A stretch of DNA of 34,286 bases from Verrucomicrobiota bacterium (GTDB taxonomy: Bacteria; Verrucomicrobiota; Verrucomicrobiia; Chthoniobacterales; UBA10450): positions 1 through 34,286 of the forward strand of contig QHOS01000032.1 of NCBI GenBank assembly GCA_003219415.1, read 5' to 3'. Below are positions 1 to 34,286 of the stretch, one piece after another (position 1 is the stretch's first letter; each line of letters begins with the position of its first letter). Both the position numbers and the translations under genes were made by a program. The notes under the pieces are model-generated. The model did not search any database. It was given only the letters and a program-made list of their open reading frames with translations, and had not been told where the DNA came from.

Positions 1-1
1 C

Positions 2-2185
2 AACACTGGAGGTAACTGGAGCGGTGGCGAAGCGATTATTCGTTTGCAAGCTGGGCCGATCTTTAGTGGAAACCCGACCGATTACTGGGCGCCTACTAAT
101 TGGCTATCACTTGATAACGGCGATATCGATCTTGGGGGGTGCGGCGCAGTGCTCATCGATGTACCCGGCGCGACGCCTTCGCAGCTGGCGCTCGCGTTGG
201 GGAAAGATGGCAATGCCTATTTGTTAAATCGTAATAATCTCGGCGGCATTACCACACCGTTAGCATCCGCGAACGTGGGTGTAGGAATCAGAGGTCAATC
301 CGCTGCCAGTTATCGCACTGGCAACGGAAAATACTTTGTTTTTCGCGATGGTAGCAGCGCGATTTCGGCTTACAAAGTTACTGCAACAAATCCGCCAACC
401 ATCGTCCCTGCTTGGAGCGTCAGTCAGACCGGCCAGGGGTCGCCGTGGGTCACAACTACTGATGGGACCAATAATGCGATCGTGTGGGTGGTCGGTTCCG
501 GAAACGGCGACCAGCGCTTGCACGCCTATAATGGCGATACTGGCGCGGTGGTTTACGCCGGCGGTGGGACGAACGAGCTGATGGCCAATACACGTAAGTG
601 GAACATTGGCATCGTCGCGCGCGGTCGGATCTATTTTGCCGCCAGCAACAAAGTTTATGCTTTTGCCGTGCCGGCAGGAAACCCTACCCCTACCCCAATA
701 CCCACTCCTACTGCCACTCCGCCTGGTAGTCTGGTAGCAGCTTACGGGTTCAATGAAGGGAGTGGGACGACGGTAAATGATGCCTCCGGTCATGGGATTA
801 CTGGGAATATCTTCGGCGCAACTTGGATTACGGGTGGAAGATTTGGCAAAGCACTGAGTTTCAACGGATCGAGCAGTTATGTTGACCTCGGTAACCCCGC
901 GCTGTTGCAGATCACCGGAAGTATGACTTGGAGCGCCTGGGTTAAGGCTGCCGCCAACCTGCCGGACGACGGACAAATCGTGGCTAAATCCAATGACCTC
1001 TCCGGATGGCAACTTAAGACAAGTCCTGACACTGGGCCGCACACCTTTGGGGTGACAGTCTCCGGTGGGACCACTGCCTTTGCTCAGCGTTATAGCGCGA
1101 CTGTTCGGTCTTTGAATACTTGGTATCACGTTGCGGGAGTCTACAATGCTGCTGCTCGGACCCTGGATATTTACGTAAATGGAGTGCGGGACAATGGTGT
1201 GCTCACAGGTACGATCCCAGCGTCACAGATAAACTCCGCGGTTAATGTGAATATTGGGCGACGCAGCGGCGGGTATTACTTTAACGGGATCATTGATGAG
1301 ATGCGCATCTACAACCGAGCGCTGAGCCAAGCGGAAATTCAGGCCGACATGAATACGCCCGTTGGAAGTTGGCCACCTACCCCTACCCCTACCCCTACCC
1401 CTACCCCTGCACCTACATCTACACCAACGGCCACACCTCGAGCAACACCTACACCTACAGCAACTCCCACGGCCACCCCTACACCTAGCCCTCCAAGTAA
1501 CACGTTCCTTACTAATCTTTACGCCTACTACAAGCTGGATGAAGGCAGTGGTGGGGCTTCTGACGCTTCTATCAACAGACGCAACCTATCACAAGGATCA
1601 GGCACAATCGGGGCGGGCACAGGAAAGATTAACGGAGCGCGGTTATGGTCTGGAGGGTACTCAGGTCCATTCTTGTTTGACGCAAGTTCCACCAGCACGT
1701 TCCAACCGGGAGCAAGTCACATATTCGTCAGCGCATGGGTAAAGTCCGCGGTCACGACATATAGCTACGATGCCGGCATTGCGGGTAAATTCGTTCTTCC
1801 TCACGCGTCATGGTTATTGTTTAGGCAAGCTGACGCTAACGGGAGAAAGCTGGAATTTCTGGCGATGACAGACGGAAGGACAATCGGTGCTTCTGCTTCC
1901 ACGTTCGCTCTCACTGACACCAACTGGCATTTCGTAGCTGCTGGATGGGACGGGTCCAACATCAAGATTTCTGTCGATGGCGGAGCATTTGTCACTTCTC
2001 CATATTCCGGTCCAATCTTTGGTGACGGCACAGGCGCGTTCCAGATCGGCAGCGAAGCGGCTTCAAATACGTGGAACGGATTGATTGACGAAGTCGGTAT
2101 CTGGATTGGACGGGCGCTGACCCAGACAGAAGTTGGACAACTTTACAATAACGGCGCTGGGTTGCCGTTCAGTTCGTTCCATTAA
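2..2185 (+). CDS. Secreted PQQ-like beta-propeller protein with two LamG domains (5' end outside window)
   Basis: The reading frame is open from base 2, so the start and any signal peptide lie upstream of the window. The first ~220 residues look like the end of a PQQ/BamB-type beta-propeller (ALGKDGNAYLLNRNNLGG; later NKVYAFAVPAG). A short Thr-Pro linker (about 680-730) leads to a LamG/concanavalin-like domain (about 730-1345; LVAAYGFNEGSGTTVNDASG, then WSAWVKA). A second Thr-Pro linker (1376-1497) leads to another LamG domain (about 1515-2180; LYAYYKLDEGSGG). LamG domains usually bind glycans or proteins, so an extracellular adhesive or polysaccharide-binding role is inferred; no catalytic motif is visible. 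There is no obvious C-terminal sorting signal. The second linker is built on a perfect hexanucleotide repeat. The fold assignment is firm, the function open. Confidence 0.8.
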   Translation, partial: NTGGNWSGGEAIIRLQAGPIFSGNPTDYWAPTNWLSLDNGDIDLGGCGAVLIDVPGATPSQLALALGKDGNAYLLNRNNLGGITTPLASANVGVGIRGQSAASYRTGNGKYFVFRDGSSAISAYKVTATNPPTIVPAWSVSQTGQGSPWVTTTDGTNNAIVWVVGSGNGDQRLHAYNGDTGAVVYAGGGTNELMANTRKWNIGIVARGRIYFAASNKVYAFAVPAGNPTPTPIPTPTATPPGSLVAAYGFNEGSGTTVNDASGHGITGNIFGATWITGGRFGKALSFNGSSSYVDLGNPALLQITGSMTWSAWVKAAANLPDDGQIVAKSNDLSGWQLKTSPDTGPHTFGVTVSGGTTAFAQRYSATVRSLNTWYHVAGVYNAAARTLDIYVNGVRDNGVLTGTIPASQINSAVNVNIGRRSGGYYFNGIIDEMRIYNRALSQAEIQADMNTPVGSWPPTPTPTPTPTPAPTSTPTATPRATPTPTATPTATPTPSPPSNTFLTNLYAYYKLDEGSGGASDASINRRNLSQGSGTIGAGTGKINGARLWSGGYSGPFLFDASSTSTFQPGASHIFVSAWVKSAVTTYSYDAGIAGKFVLPHASWLLFRQADANGRKLEFLAMTDGRTIGASASTFALTDTNWHFVAAGWDGSNIKISVDGGAFVTSPYSGPIFGDGTGAFQIGSEAASNTWNGLIDEVGIWIGRALTQTEVGQLYNNGAGLPFSSFH
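1376..1497 (+). repeat. Thr-Pro linker on ACCCCT hexanucleotide tandem repeat
   Basis: Inside the LamG protein, five consecutive ACCCCT units (about 1379-1408) encode alternating Thr-Pro and continue into a looser (Thr/Ala/Ser)-Pro stretch to about 1497. The linker joins the two LamG domains. The complementary strand carries five runs of four G, a pattern able to form a G-quadruplex. Gain or loss of whole six-base units would keep the frame and change only linker length. Confidence 0.85.
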
Positions 2186-2384
2186 TCTTGTCCCACGTCA
2201 CGTCACCCGCGGTTCAGAGCTTACGGCGATGCATCCGACACCAGGTGTGCGATTTTCAAAAAAAGCTTGTGGATCAGGCGGCGTTAGGGTATTCACGGCG
2301 GCGTCTTCCAACTCCGACAAGAACAGCCAAGCGACGTTGGTGGCATATTGATCGACGCCGTTTGGTCGGTAGAATTTTGAGCGG

Positions 2385-2401
2385 GGCGAGGTTGTCTCGC
2401 C
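2385..2401. repeat. Inverted repeat (GGCGAG / CTCGCC)
   Basis: Perfect 6-bp arms, GGCGAG at 2385-2390 and CTCGCC at 2396-2401, with loop GTTGT. It lies about 200 bases past the LamG gene stop. No T-run follows, so it is not a clear intrinsic terminator; it could be part of a dispersed palindromic repeat. Confidence 0.4.
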
Positions 2402-2880
2402 GGTAGGATGCATTGCCAGTAAAGTTGTCGGGACTTAATCTGGCAACGCCCGATGCGCGTCATCGTCGCCCGCTCAAATTTCTTTTATACCAGCCAACCG
2501 TAAAAAAGCAACCCTCGTGCCAAAAAGGCAAAGTGTCGTTCAAGAAATGTCTGACGCCTGTTCGCCGTGGCAGGACTCCGGGGACTCCAACGGGTGTTTG
2601 CATTTCTCACCTCTTTCTACGGAAACAGCAGAACGAAGTCCTCGAAAAAATGCTGGAACGTCACTGATCCGCCGATCATCGTGATGTCTGTAAGCCTTTT
2701 TCGATGTCGGTCATTCTCTGAAAGACCAATCGAAAGACCGGAGAAAGCTGGACGGGAAATTCACGCGGGTCTCCGCTCACAAATTTGAACCGATTTTTCC
2801 TAGGTTGTAGTCCTAGCAAGGTATCAAAAAAACTTTGGAAGTGAGTCGAATCCGAAGTGTCGTCCACAATCCGGGGCCGC

Positions 2881-2900
2881 AACCGTTGTTTCAAACGGTT
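2881..2900. repeat. Inverted repeat (AACCGTT / AACGGTT)
   Basis: Perfect 7-bp arms at 2881-2887 and 2894-2900 with a 6-base spacer. A second short inverted repeat, CTAGG/CCTAG, lies nearby at about 2800-2815. Neither is followed by a T-run. They could be operators or stems of a structured RNA in the gene-poor interval; function unknown. Confidence 0.4.
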
Positions 2901-3064
2901 CAAGACAAACAATCAATAATGTGATGAGAAATGATCGAAGTTGAATTTTCATTAGGCGTGGAGTTTCAAAGGTGTAAAGTATTCCGCCACTGGTTTTGAC
3001 GTTTCCCCTGGTCAGTTCTCCGGAAATTCTGGACTAAGGTCTGTTGAACCGGTGATCTCGGCTA

Positions 3065-3160
3065 TCACCGCGGCGGCTTTGGCCGAAGCAGTGGTGTTGG
3101 ACGAGGCCTCGGCATTGGACTAAGCCTCGGAGTAGCTGTGCCTGTAGGCGTAGGCGTCTA
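3065..3160 (-). pseudogene. Possible remnant of a Thr/Pro/Arg-rich protein tail
   Basis: Reading the minus strand from 3157 down to the TGA at 3067-3065 gives about 30 codons: TPTPTGTATPRLSPMPRPRP followed by a further Pro/Arg-rich stretch ending PPR. The frame has a stop immediately upstream (TAG at 3160-3158) and no start codon, so it cannot be an intact gene. The composition resembles Thr-Pro linkers like those in the LamG gene at the window start. I infer a leftover tail of a degraded gene, but low complexity makes chance possible. Confidence 0.3.
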
Positions 3161-3172
3161 ACAGCTGCCAAA

Positions 3173-3203
3173 AAGCGGCGCACATTAATGCACACCGCCG
3201 CTT
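3173..3203 (-). terminator. Rho-independent terminator of the GT4-GNAT operon
   Basis: On the minus strand, AAGCGGCG (3203-3196) pairs perfectly with CGCCGCTT (3180-3173), and the second arm runs into a short T-run (TTTTT at about 3174-3170). The loop is 15 bases. It sits 18 bases past the GNAT stop codon, exactly where a terminator for this transcript is expected. Confidence 0.7.
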
Positions 3204-3220
3204 GGAACAAGTTGCCAGGA

Positions 3221-3916
3221 TTACAAGCGTGAACGCGTCGTGACGGAAAGCGGTTCGGCCGTCTCCAGGGTTTTGATCACGGTGCTGAGATAAACCGATT
3301 TGGGATAAATTGCTCTGTATTTCGTGATCTCCGCTCGATTCAGCACTTTGAATCCGTAGCGCTCGAACATTTTCTCTCCGCGTCGGCTTTCGAATGTAAC
3401 AATCTGGCCGTAAACGCGTTTTTCACCGGAGCGGTAGAGATAACTTAAATACGCGCTCATCAAGGCGCGTGTCGTCGAAACCTTGCGCGCGTCTGGCAGC
3501 AGATTGATATGAAAATGTGGCGTGCGTCTCGGCGCTGCCGGCACCTCACGCCAACCATACACGAGCAGCCACCGAATAAATCGGCGCGAGCGTTCGCGGT
3601 AGCGGAAATATCGCGTCAAGGAGCGAAAAAAGAGCCAGACGTTTTGGTAAAGCGCGTACACCTGGTTCTGCAGAGGCTTGCGAGATCCCAGAAGATACCC
3701 CCGAATTTCGCCATCTACTTCAAGCAAAAAACACGACTCGGGTTCGTGATCGGTGTAATAGGTAGTGAGAAAGTCAGCGAACAATTCTCGATCTTCATAC
3801 ACGGGATCAATCGGCTCGCCGAGAAATCCGGTATCACAGCAGAGCTTTCTTACCGCTTCGCGGTCCGATCTGCGATAGCCACGAATGAGGAACGGCCTAT
3901 GGTCGTCGTCCGTCAT
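3221..3916 (-). CDS. GNAT-family N-acetyltransferase
   Basis: The 231-residue product begins IRGYRRSDREAVRKLC, the usual opening strand and helix of GNAT enzymes, followed by FLLEVDGEIRGYLLGSRKP (beta strands 2-3) and a C-terminal FERYGFKVLNRAEI resembling the conserved GNAT end. The Q/R-x-x-G-x-G/A acetyl-CoA loop is not evident; the equivalent place, after HFHINLLPDAR, reads KVSTTRALMSAY. The middle (about residues 85-125) is unusually rich in Arg and aromatics. The start codon overlaps the glycosyltransferase stop as ATGA, implying coupled translation. Acylation of an amino sugar or of the glycosyltransferase's product is a plausible role, but the substrate is unknown. Confidence 0.75.
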   Translation of the reverse strand: MTDDDHRPFLIRGYRRSDREAVRKLCCDTGFLGEPIDPVYEDRELFADFLTTYYTDHEPESCFLLEVDGEIRGYLLGSRKPLQNQVYALYQNVWLFFRSLTRYFRYRERSRRFIRWLLVYGWREVPAAPRRTPHFHINLLPDARKVSTTRALMSAYLSYLYRSGEKRVYGQIVTFESRRGEKMFERYGFKVLNRAEITKYRAIYPKSVYLSTVIKTLETAEPLSVTTRSRL

Positions 3917-5127
3917 CTAGAATGGCCGTAGTTTGCGCGAACCTCGCGATAAATGCAAAACAGTTCCTCAAATACGCGCGGCCAGCTATAGAGCCTTTCC
4001 GTTGCGCCCGCGGCGGCCTTCCCCAAAGCGGACAATTTTTTAACGCTAGAATCTTCGATTGCATCGGTCAGCGCTTCAGGGCTGTTCTCTCGCGCCCACG
4101 ATTTCTGGTCGTGGCAAATAATCTGATCCATGTAGCTCCCGCGAATTCCCACTACGGGTGTGCCGCATGCCTGACTTTCCAGCGCCACAAGTCCAAATGT
4201 CTCCTGAACGCCCGGATGAACGAAAAGATCGGCAGCGCGATAGTAACGGGCGAGATCGATGGAGTCTGCGCAGTATGAAATCCAAGAGAGGTTTCCAGCG
4301 CGCCGCTGCAACTTTTGCACTTTGTTCCGCTGCGGTCCGTCGCCGATAACCAACAGGTGAAATTTATTCTGTCGCCGCTGGAGCAGAAGCTCGAAAGCTC
4401 GAAACAAGGTTTGTGTGTTTTTTTCCCTGGCCAATCGTCCCGCGTAAAGAAGCAGCGTCTGCCCGCAGTCGATGCCTAACGAGTGGCGTGTGGCGGCTCC
4501 ATCATCGGGCACGGGCTTGAAAACGCCAGTGTTCACCCCGAGCCGCACCGGACGCACATTGCACACACCCCATTCGGAAAGAAGCTCGGCTAGCCTTTCG
4601 GATGGCACCAGCGTGGCTTGAAAACGATTGTAAAGTCTACGCACATAAGCGCGCGTCAGCTTCATCGCTCGCTGCGTTCCGCGTTTGCCCAGGAATGTTG
4701 TGCCCCCACGAAGATACGCTTCCGGGAAATGGGAATGATAAAAACCAACGACCGGAACTCTCAGCGCGCGACCAGCGGCAATCGCTTTCCATCCAATCTG
4801 ATACGGATCGCTTGATTCGATAAGATCAGGGCGCTCACGTTCCAGAATCACTTCGATCGCGCGGAAATTTAGCAGCGCGCGATACCTCGAGCTTCTCGAT
4901 ACTAATGGTGAGCGAATCGAATAGATTCGCGACCGGCCATTTGTCGTTACCTCATTTTTCGGTCCGGGGATGATAAGCACGTGCGTGTCGTCAGGCGAAC
5001 AGCTGCTGATGTACGCAATCTTTTCATGAACGTACCGTTTCACGCCTCCACTTACCGGAGAGTAAAACTGGGTGAGGTCGCAGATTTTCAAGCTTGCACT
5101 GTAGTCGTCGCCCTGTGAACGACGCAA
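3913..5127 (-). CDS. GT4-family glycosyltransferase
   Basis: The protein (about 404 residues) has a GT-B fold layout. The N-terminal acceptor domain has the glycine-rich FYSPVSGGVKRYVHEK. The C-terminal donor domain has LLYAGRLAREKNT and VHPGVQETFGLVALESQACG, whose two Glu form the E-x7-E motif of retaining GT4 enzymes. It would transfer a sugar from a nucleotide donor to a lipid, glycan or small molecule at the cytoplasmic face of the membrane. The longest frame starts at a TTG (5127); a second TTG at 5091 gives MKICDLTQFYSP, the more typical family start, so the start is uncertain. The gene overlaps the GNAT by ATGA. Family certain, donor and acceptor unknown. Confidence 0.88.
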   Translation of the reverse strand: MRRSQGDDYSASLKICDLTQFYSPVSGGVKRYVHEKIAYISSCSPDDTHVLIIPGPKNEVTTNGRSRIYSIRSPLVSRSSRYRALLNFRAIEVILERERPDLIESSDPYQIGWKAIAAGRALRVPVVGFYHSHFPEAYLRGGTTFLGKRGTQRAMKLTRAYVRRLYNRFQATLVPSERLAELLSEWGVCNVRPVRLGVNTGVFKPVPDDGAATRHSLGIDCGQTLLLYAGRLAREKNTQTLFRAFELLLQRRQNKFHLLVIGDGPQRNKVQKLQRRAGNLSWISYCADSIDLARYYRAADLFVHPGVQETFGLVALESQACGTPVVGIRGSYMDQIICHDQKSWARENSPEALTDAIEDSSVKKLSALGKAAAGATERLYSWPRVFEELFCIYREVRANYGHSR

Positions 5128-5155
5128 TGCAGGGATGGTGAAAGGTCCAACTCGG

Positions 5156-5204
5156 CGCTTCGCACCCGCCTTCGCTGAACTTCGGCGTGCCAGCCAGCGA
5201 AGCG
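5156..5204. repeat. Nested palindromic element between trxB and the GT4 gene
   Basis: CGCTTCGC (5156-5163) is matched by GCGAAGCG (5197-5204), and between them CGCC and GGCG can form an inner stem around TTCGCTGAACTTC. The two-level hairpin occupies most of the 93-base gap between the trxB stop and the longest GT4 start. It resembles REP-like intergenic palindromes and might also slow or terminate transcription, but has no T-run. Confidence 0.45.
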
Positions 5205-5220
5205 ACTACAGAAGCGACGA

Positions 5221-6150
5221 TCAAGCATCGGACTCCAATTCGCTCAGGTATTTCTCCGCGTCCATTGCGGCTGCGCAACCCGATCCGGCTGCTGTCACGG
5301 CCTGCTTGTAAACGCGATCAGCCACGTCACCCGCAACGAACACACCGGGGTGTCTGCTCTCGACCAGCTTCTTGGTAATCAAATAACCGTCCGAATCCAT
5401 GTCGAGCTTGCCGCGATAGGCCTTGGTGTTGGGATCGTGACCAATTGCCACGAAAACACACGCCACCGCCAATTCCTGCTCTTCATTCGTTTTGACGTTG
5501 CGCAAACACACGGCGCGCATCTCGCCTTTTTCATCCGGAATGTATTCCGTAACCACAGTGTCCCAGATCGGTTCGATCTTCTTATTCGCAAACACACGAT
5601 CCTGCATGATTTTGGAAGCCCGCATCTTATCGCGTCGATGAACCAAGTAGACCTTTGAAGCGAAACGGGTGAGGAACAATGATTCCTCCGCTGAAGAGTC
5701 GCCTCCACCAACGACGCAAACCGGAACATTTTTGTAAAACGCGCCGTCGCATGTGGCGCAGGAGGTCAGTCCGTGACCTATCAGTTTCTGTTCATTTTCG
5801 AGTCCCAAATACCGCGCTGAAGCTCCGCTGGCGATGATCAACGCCTCTGTCTCCAACCACTCATCATCGGCTTTGATCCGAATATGCCGGTTGCTGGCAT
5901 CGAAATCGGTAGCCTCGGCGTACGAAAATCGGGCGCCAAACTTCTCGGCCTGCTTATGCATGTTCAGGATGAGCTGAGGTCCGTCGATTCCTTCTGGGAA
6001 ACCGGGATAGTTTTCAACAAGCGTAGTAGTCGAGAGTTGTCCGCCGGGGTGCCGACCTTCCAACACCAACGGGCTCAGATTCGCGCGAGCCGCGTAAATT
6101 GCCGCTGTCAATCCAGCGCAGCCGCTTCCAATAATGATCACTCTTTCCAT
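5221..6150 (-). CDS. trxB: Thioredoxin reductase
   Basis: At 309 residues this is a full-length low-molecular-weight thioredoxin reductase, the FAD enzyme that passes electrons from NADPH to thioredoxin. Visible elements are the N-terminal FAD loop (IIIGSGCAGLTAA), GRHPGGQLSTTT, the redox pair C131-A-T-C134 followed by DG, the NADPH loop VVGGGDSSAEE, the HRRDKMRAS segment that contacts the NADP phosphate, and the C-terminal GDVADRVYKQAVTAAGSG. The FAD loop carries Cys where GSGPAG is usual. It starts at ATG. It lies 98 bases downstream of the molybdoenzyme on the same strand and may share its transcript. Confidence is very high. Confidence 0.97.
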   Translation of the reverse strand: MERVIIIGSGCAGLTAAIYAARANLSPLVLEGRHPGGQLSTTTLVENYPGFPEGIDGPQLILNMHKQAEKFGARFSYAEATDFDASNRHIRIKADDEWLETEALIIASGASARYLGLENEQKLIGHGLTSCATCDGAFYKNVPVCVVGGGDSSAEESLFLTRFASKVYLVHRRDKMRASKIMQDRVFANKKIEPIWDTVVTEYIPDEKGEMRAVCLRNVKTNEEQELAVACVFVAIGHDPNTKAYRGKLDMDSDGYLITKKLVESRHPGVFVAGDVADRVYKQAVTAAGSGCAAAMDAEKYLSELESDA

Positions 6151-6188
6151 CGATAAAATCTAGCACACAGCGCAAGTTGTTGCGGGGG

Positions 6189-6217
6189 GCGACCTCGCGT
6201 CGCGGTGGCAAGCCACC
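6189..6217. repeat. Two adjacent short hairpins upstream of trxB
   Basis: GCGAC/GTCGC (6189-6203, 5-base loop) is followed directly by GGTGGC/GCCACC (6204-6217, 2-base centre). They lie between the molybdoenzyme stop and the trxB start. No T-run follows on the minus strand, so termination is uncertain. Confidence 0.3.
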
Positions 6218-6248
6218 TCACCCGCCAGATGCGCGGAGACAGGGCCAG

Positions 6249-7799
6249 CTACGCCGTCACGCGCACGCCAATCTCATGCAAGCCTGCTACGCCGGAAAAT
6301 GGGCCTCTATCTTCTTCCCATTCCTGCACATCGCCTTCTCCGTCTGTGGCCCGGGCGACCAACATGTAGTCACCTGCAGCATCTGGCATCCATTCGGTTT
6401 TCCAAAGCGACCATGCCAGATTGCCGCCGGAATAATAGATCTCAGCGTCGCGCCACGATTTGCCGCCGTCGCTGCTCAATTCCACGCGTGAGATACCACG
6501 GTCACCACCGTAGGCGATTCCCTTCACTTCAATCGGCCCGTTCAATTTGCCCAACGCGAACGACGACCAGGGATCCGGCACATCAATTCTCGATCTTGTC
6601 GGCGTGATAAAATCGGGGCCCCAGCCTTGTGCCTCGTAAAATCCTTTCGCGGTCGCGTCAGTCACTTCAATTCGGGTGAGCCATTTCACATGTTTTTCGC
6701 CGAAGTAACCTGGGACGATGAGACGCAACGGATACCCGTGCCGATCGGGCAACTCTGCGCCGTTCATTTCATAAGCAAGTAACGTGGTTGGCTCCAGCGC
6801 CTTCTCGAGCGGAATGGTATCGGTGTAATTGTCGACACCACTAAAGCGGACCCGCGCGGCGCCAGAAAGTGGGACGGCCCGATCCAGAACGTCACGCAGT
6901 GGAAAACCTTTCCAGACAGCATTGCTGATCAGTCCCGCATCCAGACCGTTGCTGATGCACATCAGCGTTGTTTCCTGCTCCTTCATTTCAAATCCCAACA
7001 GATCGTCGAACCGCCACGTGGCGGCGTTCTTCACGAGGCCGACTACTTCAAGATGCCAAAGATCAACATCCACCCGCGGATCGACGACATTCTTCGTCAC
7101 GCAATAAAACAATTCGGTAGGCGTGATCGGCTGGACAATGCGGCCTTTATACTGCGTGCCGTCGTAACTAAAGGTCGCCGCACGATAAAGCTTGCGAGCC
7201 AACGCAATTCCACCGCCCGTAACTGCAGCTCCGACTACGCCAAGGACAAAAGCACGCCGTCCGATCGCCGGGCTGAATTCATAGTCCCGATCGCCGATTG
7301 TTCGTTGTGTAACAAATCGAAAACCAGTCACGAGTGTTCGTTCGAATAGAAAAACGCACAGAGCGAAACTAACGAGCGTGACCAGACGCGCAGCGCCGAT
7401 GGGCAAGCCAATGTAGCTCGTGCCCAAAACCGGCCAAAGCGCGATCGCAAGCACTACGATCGGCAACAAAACGAATATCGACATGGTCCGGATCGCAGAA
7501 GCTCCCGCAGGATTGCGGCGCGAGAACAATCCAAAGATCGCTCCGGCCATTGCGCCAACGATGAGTTGACCAGCTATCGTCGACCCAACGCCGAGTTGCT
7601 TGAGATGATTGTAACCGCCGACCTTGCCCATAATGGAAAGAAACGGACCGGGCGGAATGAAAACCGAAAGTCGATCGCCAATAATTACAAGTGGTGTAGC
7701 CACGCCCAGCACAGCGAGCAATAACATCGCCGCGGTCATCACGACTCCGGCGAGCAATCCGGCGAGTAGTCCAGCGAAAATTGCCTTCGTTCTATTCAC
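6249..7799 (-). CDS. Membrane-fused sulfite-oxidase-family molybdopterin oxidoreductase
   Basis: The 516-residue protein has two parts. Residues 1-205 hold about four hydrophobic segments (around 8-40, 72-95, 105-130, 137-160), then GRRAFVLGVVGAAVTGGG, a fifth segment resembling a Tat signal with paired arginines. From about 215 it is a sulfite-oxidase-fold Moco domain: TLMCISNGLDAGLISNAVWK, where the Cys is the probable molybdenum ligand, then DRHGYPLRLIVPGYFGEKHV and WLTRIEV. An Ig-like dimerisation domain follows (VKGIAYGGDRGISRVELSSD to the end). Start is GTG. Such enzymes oxidise sulfite or reduce S- or N-oxides; the substrate here is unknown. No cytochrome or YedZ-like partner is adjacent. 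Confidence 0.87.
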   Translation of the reverse strand: MNRTKAIFAGLLAGLLAGVVMTAAMLLLAVLGVATPLVIIGDRLSVFIPPGPFLSIMGKVGGYNHLKQLGVGSTIAGQLIVGAMAGAIFGLFSRRNPAGASAIRTMSIFVLLPIVVLAIALWPVLGTSYIGLPIGAARLVTLVSFALCVFLFERTLVTGFRFVTQRTIGDRDYEFSPAIGRRAFVLGVVGAAVTGGGIALARKLYRAATFSYDGTQYKGRIVQPITPTELFYCVTKNVVDPRVDVDLWHLEVVGLVKNAATWRFDDLLGFEMKEQETTLMCISNGLDAGLISNAVWKGFPLRDVLDRAVPLSGAARVRFSGVDNYTDTIPLEKALEPTTLLAYEMNGAELPDRHGYPLRLIVPGYFGEKHVKWLTRIEVTDATAKGFYEAQGWGPDFITPTRSRIDVPDPWSSFALGKLNGPIEVKGIAYGGDRGISRVELSSDGGKSWRDAEIYYSGGNLAWSLWKTEWMPDAAGDYMLVARATDGEGDVQEWEEDRGPFSGVAGLHEIGVRVTA

Positions 7800-7905
7800 A
7801 GCGGTGGTCGATCTTGTCGGCTTCCCGCCACAAGGGGATCAAATTGCCAGATTCCTAAGAACGAATTGCTCATTAAACTTGGCGACTTCGCTGCGGCAGG
7901 ATTTT

Positions 7906-8394
7906 TCATTTGATCCGCGCCATCGCGTAAGCGTCTACGAAGTCCCCGTCGCGGAACGCATACTTGCGATGCGTGCCTTCAATCTCGAATCCAAATTTGC
8001 GATAGAGCGCGATCGCAGACTGGTTGTCCGTGAAAACTGTCAGTTCGATTCGCGCAAGGTTTAGCCATTTGTCGGCTAAATCAATCACCGCCCGCATCAT
8101 CGCCGTGCCGACGCCTTTGCCATGCCAGTCGTCGCGAACCATCATCCCGATTTCGCCTCTGTGATTGACTCGCGGCCTCGAAGACGTATGCAGGCCGATC
8201 ACGCCCACGACCTCGTCATCAATGGCTGCGACCAAAATGTGATCGCCTTCTCCACATTTGGTCAGTTGCTCACGAACTGAATCGAGGCTGCGGTAAGGCA
8301 TTTGCAGCGTGTTGCGAACGGCCAGCGGCGCAGTGTAACACTTCCAGATCGCTTCGGCGTCCGAAGGTCCAGCTCTGCGTACGGCGATCTCCAT
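7906..8394 (-). CDS. YhhY-like GNAT N-acetyltransferase
   Basis: The 162-residue protein follows E. coli YhhY (AaaT, an L-amino-acid N-acetyltransferase) along its whole length as I recall it: NTLQMPY near the N-terminus, VAAIDDEVVGVIGLH, the acetyl-CoA loop RDDWHGKGVGTAMM, IELTVFTDNQSAIALYRKFG, GFEIEGTHRKYAFRDGDFVD and a final AYAMARIK. It would transfer acetyl from acetyl-CoA to an amine, probably an amino acid, in the cytoplasm. I chose the ATG at 8394; a TTG two codons upstream (8400) would add two residues. It appears to be a stand-alone gene about 100 bases from either neighbour. Confidence 0.9.
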   Translation of the reverse strand: MEIAVRRAGPSDAEAIWKCYTAPLAVRNTLQMPYRSLDSVREQLTKCGEGDHILVAAIDDEVVGVIGLHTSSRPRVNHRGEIGMMVRDDWHGKGVGTAMMRAVIDLADKWLNLARIELTVFTDNQSAIALYRKFGFEIEGTHRKYAFRDGDFVDAYAMARIK

Positions 8395-8494
8395 ATTCAA
8401 TTCATGTTAGTCGCCGTCCACTCACTGCCGATCCTTCGCTGAATCCAATCGCGAGCCTAAACTGTCGGCGGCAAGCATCGTTTCCAAAGTTCGA

Positions 8495-9715
8495 TCAAGG
8501 CGATGAAAGGCAATTGGCCGCCTCCGCTGGACTCTTTGCACTCCCAAGGATTTTTCTTACGCGCTCCACCACCATCGCTGAAGTAACTTGCTTCATGCAG
8601 GCGTGATCAAACGGGCATTGGCTCAAGCGACGGTAATTGCATGGCGAACACGGTAAGTCCACGCGCACGACCGATTCTGGTCGCTCGTACGGGCCAATAT
8701 GAACCGGATTGGTCGGACCGAAGACACTGACCATCGGTTTGCCGAGCGACGCGGCAACGTGCATCGAGCCCGAATCGTTGGTTACGGCGACCTCAGCACG
8801 TCGAATAAGGGCTGCCAAATCCGCTGGGGTTGTCTTTCCTGAAAGATCGCACGCGCCTGGCGCAGCCGCGGCGATCTGCCGGCAGCGCGGCTGGTCGCGC
8901 TTGGTGCCCGCCAACGCGACGGCAAATCCCTCGCGGAGAAAATGCCGGGCGACACCCGCGAACCCTTCAATCGTCCAATGCTTCGTCTCCCAAATGGTTC
9001 CAGGCACTAGAACAACCAGTGGCTGAGCCGCATCGACACCTTTCTCTTTCAGTAATCGCTCAATGTTACGTACGGTTCCCGAAGAAAGGTGAATTGTTAA
9101 ATCTGGCGGATTGTCGTCGAACCCAAGCAGTTTTCCGACCCACAGGTAACGATCGATTGCATGCACGTCGAGCGTCGGAATAGGAATATGATGCGTGTAT
9201 GCGATCCATGAACCCTCGCGCGCGCCACGCCAGCCATGGCTGGGTACGTTTTTGAGATCGTGCTCGGTGGAAATTGTAAGCGTTCGTTTGACCGGCCGAT
9301 CAAACCCGATGCGAACGCGCGCGCCACTGATGAGCACGAAAAAAGCCGAACGCACCTGGCCATGCATGTCGATCACCAGATCGTACTTCGCGCGGCGAAT
9401 CTGTTTGAGCAGATCGAGAAATTCCAGCATCGCTCGCCATCTGCGACCTCTTTGCGAGAAATCGCGCCGAGCAAAAAGAACGACATTCGAAAGCGCCGGA
9501 TGGCAGCGCACGATCTCCGCGTTCTCAGGCGTGATCAGCCAGTCAATCCGCGCACGCGGATAACGGGCGCGCAGTTTCACCAGCACCGGGATCGTGTGCA
9601 CGACATCACCCAGCGCCGAGGGCTTAATTAGCAAGATCCGCGAGAATTCGGCGGATCGTAGTGCCGATGCGTCTGAATCCCTTGGGGTTTCAATCTGACC
9701 GTTCAATTGCTGCAA
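8495..9715 (-). CDS. GT9-family glycosyltransferase (heptosyltransferase-like)
   Basis: The protein (about 400 residues) has the ADP-heptose:LPS heptosyltransferase (WaaC/WaaF/WaaQ) fold. It shows the N-terminal ILLIKPSALGDVVHTIPVL, the nucleotide-binding VLVPGTIWETKHWTIEGFAG and VTNDSGSMHVAASLGKPMVS followed by VFGPT. Near the C-terminus four Cys occur in DLPCSPCNYRRLSQCPFDHA plus the following CM, as in many GT9 proteins. It likely adds heptose or another sugar to LPS core at the inner face of the inner membrane. The longest frame begins at TTG (9715) and carries about 22 residues before the domain, so the true start may be later. A heptose adenylyltransferase is encoded at 22122-22607, consistent with ADP-heptose use. 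Confidence 0.9.
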   Translation of the reverse strand: MQQLNGQIETPRDSDASALRSAEFSRILLIKPSALGDVVHTIPVLVKLRARYPRARIDWLITPENAEIVRCHPALSNVVLFARRDFSQRGRRWRAMLEFLDLLKQIRRAKYDLVIDMHGQVRSAFFVLISGARVRIGFDRPVKRTLTISTEHDLKNVPSHGWRGAREGSWIAYTHHIPIPTLDVHAIDRYLWVGKLLGFDDNPPDLTIHLSSGTVRNIERLLKEKGVDAAQPLVVLVPGTIWETKHWTIEGFAGVARHFLREGFAVALAGTKRDQPRCRQIAAAAPGACDLSGKTTPADLAALIRRAEVAVTNDSGSMHVAASLGKPMVSVFGPTNPVHIGPYERPESVVRVDLPCSPCNYRRLSQCPFDHACMKQVTSAMVVERVRKILGSAKSPAEAANCLSSP

Positions 9716-9761
9716 AGTAAATCAAACCGGGCAGCGTAGCTACAGCTCGCTGGTCGGACGC

Positions 9762-10409
9762 TTAGGCCGCCTGTTTTTCGCCTGACAGCGCGCCGCGCAT
9801 TTTTTTCATCCACGCGGAAAACCGATGCCTGTTCTGCTCGCGCCGTACTACCGCCTCACTCGTAACCCAGTTGAATTGAATGACCCGGCGTGGGCCGGAA
9901 AACGGTCTGTGACCGTGCCACGAATTATTGCTGCGGCGAAACGCCAGCAGCGTGCCTTCGGTTGGCGGCACTTCGAGAATGACGTCTTCCAGATTCGTCC
10001 CGGATCGCAGCAAGCGAAGCTGGCCGCCAGAAGATTCCCAAGCCGAATTCATGTAAACAAGAATAGTGATGATCTTTGTCTCGGAATCGGTGTGGATCTT
10101 ACCATCTTTCTCGCTACAACGGCCGCGCACGGTGATCATGTCCGGGCGATTAGTCAGATCGACGTCAAATTTTGCCTCGAACGCTTTGCGAAACTCCTCG
10201 CTGCGCATCTCCTCGATCAGCTTCGCAAACGCCGGGCCATAAGTCACCTCTCGAAGGGGAAAGCTACCCGCCCGGGCAACCTCGGGATAATCCTTATCGA
10301 TTGCAGCGCGCGCCTCAGTCTTTACAAACTCTGGAACAATTAAAAACTCAAACGGTTCACGGGTGAGCGGCGTGGTGCGAAATCTCTCGAGATCAAGCAT
10401 CGAAACCAT
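9762..10409 (-). CDS. 2OG-Fe(II) oxygenase (prolyl-4-hydroxylase-like)
   Basis: The 215-residue protein carries the non-haem iron triad of the P4Hc-type 2-oxoglutarate oxygenases: H106-T-D108 in GKIHTDSETK, and the distal His (H165) in NNSWHGHRPFSGPRRVIQFN with Arg 174/175 placed to bind 2-oxoglutarate. PPTEGTLLAFRRS precedes the distal His as usual. It would hydroxylate a substrate with O2 and 2-oxoglutarate. The substrate could be a protein, sugar or lipid; neighbours on the same strand are glycosyltransferases (46 bases to the GT9 gene, 45 bases from GT2), so a glycan or glycolipid is possible but inferred only from position. Start ATG at 10409, with a second Met three codons in. Confidence 0.87.
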   Translation of the reverse strand: MVSMLDLERFRTTPLTREPFEFLIVPEFVKTEARAAIDKDYPEVARAGSFPLREVTYGPAFAKLIEEMRSEEFRKAFEAKFDVDLTNRPDMITVRGRCSEKDGKIHTDSETKIITILVYMNSAWESSGGQLRLLRSGTNLEDVILEVPPTEGTLLAFRRSNNSWHGHRPFSGPRRVIQFNWVTSEAVVRREQNRHRFSAWMKKMRGALSGEKQAA

Positions 10410-10454
10410 ACGGCGACGCTACACAAAAACTCAGGAACTGCCAGATGGAATCGA

Positions 10455-11141
10455 CTACCCGAGAGCGACGCGCATTAATGTCGCGGCAATGCGCGCACCA
10501 GCGACAAATGTACCACGCAACGTGCCTGATACTTTGGATTGGCCACCGGCACGCCGGCGATGGTTCACGGGTATTTCGAGAACACGCAGGCCGTCGCGCG
10601 CGGCTTTCATCTGCATCTCCAAATTCCAGCCGTAGGTCTGCTCGCGCATGTCGAGCCGTTCGAGCGCATCACGACGAATGGCACGAAATGGAGACATGTC
10701 CGTATAACGAACCCCGTAGAGCAGTCGCAAAATCAATCCAGCGAGTCGTCCGGCAAAAATTTGCTGGAGATTCAGGCTGCCCGGTTCGCGTTGTCCGCGG
10801 GTTCGCGAGCCGATCACGAAGTCGTGCGTCCCCCGTGCCACGGGTTCGACAAGCTGATTCATGAACGCGGGCGCGTCGCTGCCGTCGCCATCGAGAAAAA
10901 CCGCAATGTCGCATTTGGGCGAAAGCGCACGAACGCCTGCGGCACACGCGCGTCCGTACCCGCGCGGCGCGGTCACCACGCGCGCACCGGCTTCACGAGC
11001 GCGTTCGGCCGTGCGATCAGTGCTGCCGTTATCAACGACAATGACCTCGTTAGGCAAACCTGTCGCAAAACATTCCCGCACGACGCCGGCGATCGGTTCC
11101 TCCTCATCAAGCGCGGGGATAATGACCGAGACGCTGCTCAT
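10455..11141 (-). CDS. GT2-family glycosyltransferase (dolichyl-phosphate-mannose-synthase-like)
   Basis: The 228-residue product is a single GT-A domain: VSVIIPALDEEEPI, NEVIVVDNGSTDRTAE, the catalytic D84-G-D86 in AVFLDGDGSD, and DFVIGSRTRGQ, then TDMSPFRAIRRDAL and EIPVNHRRRAGGQSKVSG, typical of DPM1/polyprenyl-phosphate glycosyltransferases. It likely loads a hexose onto a polyprenyl phosphate. There are no C-terminal membrane helices. The ATG at 11141 overlaps the stop of the MgtE-like gene as ATGA; an upstream in-frame start at 11156 would lie inside that gene. The overlap implies coupled translation and a related function. Confidence 0.9.
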   Translation of the reverse strand: MSSVSVIIPALDEEEPIAGVVRECFATGLPNEVIVVDNGSTDRTAERAREAGARVVTAPRGYGRACAAGVRALSPKCDIAVFLDGDGSDAPAFMNQLVEPVARGTHDFVIGSRTRGQREPGSLNLQQIFAGRLAGLILRLLYGVRYTDMSPFRAIRRDALERLDMREQTYGWNLEMQMKAARDGLRVLEIPVNHRRRAGGQSKVSGTLRGTFVAGARIAATLMRVALG

Positions 11142-12160
11142 CGCAAAACCAACCACGCACTAGTGAAATAAATCACCAGTGCAAAAAAATCCGCCAGTGC
11201 CAGTGTGATCGGTCCTGCCGCAATTTTTGGATCCAGCCTGAATCGGTGAAGAAGCGACGCCACGCCCAGGCCAAACCCGCACGCCGTGACGAGCGAAAGT
11301 GCGATGCTACCGCCGATGACGAACGCCGCAGCGCCATTATTTCGCCACAGCCAAACAACCAAGCCGACCACAAGACCACACGCGGCGCCAAGTAGAATCG
11401 CGGTCACCAACTCTCGACGAAATGCTGTAGCCAGCCAGCGCCACGTAACTTGAGCAGAACGCAACGCGTGAATCGTTACGCTCATCGATTGCATGCTCAC
11501 GCTTTCATTTAGTCCCAGCACCATTGTGAGAAAGAACGCCAGCACCAAACTGTGTGCGAGTGTCGTTTCAAAAAAGCCGGCCAGGATTGCTGAGAGGGTG
11601 CCGCCCGCGACCGTGACCAGCAACCACGGAAAACGGAACCGGAAAATGCGCCACGGCGAAGCGCCGCGGATTTGTTCGATGTGAAAGCCGAGAGCCTCAA
11701 AGAAATCCGGACTCACCTGCGTGACAGAACTGCCCCCTTCTCGGGCTGTACCGTCGCCTGCCTCCAAAATTTCTTCGGCGAAAAGGTTCGCGTCGATGAT
11801 GCCCACCACCCGGCGTTGCTCATCGACGACTGGGAATGCTAGAAATTTGTAGAGCACAAAAAATTCGCAGGCGTCAAGGATCGTTGCGCTGGCGGGAACA
11901 GCCACAACGCGCGGAACCATGATCTGGCGCAACGGTGTTTCCAACGATGCTGTCAACAAACGGCGGGTAGGAACGACGCCAACCAGCCGTTCCTGTTCGT
12001 CCATCGCATAAAAATAAATGACCCGTTCGCCCACGCCTTCACGCCGGATGCGTTCCAGCGCTTCACCTACGGTCATGCCCGCGCGCAGCAGCGGAAAATC
12101 CTTGCGCGCGTGATCGACCACCGGTGCATTAAAATCGGGAATGGTGGCGGCGATGTTCAT
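11138..12160 (-). CDS. MgtE-like divalent-cation channel/transporter with CBS pair
   Basis: The 340-residue protein has two CBS domains (about 20-75 and 80-135; ACEFFVLYKFLAFPVVDEQR) and a membrane domain with about five hydrophobic segments (176-340). FFLTMVLGLNESVSMQSMSV matches the MgtE pore-helix region, and DPKIAAGPITLALADFFALV keeps the Asp (D324) equivalent to the Mg2+-selecting Asp of MgtE. The N-terminal MgtE_N superhelix (about 110-130 residues) is absent, so Mg2+ sensing would rely on the CBS pair. Both ends overlap neighbours as ATGA, with the epimerase gene upstream and GT2 downstream. A role supplying metal to, or regulating, the glycosyltransferases is speculative; family assignment is good. 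Confidence 0.85.
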   Translation of the reverse strand: MNIAATIPDFNAPVVDHARKDFPLLRAGMTVGEALERIRREGVGERVIYFYAMDEQERLVGVVPTRRLLTASLETPLRQIMVPRVVAVPASATILDACEFFVLYKFLAFPVVDEQRRVVGIIDANLFAEEILEAGDGTAREGGSSVTQVSPDFFEALGFHIEQIRGASPWRIFRFRFPWLLVTVAGGTLSAILAGFFETTLAHSLVLAFFLTMVLGLNESVSMQSMSVTIHALRSAQVTWRWLATAFRRELVTAILLGAACGLVVGLVVWLWRNNGAAAFVIGGSIALSLVTACGFGLGVASLLHRFRLDPKIAAGPITLALADFFALVIYFTSAWLVLR

Positions 12161-13278
12161 CGCTTCACTCGATGAACGATGCCTTTGTTCTTCAAAATTT
12201 CGCTAGCTTCGCTGAAGTAATCACGAATGTCTGATTGGGCGCGGATCCAATCAATGTAACGACCGATGCCTTCGCAGAGATCGACAGCCGGTTCGTAACC
12301 AGCCGAGCGAGCGAGCGACGTGTCGCTAACGAGATGTCGCATTTCGCCGGGACGAAATTCGCCGTTGATCTCAGGCGCGATGTCGACGCTCAGAGCATCG
12401 GAAAGTTGTTCGGCGATTTCGCGAATCGGCGTGCCGCGGCCGCTGCCAATGTTCACTGGCAGTCCGTCGAGCTCGCCCGTTTCCGCGGCAAGCAAATTCG
12501 CTCGGGCGATGTCTTCCACGAACGAAAAGTCGCGTGTTTGCTGCCCGTCTTCGTACAGAACAGGTGGCAAATTGTTCAGCAAACGCGTGCAAAAAATCGC
12601 GATCACACCGGTGTAAGGATTAAAGATCGATTGGCGCGGTCCGTATGTGCAGGAGTAACGCAGCGCGACCGTGGGGATACCGAGCTGTTTCCCCCATAGG
12701 AGGACCAGCCGCTCCTGATCAACTTTCGTCAGGCCGTAAACGGTTTCGCCACCGACCGGCGCATTTTCCGGAGTCGGAACGCTTGTTGTGGTTGCGCCGC
12801 AGATTGGGCAATGCACCTGCCAATCGCCGTTGCGCAATTGCTCCACCGGACGCAACATCGGAAAAACCAATCCATGTTTAGGACAATCGCCCGCGCCTTC
12901 GCTGTAGACAGCCTGCGAGCTGGCGACCACGACTTTCTTAACCGGCAGGTTTTTCTCGCGGATGACCTCGAGCATTTGGGCAGTGCCGAGCGAATTTACA
13001 TGCACAAATTTCGTAATCTCTGGCATGTAACCGCCGTAGGCAGCTTGGTGAAAAACGACGTCCGTCTTGTCTAGCGCGGCGATAATCGTGTCGCGATCAC
13101 GCAAATCGCCGTAAGTGAATTCCGCCTTCTTGTTGATCCAGGTCGGCTTTCCGCGACGGTGGGTTTGCGGTTCCAGGTTATCGAGCGCCCGAACCTTCCA
13201 GCCTTCGTTCACGAGAAGGTCGACCACATGTGAGCCAATTAGGCCGGCGCCGCCGGTGACTAATGCGCGCTTTGCCAT
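12157..13278 (-). CDS. NAD-dependent sugar epimerase/dehydratase with Cys/His insertion
   Basis: This 373-residue extended short-chain dehydrogenase has the Rossmann loop VTGGAGLIGSHVVD, the catalytic Y181-G-L-T-K185, SSQAVY at 120-125, and RDFSFVEDIARANLLA, typical of nucleotide-sugar 4-epimerases and dehydratases. Between residues 130 and 165 an insertion carries C132-x2-H135 and C157-x2-C160, which could bind zinc; I recall a similar insertion in proteins annotated as dTDP-L-rhamnose 4-epimerase, but the substrate is not certain. It starts at ATG and ends in an ATGA overlap with the MgtE-like gene. A perfect TATAAT about 27 bases upstream suggests the trio has its own promoter. Confidence 0.88.
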   Translation of the reverse strand: MAKRALVTGGAGLIGSHVVDLLVNEGWKVRALDNLEPQTHRRGKPTWINKKAEFTYGDLRDRDTIIAALDKTDVVFHQAAYGGYMPEITKFVHVNSLGTAQMLEVIREKNLPVKKVVVASSQAVYSEGAGDCPKHGLVFPMLRPVEQLRNGDWQVHCPICGATTTSVPTPENAPVGGETVYGLTKVDQERLVLLWGKQLGIPTVALRYSCTYGPRQSIFNPYTGVIAIFCTRLLNNLPPVLYEDGQQTRDFSFVEDIARANLLAAETGELDGLPVNIGSGRGTPIREIAEQLSDALSVDIAPEINGEFRPGEMRHLVSDTSLARSAGYEPAVDLCEGIGRYIDWIRAQSDIRDYFSEASEILKNKGIVHRVKR

Positions 13279-13304
13279 GCGAATGTGAGGCTAGTCACGT
13301 AGCT

Positions 13305-13310
13305 ATTATA
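13305..13310 (-). promoter_or_regulatory. Candidate -10 box for the SDR/MgtE-like/GT2 trio
   Basis: The minus strand reads TATAAT at 13310-13305, 26 bases before the epimerase ATG, inside the 80-base gap after the DUF2064 gene. No good TTGACA-like box lies 16-18 bases upstream, so this is a partial promoter match only. Confidence 0.35.
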
Positions 13311-13358
13311 GGACAACTGCTTCTGTTCCTCTCGGGTTCAGCAAGCAAAGCGCCCGGC

Positions 13359-14150
13359 CTACAACGACCAAATCCGTCCGCGATCATCGCGCGCGATAAG
13401 TTCGCGCAGAAATTCTGTAGTCTGAGGCGCGATACTATCGCGCGCATTTCTGCCCAGCAGTTCATCGCAAAGTCGATGTAGCGCCGCGCGATCGTCCACG
13501 TCAAAACCGCGAGGCAATTCATGAACCCTGACACCGATTTGGGTCGCGCGCTGGCTGGTTTGCTCGAAAACTTGTTCGGTGCTCCAGTCGATTCGCTCGA
13601 AGAGCTCTCGGTGCAATCCTTTTAGTCCAATCAAATAATAACCACCATCTTCGCAAGGGCCCAGGACGATCCGATCGCCCGGCAACGAAAGGAGCTCTAT
13701 AGCTTGGGCAAAATTCCCGGCAGGAACGGTCGGACTGTCAGAATCAATCAAGCAGACGGCGTCGAAGCCGCACTTGAACAAGTCCTCGGCCGCAAAATAC
13801 AGGCGTTCGCCGAAATTTTTGCCGCGCTGTGGCAGCAAACTGAAATCGGTGGGCAGAATATCAGTATAGTCTGACTCGGAACCGACCGGAGTGTAAACCG
13901 CAACCCCACGTACGCTTGGCCGGCCGGGGCTTGGTGCAATCAGGCTGCTGCAATAAGCAGAAATCGCTGCACCTGTATCCCGCAAGAAACACCTGTTAAG
14001 TTGCACGGCTTCCTCATTCGTCAGCGGCGGGACAAGGCGCGTTTTTACCTGTCCAGCGCGAGGCGCCTTGGTCATCAGCGCCAACGCCGAGCAGCCACCA
14101 AAATTCTTAGGCGGTCTATTCGGATCAACAACGCGATGATCCCTTCTCAT
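13359..14150 (-). CDS. DUF2064 / TIGR04282-type glycosyltransferase-like protein
   Basis: The 263-residue protein matches the family called rSAM/selenodomain-associated transferase 1. It shows LALMTKAPRAGQVKTRLVPP at the N-terminus, the QRGKNFGERL segment, DAVCLIDSDSPTVPAG (metal-binding DxD-like), LGPCEDGGYYLIGLK and the C-terminal ELPRGFDVDDRAAL. The fold is a small GT-A/nucleotidyltransferase. Family members are often beside GT2 enzymes, as here (GT2 at 10455-11141), but the reaction is not established to my knowledge. About 23 residues precede the usual family start. It lies 18 bases after the methyltransferase, likely on one transcript. Confidence 0.87.
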   Translation of the reverse strand: MRRDHRVVDPNRPPKNFGGCSALALMTKAPRAGQVKTRLVPPLTNEEAVQLNRCFLRDTGAAISAYCSSLIAPSPGRPSVRGVAVYTPVGSESDYTDILPTDFSLLPQRGKNFGERLYFAAEDLFKCGFDAVCLIDSDSPTVPAGNFAQAIELLSLPGDRIVLGPCEDGGYYLIGLKGLHRELFERIDWSTEQVFEQTSQRATQIGVRVHELPRGFDVDDRAALHRLCDELLGRNARDSIAPQTTEFLRELIARDDRGRIWSL

Positions 14151-14168
14151 TCGTTGCGCTGTCGGTTG

Positions 14169-14948
14169 CTATCCTTTTTCGCAAAGAGCGTACTGGTAGC
14201 GCCCATCCTTCCAAGTCCTAATCTTTTTCCATGGTTGCGCCAGGAAAAGGTTCGCAAATGCATCCCCCGAAAATACTGTTGCTTTGTATGGTTCCCGAAA
14301 GCCATTTTCGGAGGGAACTAACCCTACGAGAAGCCACATCGCCAAAAGTGGAATTGATGCCCAAAAGGCGTAGCGCGGTTCGGCAACGAAACAGCGACCA
14401 CCTGGCTTTAAAACGCGGTACATCTCAGCGATGACGCCTGCTTGTTCGGGCAAAATAGTGAGTAATCGCGAAGCCAGGACGACATCAAACGCTGCCTCGG
14501 GACACGACAACTTGAGCGCATTGATTCGTTTAAAACAGCAATTACTCAGCTGAAGCGCCTCGGCTCGGTCGTTGGCCCACTGCACCTGTTTGCCAGAGCG
14601 ATCCACTCCAGTGATGGACATTTCCCGAAAGCGCTCTCCCAATCGGCATGAGTAAAAGCCGGGCCCGCATCCGAGTTCAATTAGGGTCGTTCCCGGAGCA
14701 GGACGCCCCTCCGGCCAAAGAGCTGTGATAATGCGCTTAGTATCGTCACGAAAAAGGTGTTCGCGACAGAACGCATAAACCCAGGTGGCGTGCTCGAAAA
14801 GACTGTCATTTTTGTAAGGTTGGTACGCACATGTGTTTGAAATTGCTGTTGGCTCATGAAGTGGAACCTGTTCCTGCTGCATTTTATCGTTGTTTCCAGT
14901 AGCACAATCGGTTCTCGTTTCGTTTTTCGGTGTCAAAAAGTTTTCCAC
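14169..14948 (-). CDS. Class I SAM-dependent methyltransferase
   Basis: The 259-residue protein has SAM motif I (TLIELGCGPGFYSCRLGERF), an acidic loop at the end of strand 2 (ITGVDRSGKQVQWAN), FDVVLASRLLTILPE and the post-motif RVLKPGGRCFVAEPR. A hydrophobic segment near residues 205-220 (ASIPLLAMWLLVGLV) could touch the membrane. The acceptor is unknown; with glycosyltransferases downstream a sugar, lipid or quinone is possible. The longest frame starts at GTG (14948); an ATG at 14882 would remove 22 residues that look disordered. It is the first gene of the minus-strand run and faces the cyclase gene across a shared upstream region. Confidence 0.85.
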   Translation of the reverse strand: MENFLTPKNETRTDCATGNNDKMQQEQVPLHEPTAISNTCAYQPYKNDSLFEHATWVYAFCREHLFRDDTKRIITALWPEGRPAPGTTLIELGCGPGFYSCRLGERFREMSITGVDRSGKQVQWANDRAEALQLSNCCFKRINALKLSCPEAAFDVVLASRLLTILPEQAGVIAEMYRVLKPGGRCFVAEPRYAFWASIPLLAMWLLVGLVPSENGFREPYKATVFSGDAFANLFLAQPWKKIRTWKDGRYQYALCEKG

Positions 14949-15016
14949 AGCTGGTAATGAATTTGATGAGAGTTTTCACTCTTCTGTAGTCTTCTTCTAA
15001 TTGAGAATAAGTCAGT

Positions 15017-15035
15017 CTAATGCACCACGCATTAG
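15017..15035. promoter_or_regulatory. Operator-like inverted repeat in a divergent intergenic region
   Basis: CTAATGC (15017-15023) and GCATTAG (15029-15035) are perfect 7-bp arms around ACCAC. The 19-base dyad lies in the ~220-base gap between the methyltransferase (-) and the cyclase-family gene (+), a typical place for a repressor site. Another small dyad, AGAGT/ACTCT around TTTC, lies near 14970. No regulator gene is in the window. Confidence 0.4.
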
Positions 15036-15167
15036 CCGTCGGGATGAACTGTTGATAACATCAGCATGGAATGCCGACAGCTTTGGTTTTTCGAAGAAGG
15101 ACGCGACTTATTCAAAGTTATTCGAAGATATTGGCTTCTTAATGTGAAATGCTTTAACAAGGCGCAA

Positions 15168-15994
15168 ATGCCCATTAAGAAAATCTTCTTGTGGAGTGTG
15201 GGCCTGTCCCTCGCGGCTTTTTCCTCGGTATGGAGCGCCGAGGAACCGTCGCTTTGGCAAATTCAACAGATTCTTGCCGGCAAACGATATGTAGACCTGA
15301 CGCACGAGTTTGCACCGGGAATCCCGCACTGGCCGGGGTTTCCGGATGAGGCACGCAAAACAATTTACTGGTATGAGAAGCGTTCTAACGTCATGGGAAC
15401 AGGTTTCTTCTCCGAACTGTATACGCATGTCGGCCAATGGGGCACGCATGTGGATTCCCCTGCTCATTTCATAAAGGGACTTCGCACCGTAGATCAGATC
15501 GATCCAAAAGAATGGTGCTACCTCTTGTTATCATCGATGTGCACGACGAGGCTGCAAAAAATCCCGATTACACGCTATCGCTCGAGCGCGTGAAAAAATG
15601 GGAGACAAATCACGGACCAATTCCCGCCGGTGCGTTTGTTGCGATGCGGACTGATTGGTCGAAGCGCTGGCCCGACGCGGCAAGGATGGAAAACAAGGAT
15701 GCCAACGGTATTGCACATTATCCCGGATGGGGTTTGCCGGCGTTGAAGTATCTTTATGAGGAGCGAAAGATCACCGCATCAGGTCACGAGACGACAGATA
15801 CCGATCCGGGAATCGCCACCAGCAAAGACGATTACTCGCTTGAAACGTACATTCTCAGCACAAACCATTATCAGATCGAACTGCTTACCAATCTCGATCA
15901 AGTCCCCGAAGCCGGCGCAATTGCGATAGTAAGCTTTCCAAAACCAAAAGGTGGCTCGGGGTTTCCAGCGCGGGTGTTCGCGATTTTGCCCTGA
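15168..15994 (+). pseudogene. Cyclase-family (kynurenine-formamidase-like) protein, frameshifted
   Basis: Two overlapping frames together make one secreted cyclase-family protein. The first, from ATG 15168 (AAGG 5 bases upstream), has signal peptide IFLWSVGLSLAAFSSVWSAE, then RYVDLTHEFAPGIPHWPG and the metal-binding HVGQWGTHVDSPAHF. It runs out of homology at DPKE (about 15512). The second frame resumes with MVLPLVIIDVHDEAA (ATG at 15512) and continues through RTDWSKRWPD and ITASGHETTDTDPG to 15994. One base is missing at about 15510-15512 (GAATGG where GA-x-ATGG is needed). Family members hydrolyse formamides or related substrates with a divalent metal. It is a recent pseudogene or a sequencing/assembly indel; the rest of both halves looks intact. 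Confidence 0.85.
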
Positions 15995-16103
15995 AATTGA
16001 TTGCAACCGGGCTGCTGCGGTTTACGCCGATAATATGGTTGAAAATGTTTTTTCGGTGAGTTGACCAAAAGTCGCGGGACGAACGAAGGTAGGCGCCGAG
16101 TCC

Positions 16104-17027
16104 ATGCACATTACCGATATCATGCGGGGAGATTCTCCCACGTTTTCGTTCGAGTTCTTTCCGCCGAAAACCGCACAGGCGGCTGAGACTCTTTATCAAA
16201 CGATTCGCGACCTCGAGTCTTACATGCCGCATTTTGTCAGCGTGACGTACGGTGCCGGCGGCTCAACACGTGATTTGACCCACGGTCTCGTCGAGCGCAT
16301 TCAACACACAACAAAGCTCGACCCGATTCCCCACCTTACCTGCGTGTGTCACAACGAAGAGGAGATCGAAGCCATTCTCCTTCGATACGCCCAGTCGGCC
16401 ATTGGAAACGTTCTCGCGCTCGGCGGTGATAGGCCGGTTGGAATTGCCTACGATAAAGCGCGAGACTCGTTCCAACATGCAATCGATTTGGTTAAATTCA
16501 TTCGCCGGTTCAACGAGTCCGGCGCGCATCCGGACCGCCGCGGTTTCGGGATCGGAGTGGCTGGCTTCCCCGAAGGACATCCTGCCACCCCGAATCGATT
16601 GCTCGAAATGGATCACTTCAAAGCGAAAGTAGACGCCGGCGCCAACTACATCGTCACTCAGCTTTTTTTTGACAATCGCGATTTCCTCGATTTCCGCGAA
16701 CGCTGTGCTCTCGTCGATATCAACATCCCCATTATCGCTGGCATCATGCCGATTACCACCCTTAACGGTTTCAAACGAATAGCGGAGCTGGCTGGCGGCG
16801 CGCGATTCCCAGCCCGGCTTCTGCGCGCCCTACAGCGTTGCCAAAACGATCCTGAGATGGTCAGGCGTGTAGGGCTGCATTTCGCGATAGAACAATGTCA
16901 CGACCTCCTGGACAATGATGTTGCCGGGATTCACTTCTACACACTCAACCGTTCCGACGCTACCCGGATGATCTTTGACAGCCTCGGTATTCCGCGTCGC
17001 AGAAATGCCGAGCCCTCGAGTGTCTAG
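16104..17027 (+). CDS. metF: 5,10-methylenetetrahydrofolate reductase
   Basis: The 307-residue FAD-dependent TIM-barrel enzyme reduces methylenetetrahydrofolate to 5-methyltetrahydrofolate for methionine synthesis. Visible hallmarks are FSFEFFPPKT with the catalytic Glu, SVTYGAGGSTRD, HLTCVCHN, VLALGGDRP (FAD phosphate contact), GVAGFPEGHP, DAGANYIVTQLFFDN and IIAGIMPI. Length is normal for bacterial MetF. The ATG at 16104 gives the standard MHITDI start. No other methionine gene is adjacent; the downstream VTT gene follows after 80 bases. Confidence 0.97.
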   Translation: MHITDIMRGDSPTFSFEFFPPKTAQAAETLYQTIRDLESYMPHFVSVTYGAGGSTRDLTHGLVERIQHTTKLDPIPHLTCVCHNEEEIEAILLRYAQSAIGNVLALGGDRPVGIAYDKARDSFQHAIDLVKFIRRFNESGAHPDRRGFGIGVAGFPEGHPATPNRLLEMDHFKAKVDAGANYIVTQLFFDNRDFLDFRERCALVDINIPIIAGIMPITTLNGFKRIAELAGGARFPARLLRALQRCQNDPEMVRRVGLHFAIEQCHDLLDNDVAGIHFYTLNRSDATRMIFDSLGIPRRRNAEPSSV

Positions 17028-17107
17028 TTAGGTAATACGAATTTCTCGTCCCGATAATGCAGCTGGCGAGATTTGCGCGAAGCCAGTGACGCGAGCAGAA
17101 TTTGCGC

Positions 17108-17878
17108 ATGCCGAAGGTCAGCCGCGCGATTTGCTGGCAAGTTGGAGCGCTCGTTATCGCAATTGTAGTGGCAATTGTGCTTTCGCGCTTCGTTCCGATT
17201 GTCAGTTTTATCGAAGCATCGCAACAGCATGTGATGAGTTGGGGGGCCTGGGGAGCTGTTTGCTATCCACTGCTTTTCGCCGCTTGCAATATTCTTCTGC
17301 TGCCCGGTGGCATTCTCGCGGTCGGCGGAGGTTTCTTTTTTGGGTTGTGGTGGGGATTTTTTATCGTGCTGGTGGGTAACCTCGTTGCCACGGCAATTTC
17401 CTTTGCGTTAAGCCGATGGATCGCCAGACGATGGTTTCAGCAGAAACTTTCACGTAACCCAACCCTGCGCGCATTGGAGCCTGCGGTAGAACGCGAGAGC
17501 TGGAAGATTATTCTGTTGAGTCAGCTGCATCCACTTTTCCCAACGAGCTTATTGAATTATTTTTACGGCATAACGCGAATCCCGTTTGGCAGCTACATGC
17601 TTTGGGCGTCGATCGGACGGGCGCCTGGCCTTTTTTTGTATGTTTACGCCGGCACCCTGGGTCAGTTTGCAGTGCGCATTATGCGGGGCAAAAGTTATCC
17701 TCGCATGATTGAGTATTGGATATGGGGAGGCGCGTTTGTAACTACAGCACTGCTTTTGATAGTGCTCGGCCGCATGGCATATGCCGCAATACAGACTTCG
17801 CACAATTCGAAAAGACCAACAGAGGACGCAAACGCGAGTCATCAAATACAAGTAAATAACTCATCGCCAATCAGTTAA
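17108..17878 (+). CDS. TVP38/TMEM64 family (VTT domain) membrane protein
   Basis: The 256-residue protein has an N-terminal helix ([20 protein letters not shown]), then the VTT/DedA-like core: [40 protein letters not shown], the re-entrant region [20 protein letters not shown] and a Gly-containing [16 protein letters not shown]. It ends with one more helix and a hydrophilic tail. These proteins sit in the inner membrane, and related DedA proteins handle phospholipid or undecaprenyl-phosphate movement; the substrate here is not known. I chose ATG 17108; a TTG at 17102 would add two residues. The stop is 7 bases before the mnmG start, so co-transcription is likely. Confidence 0.88.
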
Positions 17879-17885
17879 CGCAACT

Positions 17886-19787
17886 ATGAGATTTAGGATA
17901 CCGACAAAATACGATGTAGTGGTAGTCGGCAGCGGCCATGCTGGAATCGAGGCTGCACTAGCCGCGGCACGAATTGGATGCCGGACTTTGATGTTGACTC
18001 AAAACTTAGACACGATTGGGCAAATGTCATGCAATCCAGCGATTGGTGGGCTCGCCAAGGGACATATTGTCCGCGAGATAGACGCCCTGGGGGGCGCAAT
18101 GGGCTTGAATGCCGACGCTACAGGAATTCAGTTTCGAACGCTTAACAGGACAAAGGGGCCATCGGTCCAGGCGCCACGGGCACAGTGCGACAAGAAGGCT
18201 TATCAATTCCGCATGAAGGCCATTTTGGAATCGACAGAAAATCTCGACCTTAAACAAGGAACCGTCTCGCGCCTCCTTACTCAGGATGGAAAGGTCGCCG
18301 CGGTAGAAACGGACTTAGGGTTAACAATTGCTGCCCGAAGTGTCGTGATTACTTCTGGGACATTCCTACGGGGCCTCTTGCACGTTGGCGAAGCAACCAA
18401 GGTTGGAGGACGAATGGCCGATGCCAGTTCGAATCTCAGCGATAATCTTCGGCAGTTAGGTTTCCAAGTCGGTCGATTCAAGACAGGCACACCGTGTCGC
18501 TTAAACGCGCGATCGATTGATTTTTCTCGCTGCGCGATCCAACCTGGCGACGAACCGCCGCCGACCTTCTCGTTCTATGAAGAGGAGATTGGTGACTACG
18601 AAGGAGAAACCTTTACGCTGAACCGCGTTCGCAGCGGAAAGTTCCACGTGGAACAAGTGCCCTGCTGGATAACTCATACTACCGAAAGAACGCATGAGAT
18701 CATTCGCGCCAATCTTGGGCGCTCCCCGCTCTATGCTGGCCGGATCAAGGGGACCGGGCCCAGGTATTGCCCATCGATCGAGGACAAGGTTGTAAAGTTC
18801 TCTGATAGGGCGTCGCATCAACTTTTCCTTGAGCCGGAAGGCCGCCACACAAAAGAATATTACGTAAACGGCATCTCCACCAGTTTGCCATACGACGTTC
18901 AGCTTGAATTCTTACATTCAATCCCCGCTCTGGAACGAGCCGAGATAATGCGCCCTGGATACGCAGTGGAGTACGATTATTTCCCGCCAACCCAACTCTT
19001 CCCGACTCTCGAAACGAAGCTGGTCGATGGATTGTATTTCGCCGGTCAGGTTAATGGGACTTCAGGCTATGAAGAAGCGGCGGCGCAAGGTTTGATTGCG
19101 GGTGCAAACGCCGCCTTGAAGCTTCAAGGCCGTTCGCCCCTAGTGCTCGATCGAAGCAAAGCGTACATCGGGGTTCTAATTGACGATCTCGTCACCAAAG
19201 GCACCGAAGAGCCTTATCGTATGTTTACAAGCCGCGCCGAGGGTCGGTTGTTTTTGCGCCACGACAATGCTGATCAGCGCCTGACGCCCCGTGCATTTGA
19301 CGTGGGATTAGTGGGTCACGGACGGTGGACTCGCTATAGGGAAAAGCTGCGTCTTTTGGATCAGGCGCGACTGTTAGCCGCCCAGACCAAGCTCAATGGC
19401 CTCCCGATCGCTCAATTACTCAAAAGACCCGAGTTTCGGGCCCAGGACCTGCCGTTAGAACTTCTTTGTCTCGTGCCCATGGCAATCTGGCAGTTAATTG
19501 AAACAGACTTCAAATACTCGGGTTATGCAGAGCGACAATCAGACCAGAATCGGCAGCTTGAGCGTAGGCAGGAGCAAGCGATTCCAAATTGGCTGAACTA
19601 TGATGAAATTCCTGGGCTTCGCTCTGAAACGAGACAAAAACTAGCGACCACTCGGCCCAATTCGCTGGGACAGGCCGGTCGGATAAGCGGAATTACGCCA
19701 GCTGATGTTGCTATAATATCTATATGGTTATCTAAGAATAACTTATGTAGACAGTCGACTATGGAAGTAGCCGCAAACTCCGAGTAA
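17886..19787 (+). CDS. mnmG: tRNA U34 carboxymethylaminomethyl-modifying enzyme MnmG (GidA)
   Basis: The 633-residue FAD protein works with MnmE to install cmnm5U34 in certain tRNAs. It has [40 protein letters not shown], the GidA signature [45 protein letters not shown] and [20 protein letters not shown]. The C-terminal helical domain ends with [18 protein letters not shown] as expected. Length is normal. The ATG follows the VTT gene by 7 bases, and plsY begins 6 bases after the stop. No mnmE is in the window. Confidence 0.97.
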
Positions 19788-19793
19788 CCTCTG

Positions 19794-20420
19794 ATGCTCG
19801 CGTTCGCCGTCGCAGTGATCGGGAGCTATCTATTGGGATCAATTCCGTTCGGCTATCTCGCGGGTCGAATCGCAGGAATTGACATTCGAGAGTGCGGTAG
19901 CGGCAACGTCGGAGCGACTAATGTAATACGCACACTCGGAAAGGGTTACGGCTACCCGGTTTTCGTGGCGGACTTCTTGAAGGGCTTCGGTGCCGTGGAG
20001 ATGTCGATGCTGATTGCCATGAGAGTACAGCCAGAATGGAACTCGTCAGAAATGTTTGGAATTCTCGCAGCGATATCTAGCGTGCTGGGGCATTCCTTTC
20101 CGGTCTGGCTACGCTTTAAAGGCGGCAAAGGCGTTGCGACTTCAGCCGGAGCGCTTTTCGGCCTGGCTCCCGTCGCGGCCCTTGTCGGTGCCGCTGTTTG
20201 GATACTAACGTTCGCGGTCACGCGCTATGTTTCGGTGGCTTCAGTAGTGGCTGCAGCCGTACTACCCCCCATCATTTTGATTATGACGTGGTTACGTCAA
20301 ACCGCGGGAAAATCGTTATTCTACTCGTCGGTTTGTCTCGCGGCAGTCGTGATTTGGCGCCATCGTTCAAATCTTTCGCGGCTCTTGCGTGGGACAGAGA
20401 CGCGTTTTACTCGAAAGTGA
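19794..20420 (+). CDS. plsY: Acyl-phosphate:glycerol-3-phosphate acyltransferase PlsY
   Basis: The 208-residue integral membrane enzyme makes lysophosphatidate from acyl-phosphate and glycerol 3-phosphate. It keeps the three PlsY motifs: SIPFGYLAGR followed by GSGNVGATN (motif 1), GHSFPVWLRFKGGKGVATS (motif 2, glycine-rich) and a C-terminal VIWRHRSNLSRLLRGTETRF (motif 3). Hydrophobic segments lie around residues 1-20, 50-70, 80-100, 110-130, 135-165 and 170-190. The stop overlaps the gpsA GTG start, pairing substrate production with use. Confidence is very high. Confidence 0.97.
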   Translation: MLAFAVAVIGSYLLGSIPFGYLAGRIAGIDIRECGSGNVGATNVIRTLGKGYGYPVFVADFLKGFGAVEMSMLIAMRVQPEWNSSEMFGILAAISSVLGHSFPVWLRFKGGKGVATSAGALFGLAPVAALVGAAVWILTFAVTRYVSVASVVAAAVLPPIILIMTWLRQTAGKSLFYSSVCLAAVVIWRHRSNLSRLLRGTETRFTRK

Positions 20421-21418
20421 AAATCGGCGAAACAGCAATTCTTGGTGCTGGCAGTTGGGGAACGGCTTTAGCCTGGCTATGGGGTAAAGATGGACGTCAA
20501 GTTTCGCTTTGGGGTCACAACGCTGATCGCGTGGCGCGCATGCGAGAAACGCGCGAAAACAGTGACTATCTACCCGGACTAACACTACCTGGATCAGTGC
20601 GTGTTACTTCCGATCTCAGTGATTGCGCCGGAGCGGATCTGATCGTTTTCGCAACGCCATCAATGGCCTTGCGAAAAGTTGGAGCACAATTGCGAGAAGC
20701 GATTGGCAATGTTCGCTCGGTGCTATTGAGTTGCGTGAAAGGGATCGAGCACGGTACCGGAATGCGGATGAGTCAAATCCTGAGCGAACTTTTTCCAAAG
20801 CAGAAGATCGCGGTCTTATCGGGGCCGAATCTGGCGGTAGAGCTCGTCCAAAACTTTCCGACTGCGACCGTGGTTGGTTGCCACGACGATGAGTGCGCGA
20901 CGAGTCTTCAAGGCATCTTGGGCAGCCAACGCTTTCGTATTTACACTAGCCAGGAGGTCACTTCCATCGAACTGGGAGGCGCTTTGAAAAATGTGTTCGC
21001 TTTGGCGGCTGGGATCAGCGACGGGCTCGGATTGGGCGACAATTCGAAAGCGGCGCTAGTGACGCGATCATTGGCGGAGCTGGTGCGCCTCGGAGTTGCC
21101 ATGGGAGGGACTGCGCCTGCTTTCTACGGGTTAAGCGGCGCGGGCGATCTGATTGTGACTTGTTATAGTGAGCGTAGCCGTAATCACACAGTCGGCAAAC
21201 GGCTCGGGCGAGGTGAATCACTCATGCAGATCACACAATCCATGAAGATGGTGGCCGAAGGAATTCCCACTGCACGGAGCGCTTTTGAGTGCGCGCGACA
21301 GTTGAAGATCGAGACGCCGATCATCGACCAGGTTTATTCCGTGCTGTACGAGCGGAAAAAACCGACCGTTGCCTTGGAAGAGGTACTGAATCGCGAGCAA
21401 AAAGCAGAACGGTTCTAG
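20417..21418 (+). CDS. gpsA: NAD(P)H-dependent glycerol-3-phosphate dehydrogenase
   Basis: The 333-residue enzyme reduces dihydroxyacetone phosphate to sn-glycerol 3-phosphate, the substrate of PlsY next door. Motifs are AILGAGSWGTALA (Rossmann), LLSCVKGIEHGTG, VLSGPNLAVELV (SGPN/SFA family signature), the catalytic Lys in IELGGALKNVFALAAGISDG, NSKAALVTRSLAELVRLG and GLSGAGDLIVTC. I chose GTG 20417 because it gives the standard VKIGETAILGAG start and makes a GTGA overlap with plsY; the longer open frame to 20198 is plsY in another frame. Confidence is very high. Confidence 0.97.
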   Translation: MKIGETAILGAGSWGTALAWLWGKDGRQVSLWGHNADRVARMRETRENSDYLPGLTLPGSVRVTSDLSDCAGADLIVFATPSMALRKVGAQLREAIGNVRSVLLSCVKGIEHGTGMRMSQILSELFPKQKIAVLSGPNLAVELVQNFPTATVVGCHDDECATSLQGILGSQRFRIYTSQEVTSIELGGALKNVFALAAGISDGLGLGDNSKAALVTRSLAELVRLGVAMGGTAPAFYGLSGAGDLIVTCYSERSRNHTVGKRLGRGESLMQITQSMKMVAEGIPTARSAFECARQLKIETPIIDQVYSVLYERKKPTVALEEVLNREQKAERF

Positions 21419-21465
21419 ACGCTCGATTGAAATCGCAGCCCGCGACTGAATCGCGAGATTCAAAA

Positions 21466-22062
21466 TTACAAACCCGCTGCTTGGTATCTTTCGCAAAATT
21501 CCGCGATGACAGCCGGGTATAACTCGCGCTCGGCAATTTGAATCCGCGCGTGCAGGCTCTCGGGCGTGTCTTCCGGCAGGATCGCCACTTCACGCTGAGC
21601 GATGATTTCACCGTGATCGATTTTCTGATCCACATAATGAACACTGCAACCGCTTACCTCTTCGCCGGCCGCAAGCGCTTGTTTCCACGCTTCGAGTCCG
21701 GGAAATTTTGGCAGAAGTGATGGATGGATATTGATAATACGCCGCGGGAAAGCTTTGAGCATCGGTGCATGTAGCACGCGCATGAAACCAGCGAGCACGA
21801 CGAGCTCAACCCCGGCCTCGCGTAACATATTCGTGAGCCCATTTTCCGCGTCCGGCTCCAACCGCGTGCGAAATTGGCCAGGGGGCAAGTATGCGTTAGA
21901 AACGGAAAATTCCCGCGCTATATCGAGGATTGGCGCATCCAGTAAGTCTGAGATTACAACACGCGCTTCTGCCGCCAGGTTGCCTGAGCGGATACGCTCA
22001 AGGATTGCGCGGCAGTTGCTTCCTTTTCCTGATCCGAGAATTCCAATTGGCAGCTGTTTCAT
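21466..22062 (-). CDS. purN: Phosphoribosylglycinamide formyltransferase
   Basis: The 198-residue folate enzyme formylates GAR in purine synthesis. It shows IGILGSGKGSNCRAILE (phosphate loop), ELVVLAGFMRVL, the catalytic N111-I-H113 in RIINIHPSLLPKFPG, and D149 in VDQKIDHGEIIAQ. Length is normal. The hydroxyl-handling segment reads GSGKGSN rather than GSGSN, a modest variation. It converges on gpsA with a 47-base gap and is transcribed after the heptose adenylyltransferase gene (59-base gap), possibly on the same mRNA. Confidence 0.95.
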   Translation of the reverse strand: MKQLPIGILGSGKGSNCRAILERIRSGNLAAEARVVISDLLDAPILDIAREFSVSNAYLPPGQFRTRLEPDAENGLTNMLREAGVELVVLAGFMRVLHAPMLKAFPRRIINIHPSLLPKFPGLEAWKQALAAGEEVSGCSVHYVDQKIDHGEIIAQREVAILPEDTPESLHARIQIAERELYPAVIAEFCERYQAAGL

Positions 22063-22121
22063 TGGCTCGTCTCGAGGTTAACGATACATGGACATCGATT
22101 GCGGCAAGCGCGCCACAGCTT

Positions 22122-22607
22122 TTAGCACCCGCTCTTGCATATTTGTTCGAGCAAACGCGAAGTGGAATAGCCAGCCTCAAATGGGATGAAGCGAATCTCG
22201 GCGCCGATTTCGTTTAAAAGTGCGCGTTCCTCTTCGTTGAGCGTTTCTGGACTGTAATCCCCGCCTTTAACATAAATGGCAGGATGGCTTGCGCCGATAA
22301 ACTGCGTCGCTCGCATCTCCGGAAAAATTGTAACGAGATCTACGCACTGTAGAGCGGCAAGAACTTCCGCACGATCGCGTTCGCCAGTAACGGGACGTCC
22401 CTTTCCTTTCAATTCGCGGACTGAGCGATCGCCATTCAAGCCGATCGCCAACAAATCGCCGAGCGCGCGCGCCGCTTGCAAGTAGCGCACGTGTCCAACA
22501 TGCAGCAAATCAAAGCAGCCATTCGTCGCTACCAGTTTTTTCCCGGCAGCACGTAACTGCTCGCTGCGTTCCGAAAGTTCTTCCAAGCCGACGATCTTAG
22601 CGCTCAT
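22122..22607 (-). CDS. rfaE2: D-glycero-beta-D-manno-heptose 1-phosphate adenylyltransferase
   Basis: The 161-residue cytidylyltransferase-fold enzyme corresponds to the C-terminal half of HldE and makes ADP-heptose from heptose 1-phosphate. It has VATNGCFDLLHVGHVRYLQ with the H-x-G-H nucleotide-binding signature, GLNGDRSVRELKGKGRP, and YVKGGDYSPET near the C-terminus. I chose the ATG at 22607; a TTG at 22619 would add four residues. The HldE kinase half is not fused here, so it must be encoded elsewhere or absent. The product suits the GT9 enzyme at 8495-9715. Confidence 0.93.
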   Translation of the reverse strand: MSAKIVGLEELSERSEQLRAAGKKLVATNGCFDLLHVGHVRYLQAARALGDLLAIGLNGDRSVRELKGKGRPVTGERDRAEVLAALQCVDLVTIFPEMRATQFIGASHPAIYVKGGDYSPETLNEEERALLNEIGAEIRFIPFEAGYSTSRLLEQICKSGC

Positions 22608-22762
22608 GTGTTTTCTCAAAATAGACGAGAACTATGCGTTAAGGGCGGCAAAAAGGCGCGGAAAAACTCCTAAACAAGTCGAGATGGGATCTTTGAGTAA
22701 TTGACGTCTAGCCGCAAAAATCTGCGGTTGGCCTTTTCTTGATTTGAGCCAATTTGTAGAAA

Positions 22763-23509
22763 ATGAAGGCGAGAAAGACATTCCACATTTCCAGGAAACC
22801 GGTGATCTCTCTCGCGGACGATGAGGAGTCACACGCTTTCAGCAACGATTTGGAACTGCCGCGCTTTCATGGTCCACCTCGTCTTGTCGCCATTGCGCGC
22901 GATCCGTGGACAATCTTCGCATATTGGAATGTTAACTGGCCACCGATTTTCAAAAATGCCGCGCCTGTTGATCGACAGGTTCATCTCCGGGTTCACTGTG
23001 CAGATGGCCTGGCGGAGAAAGAAGTGGCTGTCGAACCGATGGCGGGAATGCATTACGTTACAATGTCGCAACGGCATCGTGCTTGTCGCATGGAGATTGG
23101 ATATTACCAGCCTGCGGACATTTGGCATTCAGTGGTGATGTCGAATGAGATTATGATCCCGGCCGCAGAAACATCCGAAGCCGAGCATGTGGATCTTGCT
23201 ACGATTCCATTTCATCTCCGTTTTCAACAGCTTGTCGATTTATTTGGAGCCGCGAATGATGATGCATTGGCCACCGTCATCTCGCGATTGCAAACGCGCG
23301 CAGTGAGCGGCGGAAAGCACGAGAGGTTGTCATCCGAAGAGCGCAAAATTCTGCAGCGAACCGGCATTGCGCAATCGCAGCTCGCCGACGCACGCCGCGC
23401 TTTCAAGCAAATCGATCGCGAAAAACTCAAGAGACGTGCCGAAGCCCTTCTTAGGCTAGACTCAACAAGTCCGTCGCGCGCGTTCGACTGGACCTCAGCT
23501 GGATCTTAA
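22763..23509 (+). CDS. DUF4912 domain protein
   Basis: The 248-residue protein contains LPRFHGPPRLVAIARDPWTI followed by FAYWNV, the recognisable opening of DUF4912, then beta-rich sequence (VHLRVHCADG, YVTMSQRHRACRMEIGYY). In this family a glycoside-like beta-sandwich binds an unknown ligand; the function is not established. The C-terminal half (about 150-248) is helical and charged and looks like a separate small domain or oligomerisation region. No signal peptide is visible, so it is probably cytoplasmic. It is divergent from rfaE2 across a 155-base gap and converges on a permease gene. Confidence 0.75.
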   Translation: MKARKTFHISRKPVISLADDEESHAFSNDLELPRFHGPPRLVAIARDPWTIFAYWNVNWPPIFKNAAPVDRQVHLRVHCADGLAEKEVAVEPMAGMHYVTMSQRHRACRMEIGYYQPADIWHSVVMSNEIMIPAAETSEAEHVDLATIPFHLRFQQLVDLFGAANDDALATVISRLQTRAVSGGKHERLSSEERKILQRTGIAQSQLADARRAFKQIDREKLKRRAEALLRLDSTSPSRAFDWTSAGS

Positions 23510-23541
23510 GGCCTGTTTCCTGTTTAATTCGGCGGGGCATC

Positions 23542-25050
23542 TTACCGCGTCAGCTGAATACCTTCGGGCATTTCTGGCGGCGGCGCATTGATACGGCTGT
23601 GCTGTTTGCCATAGCTGAAATAAAAGACCAGGCCGATCACAAGCCAAACAAGCAACCGCATCCAATTCGTCCAGCCGAGACCGTAAATCATCGCGCCGCA
23701 AACTATAATGCCGAGCGTGGAAACAATCGGGACAGCCGGTACGCGAAACCCGCGTTCCAAATCGGGACGCGAGGCGCGCATGATCCAAACTCCGGCGCAA
23801 ACGAGGATGAATGCAAACAGCGTTCCAATGCTGGTCATCTCGCCGACGATGTCCTCGGGGATGAACGCCGCGAAAACTCCAGTGAATAAGAAGAAGAGAA
23901 TATTGGACTTGTATGGCGTCCTAAATTTTGGATGCACATCGGAGAAGACTTTCGGAACCAATCCGTCGCGACTCATCGAATAAAAAACGCGCGATTGCCC
24001 AAGCAGCATCACGAGAATCACGGATGAGAAGCCGGCAATGATCGCGACTGTCACAGACTTAGACAGCCATTCATAGCCGGTCATGTATTTCGTGATCGCG
24101 AACGCGACAGAAGCTTCCCGGCCAGCGCTGCGGAAGTCCTGCACAGTCGCAACGCCGCTCAACACGTACGAAAAGAGCACATAAAGAATCGTGCAGATGA
24201 CCAAAGAACCAAGAATGCCGATCGGCATGTCGCGTTTTGGGTTTCGCGCCTCTTGCGCCGCGGTACTGACGGCATCAAAGCCGATGTATGCGAAAAACAC
24301 GACGCCCGCGGCGCCGAGTATCCCGAGAATTCCTCCATAAGAGTGGGTGATGCCTTGCGGTGTGACGTACGTGGCCGGCGCTGGAATGAACGGAGTGTGG
24401 TTCGCCGGATTTATAAAGTGCCACCCGATTCCGATCACGAGCAACACGATACTCACCTTCAAGATGACGATAAGCCCGTTGACGAATGCCGATTCTTTCG
24501 TGCCGCGAATCAGAAGTAGAGTCAGTAATAGTAGGATGAACACGGCCGGTATGTTGATAATCCCGTGCCCACCGCTCGTGATGTCGTGTTCAAAGGGCGA
24601 GTGCGCCCATTGGTACGGTATCCGCAAACCGAACCAGTCGAGTACGCGATTTGCGTATTCGCTCCAGGCAATGGCCACGGTCGCCGCACCGACCGCGTAT
24701 TCGAGGATTAAATCCCAGCCGATGATCCAGGCGACCAATTCACCCATCGTTGCATACGAATAAGTATAGGCGCTTCCAGCAACTGGAATCATGGAAGCGA
24801 ATTCCGCGTAACAGAGACCGGCAAACGCGCAACCGACACCCGCTACGACAAAGGCAAGAACAACGGAGGGACCCGCCCGATCCGCGATAGCCGCCGCGGT
24901 GCGAACAAACAGACCGGCACCGATAATTGCCCCAATACCGAGCGCTACGAGGTTTATCGGTCCCAGAGAGCGCTTCAGACTGTGCTCGCCGACTTCCCGC
25001 GCTTCTTCCATCAGGCGATCGACCGGTTTCTTTGCAAATAACTTTGCCAT
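23542..25050 (-). CDS. APC-superfamily amino acid permease (cationic amino acid transporter type)
   Basis: The 502-residue inner-membrane protein has 12 or more hydrophobic segments. LGIGAIIGAGLFVRTAAAIA is the helix-1 Gly-rich substrate site, and GVVFFAYIGFDAVSTAAQEA followed by RNPKRDMPIGI is the helix-6 signature of YfnA/CAT-like permeases. The N-terminus (FAKKPVDRLMEEA) is also typical. Substrate is unknown, likely an amino acid taken up by proton symport or exchange. The ATG at 25050 is preceded by AAAGGAGA (GGAG at 25061-25058), one of the few clear ribosome binding sites here; an upstream in-frame TTG at 25071 is less likely. Confidence 0.92.
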   Translation of the reverse strand: MAKLFAKKPVDRLMEEAREVGEHSLKRSLGPINLVALGIGAIIGAGLFVRTAAAIADRAGPSVVLAFVVAGVGCAFAGLCYAEFASMIPVAGSAYTYSYATMGELVAWIIGWDLILEYAVGAATVAIAWSEYANRVLDWFGLRIPYQWAHSPFEHDITSGGHGIINIPAVFILLLLTLLLIRGTKESAFVNGLIVILKVSIVLLVIGIGWHFINPANHTPFIPAPATYVTPQGITHSYGGILGILGAAGVVFFAYIGFDAVSTAAQEARNPKRDMPIGILGSLVICTILYVLFSYVLSGVATVQDFRSAGREASVAFAITKYMTGYEWLSKSVTVAIIAGFSSVILVMLLGQSRVFYSMSRDGLVPKVFSDVHPKFRTPYKSNILFFLFTGVFAAFIPEDIVGEMTSIGTLFAFILVCAGVWIMRASRPDLERGFRVPAVPIVSTLGIIVCGAMIYGLGWTNWMRLLVWLVIGLVFYFSYGKQHSRINAPPPEMPEGIQLTR

Positions 25051-25111
25051 GCGTCGTCTCCTTTGGTTCAAATGCCGAGTTGGTATGCGAAATTAGTCGG
25101 TCAGCGCTTAT

Positions 25112-26629
25112 TCACGTCTCTGATTTTTTCCCCGCAAGTTTCCAGAAAAAATAAATTGGCGCACCGCTGATAACGATCAGTAAGCCCGGCCACGTGGTTG
25201 CGGTTTGATAAATGAAAAGGACCAAAAGAATTGTGCCTGCGCCAACGATGTAAAGAATAGGGACGATCGGATATCCAAATGCTTTATATGGACGCTCTGC
25301 ATCAGGGCGTTTCCAGCGAAGCAAAAACAGTCCTGCGATTGTGAGAATGTAAAAAATCAGGGCAGCCGAGATTACGTAATCGAGCAGATTGCCGTAAAGA
25401 TTGCCATAGCCGACAAGATCGCCGGCGCTATTTGTTTTAACTGTCCGCGGGAGCACCAGAACACCGGCCCAAATTCCTTGAATAATCAGCGCCCACGCAG
25501 GGACATGGTTTTTATTCAATTCACCAACCCGCCGGAAAAAAAGACCGTCACGCGCCATCGCATAATAAGCGCGCGCACCTGCGAGGATTAGTCCATTATT
25601 GCAACCGAAGGTCGAAATCATAATCGCGACTGCCATGATCGTCGCCCCGGTGCCTGGAAAGATTACGTTCGCAGTTTCCGAAGCGACACGATCGCTTGGA
25701 GCATTCTGGATTGAGGCGAACGGAAGCGTCGCCAAATAAGCGACGTTCGCCAGCAGATAAAGTCCGATAACCAGAAGCGTGCCGAAGGCGAGCGACAGCG
25801 GTATGTTGCGCCGCGGTTCCTTCACTTCTCCGGCGATGAACGTGATGTTGTTCCACGCGTCCGCTGAGAAAAGGGAATTGGTCTGCGCTACGCAGATGCC
25901 GACGAAGAGACCGAACGCGGTGGCGGCGGTGAGCCCCGCTCCCACGTCCTGCAATCCGCCTCGTAACGTCCAAAAGTCGCGAAAGTTTTCCGTACCCACT
26001 CCGGACTTCACACCAACGATGATTCCCAGCACGACCAACGCGATGAGGGCGCCCGTTTTGGCTGTCGTGAAAATGTTTTGCACGAGCTTGCCAAGATTTA
26101 ATCCCCGCGTGTTCATGAAAGTCAGTAGCGCGATCATCGCCAGACCGAGAAACTGTGCGGTAGAAAGTGAAACAGCGTAGCCGCTAAACCAGCCACCAAA
26201 ACGGATTGGCGGGATCAGATAGTTGGATTCTGAAAACCACGGGACAAGTACGCCACTGTACCGTGCGAAGCCAACCGCAACCGCCGCGATCGTGCCGGTT
26301 TGAATCACCAGAAACAGCGTCCAGCCGTAGAGAAAACCCCAGAGCGGACTGTAAGCTTCGCGCAAGTAAACGTATTGGCCACCGGCCTTCGGCATCATCG
26401 CTGCCAGCTCGCCGTACGACAGCGCAGCCATCAGCGTCAGTAAACCGGTCACGATCCAAACAACCAGCAGCCAACCGGGCGAACCGACCTGGCGTGCAAT
26501 AATCGCCGACACAATGAAAATTCCCGAGCCGATCATCGAGCCCGCTACAAGCATGGTCGAGTCGAGTAGGCCGAGGCCCCTGACGAATTTTTGGTCAGCT
26601 ACGGGTGCTTCAGCTATCGCCGTCGTCAT
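25112..26629 (-). CDS. APC-superfamily amino acid permease (LAT-like)
   Basis: The 505-residue protein is a second, clearly different APC permease. LVAGSMIGSGIFIVSAIIAR is the unwound helix-1 motif, MAALSYGELAAMMPKAGGQY is the helix-2/3 loop of LAT-type exchangers, and SLFSADAWNNITFIAGEVKE precedes PRRNIPLSLAFG (helix 6). About 12 hydrophobic segments are visible. The first ~18 residues are hydrophilic. Start is ATG at 26629 without a clear Shine-Dalgarno. It precedes the CAT-like permease by 61 bases on the same strand, so both may be expressed together; substrates are unknown. Confidence 0.91.
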   Translation of the reverse strand: MTTAIAEAPVADQKFVRGLGLLDSTMLVAGSMIGSGIFIVSAIIARQVGSPGWLLVVWIVTGLLTLMAALSYGELAAMMPKAGGQYVYLREAYSPLWGFLYGWTLFLVIQTGTIAAVAVGFARYSGVLVPWFSESNYLIPPIRFGGWFSGYAVSLSTAQFLGLAMIALLTFMNTRGLNLGKLVQNIFTTAKTGALIALVVLGIIVGVKSGVGTENFRDFWTLRGGLQDVGAGLTAATAFGLFVGICVAQTNSLFSADAWNNITFIAGEVKEPRRNIPLSLAFGTLLVIGLYLLANVAYLATLPFASIQNAPSDRVASETANVIFPGTGATIMAVAIMISTFGCNNGLILAGARAYYAMARDGLFFRRVGELNKNHVPAWALIIQGIWAGVLVLPRTVKTNSAGDLVGYGNLYGNLLDYVISAALIFYILTIAGLFLLRWKRPDAERPYKAFGYPIVPILYIVGAGTILLVLFIYQTATTWPGLLIVISGAPIYFFWKLAGKKSET

Positions 26630-26759
26630 TTGAGCAGGTTGACTTCGGCGGAGAGTAAATCATCACTCAGGCCTGCGGCGCAATGACAAAACATTCGGTT
26701 TACCCTTCGCCAAGCCGTCGATCTTAAAAACGCGAAATTGCTTTCACGTAAAAAGAACC

Positions 26760-27815
26760 GTGTTAATCTCACGCCCCGTGACTTGTTCAAGCCAGCGCCG
26801 CGTGTGCCGGACATTTTTGTCGATTTCGTGCGCTGCAGTTGTGCTGATTGCCGAATTGGCTGCCATGCCGCAGGTCACTTACGCGCGAGCAGACGCGCAT
26901 TTCGTAGCGCTGCCTCTGGTGCGCTCGCGGCAAAATCATTTGATGGTGCGCGCTTTTATCAACGGCAGAGAGGCCTGGCTGACGATTGATAGTGGAGCGC
27001 CGGTAAGCGCAATCGCTTTAAATCGCCGCAATTATTTTCGACTCAAATCAATCACGGCCAAGTCGAACCTGCCGTCGCGCGTTCAGATCAACGGCGCATT
27101 CAATAACGTAGCCCTCGCGCGCGAGCTTCGGCTCGGAGGGCTGACTCTGATCGATGAACCGATGGTTACTGTCGATCTGGGAAACTCTGCCCGCGCGGCG
27201 CGGCTGGTTCACGAAGAGGAAATCGACGGAATCATCGGAGCGGATATTCTTTTTCCAACCCAGGCGGTACTGGATTGCCAACGACAGTTGCTGGTCTTGA
27301 AGACCGATCCCGACGTTTTGGGTGGTGTGCCTGGTCTCGATCGGCGCGGACTGCAAGCTGTTCCGATTCAAGTAAGTGACGGTTTTAATTTGTATGTGAA
27401 TGGCTCGATCAATGGGAAAGCCGCCAAGTTTATGGTCGATACGGGTTCGTTTGCCACGCTCTTGCACCGCTCTTTCGTTAGGCGAATGCGAATTGCCACC
27501 CGGGAGACGCCGTATAGTTCTTCGGCCGTGAACCTGAAGGAGCGCGGCCTGCGCGTGGCGAGGATTCGCAAACTGTCGGTGGGCGCGGTCGACATCGTTG
27601 GCAAGGACGTAGGCGTGATTGATATGGAAGGATTAATTCACGATGGATTGTTGGAAGGTACACCGCCGGTTGCCGGCCTGCTTGGTGCGGAAACGCTGCG
27701 GCGGCACCACGGCATCATCGATTTCGGCACGCGCACGCTTTATTTGCAAAGGCGCGAGCTTCCATGGCAGCGGGTCGGTTGGCGGCGTTCCGCTGGGCCC
27801 AACTTGACCTACTAG
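26760..27815 (+). CDS. Two-lobed retropepsin-like aspartic protease, exported
   Basis: The 351-residue protein has two repeats of a retropepsin-like fold. The first lobe contains WLTIDSGAPVSAI (D77) and closes with DGIIGADILFPTQAVLDCQR; the second contains KFMVDTGSFATLL (D227) and closes with VAGLLGAETLRRHHGIIDFG. Each lobe thus has its own D-S/T-G catalytic triplet and a matching hydrophobic-hydrophobic-Gly end. A signal peptide is likely at residues 12-42 (FLSISCAAVVLIAELAAMPQ). I used GTG 26760; a GTG at 26778 also fits. It would act as a one-chain protease or peptide-binding protein in the periplasm; activity is inferred. Confidence 0.82.
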   Translation: MLISRPVTCSSQRRVCRTFLSISCAAVVLIAELAAMPQVTYARADAHFVALPLVRSRQNHLMVRAFINGREAWLTIDSGAPVSAIALNRRNYFRLKSITAKSNLPSRVQINGAFNNVALARELRLGGLTLIDEPMVTVDLGNSARAARLVHEEEIDGIIGADILFPTQAVLDCQRQLLVLKTDPDVLGGVPGLDRRGLQAVPIQVSDGFNLYVNGSINGKAAKFMVDTGSFATLLHRSFVRRMRIATRETPYSSSAVNLKERGLRVARIRKLSVGAVDIVGKDVGVIDMEGLIHDGLLEGTPPVAGLLGAETLRRHHGIIDFGTRTLYLQRRELPWQRVGWRRSAGPNLTY

Positions 27816-27853
27816 GATTACTGAGTAACCGCGCGGTTGCCCTGTAATTTGTG

Positions 27854-28264
27854 ATGGAAACGGAACCAAAGACGATTTGCGGCGGTTGTCTCTGCGGCGC
27901 TGTGCGATACGAAGGCATTGGCGAGCTCTACAACGTCACTCATTGCCATTGCGAAGATTGTCGCAAGAGCGCTGGTGCGCCATTTGTGACCTGGGCTTCG
28001 TTTCAGCCGAGCAATTTTAAATTTACCAAGGGAAAACCGCTTGAAATCGCATGGGCCGGGCGCGTCCGCTCGTTCTGCGCGACGTGCGGCAGCGCGTTAA
28101 CTTTCACGAGCCAACCCGATGCTGATGAAATCGATGTCACTGTTGCCACTTTCGATCAGCCCGAAATCGTTACTCCAGCCGACCATATCTGGACGGAGGA
28201 TCGAATATCGTGGATTAAGCTTGCCGACAATTTACCACAGCATGCACGAGGCAGAACGGAATGA
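27854..28264 (+). CDS. GFA-family (glutathione-dependent formaldehyde-activating-like) zinc protein
   Basis: The 136-residue protein carries the zinc-binding Cys pattern of the GFA/CENP-V fold: GGCLCGAVRYEG, HCHCEDCRKSAGAPFVTWAS and FCATCGSALTF. Length and the TEDRISWIKLADNLP C-terminus are usual. Gfa was first described as catalysing S-hydroxymethylglutathione formation, but most family members have no proven activity, so a specific reaction is not claimed. I chose ATG 27854; a GTG at 27851 is directly upstream. The downstream small gene overlaps its last 23 bases. Confidence 0.9.
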   Translation: METEPKTICGGCLCGAVRYEGIGELYNVTHCHCEDCRKSAGAPFVTWASFQPSNFKFTKGKPLEIAWAGRVRSFCATCGSALTFTSQPDADEIDVTVATFDQPEIVTPADHIWTEDRISWIKLADNLPQHARGRTE

Positions 28265-28478
28265 GCTTGAGTCGATGCGCATCCGCGCATTGGCGATCGG
28301 AGCGCAAAGCATCGGAGCTTTGGCGCTCGGGGCGCTGGCGATTGGAGCATTTGCAGTGGGCGTCGTCGCGGTCGGCCGCCTCGTCATTGGTCGAGCGAAA
28401 ATCAGGCGTCTTGAAATCGGCGACCTTGTTGTGAACAGATTGCGAGTGACGGATTCGCTGGAAATTCCACGCGATTGA
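28242..28478 (+). CDS. Small protein with five-residue Gly-periodic repeats
   Basis: The 78-residue product has, after a short charged start (MHEAERNELESMRIR), about eleven consecutive five-residue units: ALAIG AQSIG ALALG ALAIG, then AFAVG VVAVG RLVIG RAKIR RLEIG DLVVN RLRVT. Gly or a polar residue closes each unit and a hydrophobic residue sits second and fourth. The period matches pentapeptide-repeat (quadrilateral beta-helix) proteins, although the consensus differs; the Ala/Gly-rich half could instead be membrane-embedded. I recall similar short proteins in other bacteria annotated as hypothetical. Start ATG 28242 overlaps the GFA gene; ATG 28275 (67 residues) is the alternative. Function unknown. 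Confidence 0.7.
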   Translation: MHEAERNELESMRIRALAIGAQSIGALALGALAIGAFAVGVVAVGRLVIGRAKIRRLEIGDLVVNRLRVTDSLEIPRD

Positions 28479-28533
28479 GTTAATCGCGCTTCAAATAGTT
28501 TTCTTTCGCTTTAACTGAATCTGCTGTGGTGCG

Positions 28534-29484
28534 ATGAACACAATCACGCAAGCTTTCGTTCTCGCTGCTGGGCGCGGTACACGCCTGCGGCCGCTGACGG
28601 ATGATTTACCGAAGCCCCTCATCCCGATTTTTCAAAAGCCACTCATCACTTTTGCGCTCGATCATTTAATTGCGGCAGGCGTGCAATCCTTTGTGATCAA
28701 CACGCACCGGCTGCCGAACTTGTTTCATGAATTTTTCTCGGGGAACGGGTACCACGGTCATTCCGTTACGCTCGCTCATGAACCTGACCTGCTCGAAACC
28801 GGGGGCGGAATCAAAAATGTCGAAAGCATTCTCAGGAAAGAACCCTTCATCGTTTACAGCGGCGATATTTTGACCGACGTCGCGCTCGAACCGCTGATTA
28901 CCGAACATTTTCGCGCCGGCAATGATGTGACGCTGGGGCTTCGCCGGAACACCGGCCTCGGCGCCGGCGTGGTTGTGCGTGATGGCCGCATCGTAGAGAT
29001 CTCAACAAAATCCAACCCCAAGGAAAACTTCGATTACGCTAACATTTCCATCTGGAACCCGGAAATTTTCGCGCGCATTCCTGCCAGGAGGAAAATTTCA
29101 TTCATTCCCATCCTAATTGATTGGATCGACCAGGGGGGAACGATCGGCGGCCTGGCGCTGGATGACGGGAATTGGTTCAACATCGGGTCACGCAAGGAAT
29201 ACCTCGACGTGCACCGCGCAATTTCGAACAAACATTGGCGACCGGCATACGTTAAAACGCGCGAGTGGCCCGAACCGGTCGCGAAAAGCGCGCATGTCGA
29301 TCCGACCGCACAAGTTCGCGGCTGTTCTGTGGTTGGGCCGGACTGCTGCGTTGGAGCAGAAGCCGTTCTTGAAGACACAATTTTGTGGCGAGCCTCAGAA
29401 ATTGCTTCCAAAAGTCACCTTCACGGTTGTATTGTCCGCTCCCAAAAAAGGGTCAGCGGCATCCATCGTAACAGCGACATCTAG
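28534..29484 (+). CDS. Sugar-1-phosphate nucleotidyltransferase (MurU-like) with C-terminal beta-helix
   Basis: The 316-residue enzyme opens with the nucleotidyltransferase signature FVLAAGRGTRLRPLTDDLPK followed by PL, then LLETGGGIKNV and IVYSGDILTD (metal-binding Asp), DYANISIWNPEIF and the closing WFNIGSRKEYLDVHRA. The last ~60 residues (AHVDPTAQVRGCSVVGPDCC) form a short left-handed beta-helix of hexapeptides. The gene is one base upstream of a kinase of AmgK type, the arrangement of the amgK-murU pair that recycles MurNAc into UDP-MurNAc. MurU itself is about 220 residues, so the beta-helix is extra. A mannose- or glucose-1-phosphate enzyme is the alternative. Confidence 0.85.
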   Translation: MNTITQAFVLAAGRGTRLRPLTDDLPKPLIPIFQKPLITFALDHLIAAGVQSFVINTHRLPNLFHEFFSGNGYHGHSVTLAHEPDLLETGGGIKNVESILRKEPFIVYSGDILTDVALEPLITEHFRAGNDVTLGLRRNTGLGAGVVVRDGRIVEISTKSNPKENFDYANISIWNPEIFARIPARRKISFIPILIDWIDQGGTIGGLALDDGNWFNIGSRKEYLDVHRAISNKHWRPAYVKTREWPEPVAKSAHVDPTAQVRGCSVVGPDCCVGAEAVLEDTILWRASEIASKSHLHGCIVRSQKRVSGIHRNSDI

Positions 29485-29485
29485 T

Positions 29486-30475
29486 ATGAGGACTGAATTT
29501 CTTCTCCGGCGAACACGGATGCACTTTCCGCTGCTGGATGAAACCGATGTAAAAATTCGCCCGATTGAAAAAGGCGGGTCGGATCGAAAATTTTATCGGA
29601 TTCGTTGCTCAGCGAATCAGACGCTCATCCTGGTTAAGTACAATCTGGAGCGCGACGAGAATCGGCATTACGTCGAGATCGCGAAATTCCTCGACGTTCA
29701 CGGAATCCGGGTCCCCAAAATTTATTTTCACGATGAAGCGGAAGGTCTTATCTGGATCGAGGACCTGGGCGAGCAAGACCTCTACCGTTATCGACACGAC
29801 AGCTGGCTGGTCCGCCGCGCGTTCTACGAATCAGCGCTCGATGAAATTATCAAACTTCACAGTCTGCCGGAGTCCGTGTGCGTGGAAATGAAGGAGCATT
29901 TACCTGCCGAGTTTAACGCGGCGCTTTACCGCTGGGAACAGAGATACTTTTTCAACAATTGCCTCGGCCGCTATTTCACGGTTAGCGAGTCAAAACGCAA
30001 GGAACTGACAGTTCTTCCCGGTTTGCGCGAAATTGCAAAACGTCTGGAGAGTTTACCAAGGGTCTTGGTCCATCGCGATTTTCAATCGCAAAATATCATT
30101 ATTCAGAACAGACAGGCCAAGCTGATTGATTTTCAGGGGATGCGACCGGGTTTGGCTGAATATGATCTGGCATCGTTGCTTTTTGATCCGTATGTCGATC
30201 TTTCAGGCGCAGAGCGATCTGAGTTGATTAGTTATTACCGGCAAAAACAGGCGGACAATGGGCGAACCATTGACCAACAGTTGGACAACACTCTGCAATT
30301 ATGCGCGATGCAACGCCTGATGCAGGCGCTGGGTGCTTATGGCTTTTTGGGTTTGGTCCGGGGACATGAGCATTTTCTGCGATACGTTCCAAGAGCTATG
30401 CGCTCGTTGCGGGAGATCGTGGCGAAGATCGACGACCTCAAGCCGCTCGCTTCTCTTCTCGCCGACCTGGGCTAG
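29486..30475 (+). CDS. Aminoglycoside-phosphotransferase-fold sugar kinase (AmgK-like)
   Basis: The 329-residue kinase has IRPIEKGGSDRKFYRIRC (nucleotide loop), LVKYNLERDENRHYVEIAKF (the Lys and Glu of the N-lobe), GLIWIEDLGEQDL, the catalytic loop VLVHRDFQSQNIII (H197-R-D199, N203) and the metal-binding D215-F-Q in KLIDFQGMRPGLAEYDLASL. That last phrase is close to AmgK, which phosphorylates MurNAc and GlcNAc at the anomeric carbon. The ATG at 29486 starts one base after the nucleotidyltransferase stop; a longer open frame upstream is the nucleotidyltransferase gene in another frame. A related anomeric kinase on another sugar is possible. Confidence 0.85.
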   Translation: MRTEFLLRRTRMHFPLLDETDVKIRPIEKGGSDRKFYRIRCSANQTLILVKYNLERDENRHYVEIAKFLDVHGIRVPKIYFHDEAEGLIWIEDLGEQDLYRYRHDSWLVRRAFYESALDEIIKLHSLPESVCVEMKEHLPAEFNAALYRWEQRYFFNNCLGRYFTVSESKRKELTVLPGLREIAKRLESLPRVLVHRDFQSQNIIIQNRQAKLIDFQGMRPGLAEYDLASLLFDPYVDLSGAERSELISYYRQKQADNGRTIDQQLDNTLQLCAMQRLMQALGAYGFLGLVRGHEHFLRYVPRAMRSLREIVAKIDDLKPLASLLADLG

Positions 30476-30513
30476 TCTGATTTCAGCTTCAATAGAGCCA
30501 CGGCCCGGTGACG

Positions 30514-31143
30514 CTACTCCAGGCCGACAAAAGGATTCGTGCGACGCTCGGTTCCAATCTTCGTCGGCGGCCCGTGCCCGGGGAGCACGGTCACGTCATC
30601 GCCGAGGGAAAATATTTTTTTTCTGATCTCTTGTACTAGTAGATCGATATCTCCGCCCGGTAAATCTCCGCGGCCGATGCTGCCGGCAAACAACACGTCA
30701 CCGCCAATAAGCAATCGATCGTCCGGCAAAAAGAAACAAAGACTCCCGGGGCAATGGCCGGGAACTTCCAACACTTGGAATTGGGAACCGAGAAAATCCC
30801 GGCTCGGCGTCTCTTCGATAAGAAAGTCAGGGTTCGCCGGCTGGATTTCGAGTTCGAAACCGAAGCTGCGAAAAAATTCTCGATCCGAAATCATCGGCGC
30901 AGTGAGCGGGTGACAGCCGATTGGACAATCGAACTGCCGCTTGATCCTGGCGACATCTTGCACGTGATCGACGTGTCCGTGCGTCAGGAGCAAAAGTTTC
31001 AGATCGACTCCGAGTGACCTGACCCACTCGCAAGCCCCGTCCGGCGCGTCGAAAAGAATCCAGCCTCCCGATGCTTTGAGCAGATAGCAATTTGTCTCAA
31101 AGATGCCACCGCAAAACCTCTCGTAAATCATTGCGGATTTCAT
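30514..31143 (-). CDS. MBL-fold metallo-hydrolase (glyoxalase II-like)
   Basis: The 209-residue protein has LLLLTHGHVDHVQDVARI (H55, H57, D59, H60), a further His in VLEVPGHCPGSLCFF, Asp in LLIGGDVLFAGSIGRGDLPG and a last His in VLPGHGPPTKIGTE. These are the two-zinc ligands of the metallo-beta-lactamase fold, closest in layout to the YcbL/glyoxalase-II group that hydrolyses thioesters. GSIGRGDLPGG is typical of YcbL-like enzymes. No signal peptide is visible. Start ATG 31143, with an alternative Met five codons in. It converges on the AmgK-like gene and diverges from the protease gene. Confidence 0.92.
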   Translation of the reverse strand: MKSAMIYERFCGGIFETNCYLLKASGGWILFDAPDGACEWVRSLGVDLKLLLLTHGHVDHVQDVARIKRQFDCPIGCHPLTAPMISDREFFRSFGFELEIQPANPDFLIEETPSRDFLGSQFQVLEVPGHCPGSLCFFLPDDRLLIGGDVLFAGSIGRGDLPGGDIDLLVQEIRKKIFSLGDDVTVLPGHGPPTKIGTERRTNPFVGLE

Positions 31144-31299
31144 TCTAGTTGGGCTTCACTACAACTGAAGGCAGGAGTTTTTACGAATATTTGAATGTTC
31201 CCCTTTGTTGATTGTCTCATTCACTTACATGTCAATCCTATCTCGTTATCTTGCGCTCCCTGCTGAAATCTGCGATGGTGGTAAACCGCCTTTTTACAG

Positions 31300-33534
31300 A
31301 TGAGATCATCTCTACGACAGTCACTGGCGCTTTGCGCCATTCTTTTTACGGCCACAATCGCGGCTCCGCCGGCCATGGCGGCGTCGAGAGAAACAATTGC
31401 CATGTCGGTTGGCCGCCTCCTGGAGGAGGGTCATTACACCCGTCAAAAGCTCAATGAGGACGTTTCGCGGAAATTTTTGCAGACGTATCTGGAGATGCTC
31501 GATTTCAGCCATCTCTTTTTTACTCAGAAGGATGTCGATGACCTAAATGCGAAGTATGGCAATTCGATGGCCGGGGACGTGCTGCTCGGCAATCTCAAAC
31601 CCGCCTACGAGATTTACGCTCTCTACACCAAGCGCATGGACGACCGTGTCGCTAAAATCAAAGAGCTATTGAAGCAGCCGATCGACTTCAAGGGCAGCGC
31701 CACCGTTGAACTGAGCCGTCAAAAGTCGTCGTGGCCAAAAGATGACGCCGAAGCCGATCAACTCTGGCGCGGTAGGATTGCGAACGAACTCTTGCAGGAA
31801 CATTTGAGCGAGCATCCTATTGAGCCTCCTGCGCAACTCGTTGCACGCCGCTACGATCGCCTCGCCCGTAACGTCCATGAGGAAGATAAGGACGAGCAAA
31901 TGAAGCTCTATCTCGATGCGCTAGCCCAGGCGTATGACCCGCATTCGGAATACTTGAGCAAGGCCGACATGAAGAATTTCAGCATCAACATGGGCCTCTC
32001 GCTTGTGGGCATCGGCGCCATGCTTCGGTCGGAGGACGGCTACGCTAAAATTGAAAGCTTGGTACCTGGCGGGCCGGCGCAAGCCGATGGAAGACTTAAG
32101 GTAGGTGACCGGATCACTGCAGTAGCGCAGGGCCCGGCCGATTACGTTGATGTTCGCGAGATGCGCTTGGACAAAGTTGTCGAGATGATTCGCGGGAAGA
32201 AAGGCACGCACGTGCGTTTGCTCGTGATTCCTTCGGATGCCACAGATCCTTCTCGCCGAAAAAATGTCGAACTGGTGCGCGATGAAATTAAGCTGAAGGA
32301 TCAGGAAGCCCGCGCCGATATCATTATTAGGAAAGACGAGAACGGCGATCCCATAAAACTTGGATGGCTTACGCTGCCTTCGTTTTATGCCGACATGGAC
32401 AAGCATCAGAAAAGCACGACGCGCGACGTGCTGGCATTGCTCAAACGGCTCAAGAAAGAAAACATCGCTGGCTTGGTCATCGACCTGCGACGAAATGGGG
32501 GTGGCTCACTGGAGGAAGCACTGTCCCTCACGGGCCTGTTTTTGAAGTCTGGTCCGATCGTTCAGACGAAAGATTATAACGGAAGCATTAGAGTCTCGGC
32601 CAATCCCGATCCGGGCATCGCTTATTCCGGACCGATGGTCGTTTTAACCAGCCGGCAAAGCGCGTCCGCCAGCGAAATTTTCGCGGCCGCTCTTCAGGAT
32701 TATGGTCGCGCTGTGGTTGTTGGCGATAAGAACACGTTCGGCAAAGGCACCGTGCAGACGATTCTTCCGATTGGCAGGTTCGCTTCACTTCTCGGCAGCC
32801 GTTCGGATGAGGATGGTGCGTTGAAATTGACGATCCAAAAATTTTATCGGGTGGCAGGCGGTTCCACACAGCTTCACGGCGTGGCTTCCGACGTTATTCT
32901 GCCGAGCTTGAGCGATCTTCCGGAATTTGGCGAAGGTGCACTAAAGAACGCGCTCGCCTATGATGAGGTGGCGAAGGCGAGATACACGAAGTGGTCGGAC
33001 AGCCACTCCCTGTTTATCGATCAACTGCGGCGACGCTCGGAAGAGCGGGTCAAGAACGATCCGGAATTCCACTACGTGATGGAGGACATCGGACGTTTGC
33101 GTCACAAGCTCGATGAGAATCGGATTTCGCTAAACGAAGATCAGCGAAAGAAGGAGCTTCAGGAGGATAAACTGCGCAAGGAAACGCGGTCGAAGGAGCG
33201 CCTGGTGCGGAATCAGGAGGAGCCGCAGATTTATCGGGTGACACTCGACACGGTTGATAAACCGAACCTGCAATTGATCATGTATCCCGGGAAATTGGCC
33301 GAAGCAAAGAAGAATGGGACTACCCCCAAAGTTGATCCCGACGCTGCTTCGGATGCAGATACAGATTTGATCGGAGGCGCTGGCGGCGCGGATGATGATA
33401 CCAAGACACCGGCGATCGATCCGGAGCGCGACGAAGCGCTAAACATCTTGGCTGACCTTGTCGATCTCACGCGTGGGCCAAAGACGGCCAGTGCGAATAG
33501 CGTTGATAAGACCGCGCCCGAACAGCGGCCGTAA
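31300..33534 (+). CDS. prc: Periplasmic C-terminal processing protease Prc/Tsp (S41)
   Basis: The 744-residue protein has a signal peptide (QSLALCAILFTATIAAPPAM, cleavage near AMA), the helical Tsp N-terminal domain (about 30-205, including MLDFSHLFFTQKDVD), a PDZ domain (about 230-320; GIGAMLRSEDGYAKIESLVP), the S41 protease domain (about 335-545) and a DUF3340-like tail domain. Catalytic Ser is S456 in TSRQSASASEIFAAALQDYG and Lys is K482 in NTFGKGTVQT, as in E. coli Prc. The last ~75 residues are Asp- and Ala-rich. Prc trims or degrades periplasmic proteins, including peptidoglycan hydrolases. Start is ATG; no clear Shine-Dalgarno. Confidence 0.94.
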   Translation: MRSSLRQSLALCAILFTATIAAPPAMAASRETIAMSVGRLLEEGHYTRQKLNEDVSRKFLQTYLEMLDFSHLFFTQKDVDDLNAKYGNSMAGDVLLGNLKPAYEIYALYTKRMDDRVAKIKELLKQPIDFKGSATVELSRQKSSWPKDDAEADQLWRGRIANELLQEHLSEHPIEPPAQLVARRYDRLARNVHEEDKDEQMKLYLDALAQAYDPHSEYLSKADMKNFSINMGLSLVGIGAMLRSEDGYAKIESLVPGGPAQADGRLKVGDRITAVAQGPADYVDVREMRLDKVVEMIRGKKGTHVRLLVIPSDATDPSRRKNVELVRDEIKLKDQEARADIIIRKDENGDPIKLGWLTLPSFYADMDKHQKSTTRDVLALLKRLKKENIAGLVIDLRRNGGGSLEEALSLTGLFLKSGPIVQTKDYNGSIRVSANPDPGIAYSGPMVVLTSRQSASASEIFAAALQDYGRAVVVGDKNTFGKGTVQTILPIGRFASLLGSRSDEDGALKLTIQKFYRVAGGSTQLHGVASDVILPSLSDLPEFGEGALKNALAYDEVAKARYTKWSDSHSLFIDQLRRRSEERVKNDPEFHYVMEDIGRLRHKLDENRISLNEDQRKKELQEDKLRKETRSKERLVRNQEEPQIYRVTLDTVDKPNLQLIMYPGKLAEAKKNGTTPKVDPDAASDADTDLIGGAGGADDDTKTPAIDPERDEALNILADLVDLTRGPKTASANSVDKTAPEQRP

Positions 33535-33573
33535 CACAACCTTTCGCTCTTCGCCTTTCTCTGTTCTGTAATG

Positions 33574-33590
33574 GCAGCCGTGTCGGCTGC
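33574..33590. terminator. Hairpin between convergent prc and L,D-transpeptidase genes
   Basis: GCAGCCG (33574-33580) and CGGCTGC (33584-33590) form a perfect 7-bp stem around TGT, 40 bases after the prc stop and 33 bases after the transpeptidase stop. The position fits a shared terminator, but no T-run follows on either strand, so it may be an intergenic palindrome instead. Confidence 0.35.
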
Positions 33591-33622
33591 TTGCACTCGG
33601 CGCGCAACAAAAGGTTTGGGAC

Positions 33623-34219
33623 TTATCGCCACCACCAAGGTGGCGGCGGCGGAGCAAATCTTGGATCGAAGCGCGGGTCTCCAAATCTATTCGGGCTCCT
33701 TCGAAATGTCGGTCGTAACTGACCGAGGTAACGCCCGGTTGGCGTCCTTCCGTACACCGTGACCGGAGTGCCAACGCTGACTGAATTGAAAAACGCAATC
33801 GCGTACTGTTCCGGCATCCGGACACAGCCGTGCGATGCTGGATACCCCGGTAGATATCCGGCATGCATTCCATCGGCGCCGGCGAACCGCATGAAGTAAT
33901 GCATTGGCGCCGGAATAAATTTTCCTCCGGCCGGGACCGGCATGTCTGCATCTGCGTCGGCAACGATCGTGTTTCCACGAGAATCGACGATCTTGCCGTA
34001 CATACTCGAATAATGTGTTCGTTCCTTTTCCAAGACTTTGAAGGAACCCTTCTCCGTGAGATGCCCATAACGACCGCTCGAAATTGGCGAAGCGAGAGCG
34101 ACCCGCCCATTTTGCAGCAAGTAAACCCTCTGTTCCTCCAAATCGATTTCGACTGAAGTCTGTGCCCGCAATGAAATGGCGGCGCAGAAAAAGACCGGCA
34201 GCGCAATCGCGATCCTCAC
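33623..34219 (-). CDS. L,D-transpeptidase (YkuD domain)
   Basis: The 198-residue exported protein has a short signal peptide (IAIALPVFFCAAISLRAQ) and a YkuD catalytic domain: VEIDLEEQRVYLLQNGRVAL, SSGRYGHLTEKGSFKVLEKE, MHYFMRFAGADGMHAGYLPG and the active-site ASHGCVRMP with H119, H130 and Cys132. It would make 3-3 cross-links or attach proteins to peptidoglycan. The GTG at 34219 is the start; no Shine-Dalgarno is evident. After the domain a 40-residue tail is rich in Arg, Phe and Pro and ends in five Pro and three Trp plus Arg, unusual for the family. It converges on prc. Confidence 0.92.
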   Translation of the reverse strand: MRIAIALPVFFCAAISLRAQTSVEIDLEEQRVYLLQNGRVALASPISSGRYGHLTEKGSFKVLEKERTHYSSMYGKIVDSRGNTIVADADADMPVPAGGKFIPAPMHYFMRFAGADGMHAGYLPGYPASHGCVRMPEQYAIAFFNSVSVGTPVTVYGRTPTGRYLGQLRPTFRRSPNRFGDPRFDPRFAPPPPPWWWR

Positions 34220-34286
34220 ACTGCTTTTAAACCCGTGCGATTCGCGAAAGTCGCAGGGCGAGATTACTCAAACTTTCTGTGGTGGC
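34220..34286. other. Upstream region of the L,D-transpeptidase gene
   Basis: These last 67 bases carry the presumed promoter side of the minus-strand transpeptidase gene. A small inverted repeat TGCGA/TCGCA lies near 34236-34255. I see no clear -35/-10 pair and no other gene. Confidence 0.3.

Follow-up and report, generated by a model that had tools for sequence, protein, structure and literature searches.

Among the described systems close to the locus analysed here is the methylthioxylose (MTX) locus of Mycobacterium tuberculosis (Rv0535-Rv0541c). According to the literature cited, Rv0539 (MtxS) makes MTX-P-C50 and Rv0541c (MtxT) transfers MTX (PMC8780516), and Rv0535 is an MTA phosphorylase (a reference in PMC5738077). 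Rv0536 is galE3 (PMC9765663). According to a 2024 PNAS paper (PMC11127046), it is not clear if methylthioxylose serves as a modification other than in lipoarabinomannan assembly. Two further systems are comparable: arsenosugar clusters, with ArsS, TIGR04282, TIGR04283 and DUF547, and the GtrA/GtrB/GT-C three-component system of periplasmic glycosylation.

The window, that is, the whole stretch of 34,286 nucleotides analysed, carries a gene set that resembles the MTX locus, with which it shares a GT2 of the polyprenyl-phosphate-sugar synthase type and an SDR epimerase. The statement in an earlier, sequence-only reading that the combination matches no known pathway was thus too strong. Unlike the MTX locus, the window cluster has no GT-C enzyme and no linked phosphorylase, but has an MgtE-like protein and a molybdopterin (MoCo) oxidoreductase; a further difference from the M. 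tuberculosis system is that its SDR forms a clade of its own, apart from all other SDRs sampled. Arsenosugar clusters share the DUF2064 family with the window and, in some phyla, the same GT2 family, but the window DUF2064 is of a different branch and there is no ArsS in the window cluster. With the GtrA/GtrB/GT-C system a GT2 acting as polyprenyl-phosphate-sugar synthase would be shared, but the window cluster lacks the GtrA flippase and GT-C, and its GT2 is a short protein that has no apparent membrane segment.

Composition of the locus

Seven minus-strand genes with gaps of 80 bases or less and two ATGA overlaps had been described in the window, and their positions, strand and families are confirmed. 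They are listed below in transcription order, followed by one further gene.

14169..14948, minus strand: SAM-dependent methyltransferase, class I (Pfam Methyltransf_31/11/25); optional member of the core
13359..14150, minus strand: DUF2064 / TIGR04282 nucleotidyltransferase-fold protein, proposed sugar-1-phosphate nucleotidyltransferase; core
12157..13278, minus strand: extended SDR, NAD-dependent sugar epimerase/dehydratase with a CPxH...CPxC zinc-ribbon-like insert (Pfam Epimerase); core
11138..12160, minus strand: MgtE-like membrane protein (Pfam MgtE and CBS); frequent, dispensable
10455..11141, minus strand: soluble GT2 of the dolichyl-phosphate-sugar synthase / AglJ type (Pfam Glycos_transf_2); core
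9762..10409, minus strand: 2OG-Fe(II) oxygenase (Pfam 2OG-FeII_Oxy_3); inserted oxygenase-GT9 cassette, outside the core
8495..9715, minus strand: GT9 heptosyltransferase-type glycosyltransferase (Pfam Glyco_transf_9, TIGR02195); second gene of the inserted cassette
6249..7799, minus strand: membrane-anchored sulfite-oxidase-fold MoCo oxidoreductase (Pfam Oxidored_molyb, 1.3e-45); probable member of the unit

From the methyltransferase to GT9 the intergenic gaps are 18, 80, -4, -4, 45 and 46 bases; the sequence confirms that the SDR/MgtE and MgtE/GT2 junctions are true ATGA overlaps. The GT2 begins with ATG at 11141, or at 11156 with a GTG start. Past GT9 the minus strand continues unbroken as far as 3221 with genes for a GNAT protein, the MoCo oxidoreductase, a thioredoxin reductase and a GT4 and, last, an unnamed ORF; the gaps here measure 93-106 bases, plus one of -4. 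The outer limit of the seven-gene cluster is therefore arbitrary. The MoCo oxidoreductase had been left outside it.

Core and optional genes

Gene order was compared in 14 genera of the window's family, and in none of them are DUF2064, SDR and GT2 separated. In genomes with both genes of a pair on one contig, the SDR adjoins DUF2064 in 57/57 and lies no more than 3.5 kb from GT2 in 52/52; locus-level counts of co-occurrence and order for the core are 30/30 and 31/31. The association of these genes is more than chance. A comparison of relatives had been expected to show either conservation of all seven genes or persistence of the ATGA-overlapping trio only. Neither was found: the three genes that stay together are DUF2064, SDR and GT2, and the gene bearing both overlaps, the MgtE-like one, has been lost or moved in several genera.

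The MgtE-like gene is present in 25/31 family loci and at another genomic site in four genomes (G037, G043, G035 and G055). Its product has a pair of CBS domains and an MgtE channel domain, aligns with residues 164-470 of Thermus thermophilus MgtE and retains an Asp close to where the channel domain ends; the N-terminal domain is missing, so the full architecture of an MgtE Mg2+ transporter is not present. The methyltransferase is found in 18/30 family loci; in family f4 it is 60% identical. As it is missing from the other 12 of the 30 loci, methylation is optional. The MoCo oxidoreductase is kept in 22/26 loci.

Among family loci with sufficient sequence, the 2OG oxygenase is present in 5/29 and GT9 in 7/28. 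Within the family the oxygenase is confined to part of one genus, and it adjoins GT9 in the absence of the core in three genomes (G109, G100 and G012). The two genes are a separate, later-added cassette outside the core, and since this pair travels alone, the seven genes do not form the single unit or operon that had been proposed. GT9 scores 140.6 bits against the LPS heptosyltransferase model TIGR02195 (cut-off 134.6), and the cassette probably serves the lipopolysaccharide core.

Core proteins and related islands in other phyla

The GT2 has the fold and conserved motifs of its family, including an acidic DGD motif. It scores 122 bits against the AglJ model, below the equivalog cut-off of 325, and its best PDB relative is a dolichyl-phosphate mannose synthase (5mlz). 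It is a putative polyprenyl-phosphate-sugar synthase. Of 77 loci from many phyla that carry a member of its family, 48 have a GT-C enzyme no further than 6 kb away and 21 have DUF2064, and fusions of GT2 with DUF2064 (L080) and with GT-C (L081 and L203) are found. In the GT2 tree the window protein is sister to that of a Methylobacterium island (55% identity) with support of 100/93, the branching relative to actinobacterial GT2s being unresolved.

This Methylobacterium island and seven others from Actinomycetota combine GT2, DUF2064 and GT-C, and are comparable to the window cluster. The Methylobacterium island lies on a plasmid (L220, L221) and comprises cytochrome b, MoCo, DUF2064, GT87, radical SAM, GT2 and aminotransferase genes. 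It has the closest GT2 outside the window's lineage, a DUF2064 of the same clade and a MoCo enzyme, but unlike the window has no SDR or MgtE-like protein and carries GT87, radical SAM and aminotransferase genes. Actinobacterial plasmid islands occur in Rhodococcus AQ5-07, Arthrobacter U41, Streptomyces BHT-5-2, an M. abscessus plasmid and others. Like the window, they have GT2 and DUF2064 and, close by, a related SDR (in all seven) and a methyltransferase; six of them also have a MoCo enzyme. Unlike the window, they have GT-C in all seven and an MTA phosphorylase in two. MTA phosphorylase, DUF2064 and GT-C are thus further points of likeness between these islands and the M. tuberculosis locus. 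The Rhodococcus and Arthrobacter islands combine MTA phosphorylase, SDR, GT2, DUF2064, GT-C and MoCo enzyme.

The SDR and methyltransferase are distant in sequence between the window and the actinobacterial islands. A joint clade of the window and actinobacterial SDRs is not rejected (p-AU 0.13). For the methyltransferase a shared origin is rejected, there being no homology beyond the SAM motif. One methyltransferase match, close to GT2 in a locus of Flavobacterium type (L162), resembled ArsM when it was read.

The PDB match of the MoCo oxidoreductase is a sulfite:cytochrome c oxidoreductase. The gene adjoins DUF2064 in family f5 (L197), and MoCo enzymes are near DUF2064 in the Methylobacterium island and the six actinobacterial ones, so it probably belongs to the unit; as a block reaching from the unnamed ORF at 3221 to a G3P dehydrogenase at 21418 shows synteny across much of the window's family, this link rests mainly on other phyla.

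The DUF2064 protein scores 157.6 bits against TIGR04282 (cut-off 134), its fold matches structure 3cgx, and the motifs KTRL, DSDSP, GP..DGGYY, WST and DVDD are kept. In the DUF2064 tree it groups with the enzymes of the actinobacterial and Methylobacterium islands with support of 98/97. A literature search on DUF2064 found nothing. Phosphorylase genes are recurrent near DUF2064, in arsenosugar-type loci too, which fits a sugar-1-phosphate substrate.

Proposed function and alternatives

The reading we prefer, with a probability of about 0.6, is that DUF2064, SDR and GT2 form one functional unit, working like the mycobacterial MTX pathway, whose product is a monosaccharide carried on polyprenyl phosphate that serves as donor for an envelope glycan or glycolipid. 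The MgtE-like protein and the membrane MoCo oxidoreductase would usually be part of this unit, the methyltransferase sometimes. From its fold and context, DUF2064 would join a sugar-1-phosphate to a nucleotide; the SDR, from its family, would epimerise or otherwise alter the NDP-sugar; and GT2, from its family and its GT-C partners elsewhere, would place the sugar on polyprenyl phosphate at the cytoplasmic side. After flipping, a putative unlinked or unrecognised enzyme would transfer the sugar to its acceptor, and the MoCo enzyme might, more speculatively, oxidise or reduce the attached sugar, perhaps at sulfur. Neither the window genome nor its genus has a match to the L057-type GT-C, and the only GT87 in the genome (contig C83) has no detectable relation to the partner GT-Cs. 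The sequence-only reading had likewise proposed activation of a sugar and its loading on polyprenyl phosphate for the envelope, and this part stands with the proximity of the GT2 family to GT-C; the hydroxylation step that it included falls away with the oxygenase, and methylation is retained as optional.

The likeliest class of sugar would be a nucleoside-derived 5-substituted pentose, of which methylthio-pentose is one candidate, possible though doubtful. An MTA phosphorylase above cut-off is present in the window genome, on another contig among unrelated genes. Tentatively, the family might salvage a sulfur-containing pentose from methylthioadenosine and put it on an envelope glycan: DUF2064 would activate the sugar, the SDR would epimerise it, GT2 would load it on polyprenyl phosphate, and the MoCo enzyme would oxidise or reduce its sulfur. 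The actinobacterial and Methylobacterium islands would then be relatives. We know of no lipoarabinomannan in organisms of the window's kind, and if this proposal is true a methylthioxylose-like pathway exists outside mycobacterial lipoarabinomannan. The islands, above all those of Rhodococcus and Arthrobacter, make this question directly testable in soil bacteria.

Alternatively, the SDR may be a dTDP-L-rhamnose 4-epimerase of the WbiB/Tle type or an NDP-pentose 4-epimerase, in which case the unit would make a polyprenyl-phosphate-linked deoxyhexose or pentose without nucleoside origin, akin to O-antigen side-chain donors. In Tle, residues 128-165 form an extended element and Y181 is catalytic (PMC11549994). 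The window protein is an extended SDR with an SYK catalytic triad, and its insert (CPKHG...CPIC) and YxxxK motif (YGLTK) match the positions of these features. The nearest SDRs outside the lineage (40-46% identical) are mostly in polysaccharide-type loci, with the Xanthomonas one adjoining a UDP-glucuronate decarboxylase. However, this explanation leaves DUF2064 unaccounted for, as members of this branch accompany MoCo enzymes and, in two islands, MTA phosphorylase; nor does the cluster contain an rml gene or any other for NDP-sugar synthesis. It is unlikely.

Arsenosugar biosynthesis, in which ArsS would make dimethylarsinoyl adenosine, and a phosphorylase would free the sugar phosphate for glycosylation by DUF2064 and GT2, appears quite improbable. 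It is favoured by the TIGR04282 match, by the occurrence of GT2, GT-C, DUF2064 and ArsS in one cluster in Bacteroidota, and by the window genome itself, where ArsS and a TIGR04283 enzyme are encoded on contig C120 (the cluster being on C157) and the only DUF2064 found is that of the cluster. However, all 10 ArsS-linked DUF2064s in the tree fall outside the 98/97 clade, which unites the window-like proteins with ArsS-free islands, and grouping the window-like proteins with the arsenosugar branch to the exclusion of the actinobacterial ones is rejected (p-AU 0.021). A stricter topology, with all ArsS-linked sequences held with the window group, gave a p-AU of 3e-62; as the ArsS-linked sequences are not themselves a clade, the former is the fairer test and is the one used. 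ArsS was not found within 8 kb of DUF2064 in any of the 13 window-family loci scanned, and an SDR is not usual in arsenosugar loci. On the tree, the arsenosugar pathway is thus rejected as the best reading of the window DUF2064, and the database name "arsenosugar biosynthesis glycosyltransferase" would be wrong for one branch of the family. A general role for DUF2064 in activating sugar phosphates released from modified adenosines is suggested.

That the conserved order is inherited synteny only, among neighbours with no common pathway, would fit the long syntenic block but is very improbable, as the core holds together where its flanks change (L052, L063 and L066), the same gene families cluster in other phyla, and SDR and GT2 are fused in Streptomyces BHT-5-2.

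The conserved core and its surroundings

A sequence-only reading had placed a cluster of seven minus-strand ORFs at 8495-14948. The ORFs were found there with the families assigned to them; successive spacings are 18, 80, -4, -4, 45 and 46 bases. Both claimed ATGA overlaps, SDR/MgtE and MgtE/GT2, were confirmed in the sequence. Position 8495, taken as the cluster edge, is not the end of the run: beyond it the same strand carries genes for GNAT, a molybdopterin (MoCo) oxidoreductase, thioredoxin reductase and GT4, then an unnamed ORF, spaced 93-106 bases apart except at one overlap. The window spans all of contig C157 in a 3.6 Mb draft genome, perhaps that of a soil verrucomicrobium.

Genes of the window, with presence among loci of its family (only loci with enough sequence were counted)
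14169-14948, minus, methyltransferase (MTase): 18/30 loci
13359-14150, minus, DUF2064: 30/30 loci
12157-13278, minus, SDR: see text
11138-12160, minus, MgtE-like: 25/31 loci
10455-11141, minus, GT2: 31/31 loci
9762-10409, minus, oxygenase: 5/29 loci
8495-9715, minus, GT9: 7/28 loci
6249-7799, minus, MoCo oxidoreductase: 22/26 loci

The conserved core, DUF2064, SDR and GT2, is real, and its limits were drawn wrongly in the earlier reading. The SDR or a near homologue was detected in 80 of 117 relatives, with 76-80% identity across genera within the window's family. Among family genomes carrying both genes on one contig, it adjoins DUF2064 in 57/57 and lies within 3.5 kb of GT2 in 52/52. Gene order by itself is weak evidence, as much of the surrounding block is also syntenic; at three loci (L052, L063, L066) the core is retained despite altered flanks. 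In the related family f4 the genes are split between two contigs that probably join up, one with MTase-DUF2064-GT87-MBL-SDR and the other with MgtE-GT2. A second MgtE-like gene of the window genome, read by eye, is on contig C83.

Elsewhere in the window, a PF04199 cyclase gene (15066-15994, plus) is broken across two frames, by either a frameshift or an assembly error; the near-identical locus L038 has an intact 309-aa ORF. At 28534-30475 (plus), a sugar nucleotidyltransferase is followed by an APH-fold kinase, like the MurU/AmgK cell-wall recycling pair.

The oxygenase and GT9

Within the window's family the oxygenase is confined to the window's genus, where it adjoins GT2 in 13 of 14 comparable genomes. 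In three genomes (G109, G100, G012) it immediately precedes GT9 and the core is not there. GT9 scores over the NCBIfam heptosyltransferase II cut-off, and an HldE domain II-like ADP-heptose adenylyltransferase domain (ADP-heptose-synthase-like) lies at 22122-22619 (minus; 174.5 bits, slightly short of the cut-off of 181.5). Most likely, the oxygenase and GT9 serve the lipopolysaccharide core, the pair having been inserted alongside the DUF2064-SDR-GT2 unit.

GT2 and DUF2064 in other lineages

A scan for the GT2 family over 84,980 species genomes gave 80 loci from many phyla. A GT-C (the membrane glycosyltransferase class that includes GT87) is found within 6 kb of GT2 in 48/77 loci, and DUF2064 in 21/77. 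Other classes of the phylum have a GT2-GT-C fusion (L081) and, at L080:6599-8998, a single ORF that is a GT2-DUF2064-TIGR04283 triple fusion beside a GT87-type GT-C. Within the window's order, family f5 has GT2-DUF2064-GT-C clusters and f9 a GT2-GT-C fusion together with DUF2064. These neighbours and fusions tie GT2 to polyprenyl-phosphate-dependent glycosylation; its best relative of solved structure is dolichyl-phosphate mannose synthase. No partner-type GT-C was found in the window genome. A role for the core as a polyprenyl-phosphate-sugar unit is plausible.

Islands with gene sets comparable to the window
Methylobacterium plasmids (L220, L221): cytochrome b, MoCo, hypothetical, DUF2064, GT87, radical SAM, GT2, aminotransferase
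Rhodococcus AQ5-07: MoCo, hypothetical, MTase, hypothetical (GT-C-like), MTA phosphorylase, SDR, GT2, DUF2064
Arthrobacter U41: GT2, DUF2064, MTase, GT87, MTA phosphorylase, SDR, hypothetical, MoCo
Streptomyces sp. BHT-5-2: SDR-GT2 fusion (614 aa, L223:5091-6935), DUF2064, GT-C-like protein, MTase, MoCo

Similar sets occur in Streptomyces NBC_01237, Nonomuraea, Kitasatospora and an M. abscessus plasmid. SDR and GT2 are neighbours in Nonomuraea gerenzanensis (L225), and MoCo was not found in the Nonomuraea set; on the M. abscessus plasmid the SDR is 11 kb off, next to a second MoCo. Several island GT-C calls are based on between-island homology and hydrophobic sequence, because no Pfam or NCBIfam model covers them. 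The Methylobacterium islands lack the SDR; a PLP aminotransferase and a radical SAM enzyme stand in its place.

In the DUF2064 tree, computed without long-branch rows, window-like sequences (f1, f4, f5, Methylobacterium) and seven actinobacterial sequences form a clade (98/97), with all ArsS-linked DUF2064s outside it. A topology placing the window-like DUF2064s with the main arsenosugar branch, separate from the actinobacterial ones, was rejected (p-AU 0.021). The window GT2 is sister to that of Methylobacterium (100/93). The window SDRs make a separate clade; one uniting them with the actinobacterial SDRs is not supported by the tree, yet the topology test does not reject it (p-AU 0.13). Zinc-ribbon-like inserts are seen in the window SDR clade and some actinobacterial SDRs, and Tle, a proven dTDP-rhamnose 4-epimerase, has an extra element at the corresponding residues (PMC11549994).

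Proposed pathway and methylthioxylose

The data show gene content, order, fusions and family membership directly. In the mechanism proposed here, DUF2064 would activate a sugar-1-phosphate, the SDR would then modify the activated sugar, and GT2 would load it onto polyprenyl phosphate. Methylthioadenosine (MTA) phosphorylase islands and arsenosugar loci alike repeatedly carry a phosphorylase close to DUF2064, which suggests that DUF2064 acts on 5-substituted ribose-1-phosphates freed from modified adenosines. The window genome has its MTA phosphorylase on a different contig, amid unrelated genes, and its ArsS on contig C120.

Three further loci were noted. At L102:8055-12474, in the window genome, ArsS and a TIGR04283 enzyme lie ~3 kb apart without DUF2064, an arsenosugar locus minus its usual partner. 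L082:7946-12652, a cluster of the arsenosugar type, combines a DUF2064-TIGR04283 fusion with ArsS, an AglJ-like GT2, DUF547 and a VTT protein. On Burkholderia glumae plasmids (L250:4347-6702), MTA phosphorylase, TIGR04283 and TIGR04282 genes are consecutive.

Rv0540 of M. tuberculosis is a putative DUF2064 protein. In the same species Rv0539 (MtxS) makes the methylthioxylose (MTX) donor MTX-P-C50, from which Rv0541c (MtxT) transfers MTX (PMC8780516); the donor originates from methylthioadenosine (PMC11127046), Rv0535 is described as an MTA phosphorylase (PMC5738077), and Rv0536 is galE3 (PMC9765663). The window MoCo enzyme has a sulfite oxidase fold. This superfamily includes the sulfoxide reductase MsrP, and, speculatively, the MoCo enzyme might act on a sugar sulfur.
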